Below, in pieces: positions 1-64,000 of a stretch of DNA of 64,000 nt. Each line of letters starts with the position of its first letter. Within the stretch, counting starts at the first letter, position 1. The stretch comes from an uncultured Pelagibacteraceae bacterium (GTDB lineage: Bacteria; Pseudomonadota; Alphaproteobacteria; Pelagibacterales; Pelagibacteraceae), in contig CACJFE010000001.1 in the NCBI GenBank assembly GCA_902592655.1, positions 124,001-188,000 on the forward strand, written 5' to 3'. The notes under the pieces are model-generated. The model had not been told where the DNA came from. It did no database searches and saw only the letters and a list, made by a program, of their open reading frames with translations. The position numbers and the translations under genes were made by a program.

Positions 1-1247
1 ACATAAGATCGATTATTAATTATGTTAATAATTCTATTTAATGAACTGTCTTTTGAGGGATGAGTGATAATTATTATTGATGAAGAACCTTTATTCTTAT
101 TAGGATCTTGTACTAGTCTTTTAATTGAAACATTATTTTTGGAAAAAATTTGAGCAATATTAGATAAAACACCAGGTTTATCTACAACCTCAAATCTAAG
201 ATATGCTGAAAAAGATCGTCCTGAAATCTGTTTAAAATTTAAATTTTTTCTTTCTTTATTTGAAATTGAGAAAGGAAATTTAATATTGCCTCTCAGAATA
301 GATGAAATATCTGATATTAAAGCAGAAGTAGTAGCTGCCGGACCAGCTCCTTCACCTTGAATTATGCTTTTACCAACTGGTATACCATCTATAATTACCG
401 CGTTCAGAACGCCGTCAATACTAGCCACATGAGAGCTATTCTTTATTAATGTGGGGTGCACTCTTTGATAAATATGTTTTCCTATTAGCTCAGTATAACC
501 TAGTAATTTGATTTTATAACCAAGTTTTTTTGCATAGTTTATATCATCCTTGTCAATTTCTTTAATTCCCTCAACATGTATATTTTTATTTAAAAAAGAA
601 TTGAAACATAAAGAAGTTAAAATCTTTAATTTAGCTGCTACGTCCTCTCCATTTAAATCAGATTTAGGATTTGACTCAGCATATCCTAATTTTTTTGCTT
701 TATGTAAAACTTCATTAAAAGATTTATTCTCTTTTTCCATAGAAGAGAGAATATAATTGGAAGTTCCATTGAAAATTCCAAAAACTTTATTAATTTTATT
801 TGCTATTAAACCTTCTTTTAAAGATCTAATAATCGGAACGCCACCGCATACAGACGCTTCAAATTCTAAATTTACTCTATTTTTTTCTGCAATCTTGGAT
901 AATTGATCACCATATTTAGCGATTAAGGCCTTATTTGCTGTGACAACGTGTTTTTTGTTTTTAAGAGCTTTAAAAACTAATTTCTTAGCAGGTCCCTCTG
1001 CTCCTCCAATTAGCTCAACTATCAAATCAATATCCTCTTTTTTTGTGGCATCTAAATAATTATTAAGAAACATTTTTTTGTTAAATTTAATTTTCCTTTT
1101 ACGATTCTTGTTTTTTGCACTTAGATAAATTACATTTGGAATACAATTATTCTTTTTTGCAAGAATCATTTTATTTTTAATCAAATATTTGAATAAATAA
1201 GACCCGATATTTCCTAATCCAACTATTGCAATATTAAGCTTTTTCAT
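1..1247 (-). CDS. hom: Homoserine dehydrogenase (C-terminus cut by window edge)
   Basis: NAD(P)-dependent reduction of aspartate semialdehyde to homoserine, the branch point to threonine and methionine. I translated it by hand because it runs off the window; about 415 residues are visible. The N-terminus carries a Rossmann motif (GLGNIGS, residues 10-16), followed by the family motifs TANKALIAKYG and FNGTSNYIL and, at the end, an ACT-like regulatory domain starting with FEVVDKPGVL. The family is usually about 430 residues, so only a short tail is missing. The ATG at 1245-1247 lies 8 bases after the stop of the lipoprotein gene at 1256-1801, so it is probably last in an argC-lipoprotein-hom transcript. 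Confidence 0.95.
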   Translation of the reverse strand, partial: MKKLNIAIVGLGNIGSYLFKYLIKNKMILAKKNNCIPNVIYLSAKNKNRKRKIKFNKKMFLNNYLDATKKEDIDLIVELIGGAEGPAKKLVFKALKNKKHVVTANKALIAKYGDQLSKIAEKNRVNLEFEASVCGGVPIIRSLKEGLIANKINKVFGIFNGTSNYILSSMEKENKSFNEVLHKAKKLGYAESNPKSDLNGEDVAAKLKILTSLCFNSFLNKNIHVEGIKEIDKDDINYAKKLGYKIKLLGYTELIGKHIYQRVHPTLIKNSSHVASIDGVLNAVIIDGIPVGKSIIQGEGAGPAATTSALISDISSILRGNIKFPFSISNKERKNLNFKQISGRSFSAYLRFEVVDKPGVLSNIAQIFSKNNVSIKRLVQDPNKNKGSSSIIIITHPSKDSSLNRIINIINNRSY

Positions 1248-1255
1248 TTCTAAAA

Positions 1256-1801
1256 TTATTCTCTAAGTGTTAAATCAGGAAACTTTCTTTTTTTTCCCTC
1301 CTTAATTAAAAAATTAGATATTTCATCAATACTACACTTTTCTAAAATAGTACAAATATCAATTATTTTATCTTTTTGATTTAACTCTCTTGTTGATAAA
1401 TCTTTTGATATTTTTTTCGCTTTACTTTCTTTAATATTTCTTTTTTTTATAATTTCTTTTTCTGTCTTTTTGTTTTTAATATTGCTTTTATTTTTAACCT
1501 TCTTTTTTATCTCCTTTATTTCTTTATCTGTTAACAACTTTACTTCTTTTTTTGTTTTATTTTTTTTTATTAAGCTTATTTTTCTGTCATTTAAATTATC
1601 ACTAGTATTTAATTCGATCAGACTTAATTCTTTTTTTTTATTGTTATTTACTACTTGCACTTCCAATGACAGATTTTCTTCAAAATATTGTTTTGCCTCG
1701 GCTTTGTTAACACAAATATGGTCACCACAAATTAAAACTACCTTATTTTTAGAGCAACTTTGTATAATTATTAGAAGAGAAAGTATGATAATTTTTTTCA
1801 T
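1256..1801 (-). CDS. Small lysine-rich lipoprotein with two cysteine pairs, function unknown
   Basis: I do not recognise this 181-residue protein. Residues 1-16 form a lipoprotein signal ending in IIQSC, with C16 as the candidate lipidated cysteine. Mature parts: a short segment with a CGDHIC pair near residues 25-30, a very Lys/Asn-rich, probably flexible middle (about 50-140), and a more ordinary C-terminal segment with CTILEKC. The start overlaps the argC stop by 4 bases (ATGA) and hom follows 8 bases later, so it is translated inside an amino-acid biosynthesis operon. The gene may simply be carried there. The low-complexity middle limits any homology call. Confidence 0.8.
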   Translation of the reverse strand: MKKIIILSLLIIIQSCSKNKVVLICGDHICVNKAEAKQYFEENLSLEVQVVNNNKKKELSLIELNTSDNLNDRKISLIKKNKTKKEVKLLTDKEIKEIKKKVKNKSNIKNKKTEKEIIKKRNIKESKAKKISKDLSTRELNQKDKIIDICTILEKCSIDEISNFLIKEGKKRKFPDLTLRE

Positions 1802-2835
1802 TTAAGACCTAAATCTTCAGGATATCCATAAAGAATATTCATGTTTTGAATAGCTTGACCCGAAGCTCCTTTGACTAAATTATCAATTGCAGAAAATATA
1901 ACAATCTTATTTTTAATTCTTGTTTGGCACACAGATATTTCTAAATTATTCGTATTCAAAACATTTCCAGATCCTATTTGAGAATTTAATTTCAGTATTT
2001 TTATAAATTTTGATTTTTTATAATATTTAAACAAATAATTTCTTAATGAATTAGCAGTGATATTCTTCTTTGTATTAAAATATATAGATGACAAAATTCC
2101 CCTAAAAGTTGGTAATAGATGCGGATTAAATGTAAAATTTACTTTTCTTTTAGTTTTTATCTTAAACTCTTGATCTATTTCACATATATGTCTGTGATTT
2201 TTAATATTATAAGCATAAGTAGAACTATAAAGATTTCTATGTTTAAATTTTTTTTCTAAATTCTTACCTGCACCAGAAAAACCTGATTTTGAGTCAATAG
2301 TGATTTCATTATTTTTAATACAGTTTTTTTTAATTAATGGAACCATCGGTATTAAAATTGAAGTTGGATAACAGCCAGGGTTTGCAATTATCCTGTATTT
2401 ATCTAAATTTTTAATATTGAATTCGCTAATAGAATATTTAGCATATCTTATTAGTTTAGGAGATTTATGTTTTGTTTGATAATTTAAATAGTATTTTTTT
2501 AAATTTTTAATTCTAAAGTCTGCAGATAAATCTATATATTTAAGTTTTTTATATTTATAAAAAGTTTTATTTATGATTTTTTGCGCTTCCCCATTAGGTA
2601 ACGATAAAAAAACCAAATCTAAATCATTCCAAGAAATATTATTTATAGACGAAATTTTGGGTAATTTCTTAGTTATTCTTTTATCAAAAGAATTAATACT
2701 TTTTCCTAAGTTCTTAGTAGCACAAAGATTAAGTATTTTTATTTTTGAATGCTTTGACAGAAGATAAACAAGATCTAATCCGGTATATCCAGTTGCTCCA
2801 ATAATAGCAATTTTTAATTTATTTATTGATGACAT
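1798..2835 (-). CDS. argC: N-acetyl-gamma-glutamyl-phosphate reductase
   Basis: Third step of arginine synthesis: NADPH reduction of N-acetylglutamyl phosphate to the semialdehyde. The 345-residue length is normal. GATGYTG at 13-19 is the nucleotide-binding loop, and ANPGCYPTS contains the catalytic cysteine C155; FNPHLLPTFRG follows near the active-site histidine. It lies downstream of rplM-rpsI, a common alphaproteobacterial order, with a 43-base gap. A strong AAGGAG lies at 2852-2857, but 16 bases from this ATG; between them sits a two-codon ATG-ATA-TAA (2842-2850) in the same frame. The stop overlaps the lipoprotein start. Confidence 0.97.
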   Translation of the reverse strand: MSSINKLKIAIIGATGYTGLDLVYLLSKHSKIKILNLCATKNLGKSINSFDKRITKKLPKISSINNISWNDLDLVFLSLPNGEAQKIINKTFYKYKKLKYIDLSADFRIKNLKKYYLNYQTKHKSPKLIRYAKYSISEFNIKNLDKYRIIANPGCYPTSILIPMVPLIKKNCIKNNEITIDSKSGFSGAGKNLEKKFKHRNLYSSTYAYNIKNHRHICEIDQEFKIKTKRKVNFTFNPHLLPTFRGILSSIYFNTKKNITANSLRNYLFKYYKKSKFIKILKLNSQIGSGNVLNTNNLEISVCQTRIKNKIVIFSAIDNLVKGASGQAIQNMNILYGYPEDLGLK

Positions 2836-2878
2836 AACAATTTATATCATTCTCCTTGTAGAAATAAAATTTAAATGA

Positions 2879-3319
2879 TTATCGTTTAGAAAATTGGAAA
2901 CTTCTTCTAGCTTTTCTGTGACCGTATTTTTTTCTCTCAACGACCCTTGAGTCTCTTGTGGTTAATTTGTCTTTTTTTAGACTTTTTTTGAGGTTTTCAT
3001 CATGAGCGATAAGAGCTTTAGAAATTCCCAAAATGATAGCACCCGCTTGTCCTGATAAACCTCCTCCTTTGACTGCACATTTGACATCGTAACTAGAGGC
3101 AACTTCAGAAATTTCTAAGGGTCTTGTTACAATTAATTGGTGTACTGGTCTTTTAAAATATTCACTCATTTTTATTCCATTAACGTGTATATTGCCCGAT
3201 CCTTTTTTAACCCACACTCTAGCAATAGATTTTTTTCTTCTACCTGTAGCGTATTTACTATCCTTAAAATCTAATTTTATCTTTTTTGATTTATTTTGAT
3301 CTAATGATGTATTTTCCAT
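2879..3319 (-). CDS. rpsI: 30S ribosomal protein S9
   Basis: Small-subunit head protein whose C-terminal tail reaches the P-site tRNA. The 146-residue product has the core YATGRRKKSIARVWVKKGSG, GGGLSGQAGAI and the basic end RKARRSFQFSKR with the invariant terminal KR. About 17 residues precede the family core, a modest N-terminal extension. Its ATG shares one base with the rplM stop (TAATG), so the two are translationally coupled. Confidence 0.98.
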   Translation of the reverse strand: MENTSLDQNKSKKIKLDFKDSKYATGRRKKSIARVWVKKGSGNIHVNGIKMSEYFKRPVHQLIVTRPLEISEVASSYDVKCAVKGGGLSGQAGAIILGISKALIAHDENLKKSLKKDKLTTRDSRVVERKKYGHRKARRSFQFSKR

Positions 3320-3777
3320 TATCTAACTAAATTTTTAGAATTTAATTTATGAAATTCTATAACCTTAGGTTTTTGAATATCATGAGGATGTTTTTCTCCA
3401 TTATAAATTTTAAGCTTGGTAAGTTGTTTTTTAGCAAGCGGCCCACCAGGTAGCATTCTCTTTACTGCTAACTTGAGAATTTCTTCAGTTTTATTTTTTT
3501 CTTTTAATCTTAACGGTGAAAATTCTTTTATTCCACCAGGATGTCCTGTGTGTTTAAAGTATTTTTTTTCTTTAAATTTTTTTCCTGAAAATCTAACTTT
3601 ATCTATATTGGTAACTACAACGAAATCACCATTGTCTATATGGGGATTAAAAGTGGGTTTATTCTTTCCTCTCAAAACCTTAGATATATAAGCAGCTAAT
3701 CTTCCAACTGCAGCGTTCTCAGCATTTATTATATACCAATCTTTTTTAATCTCTTTCTTTTTTATAAAGGGTGTCAT
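3319..3777 (-). CDS. rplM: 50S ribosomal protein L13
   Basis: Early-assembly large-subunit protein. The 152 residues show the family landmarks DWYIINAENAAVGRLA, DNGDFVVVTN, KKYFKHTGHPGG and AVKRMLPGGPL. It is the first gene of rplM-rpsI. A candidate promoter (3790-3818) lies just upstream and would give a leader of only a few bases. The ctaA stop is 42 bases upstream. Confidence 0.98.
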   Translation of the reverse strand: MTPFIKKKEIKKDWYIINAENAAVGRLAAYISKVLRGKNKPTFNPHIDNGDFVVVTNIDKVRFSGKKFKEKKYFKHTGHPGGIKEFSPLRLKEKNKTEEILKLAVKRMLPGGPLAKKQLTKLKIYNGEKHPHDIQKPKVIEFHKLNSKNLVR

Positions 3778-3789
3778 TACAATGGGCGA

Positions 3790-3818
3790 TAATTACAAAG
3801 AAAATTTAATAAAGTCAA
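3790..3818 (-). promoter_or_regulatory. Candidate sigma-70-type promoter for rplM-rpsI
   Basis: On the minus strand TTGACT (3813-3818) and TAATTA (3790-3795) are separated by 17 bases. The -35 box starts directly after the ctaA stop. The predicted start of transcription near 3783 would leave about six untranslated bases before the rplM ATG at 3777. The -10 match is moderate. Confidence 0.5.
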
Positions 3819-3819
3819 T

Positions 3820-4845
3820 TTATTTTATCATAGAATAATATAATTTTATTGATGATAGTGCTAATATAACACTAGTAATTTGGTGTGCTGAAGCTAAGGA
3901 AATATGTAAATTAGTTATTAATGTTAAAATACCTAGTGTGATTTGAGCAAATAATATAAAATTTAAAAAGATAGTTGGTGCATATAAATAATTCTTTTTA
4001 TTTTTAAAAATTAAATAACTCAAAAATAATATGTAGATACAAATAATATAAGCTGTGTTTCTATGATAAAACTGCACTAAAGAATGATCGCCAAAATCCA
4101 AGAGGTCGTAAAAATTATTAATCTTAATGTCATTAGGTAAATAAGTTTCACCCATCGTTGGCCATGTTTGGTAAATTCTGCCGGCATCCAAACCTGATAC
4201 AAAAGCTCCAAAAATAATTTGTAAATAAATTAAAACTATCAAAATAAAAAAAGGGAAAGTCTCTTTTTTAAGTTCTAAGAAAGATTTAACTGTTTTATTT
4301 CTTAAATTCAAAATTTGCCAAAATATTAAAGACAATATTATGACTGCTAAACATAGATGAATTGATAATCTATAATGACTAACAGTAACATCATTGACTA
4401 AACCACTTTTAACCATATACCAACCAATCGCCCCTTGTAAAATAATCAAAGACAATATTACGTAAAATGGTAAAAGTTTTTTGAATTGAATTTTTTTAAC
4501 AAATTGAAAATATAGCAAAGGTAATAAAAAAGTTAATCCTATTAATCTTCCTAAAATACGATGGCCGTATTCCCAATAAAAAATTATTTTAAATTGGTCA
4601 ATTGTCATTGACGAGTACAAGATTTTGTATTGAGGTATTTCTTTATATAACTCAAAATATAGTTCCCATTCACGTATGTTCGTTGGCGGAATTATTCCTT
4701 TAAAAAGCTCCCACTTAGTAATAGACAATCCAGAGTCTGTTAGTCTAGTAAGACCACCCACAATAATCATTATAAAAATGAGAACTAAGCTTGTTAAAAG
4801 CCAATAAAAGATCAAGTTTTCTGGTTTTTTATTATAGTGCACCAT
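3820..4845 (-). CDS. ctaA: Heme A synthase (COX15/CtaA type)
   Basis: Membrane enzyme oxidising the heme O methyl group to the formyl of heme A for aa3-type cytochrome oxidase. The 341-residue length and roughly eight membrane segments fit the COX15-like alphaproteobacterial type. Family motifs are GGLTRLTDSGLSITKW, FKIIFYWEYGHRILGR, QGAIGWYMVKSGL, YHRNTAY and the late SAHQITS; the histidines in these segments are candidate heme ligands. It is divergent from the chorismate mutase gene with a 50-base gap. Confidence 0.95.
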   Translation of the reverse strand: MVHYNKKPENLIFYWLLTSLVLIFIMIIVGGLTRLTDSGLSITKWELFKGIIPPTNIREWELYFELYKEIPQYKILYSSMTIDQFKIIFYWEYGHRILGRLIGLTFLLPLLYFQFVKKIQFKKLLPFYVILSLIILQGAIGWYMVKSGLVNDVTVSHYRLSIHLCLAVIILSLIFWQILNLRNKTVKSFLELKKETFPFFILIVLIYLQIIFGAFVSGLDAGRIYQTWPTMGETYLPNDIKINNFYDLLDFGDHSLVQFYHRNTAYIICIYILFLSYLIFKNKKNYLYAPTIFLNFILFAQITLGILTLITNLHISLASAHQITSVILALSSIKLYYSMIK

Positions 4846-4895
4846 ATGTTATATTATATAATTATTTACAATTTATAGTATTGAATAGTGTCGCT

Positions 4896-5177
4896 ATGGC
4901 AAACAAAAATATAATTAATATAAGAAAAAAGTTAGATAAATTGGATAATCAATTTCTTAATATAATAAAAAAAAGAACTTTGTTGGTAGACCAAGTTTTA
5001 AAAAACAAAAAATTTAAAAAAGATATAATTGATAAAAAAAGAATTAAAATCATTATTAAAAATATTGCAAAGAAATCTAAAAAAAGAGGAATTGACTCTA
5101 GAATTACAATAAAGATATGGAAAACAATGATTAGATCCTATATTGAATATGAATATAGGAATTTTAAAAAAAAATAA
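4896..5177 (+). CDS. Chorismate mutase, AroQ type
   Basis: Converts chorismate to prephenate for Phe and Tyr. The 93-residue all-helical protein shows the AroQ pattern: RKKLDKLDNQFLNIIKKR (Asp of helix 1 and the R near residue 24), then a basic second helix and IKIWKTMIRSYIEYEY. I chose the ATG at 4896 because the longer open frame back to 4791 runs antisense into ctaA and has no family similarity. The stop abuts the rpmG stop of the opposite strand with no base between. Confidence 0.85.
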   Translation: MANKNIINIRKKLDKLDNQFLNIIKKRTLLVDQVLKNKKFKKDIIDKKRIKIIIKNIAKKSKKRGIDSRITIKIWKTMIRSYIEYEYRNFKKK

Positions 5178-5369
5178 CTATTTGCTATGAGGAGGAAGTT
5201 TTTTTTCAACAAAAAATTCGTGTTTTCTTGTATTAGGATTATATTTTTTTAACTTAAGTTTATCTTTAGCTTTCTCGCCCTTAGTTGGTTTTTTCGCATA
5301 ATATATAAATTTACTATCAGGATTACTCTCTGGAACTAGTCTTACCTTAATATGAGTTTTTTTTGCCAT
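5178..5369 (-). CDS. rpmG: 50S ribosomal protein L33
   Basis: Small large-subunit protein near the E site. The 63 residues begin MAKKTHIKVRLVPES and contain YYAKKPTKGEKAKDKLKLKKYNP and the KHEFFVEKKL end, matching the cysteine-free (zinc-independent) L33 type. It overlaps the merR-like gene upstream by 23 bases and ends back to back with the chorismate mutase gene. Confidence 0.96.
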   Translation of the reverse strand: MAKKTHIKVRLVPESNPDSKFIYYAKKPTKGEKAKDKLKLKKYNPNTRKHEFFVEKKLPPHSK

Positions 5370-5724
5370 GTTTAATTTTTTTAATTTTTTCTAATATTTT
5401 TTTAGTTTTATTTTTAAAAATTTCTTTGTAAAAGTGGTTTTTTAAACTAAAACTCTCTTTGTAGTCAAGCTCATAATTACTTAAATTCAATAATTTTTTA
5501 ACTCCATTAATTTTCATACCCTTATCTTTTAATAAATGCCTTATGAGTTTAATTAGTTCAACCTGTTTGATTGAATAGTATCTCCTATTATTGATAAATT
5601 TTGGTTTAATCTGTTTAAATTCTTTTTCCCAGTATCTCAAGGTTGGATTTGATATCTTTAATTTACTTATGTTTTCTGAGTTTAAAATTTCAGATAGTTC
5701 ACTTATAGAATAATATTTTGACAT
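5347..5724 (-). CDS. MerR-family transcriptional regulator
   Basis: A 125-residue DNA-binding protein with the MerR winged helix-turn-helix: YYSISELSEIL, then NPTLRYWEKEF and RRYYSIKQVELIKLIRHLLKDKG. The C-terminal 40 residues are basic and too short for a ligand-binding domain; there are no conserved metal-binding cysteines. Alphaproteobacteria commonly carry such a gene directly after ihfA, as here (3-base gap). The target and ligand are unknown. Confidence 0.85.
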   Translation of the reverse strand: MSKYYSISELSEILNSENISKLKISNPTLRYWEKEFKQIKPKFINNRRYYSIKQVELIKLIRHLLKDKGMKINGVKKLLNLSNYELDYKESFSLKNHFYKEIFKNKTKKILEKIKKIKHGKKNSY

Positions 5725-5727
5725 GAC

Positions 5728-6012
5728 TTAGTTTAACTTATCAATTAATTTTTTAGAGACAACAAATCTAATTGCTTTTCTTTTGCTAATAACAAATTCT
5801 TCTTTAGTTTTTGGATTTCTTCCCATTCTTTGATTTTTTGGTACAACTATAAAAGTTCCTATGCCTTGAATAGTTAATTTGTTGTTTTTAATTTCACCGA
5901 TTATAGTTTCTAAAAGATCGTTGGTTAATTTATTAGATAATGTATACGGAAAACCAGTTATTTTTGATAAGTTTAAAGATATATCCTTTTTGGTATTAGA
6001 TATTCTCTTCAT
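5728..6012 (-). CDS. ihfA: Integration host factor alpha subunit (HU/IHF family)
   Basis: DNA-bending nucleoid protein. The 94 residues fit the HU/IHF fold, with GIGTFIVVPKNQRMGRNPKT covering the beta-arm start and the GRNPKT signature, then AIRFVVSKKLIDKLN. The IhfA rather than HU assignment rests on position between plsX and the merR-like gene, a conserved alphaproteobacterial order. Its start overlaps the end of plsX by 17 bases; fabH, often found between them, is absent. Confidence 0.88.
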   Translation of the reverse strand: MKRISNTKKDISLNLSKITGFPYTLSNKLTNDLLETIIGEIKNNKLTIQGIGTFIVVPKNQRMGRNPKTKEEFVISKRKAIRFVVSKKLIDKLN

Positions 6013-7039
6013 TTCTAACTTGGCTCAAGTTTTTTTTTATTTCACTCATTAAATTACCTTTTATTATTTTATAACATAAATTGATAGAATGTGAAAAACC
6101 TAAAGCATCAATACCACCATGACTTTTAACAACAGGGCCGTTTAATCCTAAAAAAATAGCTCCATTATATTTTCTAGGATCAAGTTTTTCTTTAAATTTT
6201 TTCAATGCAAAATAGGAAAATAAAATTGAAATTTTGGACAATAAATTTTGATTTAGTGTTTTTTTTAAATTATCAGTAATAAATTTTGCAGTTCCCTCTG
6301 CAGTTTTTAAAGCAACATTTCCTGTGAATCCATCAGTGATTATAACATCTGTTTCTCCACTCATAATTCTATTACCCTCTATATATCCTTTAAAATAGAA
6401 ATTATTTTGATTATCTAATGCTTCTAATTTTTTAAATGCTTTTTTTAAAGTGTCAGTGCCTTTTATTTCTTCTGAACCAATATTTAACAGTGAAACTCTT
6501 GGAGTTTCGTTTGTATATAAAGATTTATATAAAGCTGATCCAAGCTCAGCAAAATCTACAAGATTATTTTCATCACAATCAATATTAGCCCCTAAGTCTA
6601 AAACAACATTCATACCATCTTTGTTCGGCCAAAGGCCTGCAAGTGCTGGTTTACTAACTTTTTCCATCATTTTTAAAATCATTCTTGAAATTACTAAAAG
6701 AACACCTGTGTTGCCCGCAGACAAACTTATATCAGAGTGTCCATCGAGCTGAGATTTTATACAATTCCACATACTGGTATTTTTAGAATTTTTTATTGCT
6801 GACAAAGGGGTTTCCTCATCAGAAATTACCGATGCAGTATGAAAAATTTTTATTTTATTTTGATTAATTTTGTATTTAAATAATATGTCATTAATCTTGT
6901 CTTTATCACCAAATAAATTAATGATAAAATCATCTTCTTTCGAATTTAAATCTAAAAATAACTTTAATCCGTGAATTGTTTTATCAGGTGAATTGTCTCC
7001 ACCCATTGCATCAATTGCAATAGTTATTTTTTTTTTCAT
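5996..7039 (-). CDS. plsX: Phosphate acyltransferase PlsX
   Basis: Makes acyl-phosphate from acyl-ACP, the acyl donor for PlsY in phospholipid synthesis (plsY is at 41486). The 347 residues have the family start IAIDAMGGDNSP (7-18), ALAGLWP, LDLGANIDC, the GNRIMSGETDVIITDGFTGN block, and GLNGPVVKSHGG near the end. The gene sits 9 bases downstream of rpmF, the usual bacterial pairing. Confidence 0.97.
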   Translation of the reverse strand: MKKKITIAIDAMGGDNSPDKTIHGLKLFLDLNSKEDDFIINLFGDKDKINDILFKYKINQNKIKIFHTASVISDEETPLSAIKNSKNTSMWNCIKSQLDGHSDISLSAGNTGVLLVISRMILKMMEKVSKPALAGLWPNKDGMNVVLDLGANIDCDENNLVDFAELGSALYKSLYTNETPRVSLLNIGSEEIKGTDTLKKAFKKLEALDNQNNFYFKGYIEGNRIMSGETDVIITDGFTGNVALKTAEGTAKFITDNLKKTLNQNLLSKISILFSYFALKKFKEKLDPRKYNGAIFLGLNGPVVKSHGGIDALGFSHSINLCYKIIKGNLMSEIKKNLSQVRNEENI

Positions 7040-7048
7040 TATATAAGA

Positions 7049-7222
7049 TTAAATGTCTAAAATTTTTTTACCGTTATAGTATCCGGATTTAAGATCTATA
7101 TGATGTGATAACTTATATTCACCACTTTTTTTATCTTCTATAATATTAACTTTTGATAAACCATGATGAGATCTTCTCATCTTTTTTTTTGATACTGAAG
7201 TTTTTCTTTTAGGTACTGCCAT
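7049..7222 (-). CDS. rpmF: 50S ribosomal protein L32
   Basis: I found this short gene by translating the gap before plsX. The 57-residue product starts [20 protein letters not shown] and continues with [22 protein letters not shown] and the end NGKKILDI. The MAVPK(R/K)KTS start and RRSHH are diagnostic of L32, and no zinc cysteines are present. The ATG at 7220-7222 overlaps the upstream chaperone gene by 14 bases. Confidence 0.96.
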
Positions 7223-7721
7223 AATTATCCTTAAATTTTATTGCATCTCTTATCATATTCTCATAGGGTAATTCAAAGCAAAAATTGTAAAATTCAGTAA
7301 AATATTTTTCAAATAATGAATATTTTACTTCATTGTTGTTTTTGAGAACATTAAAATATTTAAATACCAAATTTTTGTTCAATTTGAAATCCTTGTTATC
7401 CTCATTCGAAATCTTCAATAAAATATCGTACAATAATTTATTGAAATCTTTCATTTTTTTATTAACAGATACATCACCGAATCCTAGTTCTCTCAAGTTA
7501 TTCTCAATATTATGAAATAGTAGATCATATGATGATTGATCAAATTTTATACCTTTTCTTTTAGAAACTTTCATCATAATTGAAAAATGAATAAACATTA
7601 GATAGATACGAGTTTCAAAATTATCTTCTAAATTTAACTTTTCATAAAATAAAATATTTCTAGATAACATTAATAATGTGTTATACAAGTTAAGATCATG
7701 TTTTTTTTTACGAAATATCAT
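7209..7721 (-). CDS. Ubiquinol-cytochrome c chaperone family protein
   Basis: A 170-residue protein resembling the CBP3/UQCC1-like family that assists cytochrome bc1 (complex III) assembly. The recognisable parts are MIFRKKK at the start, [17 protein letters not shown], and the best-conserved block [17 protein letters not shown]. The start at 7721 is supported because the first 20 residues align with the family. This makes the gene overlap the divergent bamE by 24 bases. Alphaproteobacteria usually have a DUF177 gene next; here rpmF follows directly. Confidence 0.82.
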
Positions 7722-8162
7722 TTAAAAAAAATTATACTTTTTTTATTTATTATTTTAATAAGTTGTGGATTACAAGAACAATCTAATAATCACGGTATTA
7801 TATTTCTAGAAAATCGTGCCAAAAAATTAATCGTAAATAATTCTAATAAGAATGATGTGTTAAAAGTTATAGGAGAGCCTCACACAAAATCTATCGAGAG
7901 TGAAAATAAATGGATTTATATTGAGAGAGTGCTGACTAAAGGTGAATACCATAAATTAGGTCAAAATATTATAAAGACTAATAATATCTTAATTCTCACT
8001 TTTGATAAATTTGGAATATTAACCGATAAACAATTGTTAAACAAAAATGATATAAAAGATATAGAGTTCTCAGAATCAAAAACTGAAAATCGAATTACTC
8101 AAAAAAGTTTTGTGGAAAAATTGTTACAAAGTTTAAAGGGAAAAATGTACGGAAATAAATAA
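7698..8162 (+). CDS. bamE: Outer-membrane assembly lipoprotein BamE (SmpA/OmlA)
   Basis: Accessory lipoprotein of the BAM complex that inserts outer-membrane proteins. The 154-residue product has a signal ending LISC with C23 lipidated, then a SmpA/OmlA-type domain: NKNDVLKVIGEPHTKS, WIYIERVLT and ILILTFDKFGILTDKQLL. The pairing with the divergent cytochrome bc1 chaperone is typical of alphaproteobacteria. Its first 24 bases are also the first coding bases of that gene on the other strand. It stops two bases before the hppA stop. Confidence 0.9.
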   Translation: MFFFTKYHLKKIILFLFIILISCGLQEQSNNHGIIFLENRAKKLIVNNSNKNDVLKVIGEPHTKSIESENKWIYIERVLTKGEYHKLGQNIIKTNNILILTFDKFGILTDKQLLNKNDIKDIEFSESKTENRITQKSFVEKLLQSLKGKMYGNK

Positions 8163-8164
8163 AT

Positions 8165-10270
8165 CTAATGAGCTATAACTGCTAACAACAATAAAGCTAC
8201 AATATTTGTAATTTTAATCATTGGGTTGACTGCTGGACCAGCAGTATCTTTGTATGGATCTCCTACGGTATCACCTGTTACTGCTGACTTATGAGCTTCA
8301 GATCCTTTTCCACCAAAATTACCATCTTCAATATATTTTTTGGCATTATCCCATGCTCCACCACCGGCAGTCATGGATACAGCAACAAAAAGCCCTGTGA
8401 TAATTACACCTAGCAGCATCGCGCCTAATGATGAAAGGGCTGCTTCAATACCTCCAATTTGTAAAATAATAAAGTAAAGAACAATTGGAGATAAAACAGG
8501 TAATAAAGACGGTACAATCATTTCTTTAATTGCTGCTTTTGTTAATAGATCAACTAAACGTCCGTAATCGGGTTTTCTTTTACCTTTCATTATTCCAGGT
8601 ATCTTTTTGAATTGTCTTCTAACTTCAATAACAACAGACCCGCCTGCTCTACCAACAGCTTGCATACCCATTGATCCAAATAAATAAGGGAGCATCCCTC
8701 CTATCAACAAACCTGCTACGACAAATGGATTCGATAAATCGAACGTAACATTAACGCCTGCTAAAGATGATTCTTTTACGTTTGAAAAATATTTTATATC
8801 CTCGGTATATGCTGCAAATAGTACTAATGCACCAAGTCCTGCGGATCCTATAGCATATCCTTTTGTTACTGCTTTAGTAGTGTTCCCAACTGCATCTAAA
8901 GCATCGGTAGTTTTTCTAACATTTTTTGGTAGTTTTGACATTTCAGCTATCCCTCCTGCATTGTCAGTAACTGGTCCATATGCATCTAAAGCGACTACCA
9001 TTCCTGTCAAAGCCAACATTGCAGTTACAGCTATAGCTATTCCATACAATCCAGCTAAACTGTTAGTGTATAAAATCCCAGCTACTATAATTAAAGCAGG
9101 TATAGCAGTTGCCTCCATTGAAATAGCCAAACCTTGAATTACATTAGTTCCATGACCTGTAGTAGAAGATTTTGCAACAGTCTTAACTGGTCGATAATTT
9201 GTTCCAGTATAGTATTCTGTTACCCATATCAATAATCCTGTGATTATAAAACCAACAACGCCACAAATGTAAAGATCAAATCCAGAAAAGCTGGCGCCAG
9301 CATTATTCTTATAGGTGTCAGATAAACCAATTAAATTATCAGTAACTGGATACATTATTATCAATGATGTAATAGCGGTTACAATAAAACCCTTATATAA
9401 TGCACCCATAATATTTTTGCTTTTACCTAGTTTAACAAACCAAGTGCCAATAATTGATGTAACAATGCAAGCTCCACCTATAGCTAAAGGATAAATCATT
9501 AAGTTATAATCCTGAGGTGAAAATATCGAAGCTAACACCATCGTTGCTACAATAGTTACTGCATATGTTTCGAATAAGTCGGCAGCCATTCCAGCACAAT
9601 CTCCAACATTATCTCCAACATTATCTGCAATAACGGCTGGGTTTCTCGGATCATCTTCTGGTATACCCGCTTCAACTTTACCAACTAAATCCGCGCCTAC
9701 GTCTGCACCCTTCGTAAAAATCCCTCCACCAAGTCTAGCAAAAATTGATATTAAAGAAGCACCAAATCCTAAAGCTACTAATGCATTAATTATCTCTCTA
9801 TTATCAACTTCAAGCCTAATAAGGATAACATAATAAAGGGTTATTGCTAGCAATGCTAATCCTGCAACTAGAAGTCCGGTAATTGCGCCAGACTTAAAAG
9901 CAATAGTTAAGCCTGATTGCAAACTCTTTCTAGAAGCTTCAGCTGTTCTAACATTGGCTTTTACTGAAATAAGCATGCCAACATAACCAGCTACACCAGA
10001 GAGGAATGCACCAATAAAGTATCCAACACCAACTAAGTAATTAAAAAAATAAGTAACTATTGCTAAGACTATTATACCAACTACCGCAATGGTTTTATAT
10101 TGTCGATTTAAATAAGCTTTCGCACCAACTTGTATAGCGCTAGCTATTTCTTGCATTTTAGAATTTCCAGGACTAGCAGAAATAATTTGGCCTGATAATA
10201 GATAACTATAAGCGACTGCTAATATTCCTATAAAAGAAATCAGATAAAGTAATTCTAAATAATTCGTCAT
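8165..10270 (-). CDS. hppA: Membrane-bound proton-translocating pyrophosphatase
   Basis: Couples pyrophosphate hydrolysis to proton export across the inner membrane. The 701 residues form about 16 membrane helices. [11 protein letters not shown] (190-200) is the substrate-binding signature, followed by [19 protein letters not shown]; the last loop has DNAKKYIE and the [19 protein letters not shown] block. [10 protein letters not shown] at 462-471 has Lys466 and Thr469, the residues that mark the potassium-independent H+-pumping subgroup rather than K+-dependent types. It is downstream of nusB with a 68-base gap. Confidence 0.98.
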
Positions 10271-10338
10271 TATAATAATCGGATAAATGCCAAAAAAGAA
10301 TTAAAAACGCAAGCTAAACTTGGCATATTTTTATAGTT

Positions 10339-10740
10339 TTATTCATCTTTTCTCAGCACTTTTGATATTTTATCCAAAATAGCGTTTAAATATCCAATTT
10401 GAACTTTTTCTAAAAAATATTCTGAGGCTTGTAAATATTCACTTATAACTACCTTTTTTGGATTATTATGTTTAAATAAGAGCTCAAAAACAGCTGCGAA
10501 TAGAATAATTTTAAGCATTTTATCAGTTTTTTTTAAATCTATATCATTATTTAAATTTGTATAAATAGTTTGTTCTATAAGATCTGATCTTTCTAAAGTT
10601 CCTGACACAACATCTTTTATATATTTTTTATATTGATTTTTAGGATATTCAATTGAAGCTTCTGGATTCATCAAAGAATTGTAAATTTTTTGAATTATCT
10701 TTATTCTAGGTGAATTCTTTTTATGTTTTTTTGAGACCAT
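10339..10740 (-). CDS. nusB: Transcription antitermination factor NusB
   Basis: Binds boxA with S10 to antiterminate rRNA transcription. The 133-residue all-helical protein shows NIIQKIYNSLMN-like first helices, LIEQTIYTNLNNDIDLKKTDKMLKIIL and the C-terminal KKVVISEYLQASEYFLEKVQIGYLNAILDKI, the family core. It overlaps ribH by 20 bases, the usual alphaproteobacterial ribH-nusB order. Confidence 0.93.
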   Translation of the reverse strand: MVSKKHKKNSPRIKIIQKIYNSLMNPEASIEYPKNQYKKYIKDVVSGTLERSDLIEQTIYTNLNNDIDLKKTDKMLKIILFAAVFELLFKHNNPKKVVISEYLQASEYFLEKVQIGYLNAILDKISKVLRKDE

Positions 10741-11146
10741 ATCTTAAGATTGATAAAATTGCATTTGCAGCTTCAACTCCTTTGTTTGGTTTTTTAGATT
10801 TAATCTTTCCACTTCTTTGATATGCTTGTTTTTTATTTAAAGCTGTGATTATACCGTTACCTATAGGCTTGTTGTAGATAATTGAAAGATCTAAAATTGC
10901 TTTAAATGATGAGTTGCAAATTAAGTCAAAATGAGGTGTTTGGCCTTTAATAACGCAGCCAATAGCAATAAAAGCATCGTATTTTGATATTGATTTACGA
11001 ATTGCTATAGGAATTTCAAAAATACCAGGCACGGTTTTTATATTAACTTTATATTTATTTTTTTTAAGTATCTTTATTGCACTTTCAACAAGTTTACTTG
11101 TAATGTCATTATAATAATTTGCATTTACAATTAATATTTTTTTCAT
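10721..11146 (-). CDS. ribH: 6,7-dimethyl-8-ribityllumazine synthase
   Basis: Penultimate step of riboflavin synthesis. The 141 residues carry VPGIFEIPIAI, AIGCVIKGQTPHFDLICN with the catalytic His, and KPIGNGIITALNKKQAYQR. It overlaps ribBA by 4 bases (ATGA) and nusB by 20, within the minus-strand run ribD-ribE-ribBA-ribH-nusB. Confidence 0.96.
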   Translation of the reverse strand: MKKILIVNANYYNDITSKLVESAIKILKKNKYKVNIKTVPGIFEIPIAIRKSISKYDAFIAIGCVIKGQTPHFDLICNSSFKAILDLSIIYNKPIGNGIITALNKKQAYQRSGKIKSKKPNKGVEAANAILSILRYGLKKT

Positions 11147-12198
11147 TTAATTATTATTTGTTTTTTTATTTTTAAACCAAATCCTTCAAGACCTATGATT
11201 TTTTTTTTTGTTCTTGAAAGTAATATCATGTTTTTTACATTTAGATCTTTAATTATTTGTGCACCAATACCATAATATCTAAGAGTGAGATCTTTATCAT
11301 TTTTAATGTTCTTTGTTTCGTTATTAATTATAACCAATAAAAAATTTTTAAATTTTGATAATATTTTAATATTTCTTTTAATTTCTTTATTATTAAGTAT
11401 AGCTGATCTTTTAATTTTTTTTGATAAAACTCTAACAGGTATAGAAATATTAGATTTTATCTTTCCTTTAGATAGAACAAAATTTTCAAAATTATTTAAT
11501 CTATTTTTATATGTGCTAAGTTGAATTTTGCTTAAATTTTTATAACTTATATTTCTTGTATTTGATTTATAAATTAATTTTTCGTTCTTAAGTCTGTAAG
11601 ATATAATATCAGCTATAGAAGCTATCTTTATTTTATGTTTTTTTGAAAATTTTTTTAAATCATCTAATCTTGCCATTCTACCGTCCTCATTCATAACTTC
11701 ACAGATGACTGAGCTTGGGTTTAGTTTTGATAATATAGAAATGTCTATTGATCCTTCAGTGTGTCCTGCCCTTTCTAAAACCCCACCTTTTCTAGCCACT
11801 AATGGGAATACATGACCAGGTGATACTATATCCTTTTTTTTTACATTAGGGCTGATTGCTACTTTTATGGTTTTAGCTCTATCAAAAGCTGAGATTCCTG
11901 TTGAAATGCCCTTTTTCGCTTCTATAGATATTGTAAAGGCAGTTTGCATCCTTGATTTATTTATTTGAGACATAAGAGGGAGTTTTAATTTTTCAGTTTG
12001 TTTTTTTGTAAGTGCTAAACAAATTAACCCTCTTCCATGTTTAGCCATAAAATTTATAATTTTGGAGTTACACTTCGAGCCTGGCACAACTAAATCACCT
12101 TCATTTTCTCTATTTTTATCATCTACTAGAATAAACATATTACCTTTTTTTGCTTCTTTGATTATAGATGGAATGGATGACAATTTACTTCTAAGCAT
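11143..12198 (-). CDS. ribBA: 3,4-dihydroxy-2-butanone-4-phosphate synthase with degenerate GTP cyclohydrolase II domain
   Basis: Residues 1-200 are a complete RibB domain, making the four-carbon precursor of riboflavin: LVDDKNRENEGDLVVPG, HGRGLICLALT, RAGHTEGSIDI and NEDGRMARL are intact. The remaining 150 residues align only with the end of GTP cyclohydrolase II (YGIGAQIIKDLNVKNMILLS, IIGLEGFGLKI). The zinc site with three cysteines and the catalytic core normally between are not visible, so cyclohydrolase activity is doubtful and another enzyme may supply that step. The degenerate half may be structural. Confidence 0.92.
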   Translation of the reverse strand: MLRSKLSSIPSIIKEAKKGNMFILVDDKNRENEGDLVVPGSKCNSKIINFMAKHGRGLICLALTKKQTEKLKLPLMSQINKSRMQTAFTISIEAKKGISTGISAFDRAKTIKVAISPNVKKKDIVSPGHVFPLVARKGGVLERAGHTEGSIDISILSKLNPSSVICEVMNEDGRMARLDDLKKFSKKHKIKIASIADIISYRLKNEKLIYKSNTRNISYKNLSKIQLSTYKNRLNNFENFVLSKGKIKSNISIPVRVLSKKIKRSAILNNKEIKRNIKILSKFKNFLLVIINNETKNIKNDKDLTLRYYGIGAQIIKDLNVKNMILLSRTKKKIIGLEGFGLKIKKQIIIK

Positions 12199-12199
12199 T

Positions 12200-12787
12200 T
12201 TAATTTTTATATTTATACATATATTTACCGAAAATATCTAATTCAACATTAACAATATCATTTTTTTTTAAAGTTTTTAAATTGGTTAAATTTAAAGTAT
12301 GTGGAATGATATTTAGTTCAAAACTATTTTTATAAGTTTTTGAAATTGTTAATGATACTCCATTGATTGATATTGAGGCTTTTTCCACTAAAAATTTATT
12401 GTAATAATTATTTAAAATTTTAAGCTTTAGTTTCCAAGCTTTATCAATAAAAGAAATATTTTTAATTCTTGCTGTAGTATCGACATGTCCTTGGGTAAAA
12501 TGACCAGAAATTAGTTGTCCATATTTGAGAGATTTTTCAATATTAATTATCTTTCCAATTTTACAGTTCTTAAAATTTGACCTTTTTATTGTCTCATTAG
12601 ACACATAAAAATAAATTATCTTTTTAATAACTTTAACTAAAGTTAAACAAACACCATCACAACAAATTGATGAACCAATATCTTTTTTTTTAAGAAGTAA
12701 ATCGCTTTCAATACCAATTAATATACTTTTTTTATTCTTTTTTATAGTTTTTACTTTACCACTATTAAATATTATACCATTAAACAT
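12200..12787 (-). CDS. ribE: Riboflavin synthase alpha chain
   Basis: Dismutates two lumazines to riboflavin. The 195-residue protein has the two lumazine-binding barrels: [22 protein letters not shown] in the first, and GHFTQGHVDTTARI, SISINGVSLTIS in the second, then FELNIIPHTLNLTNL. One base separates it from ribBA and its start overlaps ribD by 8 bases. Confidence 0.95.
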   Translation of the reverse strand: MFNGIIFNSGKVKTIKKNKKSILIGIESDLLLKKKDIGSSICCDGVCLTLVKVIKKIIYFYVSNETIKRSNFKNCKIGKIINIEKSLKYGQLISGHFTQGHVDTTARIKNISFIDKAWKLKLKILNNYYNKFLVEKASISINGVSLTISKTYKNSFELNIIPHTLNLTNLKTLKKNDIVNVELDIFGKYMYKYKN

Positions 12788-13853
12788 TATTTAACCTAAC
12801 TTTGAAGAGTTGGTCATCTCCTAAATTAACTTTTAATTTATCGTTGGTTCTAAGTTTTTTAATCAGCTTTGGAGACGAATTATTTGAACCGTATATGTTT
12901 AAATTTTTGCTCGATTTAAAAACATAAAGATTATGAATAAACCTGAATTTTATAAATGAATTGATGAAGGATAATCCTGATTCTATTAAAATTCTTCTTT
13001 TTCCTTTTTTGTAAATTTTATATAATAAATTTAAAAAATCTTCCTTTTCTTTAAGTTTATCTATCTTAATTATTTTTATTTTTTTTCTTTTAAAATAACT
13101 GATCTTCTTAAGATCATTTTTAATTGTCACAATAAATGTGTTTCTCTTATTTGTAATTTTGAACATTTTTAAATTTTTTTTTAATTTAAAGTTTCTATCT
13201 ATAATTATTAAATCAGGTTTATAATTGTCTAGTCCATCAATTCGACAATTTAATAATGAATTATCTTTATTTATAGTTTTTGATGTAGAAATAATACAAT
13301 CATACCTTGATCTTAATAAATGTCCAACTTTTCTAGATCTAGAATTTGTTATCCATTTATTTTTTTTATTAATTGTTAGATTGTCTTTGGATAATGCAAT
13401 TTTAGCATCAATATAAGGTATTTGATGTTTTTTATTTAAGAAATAACTTTGATAGAAATTACTATTATTTAAATTAATTTTTTTTGATTTAATTTTATAT
13501 TTATCGAGCTGTATTTTTGCTTTGTTATATGTTCGATGATCGGGATCATTAAATGTATAATAAACATTTTTTATTTTTCTTTTTTTTATTATGTTTGTGC
13601 AAGGAGGTGTAAGTCCATAGTGAGTACATGGTTCTAGAGATACATACAAATCAGAATTTTTAAATAACTTATTTTTTTTTAATGCATTAAATTCTGCGTG
13701 AGGTCTTCCACTAACAGAAGTAATACCAGAACTAATCACTGATCCGTTTTGCACTATAACGCATCCCACAGAAGGATTTGTTCTAGTTTTACCAAGATTT
13801 ACTTCTGCCAAATTTAAAGCTAATCTAGAGAATAAATTACGATTTGATTTCAT
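12780..13853 (-). CDS. ribD: Bifunctional riboflavin deaminase/reductase RibD
   Basis: Second and third steps of riboflavin synthesis. The N-terminal deaminase has HAEFNALK with the zinc His and catalytic Glu, and [13 protein letters not shown] with the two zinc cysteines. The C-terminal reductase is recognisable but divergent: [31 protein letters not shown] and RRILIESG. The 357 residues are normal for the fused enzyme. It overlaps nrdR by 17 bases. Confidence 0.94.
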
Positions 13854-14298
13854 CTAAATTGCCTACAAATTCTTCAAAATCTTTTGCTTCCTTAAAATTT
13901 TTATAAACGGACGCAAAACGTACATAGGCAACTTTATCTAGTGTAGAAAGACCTTCCATGATAAATTTACCAATGGTCGGTGTTGGTATTTCACTCTCGC
14001 CAAGACCTTCTAAATTTCGCACAATTTTTGAGATAAATTTTTCTATAGTATCTGAGTCAATTGGTCTTTTTCTTGTAGCTATTCTAATTGATTTAGAAAT
14101 CTTATCCCTATCAAAAGGCTCTCTTTTTCCACTTCCCTTAATTACCGTTAGTTCTTGAAATTGCACTCTTTCAAATGTTGTAAATCTCTCTTTTCTATCG
14201 CAACCACATAATCTTCTTCTTCTAATTGCAGTACCATCTTCTGTTGGACGTGAGTCAACAACTGAAGTATCTTTTTCTCTACAAAACGGGCAAAGCAT
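13837..14298 (-). CDS. nrdR: Ribonucleotide reductase repressor NrdR, unusual zinc ribbon
   Basis: ATP/dATP-sensing repressor of ribonucleotide reductase genes. The 153 residues comprise a zinc ribbon (1-45) and an ATP-cone (about 50-140) with [15 protein letters not shown] and [20 protein letters not shown]. The ribbon has C3 and C6, but the second pair reads C31-G-C33 followed by an extra residue before RFTTFE, where the family normally has C-x-x-C at 31 and 34. The codons confirm this. The neighbouring glyA and ribD fit the usual alphaproteobacterial order. Confidence 0.95.
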
Positions 14299-14304
14299 GA
14301 TTAT

Positions 14305-15606
14305 TTATTGACCATATATAGGAAAAGAAGAGCAGAGTTGAATGATCTCTTTTTGGACTTCTTTTTCTATTTTTGAATTATCTTCTTTATTTTCACTAAG
14401 ACCTTTTACGACTTTATAAATTAAATCTCCTATCAATTTAAATTCATTTTCACCAAAACCTCTAGTGGTACATGCTGGCGTTCCAAGTCGAATACCTGAG
14501 GTTATCATTGGGCTTTCATCATCAAATGGTATTCCATTCTTATTACAAGTTATGTTGGCTCTTCCTAAAGAATATTGAGCATCTTTGCCCGTAACACCAA
14601 AAGATCTTAAATCTATCAGCATTAAATGAGTATCAGTTCCCCCAGAAAAAATTTTAAAACCTTTTTCAGTTAATCTGTTTGAAAGAACCTTTGCATTATT
14701 GATCACGTTTTTTGTATATTCTTTAAAATCATTTGACAAAGCTTCTTTAAAACAAACTGCTTTAGCAGCTATTACATGCATCAGCGGTCCGCCTTGTAAC
14801 CCGGGAAAAATTGCACTATTAAACTTTTTAATTAAATCTTCTTTGTTTGTTAAAATTATACCTCCTCTGGGTCCTCTTAAAACTTTATGAGTCGTAGAGG
14901 TTACTACATCAGCATATTTAGTAGGATTTGGATAAGCTCCCCCTGCAACTAGTCCTGAGAAATGAGCCATATCTACTAATAGATAAGCACCAACCTTATC
15001 AGAAATTTGTCTAAACCTTTTAAAGTCAATTACTCTAGAGTAAGCACTACCTCCAGCTATTATTAGTTTAGGTTTATTTTCAATCGCTAATTTTTCAACA
15101 CTTTCATAATCTATCAAACCTGTGTCTTTATCAACTTCATAGTGAAGTGCGTTAAACCATTTGCCAGATTGAGCAGGTTTAGCACCATGAGTTAAGTGAC
15201 CGCCTGAATTTAAGCTCATTGCAAGAGTAGTATCACCAGGTTTTAATAATGCTAAATAAACTGCGCCATTTGCTTGCGCTCCTGAATGTGGTTGAACATT
15301 TGCAAATTTACAATCAAATAATTTTTTTGCTCTTTCGATGGCAAGGTTTTCAGAAACATCTACATGTTCACATCCACCATAATATCTTTTTCCGGGATAA
15401 CCTTCTGCATATTTATTTGTTAAAACAGATCCTTGAGCTTCTAAAACAGCATTAGAAACAATATTTTCAGATGCTATTAATTCAATGTGATTTTGTTGCC
15501 TATAGAATTCTTCTTCTATGGATTTGTATAAATCCTTATCTGCATCTTTTAAATTCAGTTTAAAAAAACTGTTTAAATATTTATTCAACTTTATTGCAAT
15601 TGACAT
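14305..15606 (-). CDS. glyA: Serine hydroxymethyltransferase
   Basis: Interconverts serine and glycine, charging tetrahydrofolate with one-carbon units. The 433 residues show [27 protein letters not shown], the PLP-binding [13 protein letters not shown] with K241, and [11 protein letters not shown]. It starts two bases after rpiB and precedes nrdR, the standard rpiB-glyA-nrdR order. Confidence 0.98.
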
Positions 15607-15608
15607 TG

Positions 15609-16061
15609 CTATATCTTCCTCACTCTTTTCAAATGTCTTCCGCCTTCAAATTTAGTTTCAAGAAACACCTCAACTAATTTTAAAGACAGTTTTTTTTTAA
15701 TTAATCTTGAGCCTAATGCTATTATATTAGCATTATTATGTTGTCTAGACAATCTTGTAGACTTTAAATCATAGCAAACCGCAGCCCTAATTTTTTTGAT
15801 TTTGTTAGCTGAAATAGCCATTCCAGTGCCTGAACCACAAACAAGTATGCCCACATCGCTTTTTTTAGATTTGATTCTATAAGCGACCTTTCTTGCAAAA
15901 TCTGGGTAATCTACTCTTTCGTCGTTCATAGGACCTAAATCAAAAATTGACACATTTTTATTGACCAAATGATCTTTTATTACTTCCTTCAAATTATAGC
16001 CTGCATGGTCTGAGGCAATACATGCAGTTTTAAAGTTTTTATTTAGTTTTATATTGCTCAT
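15609..16061 (-). CDS. rpiB: Ribose-5-phosphate isomerase B
   Basis: Interconverts ribulose- and ribose-5-phosphate. The 150-residue product contains [39 protein letters not shown] (active-site Cys and anion hole) and the basic tail. I chose the ATG at 16059-16061; the frame can be extended by three codons to a TTG at 16070, less likely. It is divergent from hemB (77-base gap). Confidence 0.95.
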
Positions 16062-16138
16062 AAATAACAATTAAATTACACTTTAAAGAATAATATTAAT
16101 ATTTTTGTCGCATTATATTAAAATTTTAGGAACTTTAC

Positions 16139-17131
16139 ATGAAAATTATTGGCTCTTTTCCAAATACGAGGCTTAGAAGATTGAGAAAGCATAAGTGGAT
16201 AAGAAATATAGTTTCAGAAAATAATATATCTCATAATGACTTAATTTTACCTGTTTTTGTTAGAGAAGGAAAAAATAAAATTGAAACAATAAAATCTATG
16301 CCGGGAGTTAAAAGGTATAGTATCGATAAATTGGATGTTATTTTAAAACAAGTAAAAAAATATAAAATTCCAATGATAGCACTCTTTCCATATACGTCTT
16401 TCAACAAAAAAGATGAGAATGGCACCGAAGCTTTAAATCCAAATAATTTAATTTGCCGAAGCTTAAAAACAATAAAGAAAAAATATCCTGAAATAGGAGT
16501 TATGTGTGATGTAGCATTAGATCCTTATACATTAAGTGGTCACGATGGTATAATAATTAATAAAAAAATTGATAATGATGAAACAATAAAAATATTAACT
16601 AAACAAGCATTACTTCAAGCACAAATGGGTTGTGATGTTATTGCACCATCTGACATGATGGATGGTAGAGTCGGACATATTAGAAAAATGTTAGATAAAA
16701 ATAATTTCAAAGATGTAAATATTTTATCTTATGCAGTAAAATTTGCTTCAAATTATTATGGGCCATTTAGGGATGCCGTAGGCAGTAAGAAAAAAATAAA
16801 GATAGACAAAAAAACATATCAAATGGATATAAGAAATTCCGATGACTCCTATAAAGAAGTTGCTCTAGACTTAAAAGAAGGTGCAGATATGATTTTAGTT
16901 AAACCTGGAATGATGTATCTAGATATAATAAGTAAATTAAAGAATCAATTTAAGACTCCAATTTTAGCTTACCAAGTTTCTGGGGAATATAGTTTAATAA
17001 AAGATGGAATAAAAAATAAATTACTAAACGAAGACTCAATTCTTGAGAGTATTATAGCTTTTAAAAGGGCTGGAGCATGTGCAATAATTTCTTACTTTGC
17101 AATCGACATCGCTAAAAAACTAGTTAGATAA
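16139..17131 (+). CDS. hemB: Delta-aminolevulinic acid dehydratase (porphobilinogen synthase)
   Basis: Condenses two 5-aminolevulinates into porphobilinogen for heme. The 330 residues contain two Schiff-base lysines, K201 (LSYAVKFAS) and K255 (ILVKPGMMYLD). The metal-site loop reads CDVALDPYTLSGHDG, with aspartates where zinc-dependent enzymes have a cysteine triad, so it belongs to the magnesium-type group usual in alphaproteobacteria. The 3' end overlaps the converging recO by 12 bases. Confidence 0.97.
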   Translation: MKIIGSFPNTRLRRLRKHKWIRNIVSENNISHNDLILPVFVREGKNKIETIKSMPGVKRYSIDKLDVILKQVKKYKIPMIALFPYTSFNKKDENGTEALNPNNLICRSLKTIKKKYPEIGVMCDVALDPYTLSGHDGIIINKKIDNDETIKILTKQALLQAQMGCDVIAPSDMMDGRVGHIRKMLDKNNFKDVNILSYAVKFASNYYGPFRDAVGSKKKIKIDKKTYQMDIRNSDDSYKEVALDLKEGADMILVKPGMMYLDIISKLKNQFKTPILAYQVSGEYSLIKDGIKNKLLNEDSILESIIAFKRAGACAIISYFAIDIAKKLVR

Positions 17132-17809
17132 ATTAAAATAATTTTCAAATAAAATCCTAGATTTTGGAAAGATCAAATTATTAGGTATAAAAAATCTTTT
17201 TTGAATTAAATTTCTAGTAAAATACAACGACTTCATAATAAGAGGATTTGTAATTTTTTTTGGAAGTTGGTTTAAAATTAAAAAGGCGGGTACTTCATAA
17301 ACGATATTATCGATTTTAATTTTATTCATCTCTGATTTATTTGATATTTCTGATTTGAAATTACTTAAATTTGGGTCATAACCTAGTTCTTTTAGTAAAC
17401 TTAGTTCAAAAAAGATGAATAAGATAATCCAATTATCTAAATCAAGACAATTTAAAAAATTTTCAAAAGTATTATAGATTTTTTTATTTGGTTGTGAATC
17501 TGGTAATAAAGTATTTAAAATGGAACATAAAGATATTATAGCTGTAGTTTTCTTTTTATCATTAAAATATAAAGGTGAAATTGGTTTAACTAACTCTGTT
17601 TTGAAGTAACCTAATTTATTTTCACTCTTAGAATTATGAATGATGAATAGCTTATTTGATATTTGAAGATAATTTCTAATTTTTCTAGAAGTGCCGCCGT
17701 ACACCAAACCAGATACTTTACCTCTGGATTTTGAAAAAACATTTATTATGTTTGCGTTCTCTCTGAATTTGTTTTTTGATAGTAAAAAACACTCATCTTC
17801 CCAAGTCAT
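17120..17809 (-). CDS. recO: DNA repair protein RecO
   Basis: Mediator of RecA loading in the RecFOR pathway. The 229-residue protein has the N-terminal OB-fold pattern (FSKSRGKVSGLVYGGTSRK) and a helical C-terminal half with ELSLLKELGYDPNLS; the zinc cysteines of some RecO proteins are absent. It overlaps rnc by 4 bases. In most alphaproteobacteria era lies between rnc and recO; here it does not. Confidence 0.9.
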   Translation of the reverse strand: MTWEDECFLLSKNKFRENANIINVFSKSRGKVSGLVYGGTSRKIRNYLQISNKLFIIHNSKSENKLGYFKTELVKPISPLYFNDKKKTTAIISLCSILNTLLPDSQPNKKIYNTFENFLNCLDLDNWIILFIFFELSLLKELGYDPNLSNFKSEISNKSEMNKIKIDNIVYEVPAFLILNQLPKKITNPLIMKSLYFTRNLIQKRFFIPNNLIFPKSRILFENYFNLSN

Positions 17810-18474
17810 ATATTTAAAATCTTTATTAATTTAGAGGCAGCATTTTGTTGGGCATTTTTTTTAGAGGTGCCAATACCTGTAATTTTTTTAGAGTCAGTAA
17901 TCTCTACCTCAGTTCTAAATATAGGTTTATGTTGGGGTCCTGACTTTTTAAAAAATGTATACTTGGGTAGTTTCTTAAATTTTTTTAAACTGTATTCTTG
18001 AAGTTTCGTTTTAGAGTCTATTATTGTAATCACTGATTTATCAATATAATTCTCCCAATAGAATAATATAAATCTTTCAACAGTCTTAAGCCCACCATCA
18101 AGGTAGATCGCACCTACTATTGCTTCTAAACAATCACTTATAATTTTATCGCTAGATCGCTCTAAGTTTTTATGTGAAGGAGCTAAATATATGTACTTTT
18201 TTAAATCAATTTTTTTTGCAATTTCGATACACGTTTTTTTATTAACTAAATTAGCGTATTTTTTGTCAATTATTCCTTCTTTCTCATTAGGATATTTTTC
18301 TAATAGTTTTTTAGAAATGATTAAACCTAATACTCTATCGCCAAGAAATTCCAATTTTTCGTTATTGTTTTTGTTATCATAACTTTTATGAGTTAAAGCT
18401 TTATGTAACAAATGTTTGTTTTTGAAATTATATTTAATTATTAATTCGAGCTCTTTTAAATTTTTTTTTGTCAT
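17806..18474 (-). CDS. rnc: Ribonuclease III
   Basis: Cleaves double-stranded RNA in rRNA processing. The 222 residues contain the signature NEKLEFLGDRVLGL (about 37-50), the second metal-ligand region DCLEAIVGAIYLDGG and a C-terminal double-stranded RNA-binding domain (KLQEYSLKKFKKLPKYTF to KKNAQQNAASKLI). It overlaps lepB and recO by 4 bases on each side. Confidence 0.97.
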   Translation of the reverse strand: MTKKNLKELELIIKYNFKNKHLLHKALTHKSYDNKNNNEKLEFLGDRVLGLIISKKLLEKYPNEKEGIIDKKYANLVNKKTCIEIAKKIDLKKYIYLAPSHKNLERSSDKIISDCLEAIVGAIYLDGGLKTVERFILFYWENYIDKSVITIIDSKTKLQEYSLKKFKKLPKYTFFKKSGPQHKPIFRTEVEITDSKKITGIGTSKKNAQQNAASKLIKILNI

Positions 18475-19211
18475 AATCCTCTAAATGTTCTTTCAATTCT
18501 AAAAGAATTATTTAAGTTCCATAATTTAAGCAAGCTTCCGGCTCTAGTGTCATTAGAAAAAAATATTATTTTAGCTCTACCAACTAAATTAAGTTGCTTT
18601 ATATAACCAACTTCATCTAAAAATCTGCTATCTTTTGAGCAATCTCTATTATCACCCATTAAAAAATAATGTTTTTCAGGAACTTTATATTTTTGAGTGT
18701 TTTTTAAAGTTCCCTCTTTATTATAAGTAGCTAAATGTTTAACGCCGTTGGGTAAAGTTTCTATGTAGGTATTAGATTTTAAAATAAAATTTCCACAATA
18801 AACTTTAGTTTCTAAATTGTGAGTTTCTCTTTTAATTTTTATTCCATTTATAAGTATATCTCCCTCTATGAATTGAATTTCATCGCCTGGTAAACCTATC
18901 AACCTTTTTATGTAATCTGTTCTATTGTCTGATGGAGTTTTAAAAACAACTAGATCACCTCGCTGAGGACTGCTAAAAAAATATCTTTTGTTAGTAACGT
19001 TTGGACTAAAAGGGAAGGAGTGCTTGCTGTAGCCATAATTATACTTAGTGACAAATATCCTATCTCCCACAAGTAAAGTTGGTTCCATAGAAGAAGAAGG
19101 TATGTAGAAAGGTTGGATGATTAAAGATCTAATTAAAATTGCTATTATTAATGCTCCTATAAGGGTTTTTAAATTTTCAATTACTAGTTTATAAATTTTG
19201 TTTTTTTTCAT
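18471..19211 (-). CDS. lepB: Signal peptidase I
   Basis: Inner-membrane protease removing export signals. One N-terminal membrane segment (about 12-34) is followed by FYIPSSSMEPTLLVGD with catalytic S41 and RTDYIKRLIGLPGD with the base K102, then the family box GDNRDCSKDSRF. The 246-residue length is normal. Start and stop overlap acpS and rnc by 4 bases, indicating tight translational coupling. Confidence 0.97.
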   Translation of the reverse strand: MKKNKIYKLVIENLKTLIGALIIAILIRSLIIQPFYIPSSSMEPTLLVGDRIFVTKYNYGYSKHSFPFSPNVTNKRYFFSSPQRGDLVVFKTPSDNRTDYIKRLIGLPGDEIQFIEGDILINGIKIKRETHNLETKVYCGNFILKSNTYIETLPNGVKHLATYNKEGTLKNTQKYKVPEKHYFLMGDNRDCSKDSRFLDEVGYIKQLNLVGRAKIIFFSNDTRAGSLLKLWNLNNSFRIERTFRGL

Positions 19212-19591
19212 ATTGAAATAGTTACAAAGGCTACTGCATAATTACTTTCGTCAGAAATTGACAGTGAAATCTTATATTTTTTTTTCTTTAATAATTTTTT
19301 GACTATCATTTTAGTATTATTTAATAATTTTACATATGGTTTTCCATTTTTTTTATTTAAGATAACTATTTCATTAAATTTAATGCCTCTTGAAATACCT
19401 GTTCCTAATGCCTTAGAAAAAGCTTCTTTAGCTGCAAATCTTTTTGCAAAACAATTATGGATTTTATAAGTTTTCTTACATCTTTGAATTTCCTTAATGT
19501 GAAAAATTTTATTTATAATTAATTTATTTGATAAAATTTTTTTGATTCTACTAGTTTTTATTATATCTGTTCCGATACCAAAAATTTTCAT
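19208..19591 (-). CDS. acpS: Holo-acyl-carrier-protein synthase
   Basis: Transfers phosphopantetheine from CoA to acyl carrier protein. The 127 residues start IFGIGTDII with the metal-binding Asp, followed by CFAKRFAAKEAFSKALGTG with the catalytic Glu/Lys and a late SISDESNYAVAFV. It shares one base with pdxJ and four with lepB. Confidence 0.95.
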   Translation of the reverse strand: MKIFGIGTDIIKTSRIKKILSNKLIINKIFHIKEIQRCKKTYKIHNCFAKRFAAKEAFSKALGTGISRGIKFNEIVILNKKNGKPYVKLLNNTKMIVKKLLKKKKYKISLSISDESNYAVAFVTISI

Positions 19592-20313
19592 TATTTTAAA
19601 ATCTTTTTAAATTTTTTGATAGCAGATCCCAAACTAATAAAAATTGACTCGCCAATTAAAAAATGTCCAATATTAAATTCTTTTATACCTTTAATTTTAG
19701 ATAAGATTTTTGCAGACCTAAAATTAAGTCCATGACCAGCGTGTATTTCTAAACCTAAATTATTACCAAACACTACCGCTTTTTTAATTTTTTCAAACTC
19801 TTTAGTGTAATTTTTTTTTTTATTTATTAAGTTGCAAATCTTTCCAGTGTGTAACTCAACACAATCAGCATTAAGTGATTTAGATATTTCGATATCTTTA
19901 ATATTAGGCTCAATAAAAAGACTTACTCTGGATTTATTTTTTTTCAATTTATTTATTAACTTTTTTAAAAAATTCCTATTGTGATTTAAATTTAATCCTC
20001 CTTCAGTTGTAATTTCTTTCCTTTTTTCGGGTACTATACAAATAAACGAAGGTTTATTTTTTAGTGCTATTTTAAGCATTTCTTTAGTTGCTGCAATTTC
20101 CAGATTTAAAGGTATTTTTAACTTTGATTTAATTATTCTAAGATCTGAGTCTATTATATGTCTTCTATCTTCTCTTAAATGAATGGTAATTGAGTGAGCG
20201 CCAAACTTTTGAGCAGTAATTGCGGCCCTAAGTGGACTTGGATAGTTTTCACCCCTGGCATTTCTAACAGTGGCAACATGATCAATGTTTACTCCAAGTC
20301 TAATTTGACTCAT
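19591..20313 (-). CDS. pdxJ: Pyridoxine 5'-phosphate synthase
   Basis: Final ring-closing step of DXP-dependent vitamin B6 synthesis. The 240-residue barrel protein has RLGVNIDHVATVRNARGE, ITIHLREDRRHI, CIVPEKRKEITTEGG, VELHTG and GLEIHAGHGLNF, all diagnostic. It sits between pyrE and acpS with one-base overlaps. Whether the pathway is complete cannot be judged from this window. Confidence 0.97.
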   Translation of the reverse strand: MSQIRLGVNIDHVATVRNARGENYPSPLRAAITAQKFGAHSITIHLREDRRHIIDSDLRIIKSKLKIPLNLEIAATKEMLKIALKNKPSFICIVPEKRKEITTEGGLNLNHNRNFLKKLINKLKKNKSRVSLFIEPNIKDIEISKSLNADCVELHTGKICNLINKKKNYTKEFEKIKKAVVFGNNLGLEIHAGHGLNFRSAKILSKIKGIKEFNIGHFLIGESIFISLGSAIKKFKKILK

Positions 20314-20894
20314 TAGAGATCTCTACTTCCTGGTTTAATAGCTTTAATAGATGATAAATTATCTGGCAGATTATCTTTAGAGTACGTTGGAATGTTTAAT
20401 TCTAATTGAGATACTATTTTTCCATCTATTGCAGATTTTCCATCTGATCTATTAATTATACATGCATATCCAACAATTATTCCTTTAAAATCTTTAACTA
20501 AATTTGAACATTCAAGGCTAGACTTGCCAGTGGTAATTACGTCTTCAACTATCAAAATTTTTTGGTTTTGTAGTATTTTAAAATCTCTTCTGAGATTAAA
20601 TTTACCATTTACTCTTTCAGCAAAAATTGTTTCCTTTTCTAGCAATCTACCAATTTCATAACCTATCACAATACCACCCATAGCCGGAGAAAGAATTAAA
20701 TCAAAATTTTTATATTCATTTTTTATTTTTTCCGCTAGAGACAAGCATAATTTGTGTGCTTTTGCGGGCTTGCTCATTAATTTTGCGCACTGGATATATT
20801 TTGAACTATGTAAACCTGAGGAAAGTATGAAATGACCCTCTACTAAGGCGTCAGTTTCTTTTAAAATTTTCAAAGATTCTTTTAATGAAATCAT
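20313..20894 (-). CDS. pyrE: Orotate phosphoribosyltransferase
   Basis: Joins orotate to PRPP in pyrimidine synthesis. The 193 residues show VEGHFILSSGLHSSKYIQC, SPAMGGIVIGYE and the PRPP-binding motif ILIVEDVITTGKSS. The first 44 bases lie inside the 3' end of relA in another frame, the longest same-strand overlap in the window. No alternative start fits, since the conserved region begins near residue 18. Confidence 0.96.
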   Translation of the reverse strand: MISLKESLKILKETDALVEGHFILSSGLHSSKYIQCAKLMSKPAKAHKLCLSLAEKIKNEYKNFDLILSPAMGGIVIGYEIGRLLEKETIFAERVNGKFNLRRDFKILQNQKILIVEDVITTGKSSLECSNLVKDFKGIIVGYACIINRSDGKSAIDGKIVSQLELNIPTYSKDNLPDNLSSIKAIKPGSRDL

Positions 20895-22599
20895 TTTTTT
20901 TATTTTTATGTCGAATAATTTTAAATTTTAGATCACTTTGTTTTATTTGACTTATCAGGTTTGTAAAATTTTTCAAATCTCTTATTTGCAAGTCAAAAGA
21001 AAATGTTAAATACTCTTTCCCTCTCTTGATCATCTCAATATTAATTATATTTCCATGATTAAGCCCGATTAATGAGCTTATGTGACCTAATGCACCTGGC
21101 TTATGGGGTAAATCTACCTCTAAAGTACTAGAATAAAATTTTTTTGAGTCACTTAAGTTTTCTGTGGACTTATCTTGCCAATATCTTCTAATTGCAGATC
21201 TTGCTTTTCCAGTGGTAGATGACGATAGCCAATGCAATGAGGGAGACGCATTTTTTGAAGTTTCGATACTTACAAGATCTCCATTTTTTAAAATAGTTTG
21301 TAATGTTGCTTGGCTGCCATTAATTAAACAACCAGTTGCACTATTTCCTACTTTCGTGTGAACAGCATAAGCAAAATCTATTGGTGTAGCTTTTTTTGGT
21401 AATTTAATCACAGCACCTTTTGGTGTAAAACAAAATACGTTTTCTTGAAACATCTGGAGTTTAGTAAATTCATAATAATGCTCAGGACTAGTTCCAGCTT
21501 CAATAATTTCTACCAAATCTCTTAGCCAATCATATTCTTTCCAAGATAATTCTGAAAATTTTTCAGATGATTTATATTTCCAGTGTGAGGCGATACCTCT
21601 TTGAGCAAACTCATGCATATCATGTGTTCTAATTTGAATTTCTATTCTATTTTTATTAGGACCAATGACAGCTGTGTGAATTGACTTATATTTGTTTATT
21701 TTGGGTGTTGAAATATAATCTTTAAATTTTCCTGGAATAGTTGAAAATCTGGTATGGAATATTCCTAAAGTTTTATAACAATCCTCGACATTTTTCACTA
21801 TAACTCTAAAACCAATTATATCTGTCAGTTGTTCAAGAGATATTTTTTTACTTTGAATTTTTCTCCAAATAGAAAAAGGAGTTTTCTCTCGACCAGTAAT
21901 TGTAGCAGTTATACCATTTTGTTTTAATAATTCTATCAAATCAATTGAAACAGTTTTAAAAGTGTCATCTTTATTATTTTTAATAAAATTTAATCTTTCT
22001 AAAATTAAATCTCTAGCTGGTTTGTTTAAAACAGAGAAAGATAAATCCTCTAACTCATCACGAATTCTGTTCATTCCCATTCTATCAGCTAAAGGTGCAT
22101 AAATTTCCATAGTTTCCTTAGCTTTTCTTACAATTTTTTCTTTATCTTTCATGAATTGAATTGTGCGCATATTATGTAATCTATCTGCAAGCTTTACTAA
22201 CAAAACTCTTATATCTTTTGATGTTGCCAAAATTAGTTTTCTAAAATTTTCTGCCTTTGAGTCCTCTGAAGCTTTATCTTCAAGAGCAGAGATTTTTGTC
22301 ACTCCATCAACAAGATTAGCAACTTCTTCGCCAAATTCTTTTTTTACAGTATCATAGGTTACATTAGTATCTTCAATAGTGTCATGAAGTAGGCCAGTAG
22401 TTATAGTGGCGCTATCTAATTTAAGTTCTGTTAATATTTTTGCTACTGCTATTGGATGAATAATGTAAGGGACACCCTCTTCCCTTTTTTGATTTTGATG
22501 TGCTTCTAGAGCAAAACTATACGCTTTGTTTAAAGAGTCTGAGTCTAAAAATCTATTATATGACTTAATTTGATCAATTAACTCAATATTATTTATCAT
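20851..22599 (-). CDS. (p)ppGpp synthetase/hydrolase, shortened RelA/SpoT homologue
   Basis: Stringent-response enzyme. The 582 residues hold the hydrolase HD domain (HQNQKREEGVPYIIHP, LLHDTIEDTN, KLADRLHNMRT), the synthetase domain (GREKTPFSIWRKIQSK, DIIGFRVIV, YKSIHTAVIGP, EIQIRT), a TGS domain (VFCFTPKGAVIKLPKKATPI) and a C-terminal ACT domain (LEVDLPHKPGALGHISSLI). Both catalytic sites look intact. Only about 60 residues separate TGS from ACT, so most of the helical/zinc-finger region found in the roughly 700-residue family is missing. It overlaps folK by 4 and pyrE by 44 bases. Confidence 0.95.
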   Translation of the reverse strand: MINNIELIDQIKSYNRFLDSDSLNKAYSFALEAHQNQKREEGVPYIIHPIAVAKILTELKLDSATITTGLLHDTIEDTNVTYDTVKKEFGEEVANLVDGVTKISALEDKASEDSKAENFRKLILATSKDIRVLLVKLADRLHNMRTIQFMKDKEKIVRKAKETMEIYAPLADRMGMNRIRDELEDLSFSVLNKPARDLILERLNFIKNNKDDTFKTVSIDLIELLKQNGITATITGREKTPFSIWRKIQSKKISLEQLTDIIGFRVIVKNVEDCYKTLGIFHTRFSTIPGKFKDYISTPKINKYKSIHTAVIGPNKNRIEIQIRTHDMHEFAQRGIASHWKYKSSEKFSELSWKEYDWLRDLVEIIEAGTSPEHYYEFTKLQMFQENVFCFTPKGAVIKLPKKATPIDFAYAVHTKVGNSATGCLINGSQATLQTILKNGDLVSIETSKNASPSLHWLSSSTTGKARSAIRRYWQDKSTENLSDSKKFYSSTLEVDLPHKPGALGHISSLIGLNHGNIINIEMIKRGKEYLTFSFDLQIRDLKNFTNLISQIKQSDLKFKIIRHKNKKNDFIKRIFENFKRN

Positions 22600-23111
22600 A
22601 ATTTAATATTAACATTTTTCTTCAACCTTGTAATCTCTATCCTAGATTTTTGACTTAATTTATTTATAAAAAATTGGGCGTTTTTCCCATAAATTGGATG
22701 TAACCATTTTGGATCAATTTCTACTATTGGATATAAAACAAAATTTCTTAAATGTGCTCTTGGATGCGGTAAAATAAGATTTTTTGAGTCTTTTATCTGG
22801 CCATTAAAGTCAATAATATCAATATCAATCACTCTAGGGTCGTTTCTCTTTGATTTAATTCTACCCATTTTTTTTTGGACTAAATTTATATCGTTATATA
22901 ATTTTAGAATATTTAAGTTTTTATTAACTAAAACTCCAATATTTAAAAACTTAGGTAATTTCTGATTTGGATAAGAAGGAGTTTCATAGAAGTTAGAAAT
23001 TTTTTCAATTTTAAGTTTTGCTTCAATTAACAACTGGATGGCAATAGAAATGTTATCAAATTTAGAACCATGCATAGAATTCAGATTTGATCCAATATTA
23101 AGATGTATCAT
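22596..23111 (-). CDS. folK: 2-amino-4-hydroxy-6-hydroxymethyldihydropteridine pyrophosphokinase
   Basis: Folate pathway kinase. The 171-residue protein has [13 protein letters not shown] at the start, NFYETPSYP, the ATP/metal motif [14 protein letters not shown] and [21 protein letters not shown]. It sits between smpB and relA with 4-base overlaps on both sides; rpoZ is commonly found just before relA in related genomes but has no room here. Confidence 0.95.
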
Positions 23112-23581
23112 TTATTATTTCTACTTAACAATCTTACTTTTTCTCTATTCCAATCTCTTTTTTTCTTTACTTGTCTTTTATCATAAAGTTTTTTTCCTTT
23201 TGCAACAGCGATTTCAATTTTTACTTTCCCTTTTAAAAAATACATTTTAGTCGGAATAATAGTCAAACCTTCCTGATTTATTCTTCCAATTAACTTATTA
23301 ATTTCTCGCCTTTTTAAAAGAAGTTTTCTTTCCCCTTTTGGGTTATGGTTATTATAAGATGATTGCCTATAAAGCGGAATATGAGAATTAATTAAAAATA
23401 ATTCACCGTTAATATCTATAGCATATGAGTCAGCAATGCTTCCTTTTCCATCTCTTAGAGATTTTACTTCTGATCCTTTTAGGGAAACACCTGCCTCTAA
23501 GGTTTCTAAAAAAAAATAGTTAAAACTTGCTTTTCTATTTAAACAAATTATTTTTCTTCCAGGCGCTATATTTTGTTTCAT
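23108..23581 (-). CDS. smpB: SsrA-binding protein SmpB
   Basis: Delivers tmRNA to stalled ribosomes. The 157 residues include [62 protein letters not shown] and the basic C-terminal tail. It shares one base with dapA and overlaps folK by 4. The tmRNA gene itself is not in the window. Confidence 0.98.
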
Positions 23582-24450
23582 TAAAGTAATTTAGCTACTT
23601 TAAGTGCTTCAGAAACTTTTTTTTTTGTTTCTTCTCTAATTTCAACTAAAGGTAATCTAACAGACGGATTGCACATACCTAATAATGAAGCTGCATATTT
23701 TACTGGTGATGGATTGCTTTCAATAAATAACGCTGAATGTAACGGCTGTAAGAGCTTATCTAATGACTCTGCTTCATCATTTTTTTGCTCACAAGCTTTT
23801 TGAAAATCAGATGAAATTTTTGCAGCTATATTTGCTGTAACTCCAATAGCGCCAACTCCGCCTCTTTTATTAAACTCTAAAGAGTTATCGTCATTTCCAG
23901 TTAACTGAATGAAATCTTTACCCATTGCTTTTAATTGCTTATCTACTCTATTTAAGTCACCAGTTGCATCTTTTACACCAGTTATATTTTTTAGTTCATA
24001 TAATTTGCTCATAGTTTCTACTGACATATCTATTACTGATCTAGATGGAATATTATAAATAATGATTGGAATACCAACGCTGTCGTTTATCTTTTTATAA
24101 TGTTGATACAAACCCTCCTGAGTTGGTTTGTTATAATATGGTGTAACTACTAATAATGCGTCTGACCCAGCTTTCTCTGCGAATTGAGAAAGTTCCACAG
24201 CTTCATCAGTTGAATTAGATCCTGTACCAGCTATCACAGGTATTTTGCCTTTACACTCTTTTACAGCAATCTCTATAATTTTTTTGTGTTCACTATGAGA
24301 TAAAGTTGGGGACTCGCCAGTTGTCCCCCCAGGGACTATGCCATTAGTTCCGTTATTTAAGTGATAATCAATTAATCTTCTATATGTGTTTTCGTCAAGA
24401 TTATCATCTTTAAATGGGGTTATTAATGCAACAATTGATCCTTTAAGCAT
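23581..24450 (-). CDS. dapA: 4-hydroxy-tetrahydrodipicolinate synthase
   Basis: First committed step of lysine and diaminopimelate synthesis: condensation of aspartate semialdehyde with pyruvate. The 289 residues contain [30 protein letters not shown], the tyrosine in IIYNIPSRS and the Schiff-base lysine K160 in ITGVKDATG. It is first of the minus-strand run to recO and divergent from the lytic transglycosylase. Confidence 0.97.
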
Positions 24451-24459
24451 AAAACAATA

Positions 24460-24476
24460 TAAGGTAGATATCCTTA
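24460..24476. repeat. Small inverted repeat between dapA and slt
   Basis: TAAGG and CCTTA, separated by 7 bases, fill the middle of the 31-base gap between the divergent starts at 24450 and 24482. It could be an operator serving both genes; with five-base arms it could also be chance. Confidence 0.3.
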
Positions 24477-24481
24477 AACTT

Positions 24482-26737
24482 ATGCTTAATAGATTAATTA
24501 GTCTAGTATTTTTATTATCAATCTTGAAAATTAGTATAGTTTATTCTGAGACAGATTTCTTATTACCACAAAAAAAACCATCAATTTTTAAAAAATCTGA
24601 AAAACAGATCCAAGAAAGTATTAATAAAAATCTACCTGTACCAAAGCCATTATTAGATAAAAAGAGTGAGATTAAACCGACTATAATTGAACAAAAAAAA
24701 GAGCCTGTTAAAAAAAAAGAAATAAAAACAGAGTTTAAAGACGAAGCAAAAACACAAATATCTTCTAAATTTGTATACCCTAGAAAAAAACCTATCACAT
24801 ATAAAGTTTCAACAAAAGAAGTAAAAAGTTCAAAAGTTCTTAATAAAAAAGATTTTGCGAGAGCAAAAGAAACAATCGATTTTATTAAACAAAAAAAATG
24901 GAATAGTGCTTTAAAAAGTGCTCAAAAGGTGAAAGATAGTGAGTTCAGAAAATTAATTACCTGGATGCATCTTAAAACTACGAGAAATGGGGCATCATTT
25001 AATGAATATAAAAAATTTATAGAACAAAATGATTATTATCCAAGAATTAATAGAATAAGATATTTAGCTGAAGAAAAAATATATTTAAGAAATAATTCAC
25101 CCACATCGATAATTAATTGGTTTGAAAAATATCCTCCATTAGGTGGTTTAGGAAAAATTAAATTAGCTGAGGCCTTTCTAGAACAAGGGAAAATAGAAAA
25201 AGTAAAAGAATTAGTTAAAGAGGGATGGATAACTGCTGAAATAAGAAAAAATGATTTAGGTTATTACAGAGCTAAATTCAAAAAATTTATCTCTTCAGAT
25301 GATCATATAAAAAGAGCTGATTATTTAGCTTGGGAGAGAAAATACTGGGATTTAAAAAGAATGCTTAAGTATTTACCAACAGATCAAAGAGCTCTTTACA
25401 ATGCAAGACAAATTTTAATGAGTAACTCTTACGGTGTAGACAATGCAATTGCAAAGGTTCCTCAATACTTAAAAAAAGATCCTGGTTTAGAATTTGATAG
25501 ATTAAAATGGAGGAATCGAAGAGGAAGATTGGATGGATCTTTGGAAATTTTATACCAGAACGCGAATAAAACTGAGACACAAATGGTCAGACCAGATAAA
25601 TGGTGGGAACAGAGAGAAAGTGTTACGAGGAGTTTAATTTACAAAAAAAGATATAAGGCGGCATATAAAGTTGCTAGTGAGCATTCTTTATCATCTGGCC
25701 CATCTTTTGCTGAAGCCGAATGGTTATCTGGCTGGATAGCTTTAACTTTTTTAAAATCACCAGAGTATGCAATTAATCATTTTCAAAATTTTTATAATAA
25801 CGTAGGCTACCCGATTAGCTTAGCAAGAGGAGCATATTGGCTCGGGGAGTCATATGATAAATTAAATGAAAAAGAAACTGCAAATAGATTTTTTTCAGAG
25901 GCAGCAAAATTTCCAATGACTTACTACGGGCAACTTGCTTTTAATAAAATAAATCCTGGCGGCAATTTTGAATTAAAAGATGAAAGTAATTTTGATAAGG
26001 ATTACGAAAAAGAATTTAAAAAAAATAAACTTATTAAACATGTTATTCTATTACATGAGCTCGATGCAAGCCAATATGCGAAAGATATACTTAAACATTT
26101 AGCTGATCTTAATATTGAGAAAGGTAGCGAAGTTTTAGCAGCGGAATTATCCTCATCTGTTGAAAGATATGACTTTGCAATACAAATATCAAAAAAAGCA
26201 TCATATGAAAAAAGATTTTTAAATAAGTATAACTATCCAGTTATTGCTACACCAAAAATTGTTAATTCTAAGCAGATGCCCAAGCAAGAGATTATTCTCG
26301 CAATAATTAGACAAGAGAGTGAGTTTGACAGGAAGGCAAATAGTTGGGCTGGGGCTAGAGGTATGATGCAATTAATGAAGTACACTGCTAAAATTGTAGC
26401 TAAACAAGCAAGACTACCTTATAGTATTAGTCGATTAACTGCAGATCCAGAATACAACATTAAACTTGGTTCATATTATTTTAATGGATTGCTTGAAGAT
26501 TATAATGGTGTTTTCCCGTTTGCTATTGCTGCTTACAATGCAGGTCCTAATAGGGTTAAAACTTGGAGGAGAGTAAATGGAGACCCTTCTAAAGGTGAAA
26601 TTTCTTATATTAATTGGATTGAGCAAATAAGATTCGAAGAAACCAGAAATTACGTTCAACGAGTTTTAGAAAATATTAATGTTTATAAATATATTTTAAG
26701 AAAAGAACCAGTTCAAATAGACAGCTATTTTAACTAA
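24482..26737 (+). CDS. slt: Soluble lytic murein transglycosylase
   Basis: Periplasmic peptidoglycan lyase. The 751-residue product has an N-terminal export signal (about 1-25), a Pro/Lys-rich linker (30-120), a long helical superhelix (about 130-570), and a C-terminal goose-lysozyme-like domain with the catalytic E612 in IIRQESEFD, then GARGMMQLM and AIAAYNAGPNRV. I chose the ATG at 24482; the open frame continues upstream to 24386, but that would run antisense into dapA and put 32 residues before the signal. One base separates its stop from tRNA-Ser. Confidence 0.92.
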   Translation: MLNRLISLVFLLSILKISIVYSETDFLLPQKKPSIFKKSEKQIQESINKNLPVPKPLLDKKSEIKPTIIEQKKEPVKKKEIKTEFKDEAKTQISSKFVYPRKKPITYKVSTKEVKSSKVLNKKDFARAKETIDFIKQKKWNSALKSAQKVKDSEFRKLITWMHLKTTRNGASFNEYKKFIEQNDYYPRINRIRYLAEEKIYLRNNSPTSIINWFEKYPPLGGLGKIKLAEAFLEQGKIEKVKELVKEGWITAEIRKNDLGYYRAKFKKFISSDDHIKRADYLAWERKYWDLKRMLKYLPTDQRALYNARQILMSNSYGVDNAIAKVPQYLKKDPGLEFDRLKWRNRRGRLDGSLEILYQNANKTETQMVRPDKWWEQRESVTRSLIYKKRYKAAYKVASEHSLSSGPSFAEAEWLSGWIALTFLKSPEYAINHFQNFYNNVGYPISLARGAYWLGESYDKLNEKETANRFFSEAAKFPMTYYGQLAFNKINPGGNFELKDESNFDKDYEKEFKKNKLIKHVILLHELDASQYAKDILKHLADLNIEKGSEVLAAELSSSVERYDFAIQISKKASYEKRFLNKYNYPVIATPKIVNSKQMPKQEIILAIIRQESEFDRKANSWAGARGMMQLMKYTAKIVAKQARLPYSISRLTADPEYNIKLGSYYFNGLLEDYNGVFPFAIAAYNAGPNRVKTWRRVNGDPSKGEISYINWIEQIRFEETRNYVQRVLENINVYKYILRKEPVQIDSYFN

Positions 26738-26738
26738 A

Positions 26739-26833
26739 TGGCGGTGAGAGAGGGATTCGAACCCTCGGTAGCATAGTTAAATACTACGGAAGTTTAGCAA
26801 ACTCCTGGTTTAAACCAACTCACCCATCTCACC
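26739..26833 (-). tRNA. tRNA-Ser (anticodon GCU), CCA encoded
   Basis: The minus strand folds as a class II tRNA: acceptor arms GGTGAGA (26827-26833) and TCTCACC (26743-26749), discriminator G and encoded CCA at 26739-26741. The anticodon loop is TTGCTAA, reading GCT for AGC/AGU codons; the T-loop is GGTTCGAATCC. A long variable arm closes with GTAG/CTAC, as expected for serine. It lies one base from the slt stop. Confidence 0.95.
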
Positions 26834-26888
26834 ACAAGCTTTACATATCTTTATAAAGAAAATTAACTTATATTGCATCAACTTTGTA

Positions 26889-27761
26889 ATGCAACAAAAA
26901 CAAATATCGGGAATCTTTTACGCTGCATTTGCATCTCTTTGGTGGGGTGTGGTGGGGACGATATTTTTCAAATTTGTATCTTTTGCATCATTTATTGAGT
27001 TAACTGTTCATAGAACTATTTGGACTGCAGTTCTTTTAATAGTTACAACAAGTATTTATAAAAAATGGCCAGAATTTATCAAAATTTTCAAAAAAAGAAA
27101 AAATCAATTATTACTTTTTTTATCAGGTTTATTGGTAAGTATAAATTGGGGAACCTGGCTTTATGCCGTCAGTGTAAATAGATTGTTAGATTCGAGTTTA
27201 GGCTATTATATCTATCCAATAATAAGCGTATTTTTAGGAAGAGTATTTCTAAAAGAAAAACTAAATAAAAATCAATTTATTGCGGTAATATTAGTAATTA
27301 TTTCTTTGTTTTACTTTTTAATAAAACTTGGTGAATTACCTTGGATTGGCTTAACCGTTGCAATAACTTTTAGTATTTATGGGTTAATAAGAAAAAAAAT
27401 TAAAGTTTCGTCAGATATTGGTTTGCTAATTGAAACATTACTTATCTCACCTATAGCAATTGTACTTTTTATTTATCTTTTAAATTTAAACTTGAACGTT
27501 TTTTCATATGAGCAACCTCTTTTGTCTTTTTATTTATTTTGGTCTGGCTTTGTAACGTTAGTGCCTCTTTTTCTTTATACTTTAGGTTTCAAGATTATTG
27601 GTATCGGTCCAGCAAGTATGATTTTATTTTTGACTCCTACATCACAATTTCTTTTGGGAATAACTTATTTTGATGAGACTCTTACCTTTGAAAAGTTTTT
27701 TGGTTTCATTATAATCTGGATAGCAGTAATTATTTATCTCAATGAATTACGTAAAGAGTAA
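26889..27761 (+). CDS. rarD: RarD-type EamA family transporter
   Basis: Inner-membrane drug/metabolite-superfamily permease. The 290 residues form about ten membrane segments in two EamA halves. RarD-like features are GIFYAAFASLWWGVVG at the start, ELTVHRTIWTAV, NWGTWLYAVSVNRLLDSSLGYYIYPI and the late GPASMILFLTPTSQF. The substrate is unknown; RarD was named from chloramphenicol sensitivity. Its last 28 bases overlap the converging thiV. Confidence 0.88.
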   Translation: MQQKQISGIFYAAFASLWWGVVGTIFFKFVSFASFIELTVHRTIWTAVLLIVTTSIYKKWPEFIKIFKKRKNQLLLFLSGLLVSINWGTWLYAVSVNRLLDSSLGYYIYPIISVFLGRVFLKEKLNKNQFIAVILVIISLFYFLIKLGELPWIGLTVAITFSIYGLIRKKIKVSSDIGLLIETLLISPIAIVLFIYLLNLNLNVFSYEQPLLSFYLFWSGFVTLVPLFLYTLGFKIIGIGPASMILFLTPTSQFLLGITYFDETLTFEKFFGFIIIWIAVIIYLNELRKE

Positions 27762-29185
27762 GTCGTAATTATAATAAGCGGGACAATTATAGCTACAATA
27801 AATGATATAAATAGTAAGTTCGATAAAATAATCGGACTAAAATTCTCTACGGATATGATATTTCCAACTAGAAGACTTGATTGAAAATTCTGGCTTGGAA
27901 AAAATAATAAACCTGAACTTAAACCAAAAAATATCGATACCAAAGATAATTTAGTATTAATTTTTTTGTTAAAGAAACCATAAAATATTGTAACAACTGC
28001 TGCACAACATAAGAGGTCCGCAAATAAAAATAAATATAAGATACTGTAACCTCTGGAAGCAAAAACAAAAACTATTACACATAATAATAAAATTAATTTA
28101 TTACTTTTATCTATTATGTCTCTACCACCTAGTAACTTATTTATTTTTTTTCCATTAATAATTATTAAACTAGAAATAGCATTTATTAATGTATCAATTG
28201 TACTTAATGTTAAAGCTAAGGCTAGAATTAAGATTGAAACAATTATTAAGATATTATCATCTAATAGTAATAGTTCAAAAAAAGCTAGATCAGGTTTTAT
28301 TTTAGGGTTGATCGAAAAAGATATAAGACCTGTGTAACCCATCCATAAAACAATCAAAAAAGAAATAATTGATGAATAAATTAAACTTTTTTTTAAAACA
28401 AAGTTATTTTTTGCGGCAAATACGCGTTGCCAATTACCCTGGTGAAATAAATTTGTTGCTGCTACAGCAATAAAAAATGTTAGTCCTGCAGTGTAATTTG
28501 GGACATAATTTTTGCTTATTAGTTGAGCGGAATTTTTTTTTATTAAATCATAACTACTTATTTCTAAGTTTCCTAAAATTAAAAATATAGAAAATAAAAT
28601 TATACTTAAGACTATTATAAATTGATATTTGTCAGTAATAATTGAAAGCTTAAAACCACCTCTTAATATATACAAAAGACACATGATTAAAGTTAGTCCA
28701 GATGTTATCCATAAAGGTGTGTTTGAGATTAAATTTAATAAAAAAGCTATTGCTGTGACTTCTGCTATCAAAAAAATTGTTAAATAAAATAGAATTAAGA
28801 TCAATATTATCTTCAAAATTCTATTCCCAAATCTTCTTTTTACTAACTGAGTTAAAGACATCCCATTAGGAAATTCTTTCCTTATTTTCGGCCCAAAATT
28901 TAATAAAAATAACATTGGTGCTGCCGTGCCTATTGCATATCCAATTACTGCCCCTATTCCTCCCCAGGTAGCTGCTGAAGCTGGACCGAATAATATCCAA
29001 GCACCCAAAGCAGATGCTGATAAACTTGTTGTTAATGAAAAAATACTCTCATTTTGATCTCCAATTATATAACTTTTATTATCTGAATTTTTTTTTAAAT
29101 TTAAATAACCTAAAGCTATAAAAAAGGCTCCTACGGTTAAAATTATAATTAATGTTGTTTGTGTAGATAAGTATATATTTTTCAT
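27734..29185 (-). CDS. thiV: Sodium:solute symporter, probable thiamine-precursor (HMP) transporter ThiV
   Basis: A 483-residue SSS-family permease with about 13 membrane segments (SLSASALGAWILFGPASAAT near the first transport motif, NLFHQGNWQRVFAAK later). A TPP riboswitch directly precedes its ATG, tying expression to thiamine status. In SAR11 a symporter in this setting has been called thiV and proposed to import the pyrimidine precursor HMP; that role is family knowledge plus context, not proven here. The leader fills the 71-base gap to umuC, so transcription probably enters from umuC or from a promoter inside it. Confidence 0.8.
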   Translation of the reverse strand: MKNIYLSTQTTLIIILTVGAFFIALGYLNLKKNSDNKSYIIGDQNESIFSLTTSLSASALGAWILFGPASAATWGGIGAVIGYAIGTAAPMLFLLNFGPKIRKEFPNGMSLTQLVKRRFGNRILKIILILILFYLTIFLIAEVTAIAFLLNLISNTPLWITSGLTLIMCLLYILRGGFKLSIITDKYQFIIVLSIILFSIFLILGNLEISSYDLIKKNSAQLISKNYVPNYTAGLTFFIAVAATNLFHQGNWQRVFAAKNNFVLKKSLIYSSIISFLIVLWMGYTGLISFSINPKIKPDLAFFELLLLDDNILIIVSILILALALTLSTIDTLINAISSLIIINGKKINKLLGGRDIIDKSNKLILLLCVIVFVFASRGYSILYLFLFADLLCCAAVVTIFYGFFNKKINTKLSLVSIFFGLSSGLLFFPSQNFQSSLLVGNIISVENFSPIILSNLLFISFIVAIIVPLIIITTYSLRNSLR

Positions 29186-29250
29186 TTATCCCTCACTGAA
29201 TTACCGGTCAGGTTCGTTGGGTATGATCTCAGTCTTTTAGACACCCCATG
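29186..29250 (-). promoter_or_regulatory. TPP riboswitch (THI box) of thiV
   Basis: The minus strand reads GGGGTG, a GTC-TAAAA-GAC hairpin, CTGAGA, ATACCC, GAACCTGAC, GGTAAT and GAGGGA, in the order and spacing of the thiamine-pyrophosphate aptamer. The hairpin arm is very short, so this is a compact version. The final GAGGGA ends three bases before the thiV ATG and doubles as its Shine-Dalgarno sequence, suggesting direct occlusion of ribosome binding when TPP is bound. I see no terminator hairpin. Confidence 0.93.
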
Positions 29251-29256
29251 TACAAA

Positions 29257-30534
29257 TTATATATTTATTTTAGGTAAGAAGTCAAATGAAGCTGTATCTA
29301 TTCTGGATGAGTGTTCTCTTCTCATTTTCCAATCGTTACTTATACCAGCTTGAGCTATGCTGATTGCATTTCGACCATATTTAGCATTAGTAAAATCGAT
29401 TGCTCTCATTAGTGGTTGAGATTTTTTCTCTAAAATCGGTGTTAATAAATTTAGCTCTTTTTCAGAAGCATCTCTAAGCTTTGATAAAATAATTCCAGCT
29501 TTTTGGTAAAAATAACCATATTTGTATATTTTCCTAAGTCCGCTAATAGCGGTTTTTACAAGTTCAATACTGTTATTAGTTGCCACCGGCAATTCAATAG
29601 TAATGGAATTCGAATAATATTTTCTACTTCTATCAAATGGACTTGTTCTTATGAATATCGTAACAGCTCTCGTAGTTTGTTTGTCTGTTCTTATTTTTTC
29701 TGCTGCATTTAAACAATGAGTAGTAATAGATTCTTTTAATTTATCTAAGCTTTCTACTTTTTTTCCAAACGATCTTGATACACAGCAACTTTTTCTTCTT
29801 GTTTCTTCAGTTTCTAAATCGATACAAGGAATTCCTCTTAACTCCATTACTGTTTTTGCACCTAAAACATTTGTGCTTTTCTTAACCCAAGTGTTTGAAA
29901 TGTTTTTTAGCTTATAAGCATTGTTTATTCCATTTTTAATATATAGTTTTGATAACTGTCTCCCTACTCCCCATATGTCCGTAATATCAAAATTTTTTAA
30001 TATATTATCGATATTTTCTTTTAGGAATATTACTCCTGCTTTATTTTTTTTAGCTATATGATTTGCAACTTTACTTAAAGTTTTTGTATTTGAAATTCCT
30101 ACACTTGTTGGTATTCCTGTCCACTTTAAAACTCTTTCTCTTATTTGTTTTCCGTATTCTTCAACATGTTCATCCTTAATATGTGATAGATCTAAAAATG
30201 CTTCATCTATAGAATAGATTTCAATTTTATCTGTAAAGCCTTTTAAAACTTTCATCACTCTTCTAGAAAGGTCCCCATACAAAGCATAGTTTGAAGAAAA
30301 TATCTGAACGTTGTTTTTTTTAACTAAATCCTTAACTTTAAAGTACGGTTCTCCCATTCTTATTCCAAGTTTTTTTGCTTCAGTAGATCTTGATATTACA
30401 CATCCATCATTATTAGATAATACGACAACTGGTATATTTTTTATTTTGGGATTGAATAATCTTTCACAAGAAACATAAAATGAATTACAGTCAATTAATG
30501 CAACTTTTTTTTTACTGCTGTTTGTGTATGACAT
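29257..30534 (-). CDS. umuC: DNA polymerase V catalytic subunit UmuC
   Basis: Y-family translesion polymerase. The 425 residues contain ALIDCNSFYVSCERLFNP with the first metal-binding Asp, VVLSNNDGCVISRS, YSIDEAFLDLSH with the DE pair, GIPTSVGISNTKTLSKVAN and IWGVGRQLSKLY. It overlaps umuD by 23 bases, forming an umuDC operon; the thiV riboswitch begins a few bases after its stop. Confidence 0.96.
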   Translation of the reverse strand: MSYTNSSKKKVALIDCNSFYVSCERLFNPKIKNIPVVVLSNNDGCVISRSTEAKKLGIRMGEPYFKVKDLVKKNNVQIFSSNYALYGDLSRRVMKVLKGFTDKIEIYSIDEAFLDLSHIKDEHVEEYGKQIRERVLKWTGIPTSVGISNTKTLSKVANHIAKKNKAGVIFLKENIDNILKNFDITDIWGVGRQLSKLYIKNGINNAYKLKNISNTWVKKSTNVLGAKTVMELRGIPCIDLETEETRRKSCCVSRSFGKKVESLDKLKESITTHCLNAAEKIRTDKQTTRAVTIFIRTSPFDRSRKYYSNSITIELPVATNNSIELVKTAISGLRKIYKYGYFYQKAGIILSKLRDASEKELNLLTPILEKKSQPLMRAIDFTNAKYGRNAISIAQAGISNDWKMRREHSSRIDTASFDFLPKINI

Positions 30535-30907
30535 ATGTTACTACTCCCCAAATTATTATTTCTGGATTGTCTGTTAAATTAATTCGGTCTGATGTGTTTT
30601 TTGAACCTGACGTTAGATAGTTGTTACCTTTACTTTTAACCAGAGTTTTAACTACGAGTTCTTCGTTGATATTTGCTATAACAGTGGAAAAATTTTTTGG
30701 ATTTAAACTTTTATCTACTATTAATAGATCTCCATCATATATTCCCACATTAGTCATAGATTTACCCTGTACTCTAATGATGAAAGTAGCTGGTGCATTT
30801 GTTATGAGATGAGAATTTAGATCTATATCGTCCTCAATATAATCTGTTGCCGGAGAAGGAAAACCAGCTCCCACTTTATGTAAATAATAAGGTATTGTTA
30901 ACTTCAT
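30512..30907 (-). CDS. umuD: UmuD, self-cleaving translesion polymerase subunit
   Basis: S24-family protein that cleaves itself with RecA filaments and joins UmuC as Pol V. The 131 residues show the cut region VGAGFPSPATDY (candidate A14-G15 bond), the serine S50 in VQGKSM and the lysine K87 in VVKTLV; the Ser-Lys spacing of 37 equals that of E. coli UmuD. The N-terminal arm is only about 14 residues, ten shorter than in E. coli. A LexA-type operator and promoter lie directly upstream. Confidence 0.95.
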   Translation of the reverse strand: MKLTIPYYLHKVGAGFPSPATDYIEDDIDLNSHLITNAPATFIIRVQGKSMTNVGIYDGDLLIVDKSLNPKNFSTVIANINEELVVKTLVKSKGNNYLTSGSKNTSDRINLTDNPEIIIWGVVTYVIHKQQ

Positions 30908-30911
30908 AAAT

Positions 30912-30926
30912 GTTCTTGTTTTGTTC
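30912..30926 (-). promoter_or_regulatory. Candidate LexA operator of umuDC (GAAC-N7-GAAC)
   Basis: GAAC, seven bases, GAAC on the minus strand (GTTC-N7-GTTC on the plus strand) is the direct-repeat SOS box known from alphaproteobacteria. It ends five bases before the umuD start codon and directly follows the -10 box, so bound repressor would cover the transcription start. Confidence 0.82.
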
Positions 30927-30956
30927 TTTATAGATGATAAACTAACCCTTAGTCAA
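30927..30956 (-). promoter_or_regulatory. Candidate umuDC promoter
   Basis: TTGACT (30951-30956) and TATAAA (30927-30932) are 18 bases apart on the minus strand. The -10 box touches the LexA-type operator at 30912-30926. Predicted transcripts would start within the operator, about 15 bases before the umuD ATG. Confidence 0.7.
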
Positions 30957-31031
30957 CCCCTTTTCAAAAGATTGTTAAAGTGGGTCAAATTGCAAATCGA
31001 AAAAAAGATAGAGATTAGCTATTAACAACAC

Positions 31032-31802
31032 GTGATTAAAAAAATATTTTCAATATTATTAGTTCTCTTTGTAACAACAGGTGCCCAAGCAGCGTCTAAA
31101 TTAGACTTAATCAAAAAAAATGGTGAGTTAAGAGTTGGTACAACAGGAGACTGGGATCCGATGTCAATGAAAGATCCAAAAACAAATAAGTATAAAGGAT
31201 TTGATATTGATGTAATGAATGAACTAGCTAAAGATTTGGGTGTAAAAGTGAAATTTGTACCTGCAGAATGGAAAACCATTGTTGCAGGAATAACAGCTGA
31301 TAGATACGATATATCAACAAGTGTAACCAAAACACCAAAAAGAGCAGAAGTTGCTGGGTTTACAGCTACGTATTACAAGTATGCAACAGTCCCACTTGTT
31401 TTAAAGAAGAACTTAAAAAAGTTTTCAACTTGGGATTCTTTAAACAGTAGTAATGTTACAATAGCTACAACGTTAGGCACATCTCAAGAAGAAAAAGCGA
31501 AAGAATTTTTTCCAAAATCAAAACTTCAATCTGTTGAAGCTCCTGCAAGAGACTTTCAAGAAGTTTTAGCAGGAAGAGCTGATGGAAATATCACAAGCTC
31601 AACAGAAGCAAACAAGTTAGTAATTAAATATCCTCAGTTAGCCATAGTTCCTGACGGAGGAAAAAATCCAGCATTTTTAGCCATGATGGTTCCAAAAAGT
31701 GACAAGGTATGGAATGATTATGTCAGCAATTGGATTAAGAAAAAACAATCATCTGGTTTTTTTAAAACTTTACTCGCAAAGTACGATCTAAAAAGCTTAT
31801 AA
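31032..31802 (+). CDS. Amino-acid ABC transporter, periplasmic substrate-binding protein
   Basis: A family-3 solute-binding protein of 256 residues. The signal peptide ends near A20 (TTGAQA), followed by the typical start [38 protein letters not shown] and later [15 protein letters not shown] and [14 protein letters not shown]. Binding proteins for polar amino acids and the cyclohexadienyl dehydratase branch share this fold, so the ligand is open. The start codon is GTG. The permease gene follows after 41 bases, but no ATPase gene does. Confidence 0.88.
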
Positions 31803-31843
31803 TTTAAGTTTCAATACCTTCCATTTACAAATATAGTCAATTA

Positions 31844-32578
31844 GTGAAATTTTTAAAAATAATTTCTATTCTATTTTTGCTTCAAGGATGTAGTTCTAAC
31901 TATGAATGGGGTTGGTACATTCTGAGTCCAGATAATATAGATGGTTTAACTAATCTAAAATTTTTAATTAGTGGAATTACAACTACGATTTATATTTCAG
32001 TAGTTTCGATAATTCTAGCAATGATTATCGGTTTGATAGTTGCTCTACCTTCATTGTCAAATAATAAATTCTTAACTTATTTTAACATAACATACGTAGA
32101 AATTGTTAGAGCCATTCCTTTATTAGTTTTAATTCTTTGGATTTATTATGGTCTTCCAATCATGATTGGAGTAAGTTTCTCGCCATTTGTCTCTGGAATA
32201 ATAGCTTTGACCATTAGTGAGAGTGCGTTTCAAGCAGAAATTTTTAGAGCTGGAATTAATTCAATTTCAAAAGGTCAACACGAAGTATCTGAGTCTTTAG
32301 GAATGGATTTTTGGAGAAAAATGAGATTGGTAATTCTTCCGCAAGCAATTAAAGTTGTATTGCCAGCTATGGGAAATCAATTTGTTTATGTATTAAAAAT
32401 GTCCTCTCTAGTATCAATTATAGGGATAGGAGATTTAACAAGAAAAGCTAATGAGCTAGTCACCACTACCTATAGGCCTTTAGAAATTTATACTTTTTTA
32501 ATTCTAGAGTACTTAGTGCTAATTCTTGTTGTGTCTTATTTTGTAAGAAAATTGGAGAATAAACTAGAATATAAATAA
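31844..32578 (+). CDS. Amino-acid ABC transporter permease with lipoprotein-like N-terminus
   Basis: A 244-residue polar-amino-acid-type (HisM/GlnP) permease. GITTTIYISVVSIILAMIIG is the first core helix; ESAFQAEIFRAGINSI and the EAA loop EVSESLGMDFWRKMRLVILP, which contacts the ATPase, are intact. Unusually, residues 1-16 look like a lipoprotein signal with the lipobox LLQGC (C16) followed by SSNYEWGW. The start is GTG. The gene overlaps the converging MATE gene by 15 bases, so an ATPase must be shared from elsewhere. Confidence 0.88.
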   Translation: MKFLKIISILFLLQGCSSNYEWGWYILSPDNIDGLTNLKFLISGITTTIYISVVSIILAMIIGLIVALPSLSNNKFLTYFNITYVEIVRAIPLLVLILWIYYGLPIMIGVSFSPFVSGIIALTISESAFQAEIFRAGINSISKGQHEVSESLGMDFWRKMRLVILPQAIKVVLPAMGNQFVYVLKMSSLVSIIGIGDLTRKANELVTTTYRPLEIYTFLILEYLVLILVVSYFVRKLENKLEYK

Positions 32579-33925
32579 TTTTTTAAAAGAAATCCTAAAT
32601 ACTCTCTTTAAAAAGAATGGTACAAAAGTTAATACAACTAATCCCATCATCCAATTTGTAACTAAAATCGTATAGAAAATATCTTGATATTCACCATTTC
32701 TAATATTTATTACATACCATAAAGACGTAAACGGTATTAAAGTTAATCTAAGTATTGTCATATACAAACTGTAAATAGGTCTTTTAAGTGCCTGGAATAA
32801 AGCAGAGGTAATAAAGAAAACGGGATACACGGGCCCAATTAAAGCTGCAACCTGTAAGTAAAGTGCTCCTCTTCGGATAACTTCTAAATCATTAGTAAAA
32901 AAAGAAATTATAATTTCTGAAGTTAGATAAACAAATATACCTGCTAACACCATAAATCCTGAACCAAACATTAAAGCTTTTCCATATACTTCTTTTACTC
33001 TGAAATACATTTTTGCCCCAAAATTTTGACCTGCAATTGACAAAACTGCGGTATTTAGACCAATGACTGGTAGCAATAGAACTTGTTCTATTCTTACAGC
33101 GGTACCATAACCCGCTGTAGCTAATTCTCCAAACTGTCCAACAAAATAGAAAATATTGAATACCCCAAACATTATCATCAACATAGTAAACATTATTGGT
33201 ACTGATTGTTTAAAAAGCGAGCTTAAGTAATCAATTTTTGGTTTAAAGCATTCTAGATAAAGAAATTTTTTTAATTTACAGCAATAAACTTTATTAGCTA
33301 AATATATTAAGCCCATACACTGAGAAACTATTGTAGCAATAGCTAAACCTGCAATTCCAAATGCTGGTATAAATCCATAACCAAATATGAATAATGGATT
33401 TAAAAAAATATTTAAGAAAAAAGTAAAAATTAAAACATTTCTATAACTTTTTGTATCACCTTGAGCATTTAATGTTCCATTCAAAGATAATTGAACTAAT
33501 ACAATGATAGCTCCAAAAAAAATAATATCTAAGTATTCACGTGTTAAAATTATACTTTCTTCAGTAGAACCCATAATTCTTAAAAGTTCATCAGAAAAAT
33601 TTAAACCAAATAAAGTTACGAAAATTGAAATTACAATTGCTAATATTATTGACTGAGCAACGTACATAGATGCTTTTCTGTCCTCTTTAGCTCCAATTGA
33701 ATTACTAATTAAAGCTGTAGTTCCGGCTCCAATACCAACCGCAACAGCTATTGCTATAAAATAAATTGGCCAGGATTTGGCAATTGCTGCTAGCGCCTCT
33801 GGTGAAATTCTTCCAGCAAAATAAGTATCGACTAGATTGTAAAAAGTTTGAAAGAGAGACCCTGTACTTGCAGGTATGGTTACTTTTCTAAGAAGCTGCC
33901 AAATCGAACCTTTAGTCAAATCCAT
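32564..33925 (-). CDS. MATE family efflux transporter
   Basis: Cation-coupled multidrug/toxin exporter with about 12 membrane segments over 453 residues. Family landmarks are IPASTGSLFQTFYNLVDTYF, a first-half AVAVGIGAGTTALISNSIGA, and the matching second-half GLNTAVLSIAGQNFGAK. The substrate is unknown. It lies two bases downstream of trhO on the same strand. Confidence 0.9.
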   Translation of the reverse strand: MDLTKGSIWQLLRKVTIPASTGSLFQTFYNLVDTYFAGRISPEALAAIAKSWPIYFIAIAVAVGIGAGTTALISNSIGAKEDRKASMYVAQSIILAIVISIFVTLFGLNFSDELLRIMGSTEESIILTREYLDIIFFGAIIVLVQLSLNGTLNAQGDTKSYRNVLIFTFFLNIFLNPLFIFGYGFIPAFGIAGLAIATIVSQCMGLIYLANKVYCCKLKKFLYLECFKPKIDYLSSLFKQSVPIMFTMLMIMFGVFNIFYFVGQFGELATAGYGTAVRIEQVLLLPVIGLNTAVLSIAGQNFGAKMYFRVKEVYGKALMFGSGFMVLAGIFVYLTSEIIISFFTNDLEVIRRGALYLQVAALIGPVYPVFFITSALFQALKRPIYSLYMTILRLTLIPFTSLWYVINIRNGEYQDIFYTILVTNWMMGLVVLTFVPFFLKRVFRISFKKLFIF

Positions 33926-33927
33926 AA

Positions 33928-34833
33928 TTAAAATTCCTTTTGGAACTTATGCTTTCTTCCACCTTTTTTAGCAAGGTTAATTTGATTTTGCCTCATACGA
34001 AATCTAGTTTTTTGTGAATTTGAGAGTGTGTCATAACACCTAGGACATGAAACACCCTCCTCATATTTGTTAGATTTTTTGTCTTTTGGGGAAAAAGGTT
34101 TTCTACAACCACTACATACGGAGTAGGTTCCTTGTTTTAATTTGTGTTTAAGAGATACTCTATTATCAAAAACAAAACACTCACCTTTCCATAGACTGTC
34201 TTTCTTTTCGATTTTATTTAAATAATTAAGTATCCCGCCTTTTAACTGGAAAACATTCTTAAAACCTTTTCTTTTTAAAAATATTGAGGCTTTTTCACAC
34301 CTAATACCCCCAGTGCAAAACATCGCTACAGGTTTTGCTTTATCGATTTTTTTAAGATATTTTGGAAAATCTCTAAAATTTTGGATATTTGGATTTATAG
34401 AATTTTTAAAAGTGCCTACATCGTATTCAAATGGCTTTCTAGCATCTACAACTAAAGTTTCTTTATTTGAAATAAGTTTGTTCCATGATTTCCCATAAAT
34501 ATATCTATTAAGTTTTTTATTATTTGAATTTATTTTTAAACCTAGTGGAACAACTTCATTTTTTATCTTTATTTTTCCTTTATGGAATGGTTGAAAATGA
34601 CTTTGAGACATATTCTTACTGTCAAAATCTTTAATATTAAATACTTTTTTTAAAGATTTAATTATCTGGCTAATATTTCTCCTCTTTCCAGCAATGGTTC
34701 CATTAATTCCTTCTTGGGAAAGTATAATTGTACCACTTATGTTATTTTTTAAGATTTGTCTTTGCAGAAACTCTTTATTTTTCTTCAAAAAATTAATTTT
34801 CTTAAACTTATAAAATCCAAAAACAGTGAACAT
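33928..34833 (-). CDS. trhO: tRNA uridine(34) hydroxylase TrhO
   Basis: Rhodanese-type enzyme (formerly YceA) that uses oxygen to hydroxylate wobble uridine to 5-hydroxyuridine. The 301 residues have the N-terminal GTIILSQEGINGTIAG block, a rhodanese domain with C173 in AMFCTGGIRCEKAS, and a cysteine-rich C-terminal part (CSGCRKPFSPKD, CPRCYD) that probably binds zinc. It shares one base with the upstream O-methyltransferase (TAATG), so the two are translated together. Confidence 0.93.
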   Translation of the reverse strand: MFTVFGFYKFKKINFLKKNKEFLQRQILKNNISGTIILSQEGINGTIAGKRRNISQIIKSLKKVFNIKDFDSKNMSQSHFQPFHKGKIKIKNEVVPLGLKINSNNKKLNRYIYGKSWNKLISNKETLVVDARKPFEYDVGTFKNSINPNIQNFRDFPKYLKKIDKAKPVAMFCTGGIRCEKASIFLKRKGFKNVFQLKGGILNYLNKIEKKDSLWKGECFVFDNRVSLKHKLKQGTYSVCSGCRKPFSPKDKKSNKYEEGVSCPRCYDTLSNSQKTRFRMRQNQINLAKKGGRKHKFQKEF

Positions 34834-35486
34834 TATTTTTTAATACAAATTGTTAATCCATCACCAATGGGAATAATATTTTTTATCACTCTATAATCGT
34901 CTTTTATATATTTGTTAAATTCTCTAATGATATTGGTGTATTTATCATTTTTTGAATTATCTGCTACCTCACCATGCCATAAGACATTATCAATTATAAT
35001 AAGTCCATTTTTACCAATTAATACAATGCTTTTTTCATAATAATTTATATAATTTTCTTTATCTGCATCAATAAAAACCAAATCAAATTTTTGTTTAGCA
35101 TTTTCTAGTTCTTTCAAACTCTCAAGTGCTGGCTTTATAATTTGTGTTATCTTGTTTTCATTAGCCTTATCATAAAAAGATTTTGCTTTTTTACTAAATT
35201 CAACGTTTTTATCTAAGCTAATTAAAGATCCATCATCTGGTAATGATAAGGCCATTGATAAAGCGCTAAAACCTGTAAAACTTCCAATTTCTAAAACTTT
35301 TTTTGTATTAGATGTTTTAATTAATGTTTGAAGAAATTGCGCTTGTGAAATAGAAATTTGCAATTTCTTTTGATCACCAAGACTAAGATTATAATTTAAG
35401 ATCTCTTTTTGAACGTCAGTAAGATTATCAGAATGCTCAATAATATACTTTTCAAGATTATCTGTTAAATCTAATTTTTTAGGCAT
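34833..35486 (-). CDS. SAM-dependent O-methyltransferase (COG4122 family), candidate tRNA 5-hydroxyuridine methyltransferase
   Basis: A 217-residue class I methyltransferase of the catechol/caffeoyl-CoA type. SISQAQFLQTLI precedes the SAM loop VLEIGSFTGFSALSMA; DLVFIDADKENYINYYE and IIIDNVLWHGEV provide the metal-binding aspartates. The same family includes Bacillus TrmR (YrrM), which methylates 5-hydroxyuridine in tRNA. One-base coupling to trhO and the gatCAB genes just upstream suggest that role; small-molecule substrates remain possible. Confidence 0.85.
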   Translation of the reverse strand: MPKKLDLTDNLEKYIIEHSDNLTDVQKEILNYNLSLGDQKKLQISISQAQFLQTLIKTSNTKKVLEIGSFTGFSALSMALSLPDDGSLISLDKNVEFSKKAKSFYDKANENKITQIIKPALESLKELENAKQKFDLVFIDADKENYINYYEKSIVLIGKNGLIIIDNVLWHGEVADNSKNDKYTNIIREFNKYIKDDYRVIKNIIPIGDGLTICIKK

Positions 35487-35488
35487 AA

Positions 35489-36958
35489 TTAGCCTTTTAA
35501 AAGTTTTTTTAGAATCTCGTTTGTTAATTGAGGGTTTGCTTTTCCACCAGATAATTTCATAACCTGTCCAACAAAAAAACCAAATAATTTTTCTTTTCCA
35601 GCTTTGTATTGATCAACTTTATCTTTATTTTTTGATAATATTTCATTAATCATCTTCTGTAATTCTTTAGGATCACTTTGCTGCTTCATTCCTTTTGACT
35701 CTATTATTTTTTTTGGATTATCTCCGCTTTCAACCATAATTTCGAAAACTTCTTTTGCTATTCTTCCTGAAATTTCTCCGGATTTAATTGCTTGAACTAA
35801 CTCTGCAAAATGTTTTGCTGATATAGGAGATTTTGATATATCAAGCCCCTTATCATTTAACATTGCAAATAAATCCCCCATCATCCAAGTTGCTGCAAGT
35901 TTTTTATCAGATAGTTTTGCAACTTCTTCGTAATATTCAGATATTTCTTTTTCTGAGACTAAAACATTTGCTTCATATGCATTTAGTCCATATTCTTTTA
36001 CAAATCTTTCTTTTTTTTTATCAGGAAGCTCCGGAAGAGATTTTTTTAAGCCATCGATTAATTTTTGTTCTAACTTTAATGGAAGAAGATCTGGATCAGG
36101 AAAATATCTATAATCATGTGCATCTTCTTTGGATCTCATTGATCTTGTTTCATTCTTTTTTGTGTCGAAAAGTCTTGTTTCTTGATCTATTTCTTTTCCA
36201 CTTTCTATTAATTCAACTTGTCTTGCAGCTTCATATTCTATTGCCATCTGCATAAATTTTATAGAATTTACGTTTTTGATTTCACATCGTGTTCCAAAAT
36301 TTTTATCGCCTTCTTTTCTTACAGATACATTTACATCTGCTCTAAGTGATCCTTCTTGCATATTTCCGTCACAGGTTCCTAAATATTTCATAATTGATCT
36401 TAATTTTTTTATGTAAGCATTAACTTCATCCGGTGATCTAAGATCTGGTTTGCTGACTATTTCCATTAAAGCAATTCCTGAACGATTTAAGTCTACGTAA
36501 GTATTAGATGGATCCATATCATGAATACTTTTACCCGCATCTTGCTCGAGATGAAGTCTCTCTATGCCAATTTCTTTTGATCCATAAGGCATATCTAATA
36601 AAACTTTGCCTTCTCCTACTATAGGATTCTTATACTGAGATATTTGATAGCCTTGGGGTAAATCTGCATAGAAATAATTTTTCCTGTCAAATACTGAGTG
36701 ATTATTTATTTTAGCATTTAAACCAAGGCCAGTTCTTACTGCTTGCTTAATACATTCTTCATTGATGACCGGTAACATTCCTGGAAAAGCAGAGTCAATC
36801 AAACTCACTTGGTTATTAGGATCAGCACCAAATTTAGTTGATGACCCAGAAAAAAGTTTAGATTTAGATAAAACTTGAGCATGAACTTCAAGCCCTATCA
36901 CAACTTCATATTTCCCTTTTTCTCCCTTAATAAAATAATCAAATTTTTCTTTGCTCAT
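35489..36958 (-). CDS. gatB: Aspartyl/glutamyl-tRNA amidotransferase subunit B
   Basis: tRNA-binding kinase/transamidase subunit converting Glu-tRNA(Gln) or Asp-tRNA(Asn) to the amide. Family motifs are [48 protein letters not shown] and the C-terminal YqeY-like tail [18 protein letters not shown] use the ATG at 36956-36958, which overlaps the gatA stop as ATGA; a GTG three codons upstream is possible. The product has 489 residues, normal length. Confidence 0.97.
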
Positions 36959-38412
36959 GACCACCACTTTTTAATTTCATTTTTAAAACCACAGTTTTTT
37001 TCAAATGCATAACCAATATTAAGAATTTTTTGCTCGTCTAATGCTTTACCAATAAGCTGTAAACCTAAAGGATGACTTTGCTTATCAACACCTGCAGGCA
37101 TTGATAAAGCTGGTAGACCAGCTAAATTTACAGGTACAGTGAAAATATCATTCAAATACATAGAAACAGGATCATTTGTTTTTTCTCCAATTTTGAATGC
37201 AGAACTTGGTGTTGATGGTGTTAAAATTGCATCTATCTTTTTAAAACTATCGTCAAAATCTTTTTTAATTAGTTGTCTCACTTTTTGTGCTTTAAGATAA
37301 TAAGCATCATAATAACCTGAGGAAAGAACGTAAGTTCCAATTAATATTCTGCGTTTAACCTCATCTCCAAAACCTTCAGACCGAGTTTTTTCATACATCT
37401 CAATTAAATCTTTTCCTTGTGTTGATCTATAGCCATATCTAACTCCATCATACCTAGCTAAATTGGACGAAGCTTCAGCTGGAGCAACTATATAATAAGT
37501 AGGTAAAGCATATTTTGTATGAGGCAATGAAATGTCAATTAATTGTGCACCAAGATCTTTTAATATCTTTTTTCCTTTTTCCCATAGTTCATCAACTTCT
37601 TTAGGCATATTGTCAACACGATATTCTTTTGGAATTCCAATTTTTAAACCTTTAATATTATCTTTTAAATTTTTTGAATATTGATCTTTCTTTTTATTTA
37701 TTGAAGTAGAATCTTTTTCATCAAACCCAGACATGGCCTCTAACATAATTGCACAGTCTTTAATAGTTTTTGTCATTGGACCAGCCTGATCTAAAGAAGA
37801 TGCAAAAGCTACTATGCCCCATCTAGAACATAAACCATAAGTTGGTTTTAAACCTACTGTGCCTGTAAAAGAAGCTGGTTGTCTTATTGATCCACCTGTA
37901 TCTGTTCCAATTGTTGCTGGAGTTAAGTCAGCAGCTAAAGCAGATGAGGATCCTCCAGATGAGCCTCCAGGTACTAATTTATCCCCTACAGGATTAATTA
38001 CATTTCCATAATGACTTGTCTCATTAGAAGAACCCATTGCAAACTCATCACAATTTAATTTTCCTAAAAGAAATGATCCACTGTCCCATAAATTTTTTGT
38101 TACTGTTGACTCATAAGATGGAATAAAATTATTTAAAATGTTACTTCCAGCAGTGGTTTTTGTATTTTCTGTGCAAAATAAATCTTTTACAGCTAAAGGT
38201 ATTCCTGGAAGTAATTGATCAAAATTCGGTTTGTTGTCAAATTGTTTAGCTTTAGCTAAAGCATGTTCAAATGTTGTAGTAACAAATGCATTTAACTTTT
38301 TTGCGCTTTCAATATTTTTTATATATGCTTTAGTTAAATCTGTAGAGGATACTTTTTTCGTTTTTACGTTTTCTATAATTTCATTTAGACTTTGATTTGT
38401 AATATCAGTCAT
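36955..38412 (-). CDS. gatA: Aspartyl/glutamyl-tRNA amidotransferase subunit A
   Basis: Amidase that releases ammonia from glutamine for the GatCAB complex. The 485 residues contain the Ser-cis-Ser-Lys triad regions: [19 protein letters not shown] (Lys), [16 protein letters not shown] and [13 protein letters not shown] (serines). It shares one base with gatC and four with gatB, giving an uninterrupted gatCAB operon. Confidence 0.98.
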
Positions 38413-38699
38413 TACTCTACCACCTTAGGTACTACAAAAAATTCTTCATTTGCTTTAGGTGAATTTTTCAGAATTTTCTCTCTTATCTTACCATCACTAA
38501 TTTCATCTTTTCTCGATCTTAATGAGTGATTAAGTATAGAAGTTAATGGTTCAACTTTATCTGTATTTAGTTCATTTAATTGCTCTATAAACTTAAAAAT
38601 AGAGTTTAAATCTTTTGTTAGGCTTTCTACTTTAGCCTCATCGACTGATATTCGAGCTAATTTTGCAACATGTTTAATTTTTTCTTTATCTAGAGACAT
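38412..38699 (-). CDS. gatC: Aspartyl/glutamyl-tRNA amidotransferase subunit C
   Basis: Small stabilising subunit that wraps the GatA-GatB interface. The 95 residues have the expected helix [27 protein letters not shown] and [19 protein letters not shown]. First gene of gatCAB, divergent from ruvX across 52 bases that contain palindromic sequence. Confidence 0.96.
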
Positions 38700-38739
38700 T
38701 TGTGAAATAAGTTAACTTAAATGTGTTTTTATCACAAAT
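38698..38739. repeat. Nested palindromes between gatC and ruvX
   Basis: An outer 8-base inverted repeat, ATTTGTGA (38698-38705) and TCACAAAT (38732-38739), encloses a perfect 12-base palindrome TAAGTTAACTTA (38708-38719). It covers most of the gap between two divergent starts. It could bind a regulator of both genes, but AT-rich DNA produces palindromes easily. Confidence 0.4.
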
Positions 38740-38751
38740 TAGGTAAATTTC

Positions 38752-39216
38752 ATGCTTGATATTGAAGAATTTAAGAAAAAACTCGATAAAAAGTCTAGGT
38801 TAATGGGAATTGACCCAGGTAGAAAACGTGTTGGTATAGCCATTTCTGATGAAAATAAAATTATTGCCACTCCTCATACAACTTTAATTAAAAATAAATA
38901 TTCTGAGTTTCTTAAAGAAATTACAAAGATTTTTAACGAAAATCAGATTAAAGGTATAGTTGTTGGCAATCCAATCAATATGGACGGGTCATCTAGTCAA
39001 TCGTCTCAATCAGCTAAAGATTTAGCTATTAATCTATCAAAAGATGTTACTGAAAATGTCACTTTATGGGATGAAAGATTATCAAGTCAGGGAGCGTTTA
39101 ATTTATCCAATGATTTAGCATCAAACACGTCAAAAAAGATAAGCAAATTAGATGAGAATTCTGCACAATTTATTCTTCAAGGAGCTTTGGACTATTTAAC
39201 TAAAGAAAATACTTGA
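38752..39216 (+). CDS. ruvX: RuvX/YqgF family RNase H-like nuclease
   Basis: RNase-H-fold protein implicated in 16S rRNA 5' processing and proposed as a Holliday-junction resolvase. The 154 residues have LMGIDPGRKRVGIAISDE with the first catalytic Asp, GIVVGNPINMDGSSS and VTLWDERLSSQGA with the later acidic residues. It starts the plus-strand run ruvX-pyrB-pyrC-like-plsY-topA-ridA. Confidence 0.94.
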   Translation: MLDIEEFKKKLDKKSRLMGIDPGRKRVGIAISDENKIIATPHTTLIKNKYSEFLKEITKIFNENQIKGIVVGNPINMDGSSSQSSQSAKDLAINLSKDVTENVTLWDERLSSQGAFNLSNDLASNTSKKISKLDENSAQFILQGALDYLTKENT

Positions 39217-39251
39217 TCTGATACTATAAAACGCCTATAGAGTTGATTTTA

Positions 39252-40196
39252 ATGGCAGTTAAGAAAAACAATACAGCTATTAAAAACTCTCCCAAACATC
39301 TTCTTGGTATTCAAAACCTTTCAATATTAGAAGCTAAAGCAATATTAGACGAAGCAAAAAAATTTATTGAATTAAACAGAAGTAGCTCAAAAAAATTAGA
39401 TATTCTTAGAGGAAAAACTCAAATTAATTTATTTTTTGAACCATCCACAAGAACTCAAAGTTCGTTTGACCTAGCAGGTAAAAGATTAGGTGCAGATGTA
39501 ATGTCTATGAACATGGACAACTCAGCACTTAAAAAAGGTGAAACTTTAATTGATACGGCAATGACTTTAAACGCAATGCACCCCGACTTAATTGTAATTA
39601 GACATCAAGACTCTGGTGCGCCAAATTTATTATCTCAAAAAGTTAATTGTGCAGTTATTAATGCTGGTGATGGAAGAAGAGAACACCCTACTCAAGCTTT
39701 ACTTGACGCTTTAACAATAATTAACAGAAAAGGTAAAATTGAAGGACTTAAAATAGCAATTTGTGGTGACATACTTCACTCAAGAGTAGCTAGATCAAAT
39801 ATTTATTTAATGAACATGTTGGGTGCTGAAGTAAATGTCATAGCACCAAAAACTTTAATGCCAAAATCAATTGATAGGATGGGAGTTAAGGCTTTTACAG
39901 ATATGAGGAAAGGTCTCGAAGGTTGTGACATTGTAATGATGTTAAGATTGCAAAATGAAAGAATGCAAGGTTCATTCTTACCTTCAAAAAGAGAATATTA
40001 TGAATTTTACGGTTTAACCCCAGAGAAATTAAAATTTGCAAAAAAAGATGCACTGATTATGCATCCTGGTCCAATGAATAGAGGAGTAGAAATAGATACA
40101 AAGCTTGCAGACGACATAAACGTTAGTTTAGTAAAAGAGCAAGTTGAATTAGGTGTAGCAGTAAGAATGGCTTGTTTAAAAAAGTATTGTAAATAA
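39252..40196 (+). CDS. pyrB: Aspartate carbamoyltransferase catalytic subunit
   Basis: Condenses carbamoyl phosphate with aspartate in pyrimidine synthesis. The 314 residues contain the carbamoyl-phosphate loop [20 protein letters not shown], the lysine-bearing [25 protein letters not shown] and [12 protein letters not shown] chose the ATG at 39252; a TTG three codons earlier is less likely. It ends directly against the pyrC-like start, so the two are coupled. Confidence 0.97.
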
Positions 40197-41486
40197 ATGA
40201 AAGAAATAATTTTTATTAATGCAAGAATTATAGATCCATCACAAAATATGGATGAGAATGGCTCTTTACTATTAAACGAAAAAGGAAAAGTAAAAGCTAT
40301 AGGAAAAGATGTAAAAAAAACTGACGCTAAGAAAGATGCTGAGGTAATTGATTTAAAAGGCAATGTTTTAATTCCAGGTTTAGTAGACATGAAAGCTTTT
40401 GTAGGTGAGCCAGGATATGAATATAAGGAAAACTTTAGAACTCTTAGCCAAGCTGCTTTAGCTGGAGGGGTTACATCTATAGTTACTATGCCAAATACAA
40501 AACCCATTATCGATAACGTTTCAATGGTTGATTTCATTATTAGAAGAGGAAGAGACAAAGCCAATGTAAACCTATTTCCCTGCGCTTCAATAACCAAACA
40601 ATGCGAAGGTAAATTAATGACTGAGTTTGGTTTACTCTCTGGGAGAGGAATAATTGGCTTTAGCGATGTAAATAGAACTATTCAAAATACAGAGCTAATG
40701 TCTAGAATAATGGATTATGCATCTGATATTGGGGTTTTAATAATGCAACATGCGGAAGACTATGAGCTGTCAAAAAACGCTTGCATCAACGACGGAGAGG
40801 TAGCCACAAGACTTGGGTTACAAGGTGTATCAGCTTTAGCTGAAAAAATAATAATCGAAAGAGACTTAAGTTTGCTAAGTGAATATCCTTGTAGATATCA
40901 TATCAATCAGATTTCATCTAAACAATCCTTAGATGTTATTAGAAAAAATAAAAATAATGGTAAAAAATTTAGCGTAGGTGTTTCAATAAATAATTTATCA
41001 CTAAATGAGAATGACATTGGTGAATTTAAAACTTTTTTAAAATTATCTCCACCACTTAGACTTGAAGACGATAGATTATCACTTGTTAAAGGTATCAAGG
41101 ATGGATTAATAGATGTAATTGTTTCAGATCATTTGCCTGAAGATGAAGAAAGCAAAAGATTACCATTTGCGCAAGCAGCTACCGGCGCTATTGGTGTAGA
41201 GACCCTTCTGCCTCTTTCATTAGAAATGTATCATAATGAATCACTTCCTTTGAATAAAATAATAGAAACCTTAACCATTAACCCTGCTAAAATATTAAAC
41301 ATAAAAAAAGGAACTTTAAAAAAAGGGTCAGATGGAGATATTTGTGTCTTTGATTTAGAAGCTCCATGGAAAGTAGATGCTGATAAATTGAAATCAAAAT
41401 CAAAAAATACGGCAATAGAAAATAGAAATCTTCAAGGAAAGATTTTAATGACTTATCTTAACGGCGAACTAGTTTACTCAAACTAA
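40197..41486 (+). CDS. Dihydroorotase-like protein, probably catalytically inactive
   Basis: A 429-residue amidohydrolase-fold protein clearly related to class I dihydroorotase (LIPGLVDM, EPGYEYKENFRTL, GGVTSIVTMPNTKPIID, LKLSPPLR). The metal-binding HxH and substrate arginine are replaced: the motif reads DMKAFVGEPG instead of DxHxHxREPG, and the late DHxPH region reads SDHLPED. Such PyrC'/PyrX proteins next to pyrB act as structural partners of aspartate transcarbamoylase in other bacteria. True dihydroorotase activity would then come from another gene outside this window. Confidence 0.88.
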   Translation: MKEIIFINARIIDPSQNMDENGSLLLNEKGKVKAIGKDVKKTDAKKDAEVIDLKGNVLIPGLVDMKAFVGEPGYEYKENFRTLSQAALAGGVTSIVTMPNTKPIIDNVSMVDFIIRRGRDKANVNLFPCASITKQCEGKLMTEFGLLSGRGIIGFSDVNRTIQNTELMSRIMDYASDIGVLIMQHAEDYELSKNACINDGEVATRLGLQGVSALAEKIIIERDLSLLSEYPCRYHINQISSKQSLDVIRKNKNNGKKFSVGVSINNLSLNENDIGEFKTFLKLSPPLRLEDDRLSLVKGIKDGLIDVIVSDHLPEDEESKRLPFAQAATGAIGVETLLPLSLEMYHNESLPLNKIIETLTINPAKILNIKKGTLKKGSDGDICVFDLEAPWKVDADKLKSKSKNTAIENRNLQGKILMTYLNGELVYSN

Positions 41487-42064
41487 TGGATATAAATTTA
41501 ATAATAGTTGCAGTGTACTCCTATTTATTAGGGTCAATTCCTTTTGGATTAGTTTTAACAAAAATTTTTTTAAAAAAAGATATTAGAGAGATAGGGTCTG
41601 GAAATATTGGAACTACAAACGTTTTAAGAACTGGAAAAAAATCTCTAGCAGTTGCTACCCTTATGCTTGACTTGTTAAAAGGATATTTTTCTATAGTCAT
41701 AACATTTACTTATTTTGAAAATCTAATTTCATATTCTGCTTTGATTTGTTTTATTGGTCATATTTTTCCGGTTTGGTTAAAATTTAAAGGAGGCAAAGGA
41801 GTTGCGACTTACCTAGGTGTCATATTAGCACTTTCATATAAATTTTTTCTAATTTTTGGAATTACTTGGCTTGTTTTATCTTTTTTATTTAGATACGCAT
41901 CATTATCTTCGATCATTTCATCTCTAATTGTTTTTGTTTATTCATATTTTTTTATTAATAATTTTTCTTTAATACTTTTTATTTTTTTCGTAATTATCAT
42001 TTACACACATCGAGAAAATATAGTTCGATTAAAAAATTCTGAAGAAAGTAAAATTAAGTTATAA
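41486..42064 (+). CDS. plsY: Acyl-phosphate glycerol-3-phosphate acyltransferase PlsY
   Basis: Inner-membrane enzyme using the acyl-phosphate from PlsX to make lysophosphatidate. The 192 residues form several membrane helices with YLLGSIPFGLVL, GSGNIGTTNVLRTG and WLKFKGGKGVATYLG, the three conserved motifs. The ATG shares one base with the preceding stop. dprA, usually next in alphaproteobacteria, is absent and topA follows. Confidence 0.95.
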   Translation: MDINLIIVAVYSYLLGSIPFGLVLTKIFLKKDIREIGSGNIGTTNVLRTGKKSLAVATLMLDLLKGYFSIVITFTYFENLISYSALICFIGHIFPVWLKFKGGKGVATYLGVILALSYKFFLIFGITWLVLSFLFRYASLSSIISSLIVFVYSYFFINNFSLILFIFFVIIIYTHRENIVRLKNSEESKIKL

Positions 42065-42096
42065 GTGCTGTCTTTTCTAGTTTTTAAATAATAAAT

Positions 42097-42130
42097 TTGA
42101 CAAATTCGTTTAATTTTGAAAATAAACGAA
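42097..42130 (+). promoter_or_regulatory. Candidate topA promoter with overlapping inverted repeat
   Basis: A consensus -35 TTGACA (42097-42102) precedes AAATAA (42120-42125) by 17 bases. TTCGTTTA (42105-42112) and TAAACGAA (42123-42130) form a perfect 8-base inverted repeat ending just before the topA ATG at 42133. The predicted start of transcription falls at the start codon itself. The -10 match is weak. Confidence 0.42.
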
Positions 42131-42132
42131 TA

Positions 42133-44718
42133 ATGAATTTAGTAATTGTTGAAAGTCCAGCAAAAGCAAAAACAATAAATAAATATTTAGGTAAAGATTA
42201 TTTAGTATTAGCTAGTTATGGACACATAAGAGATCTACCTTCCAAAAATGGATCTGTAGATCCTGAAAATAAATTTCAAATGGAATGGGAAATAGATTCC
42301 TTTTCAAAAAAATATTTAAAAGAAATTACGAATGCTGCTGAAGACTCTGATAAAATTATTCTAGCTACGGACCCTGATCGTGAGGGTGAAGCTATCGCAT
42401 GGCATGTTAAAGAAGTTTTAGATAAAAAAAAATTATTAAAAGATAAACACCTAGAACGTGTTGTTTTTAATGAGATTACAAAGAAAGCAATTCTAGATGC
42501 TATTAAAAATCCCAGAGAAATTCATTTACCTTTAGTCGAAGCTTATCTAGCACGAAGAGCTTTGGACTATCTTGTGGGGTTTAATATCTCACCAATCCTT
42601 TGGACAAAATTACCTGGATCAAAATCTGCAGGAAGAGTTCAATCTGTAGCCTTGAAGCTTATAACTGAAAGAGAAAAGGAAATAGAATTATTTAAACCAG
42701 AAGAATACTGGACACTTACATCGGACTTTACGAACAAAGATAATAAAAATATTTTCTCAAAATTAAGTTTATTTAATGGAGACAAAATTGAAAAATTTTC
42801 TTTCAAAAACAAAGAGGAAATACAAAAAGCAGTTGATGTAATCAATAAATCAAAATTTAAAATTGCTGATGTAAATACTAAAGTATTTAGACGAAACCCC
42901 TTAGCTCCTTTTACAACATCAACTTTGCAACAAACTGCTTCGGGACGATTTGGTTTTGGAGCTTCCAGAACAATGCAAATTGCACAACGACTTTATCAAG
43001 GAGTAGATATCGAGGGTGAAACCACTGGATTAATTACTTATATGAGAACTGACGGAACTAATATTTCAAAAGAAGCAATTGATGACTTTAGAAAATTCAT
43101 TGCTGATGATTATGGTGATAAATATTTACCAGACGCTCCAAATAGTTATACGGGGAAGAAAGCTAAGAATGCTCAGGAAGCTCATGAGGCAATAAGGCCA
43201 ACTAATATAAGCAGGAAACCTTCTGATATTAAAAAATATGTAAATGCAGATCAATTTAAACTCTATGAATTAATTTGGAGTAGAGCCTTATCATCTCAAA
43301 TGACTCCAGCAGAGTTTGATAGAAATACGATAATTATTTCTTCGAACGATAATAAGATTAATTTTAGAGCTAGTGGCTCTGTCATAAAATTTGATGGGTT
43401 TCTTAAAGTGTATCAAGTTCAGGAAACTGACGAAGATGCAAAAAATATTTTGCCTGAGGTCAAAGTTGGAGAAGAAATAAGTATACTTAAGCTTAATGAT
43501 GAACAACACTTCACAGATCCACCACCTCGATACTCTGAGGCTAGTTTAGTTAAAAAGATGGAGGAATTAGGCATAGGGAGACCCTCTACTTATGCTAGCA
43601 TTATCTCAGTATTATCAACGAGAAATTATGTCGAATTAATTAATAAAAGGTTTAATCCGACTGATAGAGGTAAGCTAATTTCAGCTTTTTTAGAGAAATT
43701 ATTCTCTAAATACGTGGATTATAATTTCACTGCAGACCTAGAAAACCAGCTAGATGAAATAACTAGTGGTAAAATTGAATGGGTTCAAGTTTTAGATAAT
43801 TTTTGGAAAGATTTTTACGAAAATGTTGGAAAAGTTAAAGAAAAGAGAACTAGAGAAGTATTAGACTTATTAAATGAAAGTTTAGGAGCTTTAATATTTG
43901 AAAGAAATAATGATGGTAACATTGATAGAAGTTGCAAATTATATAACAAAACATGTGTTTCTGGTGAAGGAACATTAAGTTTAAAAAATAGTTTTAGAGG
44001 AGGAGCTTTTATAGGTTGTTCAAATTATCCGGAGTGTAAATTTACTAGACCTTTATCTAAAGCTAAAGCTGCAGCTCAATATAATTTAGCTGAGCCTAAA
44101 TTACTGGGTCAAAACGATAAAGGTAAAGATATATATTTAAAGAATGGTAGATTTGGCCCCTACTTGCAATATGAAAAAGAAAAAGAAGAATTAGAAACAA
44201 AAAAGAAAAAAGGTAGAAAGAAAAAAAATGAGAATGAGCATCTGAAAAATGTATCAATTCCAAAAGGTATTGATGTTGACAGTGTTGATTTAGACAAAGC
44301 AAAATATTTATGCTCACTCCCTAAAGTATTAGGACAACATCCAGAAAATAAACAAGATATAACATTAAATTCTGGGAGATTTGGTCCTTATCTTAAGTGT
44401 GAAAATAAATCAGCAAGACTTGAAAATGTGGAAGATCTTTTTTCAATTGGTTTAAATAGAGCCATTACATTAATTGCTGAAGCAAAACCAGGTCGAATAT
44501 CATCCTCATTAATAAAAGATCTTGGAGAACACCCAGAGGATAAAAAACCAGTAAGAATTATGAAAGGTCAGTACGGTCCTTATATAAAATATAAATCTTT
44601 AAACGCCACAATTCCAGAAGAGAAAGATCCAAATGAGTTAACTATGGAAGAGGCTTTAATTTTAATAGAAAAAAGAAGAGAATACGATAAAGCTAAAAAA
44701 AAAGGTAAAAGAAAATGA
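42133..44718 (+). CDS. topA: DNA topoisomerase I
   Basis: Relaxes negative supercoils through a phosphotyrosine link. The 861 residues start MNLVIVESPAKAKTINKYLG (Toprim), with ATDPDREGEAIAWH, AGRVQSVALKL and the catalytic tyrosine Y303 in LITYMRTDGTN. The C-terminal part has one zinc ribbon (CSNYPEC) and three topo repeats (RFGPYL, RFGPYL, QYGPYI) before a Lys-rich tail. I chose the ATG at 42133; the open frame extends to a TTG at 42097 without homology. Confidence 0.97.
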   Translation: MNLVIVESPAKAKTINKYLGKDYLVLASYGHIRDLPSKNGSVDPENKFQMEWEIDSFSKKYLKEITNAAEDSDKIILATDPDREGEAIAWHVKEVLDKKKLLKDKHLERVVFNEITKKAILDAIKNPREIHLPLVEAYLARRALDYLVGFNISPILWTKLPGSKSAGRVQSVALKLITEREKEIELFKPEEYWTLTSDFTNKDNKNIFSKLSLFNGDKIEKFSFKNKEEIQKAVDVINKSKFKIADVNTKVFRRNPLAPFTTSTLQQTASGRFGFGASRTMQIAQRLYQGVDIEGETTGLITYMRTDGTNISKEAIDDFRKFIADDYGDKYLPDAPNSYTGKKAKNAQEAHEAIRPTNISRKPSDIKKYVNADQFKLYELIWSRALSSQMTPAEFDRNTIIISSNDNKINFRASGSVIKFDGFLKVYQVQETDEDAKNILPEVKVGEEISILKLNDEQHFTDPPPRYSEASLVKKMEELGIGRPSTYASIISVLSTRNYVELINKRFNPTDRGKLISAFLEKLFSKYVDYNFTADLENQLDEITSGKIEWVQVLDNFWKDFYENVGKVKEKRTREVLDLLNESLGALIFERNNDGNIDRSCKLYNKTCVSGEGTLSLKNSFRGGAFIGCSNYPECKFTRPLSKAKAAAQYNLAEPKLLGQNDKGKDIYLKNGRFGPYLQYEKEKEELETKKKKGRKKKNENEHLKNVSIPKGIDVDSVDLDKAKYLCSLPKVLGQHPENKQDITLNSGRFGPYLKCENKSARLENVEDLFSIGLNRAITLIAEAKPGRISSSLIKDLGEHPEDKKPVRIMKGQYGPYIKYKSLNATIPEEKDPNELTMEEALILIEKRREYDKAKKKGKRK

Positions 44719-45179
44719 GCAAGATTGAAAATAGAATTAAAGAGTTAAATATTAAATTACCAGATCCCAAACCACCAGTTGGAGTTTACGTCGCAACTAA
44801 AATTGTTGGAAATTTACTTTTCATTTCCGGACAAATCTCAGCAGATGAAAATTTAAATTTAATAAAAGGTAAAGTTGGAGAAGAATTAACTTTAGATCAA
44901 GCTTATAAGGCAGCAGAACGATGTGGTTTAAGCCTTTTAGCACATGCAAAAAAAGCTTGCGATGGTGATTTAGAAAAAATTAAATCTTGTGTAAAATTAA
45001 CAGGATATGTGAATTCTTCAAATAATTTTACTGATCAACCAAAAGTAATCAATGGTGCATCAGACATTATAGTAAAAATTCTTGGCGATAAAGGGATGCA
45101 CACAAGGGCCGCGGTAAGTGTAAACAGTCTACCTTTAGGAGTAGCTGTAGAAGTTGATGGAGTTTTTGAAATTAATTAG
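44715..45179 (+). CDS. RidA/YjgF family protein
   Basis: A 154-residue member of the YjgF/YER057c/UK114 family, some of which deaminate reactive enamine/imine intermediates. NLLFISGQISADENLNLIKG, KVGEELTLDQAYKAAERC, SCVKLTGYVNSSNNF and HTRAAVSVNSLPLGVAVEV are seen. It has the longer form with an N-terminal helix and may not share the RidA activity. It overlaps topA by 4 and the converging ugd by 8 bases. Confidence 0.9.
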   Translation: MSKIENRIKELNIKLPDPKPPVGVYVATKIVGNLLFISGQISADENLNLIKGKVGEELTLDQAYKAAERCGLSLLAHAKKACDGDLEKIKSCVKLTGYVNSSNNFTDQPKVINGASDIIVKILGDKGMHTRAAVSVNSLPLGVAVEVDGVFEIN

Positions 45180-46476
45180 TATTTGGCCTTCCAACTGAGA
45201 AATATTCAATCTTTTTGTTTAACATTTCTTCAGGGTTGTAAAGATTTCTTAAATCATAAACCTTAAAATTCTTTTTCTTATTTAATTTTTTGAAGTCTAA
45301 AGACTTAAATTCATCCCATTCTGTCAAAAGAATAATTAAGTCTGAGTCCTTGCACGTATCTTTAATATTTTTCTTAAATTCACAATTTTTAAGTTTTTTA
45401 AATTCTTCTTTTTCTCCTGATGGATCGTAATAAGTTACTATTGCACCTTTCTTGCAATAATAAGGAATCATTTTTAAACTTGTGGAATCTCTCATATCAT
45501 CAGTATTAGGTTTAAAAGTTACGCCTAATATGCCTATTTTTTTATTTCTTAAATTATTCCCTAATATTTGATGAACTCTTTTTGTGAGTAAATTTACTCT
45601 TTCTTGATTAGATTTAATTACGGATTTTACGATTGATAAATTTGTTTTAAATTTTTCAGCCGCAGAAACTAGACCTTTTGTGTCTTTAGGAAAACAAGAT
45701 CCACCATATGCTGGTCCAGCTCTTAAAAATCTACTGCCAATTCTTGAGTCAGAACCAATTCCTAAAGCTACATCTTCAACATCTATACCTGATTTTTCGC
45801 ATAGATTAGCTAATTCATTTATAAAAGTTATTTTAGTTGCTAGAAAAGCATTTGCTGCATACTTAATTAATTCTGCGCCTCTTCTAGACGTAGTGAAAAA
45901 TTGAGCACCTTTACTTATTAAAGGTGAATAAAGTTTTTTCATTATATTAAATTCAATTTTATTATTTGAGCCAATTACAATTCTATCAGGATATCTAAAG
46001 TCTCTAATAGCTTCACCTTCTCTTAGAAACTCTGGGTTAGATATTATTGAGAAAAGTTTTTTCTTTTTTTTAAGTATTTTTTCTATCTCATCACCAGTAC
46101 CAACTGGAACTGTAGATTTTGTTACAATAATTTTCTTTTTTTTTGTATGCGAAAGTATTTCTCTAACACATTTATATACAAACGATAAATCGACTTTAAG
46201 TGTACCTTTTTTATTTGGTGTTCCAACACATATAAAAATTATATCAGATTCATTTATTGCTTTTTTTAAATCAGTTGTGAAAATTAATCGTTTTGCAATA
46301 AAATTTTTTTTTATTAATTCATCTAAACCTGGTTCATAAATAGGTGAAACTCCTGAGTTTAGTTTTTTTATTTTATTTATATCTTTATCTACACAGTAAA
46401 CTTGATTTCCAATATCAGCAAAACAAGTTCCGCTTACTAAACCAACGTACCCTGTTCCAATCATACATAATTTCAT
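45172..46476 (-). CDS. ugd: UDP-glucose 6-dehydrogenase
   Basis: Oxidises UDP-glucose to UDP-glucuronate for surface polysaccharide. The 434 residues have the Rossmann start MIGTGYVGLVSGTCFADIG, VGTPNKKGTLKVDLS, TVPVGTGDE, NPEFLREGEAIRDF and the catalytic C261 in GGSCFPKDTKGL. It follows galU by 3 bases, so the two make UDP-glucose and then UDP-glucuronate. Confidence 0.96.
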   Translation of the reverse strand: MKLCMIGTGYVGLVSGTCFADIGNQVYCVDKDINKIKKLNSGVSPIYEPGLDELIKKNFIAKRLIFTTDLKKAINESDIIFICVGTPNKKGTLKVDLSFVYKCVREILSHTKKKKIIVTKSTVPVGTGDEIEKILKKKKKLFSIISNPEFLREGEAIRDFRYPDRIVIGSNNKIEFNIMKKLYSPLISKGAQFFTTSRRGAELIKYAANAFLATKITFINELANLCEKSGIDVEDVALGIGSDSRIGSRFLRAGPAYGGSCFPKDTKGLVSAAEKFKTNLSIVKSVIKSNQERVNLLTKRVHQILGNNLRNKKIGILGVTFKPNTDDMRDSTSLKMIPYYCKKGAIVTYYDPSGEKEEFKKLKNCEFKKNIKDTCKDSDLIILLTEWDEFKSLDFKKLNKKKNFKVYDLRNLYNPEEMLNKKIEYFSVGRPNTN

Positions 46477-46479
46477 TAT

Positions 46480-47292
46480 TTACCTTTTATTTATTCTTAG
46501 ACCTGAGTTTATGTAACCCTGTAGTGTTCCACAGTCTAAATAAGTTCCTTTAAAAATATTGCCGTAGAATTTATTATCTTTATTAATTAGATTTTTTATA
46601 GCATCAGTAATATGCAACTCTCCCCCTTGACCTGGTTTTAATTTTTTAATTTCATTAAAGATTTTAGAGCTTAGTATATATCTCCCTATTATTGCGAAAT
46701 TTGATGGCGCTTTTTTGATACTTGGTTTTTCTACAACATCTTTTATTTCAAAATGACTTTTTTTCTTATTTTTAATTGACAAAATTCCCCATCTAGACAC
46801 TGTCTTTCTTTCTACTCTTTTTGTGGCAATGACAGATCCTTTTGTCTTATTGTGTAATTTAATCATTTCTTTTGAACAGTTTTTTTTAATAATCAAATCA
46901 TCAGGAAGTAACATCAAAAAATACTTATCTTTTATAAATCTTTGACACTTTAAAACTGCATCACCAGTTCCTTTAGGCTTGTTTTGGTAAACAAATTTTA
47001 TCATTTTTTGATACTTTTTGATTTTTTTATATTCTTCGACTATTCTTTTATCCTTTTTCTTCTTAATAATTTTTTTATAAAAATTATCATTAAAAAAATA
47101 TTTTTTTATAGATAGTTTATTTTTAGAGATTATGAATATAAATTCTTTAATACCTGCATCCAGACATTCCTCTAAAATATATTCTAAATTAGTCTTTCCA
47201 TTAATTGGCAAGAGCTCTTTTGGCATAACACTAGTTAAAGGAAGCATTCTAGTGCCTAGTCCAGCTAAAGGAATAATTGCTTGTTTTATCAT
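46480..47292 (-). CDS. galU: UTP-glucose-1-phosphate uridylyltransferase
   Basis: Makes UDP-glucose from UTP and glucose-1-phosphate. The 270 residues contain the nucleotide loop PLAGLGTRMLPLTSVMPKEL, LEYILEECLDAGI, NKPKGTGDAVLKC and the LLPDD active-site region. Divergent from panC over 38 bases. Confidence 0.95.
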   Translation of the reverse strand: MIKQAIIPLAGLGTRMLPLTSVMPKELLPINGKTNLEYILEECLDAGIKEFIFIISKNKLSIKKYFFNDNFYKKIIKKKKDKRIVEEYKKIKKYQKMIKFVYQNKPKGTGDAVLKCQRFIKDKYFLMLLPDDLIIKKNCSKEMIKLHNKTKGSVIATKRVERKTVSRWGILSIKNKKKSHFEIKDVVEKPSIKKAPSNFAIIGRYILSSKIFNEIKKLKPGQGGELHITDAIKNLINKDNKFYGNIFKGTYLDCGTLQGYINSGLRINKR

Positions 47293-47330
47293 TAGATTCT
47301 TATAATAGTCATTATCATTACTTAAAGGAA

Positions 47331-48134
47331 ATGAAAATATTTAAAGACAGAAAAAATCTCCAGAGAGAAATTTCTAGTACAAAAGCTATATCATTTGTAC
47401 CTACTATGGGAGGGTTACATAAGGGTCATATATCTTTGATTAAAAAGTCAAAAAAAACTAAACTTAAAACTCTAGTTTCAATTTTTGTGAACCCGAAACA
47501 ATTTAATGAAAAAAAAGACTTTAAATCATATCCTAGAAATCAAAAAAAAGATTTAAAGATTTTAAAAAACCTAAAAGTTGATTACTTATATTTGCCTTCA
47601 ATAAAGGACATTTATGGCTTTAAACCGAAAAAAAAAGTTTTTTTAGATAAATTTTCTAAACAATTATGTGGAAAATATAGAAAAGGTCATTTTCCGGGAG
47701 TTCTCAATGTAGTTAATAGATTTTTAGATATTATAAAACCAAAGAAATTATTTATGGGGAAAAAAGATTTTCAACAACTATATTTAGTAAAAAAACACAT
47801 TATAAAAAGAAAGATAAATACAAAGATTGTAGAATGTGAAACTATTCGAGAAAAAAATGGCGTAGCATGTTCTTCAAGAAATTATAGATTAAATTTAAGA
47901 GATAAAAAAGTGGCTTCAAAAATTTACTTTTATTTTAAAAAGATTAAACAAAAGTTTAATTATTATAATCCAAATTTATTAAAAAAAGAGATAATTAAAT
48001 TAGGTGCAGATAAAATTGATTATATTCAATTTTATAATATTAAAGATTTTAAAAGATCAAAAAAATTCAATAAATATACAAGAATATTTATTGCTTATTA
48101 TTTAAATAAAGTAAGATTGATAGATAATATTTAA
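47331..48134 (+). CDS. panC: Pantothenate synthetase
   Basis: ATP-dependent joining of pantoate and beta-alanine. The 267 residues contain SFVPTMGGLHKGHISLIK with the HxGH motif, VSIFVNPKQF, LFMGKKDFQQLYLVKK and GVACSSRNYRL with the KMSKS-like region. I chose the ATG at 47331, preceded by AAAGGA; an in-frame TTG at 47277 would extend into galU. panB is not in the window. Its end overlaps mgtE by 4 bases. Confidence 0.94.
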   Translation: MKIFKDRKNLQREISSTKAISFVPTMGGLHKGHISLIKKSKKTKLKTLVSIFVNPKQFNEKKDFKSYPRNQKKDLKILKNLKVDYLYLPSIKDIYGFKPKKKVFLDKFSKQLCGKYRKGHFPGVLNVVNRFLDIIKPKKLFMGKKDFQQLYLVKKHIIKRKINTKIVECETIREKNGVACSSRNYRLNLRDKKVASKIYFYFKKIKQKFNYYNPNLLKKEIIKLGADKIDYIQFYNIKDFKRSKKFNKYTRIFIAYYLNKVRLIDNI

Positions 48135-49510
48135 TTTAAAAAGTAAAAAGATCCTAAGCCTAGAAAAGAGAGAAACCCAATAACATCTGTAATAGTTGTT
48201 ACAAAAACACTTGAGGCTAAAGCAGGATCGATATTCAATTTTTTTAGTGATACTGGTACTAAAATTCCGAATAATCCTGCAACAATCATATTTAAGATCA
48301 TTGATATACCAATTAATAGTGAAAGATTTAATTCTTTAAACCATAATTGAACTATTATCGCAGTTATTATTGCAAAAATTATACCATTTAAAATACCTAT
48401 CAAAAATTCTTTTCCAACTACTCTATTGAAATTACTTTTTGATAATTCTTTTGTAGCAATTGCTCGTATAGTTACAGCTAAAGTTTGCATCCCTGCGTTC
48501 CCACCCATTGATGCAACTATTGGCATAAGAAAAGCTAAGGCAACCATTTGTTCGATTGAAGCTCCAAAAAAACTTATAACCCAAGTGGCAAGCAAAGCTG
48601 TGAATAGATTTAATAATAACCAATTGAACCTTCTTTTTGTCTTAAGCATAACACTATCAGTAATTTCTTCATCACCAACTCCTGCTAAACGTAAAGCATC
48701 TTCTTCTGCTTCTTCTTGAACAACTGTTACGACATCATCGGCTGTAATCATGCCTACTAATTTGTTTTCCTTATTAACCACTCCAGCAGATACTAAGTTA
48801 TAATTTTCAAAAGTTAAACCGACCTCCTCTTTATCCATATTTACTGAAATTAAGACTGGCATTTCTCTCATTATAGAATTCATTTTTAAATCTCTTGGTG
48901 TTCTTAGCACTCTTGATGAAGGAACAGTTCCGATCGGCTTAAAGTCATTATCTACAATAAATATTTCTAAAAATTCCTCAGGTAAATCTTTATCTTCTCT
49001 TAGATAATCTATAGTTTGTCCAACAGTCCAATTACTTGGTACAGCTGTAAATTCTCTTTGCATAATTCTTGCTGCGGAGTCCTCTGGATAACTTAAGCCC
49101 TCTTGTAGTAAGAACTTATCTTTTGGAGGAAGTTTTTCTAAAACTTTTTCTTTTACTCCCTTTGATAAATTTTCAAGAATTTTAATAGCATTATCAGACT
49201 CCAATCTTTTTATTATTTTGCTAAGAGAATCTATAGAAAGTAATTGTAAAACTTCACTTTGAATTGACTCGTTTAACTCAATAAAAATTTCTGGATCAAT
49301 ATTAAACGACTCAATTTCAATTAATTTATTTCTTGTGTCAGAATTTAAATTTTCAATTAAATTCGCTACGTCTGCCTCGTGCAGGTCTTTTAAAGTTTGA
49401 TTGATAAATTGTACATTCCTATTCTCAATATTTTGGGTGAAAGTATTGATAAATTCTTTATTAAAATCTAAATTGACTTTTTTTGCTTCTTTTGATTTTG
49501 GTAAAGTCAT
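48131..49510 (-). CDS. mgtE: Magnesium transporter MgtE
   Basis: Mg2+ channel with a cytosolic sensor. Residues 1-140 form the helical N domain (ADVANLIENL, LPPKDKFLL), about 140-265 two CBS domains (EDSAARIMQREFTAVP, LVGMITADDVV), and the rest five membrane helices including MPIVASMGGNAGMQTLAVTIRAIAT and DVIGFLSFLGLGSFYF. The 459 residues match the family. It is divergent from lipB. Confidence 0.96.
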   Translation of the reverse strand: MTLPKSKEAKKVNLDFNKEFINTFTQNIENRNVQFINQTLKDLHEADVANLIENLNSDTRNKLIEIESFNIDPEIFIELNESIQSEVLQLLSIDSLSKIIKRLESDNAIKILENLSKGVKEKVLEKLPPKDKFLLQEGLSYPEDSAARIMQREFTAVPSNWTVGQTIDYLREDKDLPEEFLEIFIVDNDFKPIGTVPSSRVLRTPRDLKMNSIMREMPVLISVNMDKEEVGLTFENYNLVSAGVVNKENKLVGMITADDVVTVVQEEAEEDALRLAGVGDEEITDSVMLKTKRRFNWLLLNLFTALLATWVISFFGASIEQMVALAFLMPIVASMGGNAGMQTLAVTIRAIATKELSKSNFNRVVGKEFLIGILNGIIFAIITAIIVQLWFKELNLSLLIGISMILNMIVAGLFGILVPVSLKKLNIDPALASSVFVTTITDVIGFLSFLGLGSFYFLN

Positions 49511-49533
49511 AAATACCTCTATTAGTTTTTTTG

Positions 49534-49546
49534 AGACTATTAGTCT
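49534..49546. repeat. Palindrome between mgtE and lipB
   Basis: AGACTA-T-TAGTCT is a perfect six-base-arm palindrome in the 60-base gap between the divergent mgtE and lipB starts. It overlaps any promoter in this space and could be an operator; no known regulator motif is recognised. Confidence 0.35.
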
Positions 49547-49570
49547 ATATAGTGATAAAATTCAAATTAA

Positions 49571-50182
49571 ATGAGTATAGAAATTAAAATTAGTAAAAAA
49601 CGTATATCCTATGGAATGGCGATGCTCTATCTCAATAAAAGAGTTGAGGAAGTAAAAAATGGTACAAATAGAGAATTGTTGTGGATCCTAGAACATCCGA
49701 CTACTTATACAGCTGGCATCAGTTTCAATAAAAAGGAAATAATAGATAAAAAAATAAAAATAATTAAATCAAATAGAGGTGGTAAAATAACACTTCACAA
49801 CCCGGGGCAAAAAATTATTTACTTTGTCATTAATTTAAACAAAAGAAAAAAAGACATTAGAAAATTTATAAATTCGATAGAAAAAAGCATAATACAATTT
49901 TTAGAAAATTATAAGATAAACGCAAAAAGTGATAAAAAAAATATAGGAATTTGGGTAAAAGATAAAAAAATTGCAGCAATAGGTATTAGAGTATCTAGAT
50001 GGGTAGCCTATCATGGTTGTTCGATAAATATATCTAATAATTTAAATCAATATTTGAAAATTAATCCCTGTGGTTTGGATAATAAAAAAGTTACCTCGAT
50101 TTTAGAATTAGTTTCAGTAAAGCCTAAAAAGTTTGAGGATAATTTAGCAAATATTTTTATTAAAAATATCAAAGATATTTAG
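49571..50182 (+). CDS. lipB: Octanoyl-[ACP]:protein N-octanoyltransferase LipB
   Basis: Transfers octanoate from ACP to lipoyl domains of the E2 and glycine-cleavage H proteins. The 203 residues have LWILEHPTTYTAGIS, RGGKITLHNPGQ, KKIAAIGIRVSRWVAYHGCSINI (Lys of KIAAIG, His) and the late INPCGL catalytic cysteine. The gene overlaps the converging pseudouridine synthase by 4 bases. LipA is not here. Confidence 0.94.
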   Translation: MSIEIKISKKRISYGMAMLYLNKRVEEVKNGTNRELLWILEHPTTYTAGISFNKKEIIDKKIKIIKSNRGGKITLHNPGQKIIYFVINLNKRKKDIRKFINSIEKSIIQFLENYKINAKSDKKNIGIWVKDKKIAAIGIRVSRWVAYHGCSINISNNLNQYLKINPCGLDNKKVTSILELVSVKPKKFEDNLANIFIKNIKDI

Positions 50183-51078
50183 AAATATTTTTTTAAAAAA
50201 TCTTCAAATAGATTATTATATTTTGCTTTAAAATTATATTGAATATTATTAATCATAAATTTTATCTTATATGCATGTAACATAAGATTTTTAGTCTTTA
50301 TTCTTTTTTTGTCATTTAAAAAATATTTATCGTCTCCTATTATCGGGTATACAATATTAAGTAATTGTTTCCTTAATTGATGTTTTCTTCCAGTTATTGG
50401 ATTTAATTCTAAATAAGAATAATCATTATTAGACTTAATAATTTTAAGATTTGATATTGCCTTTTGAAAAATCTTTTTATTATTTTCATAATTAATTAAA
50501 TCATCTTTCATAACTTTTATAGATTTGTTAACTTTCCCATACACTATCGCTAAATAAGTTTTATGAATTTTCCTTATCCTAAAAAGAGAAGTAAATAATT
50601 GAGCATATTTTCTATTTTTAGCAATTATCAAAACTCCAGAGGTCTCCTTATCTAATCTATGAACGATAAAAGGTTTTGAGTTTTCAAAATATTTTGTGCT
50701 TTTTAATATATCTATAATGTTTTTAAATGATTTAGTTCCTGATTGAACTGGTATTCCTGTTGGTTTGTTTATTACTATAAAATTTTCATTATCCTCTATT
50801 ACATAATCATCGTACGCGCCAATTTCTCTCTTTTTTGGAAGATATTTAATCTTTTTTTTTTTATCTGCAGGTTTAAATTTAGAAATATCATAAATCTCGA
50901 TCAAATCACCAGTTTGAAGTCTATAAGATGATTTAGTTTTTTTTTTATTAACTTTTATTTTATTTTGCCTCAGTATTTTTTCTAACAAAGAATGGGGTAA
51001 ATCAATAATTTTTATTTTAAACCATTTATCAAGACGTGAGTCATTAAAATCATCTTTAACAATATATGATTTAAACAT
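50179..51078 (-). CDS. RluA-family 23S rRNA pseudouridine synthase
   Basis: A 299-residue enzyme with an N-terminal S4 RNA-binding domain (DSRLDKWFKIKI, LLEKILRQNKIKVNKKK) and the RluA catalytic domain: VINKPTGIPVQSG, PFIVHRLDKETSGVLIIAKN with the catalytic Asp, and NPITGRKHQLRKQL. RluC is the nearest type, but the exact uridines modified cannot be set from sequence. It lies 11 bases after rplQ. Confidence 0.92.
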   Translation of the reverse strand: MFKSYIVKDDFNDSRLDKWFKIKIIDLPHSLLEKILRQNKIKVNKKKTKSSYRLQTGDLIEIYDISKFKPADKKKKIKYLPKKREIGAYDDYVIEDNENFIVINKPTGIPVQSGTKSFKNIIDILKSTKYFENSKPFIVHRLDKETSGVLIIAKNRKYAQLFTSLFRIRKIHKTYLAIVYGKVNKSIKVMKDDLINYENNKKIFQKAISNLKIIKSNNDYSYLELNPITGRKHQLRKQLLNIVYPIIGDDKYFLNDKKRIKTKNLMLHAYKIKFMINNIQYNFKAKYNNLFEDFLKKYF

Positions 51079-51089
51079 GAGGGCTTAAT

Positions 51090-51539
51090 TTATTTACTTG
51101 CTGCTTTTGACTCTGGCTGAGTTTCTTTTTTTTTATTTTTTGTTTCTTTTTTTTTTGGTTTATCAATTTTTTTTGCTTCAGGGTTTCTGTCAACTAGTTC
51201 TATAACTGCCATAGGTGCGTCATCACCAGTTCTGAAACCAGCTTTTAAAACTCTAGAATATCCGCCTTTTCTAGCACTGTATCTCTTAGAGAGTTCTTCA
51301 AATACTTTAGTAACAGATTTTTTATCTTGTAGTTTTGAAAATAGCCTTTTTTTGTTACTTAAAGCATTTTTTTTACCTATAGTTATGACTTTATCTATTT
51401 GAGGTTTTAATTCTTTAGCTTTAGGCAAGGTAGTAATTATTTGCTCGTATTTGATAAGAGAATTAAGCATGTTTTTAAATAATGCTTTCCTGTGTTCTCC
51501 TGATTTATTTAACTTTCTATAACCTAATCCGTGTCTCAT
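51090..51539 (-). CDS. rplQ: 50S ribosomal protein L17
   Basis: Large-subunit protein near the exit tunnel. [33 protein letters not shown]-like core, YSRVLKAGFRTGDDAPMAVIEL identify it. About 25 Lys/Glu-rich residues extend the C-terminus (149 residues in total). It shares one base with rpoA (TAATG). Confidence 0.97.
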   Translation of the reverse strand: MRHGLGYRKLNKSGEHRKALFKNMLNSLIKYEQIITTLPKAKELKPQIDKVITIGKKNALSNKKRLFSKLQDKKSVTKVFEELSKRYSARKGGYSRVLKAGFRTGDDAPMAVIELVDRNPEAKKIDKPKKKETKNKKKETQPESKAASK

Positions 51540-52573
51540 TAATAATTATTCTCATCTAGTTTCTTCGATAATTCAGCGATATTATCTGGAGGCCAATTAG
51601 GTATTTCCATACCCAAATATAATGACATAGTATTCAGAACTTCTTTTATTTCGTTAAGAGATTTTCTACCAAAGTTGGGAGTTCTAAGCATCTCCGGTTC
51701 AGTTTTTTGAACTAAATCTCCAATATAGATTATATTATCATTTTTAAGACAATTCATAGATCTTACCGAAAGTTCCAATTCTTCAACTCTTTTTAATAAA
51801 TTTCTATTAAATTCAGGTTCGCTAGATTTAACTTCTTTTACAACTTCTTGAGGATCCTCAAAATTAACAAACATTGATAATTGATCTTGAAAAATTCTTG
51901 CAGAGTATGCAATTGCATCTTCAGCATCAACTGTACCATTAGTTTCCACTGTCATAATTAATTTATCGTAATCTAAAGCACTACCAGCTCTTGTATTTTC
52001 TACTGAATAAGAAACTTTTTTTACAGGACTAAATAAGGAGTCAATTGAAATGAGTCCTAACGGACTCTCATCTGATTTATTTTTGGGAGCTTGTACGTAG
52101 CCTTTTCCGGTACTAACCATCAATTCCATGTGAAAATTAGTTTTTTCATCCAAATTACAAATAGTTTGATCTGGATTTAATATTTCTATTTCAGGAACTA
52201 TAGTAATGTCGCTTGCTTTAACTTCTTTTGGGCCTTTAATATCTAAAATAATTTTTTTTGGATTTGAAGTAGAAGATTTGATTGCAAGATTTTTAACGTT
52301 TAAAACTATATCTGTCACATCTTCTCTAACACCTTTAATAGATGAGAATTCATGTAAAACACCGTCTATTTGAATTGCTGTGACTGCTGCACCCTGTATG
52401 GATGAAAGAAGTATTCTTCTTAATGAATTACCAATAGTTTGTCCAAAGCCTTTTTCTAGTGGTTCGGCTACAACTTTTGCAACAGTTTTGTCTTCATTAC
52501 TAGTTATATCTAGCTTGTTAGGTTTAATTAAAGCTTTCCAATTTTTATCTATTATATTTGTTGTTGTTTGCAT
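51539..52573 (-). CDS. rpoA: RNA polymerase alpha subunit
   Basis: Scaffolds RNA polymerase assembly and binds UP elements. The 344 residues have the N-terminal [21 protein letters not shown]-type dimer block, [14 protein letters not shown], and the C-terminal domain [15 protein letters not shown] and [18 protein letters not shown]. It lies one base from rpsK in the order rpsM-rpsK-rpoA-rplQ. Confidence 0.98.
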
Positions 52574-53017
52574 TTATACTCTCCTTCTTTTTGGTGGTCT
52601 TGCTCCATTGTGTGGCATAGGTGTTGTATCTTTTATTGATAAAATTTTGAAACCTCTCGACTGTAAAGATCTTAATGCAGTTTCTCTACCTGAACCTGGG
52701 CCTTTGACTTGAACTGTAAGAGTTCTTAGTCCTTGTTCATAAGCTTTTGCCCCAGCATCATCTGCAGCTACCTGTGCAGCATATGGTGTTGATTTTCTAG
52801 ATCCTTTAAAACCTTTTGCTCCGGCAGAAGACCATGAAATAACGTTGCCACTTTCGTCAGCAATCGAAACAATAGTATTATTAAATGTTGAATATACGTA
52901 TGCTATACCAGATGAAATATTTTTCTTTATTTTCTTTTTTTTTGGCTTTGTAATATTTTTTTTAGTTTCATTTTTCTCAACTTTTGTATTTTCAGTTTTT
53001 TCGATTTTCTTATTCAT
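52574..53017 (-). CDS. rpsK: 30S ribosomal protein S11
   Basis: Platform protein contacting the E site. The core [41 protein letters not shown] and [16 protein letters not shown] is complete. Some 30 Lys/Glu/Thr-rich residues precede it, longer than the usual start, giving 147 residues. It follows rpsM by 2 bases. Confidence 0.97.
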
Positions 53018-53019
53018 AA

Positions 53020-53403
53020 TTATTTTTTAAGAGGAGTAAGTTTTTTCCCAGCTATAGCAATTGCTTTTCCTTTTCTAGTTCGCGCGTTGCATTGAGTTCT
53101 TTGTCCTCTGACAGGTAATTTTTTTTTATGTCTTGTTCCTCTATAACAAGCCAAATCTACTAACCTTTTGATATTTACTGATACTTCACGCCTCAAATCT
53201 CCCTCAACTTTATGATTTGCGTCTATATATTCCCTAATCTTTAGAACTTGCTCCTCAGATAATTCATTAACTCTTTTTGAGGGGGGTATATTAAGTTTTT
53301 TGCAGATACTTTTTGATGAATAAAGACCTATTCCATGAATATAGGTTAAAGCTATACTAACTACTTTGTTTTGTGGAATGTTAATTCCTGCTATTCGAGC
53401 CAT
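53020..53403 (-). CDS. rpsM: 30S ribosomal protein S13
   Basis: Head protein bridging to the 50S subunit. [47 protein letters not shown]-like and [17 protein letters not shown] are visible. The 127-residue length is normal. A good promoter lies between it and adk, so it can start its own transcript with rpsK, rpoA and rplQ. Confidence 0.97.
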
Positions 53404-53431
53404 ATACTAAATGAGTGTTTATTCTTGCGTA

Positions 53432-53459
53432 TTTATATTGTGTAATCATTTAAAGTCAA
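53432..53459 (-). promoter_or_regulatory. Candidate promoter for rpsM-rpsK-rpoA-rplQ
   Basis: TTGACT (53454-53459) and TATAAA (53432-53437) are 16 bases apart on the minus strand. The -35 box contains the TGA stop codon of adk. The expected leader before the rpsM ATG at 53403 is about 20 bases. Confidence 0.65.
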
Positions 53460-54028
53460 CCCTTGATCGCCTCTAATATGCCGCTAATTTCAATATTAAT
53501 TTCTGATATACTAGCCTCTCCGTTTATTACTCTAAGTAAATTGGAGTGCTTATAATAATCTATAACTGGCTCAGATGACTCTTCATAAGTTTTGTATCTT
53601 TTAATCGCAATTTGCTCATTATCATCTACTCTTTTTTCTTGAGATTGTCTTTCTAGAATTCTTTTTTTTACTGTTTCTAAACTTACAGAAAGTTTTAATA
53701 CAGTGTCAATTTCTTGACCATATCTTTTAAGTAACTCATCCAGATTCTTAGCTTGATTTAATGTTCTAGGGTAACCATCAAAAATGATTTTACCTTTATA
53801 CTTATCATTAGAGATAAAATTTTCTATCAAATTTCCTACAATTTGGTCGGAAACCAATTCACCAGAATTTATAATTGATGATATTTTTAAACCTAATGAA
53901 GTTTTGTTTTTTATTTCTTTACGTAATAAATCTCCAGTTGAAAGTTGGTATAATTTAAATTTCTTTACTATATATTTTGATTGGGTTCCTTTCCCTGCGC
54001 CTGGTGGGCCGAAAATTACTATATTCAT
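53456..54028 (-). CDS. adk: Adenylate kinase, short form
   Basis: Equilibrates ATP, AMP and ADP. The 190 residues start with the P-loop GPPGAGKGT (7-15), then LSTGDLLRKEI and FDGYPRTLNQA. The LID is replaced by a short loop (ERQSQEKRVDDNEQ), as in the 190-residue class without the zinc-binding LID. It lies six bases after secY, as is common in alphaproteobacteria. Confidence 0.97.
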   Translation of the reverse strand: MNIVIFGPPGAGKGTQSKYIVKKFKLYQLSTGDLLRKEIKNKTSLGLKISSIINSGELVSDQIVGNLIENFISNDKYKGKIIFDGYPRTLNQAKNLDELLKRYGQEIDTVLKLSVSLETVKKRILERQSQEKRVDDNEQIAIKRYKTYEESSEPVIDYYKHSNLLRVINGEASISEINIEISGILEAIKG

Positions 54029-54034
54029 TTTATT

Positions 54035-55339
54035 TTATTTTCCGAACTTAGTTTTTTTAATTAGAGACTCGTATTGAGAGCTCATCAGCCTTGTTTGAAC
54101 TTGTGTTACAGTATCCATAGCAACTACTACTACAATTAAAATAGAAGTACCACCTAAGTAAAAAGGAATTGGATATTTAGCGATTAAGAATTCGGGCATC
54201 AAACATACAAAAGTTAAATATAAAGCTCCAACAGTTGTTAATCTCATCAAAATTTCGTCTATATATTCAGCAGTTCTCTCTCCAGGTCTTATACCTGGCA
54301 CGTAGCCTCCATATTTTCTTAAATTTTCTGCAGTTTCTTTTGGATTAAAAACAATAGATGTGTAAAAAAAAGAGAAAAAAATTATTCCTGAAGCATACAG
54401 TAACATATAAAGTGGTTGTCCTTGTGTAAATAATGAGGAGATTTTAATAAATGAATCTGACTCTGCAAATCCAAAATTAGATATTGTTATTGGGAGCAAT
54501 AGTAGCGCAGATGCAAAAATTGCTGGTATAACTCCAGCTGTATTTATTTTTAATGGAAGATGTGAGGATTCTCCCCCGTACATTTTATTTCCGACTTGGC
54601 GTTTAGGGTAATTTATTAAAATTTTTCTCATTGCTCTTTCGAAAAAAACTATGAATAAAACTGTCAAAATAACTAGAATAAAAATTCCTACTATCATCAA
54701 AGCAGATAACGCTCCTGTTCTACCTAGCTCAAAAGTAGAAGCTAAAGCTCTAGGGATTTCAGCAACTATTCCAGAGAAAATTATTAATGAAATTCCGTTT
54801 CCAACACCTCTTAAAGTAATTTGTTCTCCTAACCACATTAGAAAAGTGGTGCCAGCTACCAGGGAAATAGTGGTCACAATTCTAAATGATAATCCTGGTT
54901 CAATTACTAAGTTGCCAGCATTTTCCAAACCAACTGATACGCCATAACCTTGAAGACATGCAATTAAAACAGTTCCGTATCTAGTTATTTGAGTAATTTT
55001 TTTTCTTCCTATTTCACCTTGTTCTTTTAAATTCTTAAAATAATCAGAGACACCAGTTAATAATTGAACAATAATAGAAGAGGATATGTAAGGCATAATC
55101 CCTAAAGCAAAAATTGCCATCCGTGTAACAGCGCCGCCCGAAAACATATTAAACATCCCTAAAAGACCTTTTTGACTTGAAGCCATTATTTCTTTAAGAG
55201 CAGAAGGATCTATACCAGCAAGCGGTACATAAGTTCCTAGCCTATATACTGTCAAAATTATAATTGTAAAAAATATTCTATTTTTTAAATCTTTTGCCTG
55301 ACTAAAGGCACCTGCTGTATTAATAGTCTCACTTGACAT
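54035..55339 (-). CDS. secY: Protein translocase subunit SecY
   Basis: Channel of the SecYEG translocon, ten membrane helices in 434 residues. LGTYVPLAGIDPSAL, the plug-region GLLGMFNMFSGGAVTRMAIF, YISSSIIVQLLT, NPKETAENLRKYGGYVPGIR and TVTQVQTRLMSSQYESL are diagnostic. It is 9 bases after rplO. Confidence 0.98.
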   Translation of the reverse strand: MSSETINTAGAFSQAKDLKNRIFFTIIILTVYRLGTYVPLAGIDPSALKEIMASSQKGLLGMFNMFSGGAVTRMAIFALGIMPYISSSIIVQLLTGVSDYFKNLKEQGEIGRKKITQITRYGTVLIACLQGYGVSVGLENAGNLVIEPGLSFRIVTTISLVAGTTFLMWLGEQITLRGVGNGISLIIFSGIVAEIPRALASTFELGRTGALSALMIVGIFILVILTVLFIVFFERAMRKILINYPKRQVGNKMYGGESSHLPLKINTAGVIPAIFASALLLLPITISNFGFAESDSFIKISSLFTQGQPLYMLLYASGIIFFSFFYTSIVFNPKETAENLRKYGGYVPGIRPGERTAEYIDEILMRLTTVGALYLTFVCLMPEFLIAKYPIPFYLGGTSILIVVVVAMDTVTQVQTRLMSSQYESLIKKTKFGK

Positions 55340-55348
55340 TTTTACCTA

Positions 55349-55798
55349 TTATTTAATCAAATTTAATTTGCCACCAGCTTTTTCTACTTTTTGCAAAGCT
55401 TGTTTGGATGCAAAATTTGCGGTTATCTGAATATTTGTTTTAATTTCTCCTGAACCTAGAATCTTTAATTTAGAATACTTTTGATTAATTAATTTTTTAT
55501 CTTTTAATATCTTAAGGTCTAAAACAGTTGTTAACGCGTTTTGTTTTTTATCTAAAATTTTCTGTATTTTTGATAAGTTAAGTATTGCAGTACTATTTGT
55601 TTTTAATGATTTAAAACCTCTTTTTGGCAACCTTCTATAAAGCGGCATTTGACCTCCTTCAAAACTTTTAATTGCAACACCCGATCTGGATTTTTGACCC
55701 TTGTGTCCTCTAGATGAGGTTTTTCCTTTTCCTGAGCCAATACCTCTACCTAATCTAATCTTTTTTTTATTAATTTTTGGTAAATTATTTAATTCCAT
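55349..55798 (-). CDS. rplO: 50S ribosomal protein L15
   Basis: Late-assembly large-subunit protein. RLGRGIGSGKGKTSSRGHKG, SGVAIKSFEGGQMPLYRRLP and KRGFKSL give a clear match; the C-terminal half ends with ASKQALQKVEKAGGKLNLI. It shares one base with rpsE (TAATG). rpmD (L30) normally sits between the two and is missing. Confidence 0.97.
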   Translation of the reverse strand: MELNNLPKINKKKIRLGRGIGSGKGKTSSRGHKGQKSRSGVAIKSFEGGQMPLYRRLPKRGFKSLKTNSTAILNLSKIQKILDKKQNALTTVLDLKILKDKKLINQKYSKLKILGSGEIKTNIQITANFASKQALQKVEKAGGKLNLIK

Positions 55799-56316
55799 TA
55801 TTTTGCCTCTCTTTGAATTACGACCTCGGATATTTTTTTTCCACGTATCGCTGATAAAGTTTTTGGAGAATTTTGGGATTTTAATCCATTAATACAAGCT
55901 TTCAATACATTATGTGGATTAGCTGATCCTAAAGACTTCGCTACAACATCCTGTATTCCTAATACTTCACAAACTGAACGGATGGCTCCTCCCGCGATAA
56001 TACCTGTACCTGCAGGAGCGGACCTTAAAAAAACTTTTCCGGATCCATTTTTACCATTAACATCGTGATGAAGTGTTCTTCCTTCTTTTAAAGGAATCTT
56101 TATTAAATTTCTTTTTGCTACCTCGGTAGCTTTTTTAATTGCGTCTGGAACTTGTTTTGATTTACCTTGACCTATGCCAATTGATCCCTTCTGGTTACCA
56201 ACAACTACTAATGCTGCAAAACCAAATCTTCTTCCGCCTTTAACAACTTTTGTAATTCTGTTAATAGCAACAAGTTTTTCTTTTATATCACTTTCAGTTT
56301 TTTTATTTTCAGCCAT
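55798..56316 (-). CDS. rpsE: 30S ribosomal protein S5
   Basis: Fidelity-related small-subunit protein. [59 protein letters not shown] and [14 protein letters not shown] are canonical. The 172-residue length is usual. It shares one base with rplR upstream and with rplO downstream. Confidence 0.98.
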
Positions 56317-56666
56317 TAGAATTTTAGTCCATTTTTTCTTAGTATTTCAGCAAACTGTTTAATTCTTCCATGATATTTATATGCTCCTCTATCAAAATAA
56401 ACATCGCTTATATTTTTTTTTTTAGCTCTTTTAGCTAATATTTCGCCAATTAAATTAGATTTATCCATTTTTTTTGCTTTTTTTGCTCTTAGTTCTTTTT
56501 CAGTAGATGATGCTGAGACTATCGTTTTATTTTGCTTATCATCAATTATCTGTGCTGACAAATTATTAAGAGATTTTGAAACAGTTATTCTTAATCTGTT
56601 TGTGTTTTTGTCTTTGAGTTTTTTTCTATTTCTTAATTTTCTTTTAATTTTACTTAAATTCTTCAT
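56316..56666 (-). CDS. rplR: 50S ribosomal protein L18
   Basis: Binds 5S rRNA together with L5 and L25. The 116 residues contain [45 protein letters not shown]-type motifs and [11 protein letters not shown] at the end. The sequence is unusually Lys-rich but full length. It shares a base with rplF. Confidence 0.95.
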
Positions 56667-57208
56667 TATTTTTTCTTTCCTTCTTTACGTAGCACAAATT
56701 GACCTTTTTCTTTTATACCTTTCGCCTTATATGGTTCGACTGGTTTTAAATTTTTAATATCAGCTGCAATTTTTGATACTAATTCTTTATCAACTCCGCT
56801 AATTTTTATTATAGTTTGCTTTTCTACAGCAATTTTAATTTCTTTTGGTATGTCAAAATTAACTTCATGACTAAAACCAATTTGTAAATTAAGTATTTGG
56901 CCTTTTAAATTTGCTCTAAATCCTACTCCGCTTAATTCCAAAATCTTTTCGTGACCTAGCGTAACACCTTTAACAGCGTTATTTATTAAACTTCTGTATG
57001 TACCCCACATTATAGAGGTTTTTTTATCTATAGATTTTTGGATTGGTGAGATTTGGAACTCATTTTCGCTTACTTTAGATGAAAATATTTTATCATTGAT
57101 TGACAATTTTTTTGAGCCCTTAGGACCTGTGATAGTTAAACTAGGACCTTCAACTTTTATTGAAGAGTCTTTTGGTAATAAAATATTTTTTTTTCCTAAT
57201 TTTGACAT
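56666..57208 (-). CDS. rplF: 50S ribosomal protein L6
   Basis: Two-domain protein near the GTPase centre. SSIKVEGPSLTITGPKGSKK, WGTYRSLINNAVKGVTLGHE, LELSGVGFRANLKG and VEPYKAKGIKEKGQFVLRKEG identify it. The 180-residue length is normal. One-base overlap with rpsH. Confidence 0.97.
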   Translation of the reverse strand: MSKLGKKNILLPKDSSIKVEGPSLTITGPKGSKKLSINDKIFSSKVSENEFQISPIQKSIDKKTSIMWGTYRSLINNAVKGVTLGHEKILELSGVGFRANLKGQILNLQIGFSHEVNFDIPKEIKIAVEKQTIIKISGVDKELVSKIAADIKNLKPVEPYKAKGIKEKGQFVLRKEGKKK

Positions 57209-57606
57209 TAAAACACCCTACAAATTATTTCTCCACCAACATTATTTTTTCTAGCCTCTGTATCGCTCATTACACCTTTGGGTGTTGAAAGAATAGCTAG
57301 TCCTAAACCATTCATAACTTTTGGAATACTAGTAGCCCTCGAGTAAACTCGTCTACCAGGTTTTGATATTCTTTTAATTTCTTTGATGACTGGGTCTCCT
57401 TCATAATATTTTAATGTAATTTTTAATGTTATTTTATTATTTTCATTTTTTTCAATAAAATAATCATTGATGTATCCTTCTCTTTTCAAAATTTCTAATA
57501 TATTTCTTCTAAAATTTGATGAAGGTATTTCAATTGAATTTAAAGATCTTAATTGACCATTTCTAATTCTTGAAAACATATCGCCTACTGGGTCTGTAAA
57601 TGTCAT
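57208..57606 (-). CDS. rpsH: 30S ribosomal protein S8
   Basis: Primary 16S rRNA binder and, in E. coli, translational repressor of the spc operon. DPVGDMFSRIRNGQ at the start and SRATSIPKVMNGLGLAILST and NNVGGEIICRVF at the end are typical. The 132 residues are complete. Confidence 0.97.
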   Translation of the reverse strand: MTFTDPVGDMFSRIRNGQLRSLNSIEIPSSNFRRNILEILKREGYINDYFIEKNENNKITLKITLKYYEGDPVIKEIKRISKPGRRVYSRATSIPKVMNGLGLAILSTPKGVMSDTEARKNNVGGEIICRVF

Positions 57607-57613
57607 AATCCTC

Positions 57614-57919
57614 CTACCAACTTGATTTTGTTATCCCAGGAATCTTCCCTGATGAAGCCATATCTCTTAACGCAATTCTAGATATCTTCAATTTTCTATA
57701 TACTCCGTGAGGCCTACCTGAAACCTCACACCTGTTTCTTACCCTTATTTTTGCTGAGTTTTTCGGTAATTTATTCAACTTTAACTGTGCCTCAAATCTT
57801 TCTGATAATTCTAATTTTTTATTATTAATAATCTTTTTCAATTCAGCTCTTTTTTTTTCATATCTCTTAACAAGCTTCATTCTTTTTAAATTTTTTTGTA
57901 TTGCACTTTTTTTTGCCAT
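57614..57919 (-). CDS. rpsN: 30S ribosomal protein S14
   Basis: The 101-residue long form without zinc cysteines: MAKKSAIQKNLKRMKLVKRY at the start, LNKLPKNSAKIRVRNRCEVS, GRPHGVYRKLKISRIALRDM and the end GKIPGITKSSW. Between rplE and rpsH, as in the standard spc operon. Confidence 0.97.
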   Translation of the reverse strand: MAKKSAIQKNLKRMKLVKRYEKKRAELKKIINNKKLELSERFEAQLKLNKLPKNSAKIRVRNRCEVSGRPHGVYRKLKISRIALRDMASSGKIPGITKSSW

Positions 57920-57926
57920 TATATCC

Positions 57927-58478
57927 TCAATTTTTTTTTGTTATTAAAGGGAAATTAAATTCTTTTAAAAGCTCTAACGTTGCCTCTTTACTTTTGCTCG
58001 ATGTAACAATTGTAATATCTAAGCCTCTTATTTTTTCTACTTTATCAAAGTTAACTTCTGGAAAAACTATATGCTCTTTGATCCCAAATGAATAATTGTA
58101 TGAACTATCTATACCTTTGGAAGGCAAACCTCTAAAGTCCTTAATACGAGGTAAAGCAATATTTACTAATCTATCTATAAACTCGTACATTCTATGAGAT
58201 CTTAAAGTAACTTTAACACCTGCGCTAGAGTCTTTTCTTGTTTTAAAATTTGAAATTGATTTTTTAAACTTTGTAATTATCGGCTTTTGTCCAGCAATTA
58301 AAGCCATATCATCAACACAAGATTTAAGCTTTTTGCTGTCAGACGCATCCTCACCAAGACCCATATTTAAAACAATTTTTTGAATTTTTGGGACTTCATG
58401 CTTGTTTTTCAAAGATAATTTACTCATTAATTTTAGAATTATCTCTTTATCGTAAGCTATTTTTAATCTTGGTATCAT
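57927..58478 (-). CDS. rplE: 50S ribosomal protein L5
   Basis: 5S rRNA-binding protein of the central protuberance. KIQKIVLNMGLGEDASDSK, GQKPIITKFKKSISNFKTR, GVKVTLRSHRMYEFIDRLV and LPRIKDFRGLPSKGID are seen. The 183 residues are full length. It overlaps rplX by 4 bases. Confidence 0.97.
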   Translation of the reverse strand: MIPRLKIAYDKEIILKLMSKLSLKNKHEVPKIQKIVLNMGLGEDASDSKKLKSCVDDMALIAGQKPIITKFKKSISNFKTRKDSSAGVKVTLRSHRMYEFIDRLVNIALPRIKDFRGLPSKGIDSSYNYSFGIKEHIVFPEVNFDKVEKIRGLDITIVTSSKSKEATLELLKEFNFPLITKKN

Positions 58479-58723
58479 TTATTCCCTTTAATTTTTTTTT
58501 CTTTTTTTTTATCATCAATACTTTTAACGTTAGATAGATGTATAAAATTTTCTTTTGAAATTATTCCACCTTTATTTTCTTTTGTTGGCTTCAAATGTTT
58601 TTTAATCATATTAATTGATTTAACTTTAATTTTATCAAATTTTCTATTTATCTCTAAAATTTCACCTGTTTTACCTTTGTCTTTTCCAGTTATAATCTTT
58701 ACTTGTGTTCCTTTTTTAATCAT
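58475..58723 (-). CDS. rplX: 50S ribosomal protein L24, short
   Basis: Assembly-initiator protein with a KOW motif: IKKGTQVKIITGKDKGKTGE, then INRKFDKIKVKSINMIKKHL and KENFIHLSNVKSID. At 82 residues it lacks about 20 C-terminal residues found in many homologues and ends in a basic tail. Confidence 0.95.
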   Translation of the reverse strand: MIKKGTQVKIITGKDKGKTGEILEINRKFDKIKVKSINMIKKHLKPTKENKGGIISKENFIHLSNVKSIDDKKKEKKIKGNK

Positions 58724-58726
58724 TAT

Positions 58727-59095
58727 TTATAAAACCTCCGGCGCTAAAGAAATAATTTTTGTATGGCCTTTTGATCTCAGCTCTCTAGTAACTGGTCCAA
58801 ATATTCTAGTTCCAATCGGTTCACCTTTATCATCAGTTAAAACAACAGCGTTTTTATCAAACTGAACTTTCGATCCATCATTCCTGTAAATTTCTTTTCT
58901 TGTTCTTACTACTACGGCTTTGTGCACTGCTCCTTTTTTTACTTTTCCCTTAGGAATAGCGTCTTTAACACTGATAACTATTAAATCTCCGACTGAGGCG
59001 TATCTTCTTTTAGATCCGCCTAAAACTTTTATGCACTCTACTCTTTTAGCACCAGTGTTATCAGCTACAGTAAGTTCTGTTTGTATTTGTATCAT
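58727..59095 (-). CDS. rplN: 50S ribosomal protein L14
   Basis: Inter-subunit bridge protein. [20 protein letters not shown] is the usual start, so I place the ATG at 59093-59095; the frame could be extended by six codons into rpsQ but that would be unusual. [20 protein letters not shown] and ISLAPEVL end it (122 residues). Start and rpsQ stop share one base. Confidence 0.97.
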
Positions 59096-59322
59096 TATTC
59101 TATTACCTGCCAAGTTTTCTTTTTTGATATTGGTTTACATTCTTGAATAGAAACTACTTGTCCTTCCTTAAATTTATTTTTTTCATCGTGTGCATGATAT
59201 TTTTTTGATCTCTTAATAATTTTTTCATAAAAAGGGTGTTTAAACTTTCTAGTAACTTGCACTACAATTGTTTTGTTGTTTTTAGCACTAGTGACGGTTC
59301 CTTTTAATATTTTTTTTGTCAT
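59095..59322 (-). CDS. rpsQ: 30S ribosomal protein S17
   Basis: Early 16S rRNA binder. [40 protein letters not shown] and [18 protein letters not shown] are canonical. The 75 residues are slightly short at the C-terminus. It overlaps rpmC by 4 bases. Confidence 0.97.
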
Positions 59323-59504
59323 TTTGTATTTTTTATTGTTGTATAAAGTCTAGCTATACTTTTTCTAATTTGGTTAAATTGAGCTGGGTTATTTATTTGA
59401 TTATTTACTTTTTTAAATCTTAGATTAAACAAATCTTTTTTTAAAGCTTGAATTTTTTTTTCAGACTCATTTGTTGTCAATTTTTTTTCAGTTTTTTTTT
59501 TCAT
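59319..59504 (-). CDS. rpmC: 50S ribosomal protein L29
   Basis: Two-helix protein at the tunnel exit. [20 protein letters not shown] and [17 protein letters not shown] match L29. The 61 residues are normal. It sits between rplP and rpsQ in standard order. Confidence 0.93.
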
Positions 59505-59507
59505 ATT

Positions 59508-59912
59508 TTATCTTTTTATAAATTTAGTTTTAACAGGTAATTTCGCTGAAGCCTTATATAATGCTTCTCTAGCTACATCTTCAGAAACCCCATCGATTTC
59601 AAAGATTATTCTACCTGGTTTTACTCTACATGCATAATATTCTGGTGATCCTTTTCCTTTTCCCATTCTTACCTCAGTTGGTTTTTTTGAAACTGGAATA
59701 TTTGGGAAGATTCGTGTCCACACTTTACCTGTTCTCTTCATGTATCTTGTTAAAGCTACACGTGCTGCTTCGATTTGTTTACCAATAATTCTCTCAGGTT
59801 GAGTTGCTTTTAAACCGAATTGCCCGTAATTCAATTTTACAGCTCTTGAAGCACTACCATGAATTCTTCCTTTAAAAGCTTTTCTATATTTAGTTCTTAC
59901 CGGCTGTAGCAC
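59508..59912 (-). CDS. rplP: 50S ribosomal protein L16
   Basis: Binds tRNA in the A-site region. [19 protein letters not shown] is the expected start, so the 23-base overlap with rpsC is real. [37 protein letters not shown] and [20 protein letters not shown] follow. The 134 residues are slightly shorter than in many homologues. Confidence 0.98.
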
Positions 59913-60576
59913 TTTTTACCCTTTCCTTTTTTTCTTTTTCCACGTCCTTGGCCATTAGCTCACCTTTATAGATCCAAACTTTAACACCAATTATTCCATA
60001 GGTTGTCAAAGCTTCAGCAAAACCATAATCTAAATCAGCTCTTAAAGTATGTGAGGGTATACTTCCTTCTCTTAACCATTCTGTTCGAGCTATTTCGTTA
60101 CCTGCTAATCGACCGCTCACCATTACTTTTATCCCTTTTGCGTTTAATCTCATTGCTGACTGCATTGCTCTTTTCATCGCCCTCCTGTAAGCGACTCTTT
60201 TTACTAATTGTTGGGCAATATTTTCGGCTACTAAATTAGAGTTCAGTTCTGGTTTTTTAATTTCTTTAATATTGATATTCACATCACTATCTGTAATTTT
60301 CATTATATTCTTTTTAATTTTTTCAATATCAGCGCCTTTTTTTCCAATTACAAAACCTGGTCTAGAAGTATGTATTGAAACTGTACATTTTTTTGAAGAT
60401 CTTTCGATTATAATTTCAGAAACACCAGAATTAGTTATATTCTTTTTTATATATTTACGAATTTTAAAATCTTCAATTAAATATTTTCCAAAATCTCTTT
60501 TTTTAGCAAACCAAGTTGAGTCCCATCCTCTATTAATTCCTAATCTTAGTCCTATTGGATTTATTTTTTGTCCCAT
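59890..60576 (-). CDS. rpsC: 30S ribosomal protein S3
   Basis: mRNA-entry protein with a KH domain. [59 protein letters not shown] and [13 protein letters not shown] are diagnostic. The 228 residues are full length; the end overlaps rplP by 23 bases. Confidence 0.98.
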
Positions 60577-60944
60577 TACTTGCTTCCCTTCTTAACTTTT
60601 TTTTCCTCTAAAATTATTGTAATTCTACTGAATGGCTTTTTAATTGGGCTAGCTCTTCCTTTTGCTCTGGGCCTATATCTCTTCATTACTAGTGATTTAC
60701 CCACATAAGCTTCTTTAATAAATAAGTTATCTATGTCAAATTGATTATTATTTTCTGCATTAGAAATAGCAGATTTAACTGTTTTGCTAACGTCTCTTGC
60801 AATTCTCTTTCTTGTAAATTCTAAATCTCTTAATGCTATGTCTGCTTTTTTTCCTTTAATAAAATTACAAACTAAAGCCAGTTTTCTAGGGCTCGTTCTA
60901 ACATTTTTATTTATAGCTTTTACTAACAAGTTACTTTTTTCCAT
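60576..60944 (-). CDS. rplV: 50S ribosomal protein L22
   Basis: Exit-tunnel protein. [40 protein letters not shown] and [20 protein letters not shown] are typical. The 122 residues are complete. One base shared with rpsS upstream and rpsC downstream. Confidence 0.97.
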
Positions 60945-61264
60945 TATTTTTTATCTCCGGCAGCAGGTTTGGTTTCTGCAGCTGCTGTAGCGGCTGCTTT
61001 TTTATCTGCAGGTGTATGACCTTTAAATGTTCTTGAAGGCGCAAACTCTCCAAGTTTATGACCTACCATTTCTTCAGAAATTGTAATTGGAATAAAACTT
61101 TTTCCATTGTGAATCATAAAACTATGACCGACAAAATCCGGGATAATCGTTGAATTTCTTGACCAAGTTTTAATTGGTTTTTTATTAGGAGAGCCCTTTA
61201 GTTTGTCTATCTTTTTTAATAGACTCGGATGTACAAAAGGTCCTTTCCAAATTGATCTGGTCAT
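60944..61264 (-). CDS. rpsS: 30S ribosomal protein S19 with Ala-rich tail
   Basis: Head protein forming an inter-subunit bridge. [40 protein letters not shown] and [17 protein letters not shown] complete the normal 92-residue core. A tail of about 14 further residues is rich in Ala, Thr and Lys, unusual against the Lys/Ile/Asn bias of neighbouring proteins. Confidence 0.97.
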
Positions 61265-62097
61265 TATTTATTCCTTTTCTTTCTTCTAGTGATTATAAAC
61301 TTGTCACTCCTTTTTGGTCTTCGAGTTTTTAGTCCTTTAGCAGATTGTCCCCATGGTGATACTGGGCTTCTTCCACCAGAAGTTTTACCTTCTCCCCCTC
61401 CATGAGGATGGTCAACAGGATTCATGGCCACACCCCTTGTCTGAGGCCTCTTTCCTCTCCATCTATTTCTCCCTGCTTTACCAATTTTGATATTTTTTTG
61501 ATCAGAATTAGAAACAACTCCAATAGTTGCTTGGCATGAAACGCTCACTTTTCTCATTTCTCCAGATGAAAGTTTCAAAATCGCATAATCTCCATCATAA
61601 CCAGATAAAGTTATGGAGGAACCAGCTGATCTTGCTAATTTTGCGCCATTTCCCGGTATTAGTTCAACATTATGTATGGCAGTACCGGGAGGTATATCAC
61701 TAAGTTCTAGCGAGTTTCCAACTTTAATTTCGACATTTTTTCCAGACTCGACTTTATCTCCTTCTTTTAGACCTTGCGGACAAATAATATATGACTTTTC
61801 TTTATCAGTATAATTAATTAAAGCAATATAAGCAGTTCTGTTAGGATCGTATTCAATTCTCTCAACTGTTCCTTTAACATTTTTCTTTTTTCTGTAGAAA
61901 TCGATTATTCTATATTTGTGTTTGGATCCACCTCCAATATGTCTAGAAGTTATTCTACCATTATTATTACGACCACCAGTAAAATTTTGTCCTTTTGTCA
62001 ATGGTTTATAAGGTGCTCCCTTCCATAACTTGCTTTTATCAATTACAACTGTGCCTCTAGTTGATTTAGTGTAAGGTTTAAAAGTTTTTAAAGCCAT
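61264..62097 (-). CDS. rplB: 50S ribosomal protein L2
   Basis: Peptidyl-transferase-region protein, 277 residues. [54 protein letters not shown] and the signature [20 protein letters not shown] are intact, including the catalytically important histidine. Confidence 0.98.
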
Positions 62098-62100
62098 AAA

Positions 62101-62394
62101 TTAAATACCAGTTGTAAGATCAATGCTTTGACCTTTTTTTAAAGTTATTATTGCTTTCTTGTAACCACTTTTGTACGATTTTTTACCTTGTTTCATTTTA
62201 ATTTTAGTTTTCTGATTAATTATATTTATTTTTACTACATTAACCTTAAATATTTTTTCAATGTTTTTTTTTATAGATTTTTTGTTAGCTTTATTGTGAA
62301 CTTTGAAAACTGTTTTATTTTGTTCAGATAAAATAGTCGCTTTTTCTGTTATTATTGGACTTCTAATTGAGTCTGTGTAGTTAATTTTTTTCAT
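62101..62394 (-). CDS. rplW: 50S ribosomal protein L23
   Basis: Docking protein at the tunnel exit for SRP and trigger factor. SIRSPIITEKATILSEQNK, VFKVHNKANKKSIKKNIEK and KMKQGKKSYKSGYKKAIITL match the family. The 97 residues are normal. It overlaps rplD by 14 bases. Confidence 0.96.
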   Translation of the reverse strand: MKKINYTDSIRSPIITEKATILSEQNKTVFKVHNKANKKSIKKNIEKIFKVNVVKINIINQKTKIKMKQGKKSYKSGYKKAIITLKKGQSIDLTTGI

Positions 62395-63016
62395 TTAAAA
62401 CTCTTTCTTGTATTTTTTTTGCAGATGTAGAAGTTATGATTAAATTTTTATATTTAAAAATATCATAAATATTTGCTCCGTTGTGCTTTATAATTTTAAT
62501 ATCTTTAATATTCCTAGCTGATTTATTTATATTTTTAATAGACTCATCGTCAGATATTATTAGAGAATTTAATAACTTATTTTTTGTTAAGAATTTATAA
62601 AAGTCTTTTGTTTTTTTTATTTCTTTCTTTACATCTTCCATAAAAAATAAAGTTTTATCTAAATTTTTTTTTGACAAAGTTTGAGCTAATGCTGCTTTTC
62701 TAACTTTTTTGTTGATTTTTTTAATTTTATAGACTGATCCTTTCGGGCCATGTGCTACGCCTCCACCTACAAATATTGGAGCCTTTTTACTAGCGTGTCT
62801 TGCGCCACCACTTCCTTTTTGAGCAACAATTTTTTTTGTCGATCCTCTAATTTGATTTCTTTGTTTAGTTTTTGCAGTTCTACTTTTTGAGTGGTTTAAT
62901 TGCCAATCAATTACATATTTAATCATTTTATGATTAACTTTTAATCCTACTAATTTTTCTGAAATCTCAATTGAACTAGAAGATTGACCTTCGACATTTA
63001 ATAGAGGAAGTTTCAT
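62381..63016 (-). CDS. rplD: 50S ribosomal protein L4
   Basis: Exit-tunnel protein and, in E. coli, S10-operon autoregulator. The internal loop RTAKTKQRNQIRGSTKKIVA and QKGSGGARHASKKAPIFVGG are diagnostic; the C-terminal half is divergent and Lys/Ile-rich. The 211 residues are normal. Confidence 0.97.
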   Translation of the reverse strand: MKLPLLNVEGQSSSSIEISEKLVGLKVNHKMIKYVIDWQLNHSKSRTAKTKQRNQIRGSTKKIVAQKGSGGARHASKKAPIFVGGGVAHGPKGSVYKIKKINKKVRKAALAQTLSKKNLDKTLFFMEDVKKEIKKTKDFYKFLTKNKLLNSLIISDDESIKNINKSARNIKDIKIIKHNGANIYDIFKYKNLIITSTSAKKIQERVLNEKN

Positions 63017-63721
63017 TTATTTCTTCCCTTTCTTTGCTGTTGCTGCTTTTAATTTTGCTGCATGTTTCTCTTGTATTGTCTTTCTTGAAATCTTTTTCAC
63101 TGACTCTCTCAAATAGACAATTGAGTTTTTAGACCCTGGAATTGAACCCCTCAAATAAATTAGATTATTGTCAAGATCTGATCTAATTACTTCTAAATTC
63201 AAAATAGTTCTAGATTTATCACCCATATGCCCAGCCATTTTTTTTCCTTTGAAAACTTTACCCGGATCTTGGCGCTGCCCTGTTGAACCATGAGATCTGT
63301 GAGAAACTGAAACACCATGAGAAGCTCTTAAACCACCAAAATTCCATCTTTTCATAACCCCGGCAAATCCTTTACCAATTGTTTTAGACCTAACATCTAT
63401 AAATTTTTTATCTTTAAATATCTCTAAACCTATCTCATTCCCTTCTTTGTATTCTGTGTTATTTTCAACTCTGTACTCCTTAAGAATTTTTTTTGGTTCT
63501 GTATTTTTTTTTGCAAAGTATCCTTTCATCTGTTTGGTTAATTTTGAATTTTTTAATCTAAAGAAACCAATTTTTACTGCGTTATACCCAGCTTTTTCTT
63601 TAGAAATAAGATCCAAAACCCTTCCTTTTTCAATTTTTACAACAGTCACGGGCACTGACTGACCTGTTTCTAAAAATTCCCTAGTCATTCCAAGTTTAGT
63701 TCCTATTAATCCGATACTCAT
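63017..63721 (-). CDS. rplC: 50S ribosomal protein L3
   Basis: Early large-subunit assembly protein. GLIGTKLGMTREFLETGQSV, GKGFAGVMKRWNFGGLRASH, GQRQDPGKVFKGKKMAGHMG identify it. An Ala/Lys-rich tail of about 20 residues closes the 234-residue product. It directly abuts rplD. Confidence 0.98.
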   Translation of the reverse strand: MSIGLIGTKLGMTREFLETGQSVPVTVVKIEKGRVLDLISKEKAGYNAVKIGFFRLKNSKLTKQMKGYFAKKNTEPKKILKEYRVENNTEYKEGNEIGLEIFKDKKFIDVRSKTIGKGFAGVMKRWNFGGLRASHGVSVSHRSHGSTGQRQDPGKVFKGKKMAGHMGDKSRTILNLEVIRSDLDNNLIYLRGSIPGSKNSIVYLRESVKKISRKTIQEKHAAKLKAATAKKGKK

Positions 63722-63723
63722 AA

Positions 63724-64000
63724 TTAAATTTTTATCTCTATATCCACTCCAGAAGCTAGATCTAATTTCATTAAAGCTTCAACGGTTTGTGGGGTTGGTT
63801 CAATTATATCAATTAGTCTTTTATGAGTTCTTGACTCAAATTGTTCTCTACTTTTTTTGTCAATATGTGGTGATCGTAAAACTGTATATCTCTCAATTCT
63901 AGTTGGTAATGGGATTGGGCCCTTAACCTGAGCTCCTGTTCTTTTGGCAGTATTTACAATCTCTTCGGTAGATAAATCCAGTATTTTGTTATCGTAAGCT
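63724..64000 (-). CDS. rpsJ: 30S ribosomal protein S10 (N-terminus cut by window edge)
   Basis: First gene of the S10 operon and NusB partner in antitermination (nusB is at 10339). I translated about 92 residues to the window edge: [40 protein letters not shown] and [17 protein letters not shown] before the TAA at 63724-63726. Roughly ten N-terminal residues lie outside. It lies 2 bases upstream of rplC. Confidence 0.97.

Follow-up and report, generated by a model that had tools for sequence, protein, structure and literature searches.

Here, we propose that two overlapping genes of a SAR11 bacterium form a predicted compact wobble pathway, in which TrhO would make 5-hydroxyuridine at position 34 of tRNA (ho5U34) and a methyltransferase of the CCoAOMT/SynOMT type, rather than a TrmR, would methylate it to 5-methoxyuridine (mo5U34). 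We consider this reading probable. The scheme of a hydroxylase followed by a methyltransferase is known; what our results suggest to be new is the pairing of TrhO with a different methyltransferase lineage. A sequence-only reading of the same DNA had already proposed a mo5U pathway with a TrmR-type enzyme. The TrmR route did not stand up, and the function itself gained support from the linkage of such methyltransferases to TrhO in cyanobacteria and from the mo5U reported in Synechocystis (PMC12860351, in the passages available).

The locus and its hydroxylase

ORF analysis of the window (the whole 64,000-nucleotide stretch of DNA analysed) gives a five-gene run on the minus strand, gatC-gatA-gatB-methyltransferase-trhO (Table 1). 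We take the three same-strand ORFs upstream of the methyltransferase gene to be gatB, gatA and gatC, going by sequence; the gatCAB product works on tRNA. The sequence-only reading had trhO beginning on the final base of the methyltransferase stop codon, behind gatCAB, and the TAATG at the junction, in which base 34833 is common to the stop and start codons, confirms this. After trhO comes an ORF (32564-33925) that is presumably MATE-like. Minus-strand ORFs at window positions 29257-30907 presumably encode a UmuC-type polymerase and a UmuD-like protein, with relatives at 96-98% in locus L021; a pair of this kind is unusual in a streamlined SAR11 genome. The low-GC genome of about 1 Mb fits the SAR11 assignment, which follows the sequence-only reading, as does that of the class to Alphaproteobacteria.

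Table 1. Features of the gatCAB-methyltransferase-trhO run, in window coordinates.
Feature	Position	Strand	Size, evidence and remarks
trhO	33928..34833	-	301 aa; last gene of the run; NF001133, domains, FCTGGIRCEK motif
CCoAOMT/SynOMT-type SAM O-methyltransferase (proposed ho5U34 methyltransferase)	34833..35486	-	217 aa; PF01596, PDB matches, fold
TAATG junction	34831..34835	-	methyltransferase stop and trhO start, one base in common; read from the sequence
gatB	35489..36967	-	ORF; 2 bases upstream of the methyltransferase gene; adjoins it in 19 complete own-family loci
gatA	36955..38412	-	ORF; order kept in 19 own-family loci
gatC	38412..38699	-	ORF; opens the five-gene run; order kept in 19 own-family loci

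The last gene of the run encodes a predicted oxygen-dependent tRNA uridine-34 hydroxylase. Its product scores 269.4 bits on the NCBIfam equivalog NF001133 (curated cut-off 170) and exceeds the Pfam cut-offs for UPF0176_N (74 bits) and Rhodanese (50 bits), with Rhodanese_C slightly below its cut-off (26.3 against 26.9 bits); the best PDB matches are 4f67 and 9j5o. The rhodanese active-site cysteine loop FCTGGIRCE is present in the window protein (as FCTGGIRCEK) and in all 19 complete loci from the window's own family. Equivalog, domains and motif thus bear out the earlier call of a TrhO-type rhodanese hydroxylase.

A methyltransferase of the CCoAOMT/SynOMT type

The upstream gene product matches PF01596 at 197 bits, the sole match over cut-off in the window's own genome (80% complete), and none of the NCBIfam families is matched over its cut-off. 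It had been called TrmR-type, a label that similarity, motifs and fold overturn in favour of the bacterial CCoAOMT/SynOMT-type enzymes, the very outcome that the sequence-only reading had itself named as telling against it. A phmmer search of the PDB places 3r3h (1e-45) and SynOMT, 3cbg (4e-45), first, followed by 3tr6 and 2hnk, with the TrmR chains 8k1f (7e-19) and 5zw3 (2e-17) ranking lower. In a BLAST comparison of the collected sequences, the highest-scoring row from outside the own family, a cyanobacterial one, reaches 182 bits versus 82 for the best TrmR row. When profiles of four rows each were compared (3cbg, 3r3h, L044 and L101 making up the CCoAOMT/SynOMT-type one), this profile beat that of TrmR by 49 to 115 bits in all 20 own-family sequences.

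The motifs agree. Where B. subtilis TrmR has IDAAKGQY and NVLF, the window protein has IDADKENY and NVLW; it also has six residues fewer there and lacks the basic KRRRRL stretch that TrmR carries in a longer insertion, these hallmarks of TrmR being a reading of four sequences from which 3ntv and 8k1f depart in part. The own-family rows carry IDADK and LW, with VDADK in two and DGDK in one as exceptions, and QIS..QA, IDADK.NY and DNVLWHG are common to the window protein and 3cbg. The AlphaFold model (pLDDT 94.5) has 3tr6, 2hnk, 5log (SafC) and 3cbg as its top fold matches, and the 50 fold matches listed include no TrmR chain.

Might the enzyme nevertheless be a true but fast-evolved TrmR orthologue, its origin masked by AT-rich composition? 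The support for this comes from phylogeny. In a set of 65 rows, own-family and TrmR sequences constrained to one clade were not rejected (p-AU 0.957) and scored 32 log units above the quick free tree; composition is odd in 18 rows of the larger, 105-row tree, own-family rows among them, and long branches are present too. In that larger tree (19 own-family loci and the window, 8 rows from the class, 40 cyanobacterial stretches, 29 of the 80 named loci described below, 2 from the order's other family and 6 derived from the PDB), the TrmR rows nevertheless form a starred clade of their own with the own-family rows outside it, as they do in the 65-row subset, both trees having been made by a quick method. 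This separation, the profile scores, the BLAST scores and the missing TrmR motifs all speak against orthology, which we regard as improbable. The own-family rows do not cluster with the TrhO-linked cyanobacterial rows either, which speaks against the mo5U reading. Since neither tree fixed the place of the own-family enzyme, its subtype rests on profiles, motifs and fold, by which it belongs with the bacterial CCoAOMT/SynOMT-type enzymes; the TrmR-type label fails on similarity and motifs, and phylogeny does not decide.

The metal-ligand residues D140, D166 and N167 are invariant in 30 aligned rows and are matched by motif position, not superposition, to D136, D162 and N163 of an Anaplasma enzyme (PMC4636158, in part). 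That family member methylates an outer-membrane protein, according to the same passages, and this points to a different explanation of the locus: the methyltransferase may act on a protein or on a small molecule (a catechol, quinone or other phenol) in an old operon kept by synteny, the product of TrhO staying ho5U34. The nearest structures (SafC, CCoAOMT, SynOMT and COMTD1), which are small-molecule or unassigned O-methyltransferases, fit such a role as well.

Conservation within the order

Our sample of the order comprised 147 genomes, 94 from the window's own family and 53 from the other family, and TrhO was over cut-off in 126 of them (89 and 37, respectively). All 89 own-family genomes that have TrhO carry the methyltransferase gene immediately upstream of it in the same orientation, with 8 to 23 bases between the two profile matches; in one (G034) the gene is split across two contigs, so that a fragment is what is matched next to TrhO. 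Of the remaining five own-family genomes, G122 is cut by a contig end and four (G092, G119, G137 and G145) have no gatB match. Co-loss of both genes in these four was considered and set aside, because with gatB absent too the whole region seems to be missing.

The order gatC-gatA-gatB-methyltransferase-trhO was found in each of the 19 complete own-family loci read. At the junction there is a one-base overlap in nine, a gap of 0 or 1 in three and a longer overlap in seven, the last hinging on the choice of the longest ORF. Across the same loci, identity to the window is 39 to 78% for the methyltransferase and 70 to 94% for GatB, a greater variability than that of its neighbour which would suit a small-molecule or protein substrate. 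The gene after trhO varies by genus, being a relative of the window ORF 32564-33925 in 12 loci and an ORF of 159-164 aa in seven. In these seven (L004, L005 and L007-L011, from genera g2, g4 and g5) the shorter ORF replaces the presumed MATE-like gene; it is a Redoxin by Pfam in L004, the one checked, and most of the seven have a further ORF of 95-100 aa (DUF2805 in L004). Because synteny is high across the whole gatCAB side, adjacency within the own family is by itself weak evidence for a functional pair.

The other family differs. None of its 53 genomes has a PF01596 match above 87 bits, and at five of its TrhO loci the methyltransferase profile finds nothing, the TrhO neighbours identified being an HhH-GPD glycosylase and an acyltransferase. 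The expectation that the pair is conserved across Pelagibacterales therefore holds for the own family and fails for the other, which has TrhO without the methyltransferase. A PF01596 protein of this other family seemed at first a possible TrmR partner and was set aside, the one examined (in L030) having mammalian COMT as its closest match (6e-37) and sitting in a cluster with an FMO, a pyridine-nucleotide oxidoreductase and a methyltransferase. The run of pyridine-nucleotide oxidoreductase, class I methyltransferase, COMT-like protein and FMO-like monooxygenase recurs in L029-L035, as judged by Pfam and PDB matches in L030 and by ORF size and order in the others, and looks like a small-molecule pathway.

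Distribution across the class and in cyanobacteria

Among 240 genomes of the class, TrhO occurs in 79 and the methyltransferase (counted at E up to 1e-20) in 82, with both in 21 versus 27 under independence (odds ratio 0.59, p 0.11). Co-occurrence being below expectation, most relatives of the methyltransferase in the class act without TrhO, which again favours a small-molecule or protein substrate. The same can be said of Bartonella henselae, which has ho5U34 without cmo5U and for which the passages available mention no methylated form (PMC10965804). Outside the own family, 18 genomes of the class carry both genes; they are neighbours in one, G178 (L036), where they stand head to head, and were not found adjoining in the other 17, several of which are fragmented assemblies.

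CmoB, the other user of ho5U34, was over cut-off in none of the 240 class genomes, the window's included, so the absence of cmoB on which the earlier reading depended was upheld. Of the 14 controls, one was over the CmoB cut-off; it is not marked which, E. coli being expected.

A scan of named genomes returned at least 577 relatives of the methyltransferase. Around the best 80 of these at least 577, in flanks of up to 8 kb, some shortened by contig ends, TrhO was found twice, in the cyanobacteria Rivularia (L047) and Plectonema (L053), with the two genes convergent and 44 bases apart in the former and overlapping in the latter. Of the genomes behind these best 80, 50 were searched, and TrhO was over cut-off somewhere in 23. 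Near TrhO in the same two loci lies another methyltransferase-like ORF of 207-209 aa with a GTGEH motif (L053, 9688-10311; L047, 10197-10826).

A wider picture comes from 146 cyanobacterial genomes, of which 64 have TrhO over cut-off. In 51 of these, TrhO is accompanied by a protein scoring no less than 215 bits on PF01596, and in eight (G386, which is Plectonema L053, G452, G463, G499, G534, G435, G460 and G438) the two genes are immediate convergent neighbours, where about 0.03 would be expected by chance, assuming 900 genes per Mb and with relatedness not corrected for; G435 and G499 carry nearly one and the same methyltransferase protein. The genes are not immediately adjacent in the other 43, the methyltransferase lying within about 2.2 kb of TrhO with at least one ORF between in G564, G524 and G549, and farther away or on another contig in 40. 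Presence is associated as well (at 190 bits, the methyltransferase is found in 55 of the 64 genomes with TrhO versus 11 of the 82 without, G471 with its cut TrhO being counted among the latter), an association owed in good part to many small genomes of about 2 Mb that lack both. The pair thus occurs in three orientations, in tandem in SAR11, convergent in cyanobacteria and head to head in G178, which suggests separate joinings. Four cyanobacteria (G457, G475, G534 and G558) have two high-scoring copies, one grouping with most TrhO-linked rows and the other in a separate group, which, with weak support for both groups, suggests a TrhO-partner paralogue.

CmoB was over cut-off in five of the 146 cyanobacteria, all of which have TrhO. 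None of these five reaches 215 bits on PF01596, whereas 51 of the 59 other TrhO-bearing genomes do (p 1.7e-4). This threshold was chosen with the data already in view; if it is lowered to 190 bits, three of the five count as positive and the exclusion is no longer significant (p 0.14). The methyltransferase at 215 bits is missing in the remaining eight of the 59. Four of the five CmoB genomes contributed PF01596 proteins to the tree, where these form a single group together with the protein of G465. TrhO is about 1.9 kb from CmoB in G554 and not on one stretch with it in the other four; yceA close to cmoA in cyanobacteria has been described (Sakai 2019, PMC6599085, in part).

Candidate substrate and role in decoding

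In light of this distribution, what might the methyltransferase act on? One pointer comes from Synechocystis sp. PCC 6803, in whose RNA mo5U is among 21 modifications, found in total RNA by triple-quadrupole LC-MS against standards, with no enzyme named in the passages available (PMC12860351, 2026). Two close relatives, G509 and G526, have methyltransferases 85-86% identical to SynOMT by BLAST, exactly one PF01596 match each and TrhO, and are not among the five CmoB genomes; in neither does the SynOMT-like gene adjoin TrhO. As TrmR scores 95 bits on PF01596, a TrmR in G509 or G526 would have been listed. By elimination among the known families, from two close relatives, SynOMT is thus a candidate for the mo5U synthase of Synechocystis.

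Against a small-molecule or protein substrate stand this reported mo5U with SynOMT as the sole PF01596 match in the two relatives, the fact that cyanobacteria and one further genome of the class also have the gene linked to TrhO, so that three orientations are known, the complementarity with CmoB at the 215-bit threshold, and the neighbouring gatCAB, which itself works on tRNA. On balance we hold such a substrate to be possible but rather unlikely. A further thought is that the pair does act on RNA, with the methyltransferase aimed at another tRNA nucleotide or at a free nucleoside, for example ho5U from RNA turnover. There is a precedent in Rv0187 of the COMT family, which in the passages available methylates free ho5U in vitro and ho5U-tRNA not detectably (PMC6543040), a result that also counts against the mo5U34 reading, but such a target would leave both the mo5U of Synechocystis RNA (PMC12860351) and the complementarity with CmoB unexplained, and we judge it very improbable.

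We accordingly return to ho5U34 as the favoured substrate. TrhO would hydroxylate U34 of the UNN tRNAs of four-codon boxes with O2, giving ho5U34, and the methyltransferase would then O-methylate the 5-OH to give mo5U34, using SAM and a divalent metal predicted from motif position to be held by D140, D166 and N167. The same type of methyltransferase may do this job in many cyanobacteria.

As to the tRNAs served, the own-family genome G003 (99.5% read) has 31 tRNAs by ARAGORN, with UGC only for Ala, UGG only for Pro and both UNN and GNN for Leu, Ser, Thr and Val. ARAGORN lists no tRNA for His in the 99.5% read; such a gene may have escaped the scan or may lie in the remainder. One tRNA lies in the window. 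The other-family genome G002, under 90% read so that absences mean nothing, has 21 tRNAs, Ala GGC among them; with one genome per family, the comparison proves nothing alone. The small tRNA set claimed at the outset is thus seen in one related genome, with a single UNN tRNA for each of the Ala and Pro boxes. A modification through which U34 can pair with any of the four bases would matter for these two amino acids. In G003, tRNA-Ala(UGC) and tRNA-Pro(UGG) are each the sole reader found for their box, and these two at the least would use mo5U34 for U- and C-ending codons.

Whether the proposal extends further is, in our estimation, evenly balanced: the CCoAOMT/SynOMT-type enzymes may be a second lineage of ho5U34 methyltransferases apart from TrmR, working with TrhO in SAR11 and many cyanobacteria, in which case mo5U34 would be common in Gram-negatives and Synechocystis would make its mo5U with SynOMT. 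As a rule, mo5U is attributed to Gram-positive bacteria via TrmR. SAR11 and cyanobacteria are two of the most abundant bacterial groups in surface waters, and if the proposal is true, two globally abundant groups make mo5U with a different enzyme lineage, the structurally known SynOMT gains a cellular function, and there is an explanation for a small tRNA set in which a single tRNA was found for the Ala box and likewise for the Pro box. In the literature passages available, we found no mo5U measurement for SAR11, no description of this pair in SAR11 and no CCoAOMT/SynOMT-type enzyme assigned to ho5U34.

Comparison with known systems

The window methyltransferase is closest in sequence and fold to SynOMT (3cbg), 3tr6, 3r3h, 2hnk and SafC (5log). 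SynOMT and bacterial CCoAOMT-type enzymes are cation-dependent O-methyltransferases of phenolic substrates in vitro; to our knowledge none has been assigned to tRNA, and we know of no agreed cellular role for SynOMT, despite its solved structure. The CmoA/CmoB system of E. coli shares the ho5U34 intermediate but leads to a different product, cmo5U34. In the general scheme, TrhO feeds either TrmR homologues or CmoAB (Sakai 2019, PMC6599085, in the passages available).

The B. subtilis mo5U34 pathway, in which TrmR (YrrM) works with TrhP1/TrhP2 and TrhO, is alike in that hydroxylation of U34 is followed by O-methylation by a SAM-dependent PF01596 enzyme, as proposed here, and in that the methyltransferase gene is linked to a hydroxylase gene in both (PMC6599085, in part; Ryu 2018, as cited there). 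It differs in the partner, B. subtilis TrmR being in the trhP1/trhP2 operon with the TrhO orthologue ybfQ separate (PMC6599085), whereas the partner in the window is TrhO itself, and in the enzyme, the window methyltransferase being of the CCoAOMT/SynOMT type and without the TrmR motifs. A parallel in architecture, which favours the mo5U reading, is the yceA-trmR fusion of Phytophthora and Phaeodactylum, likewise a unit of TrhO and a TrmR-homologous methyltransferase, though fused and eukaryotic and of a subtype not stated in the passages available (Sakai 2019, PMC6599085).
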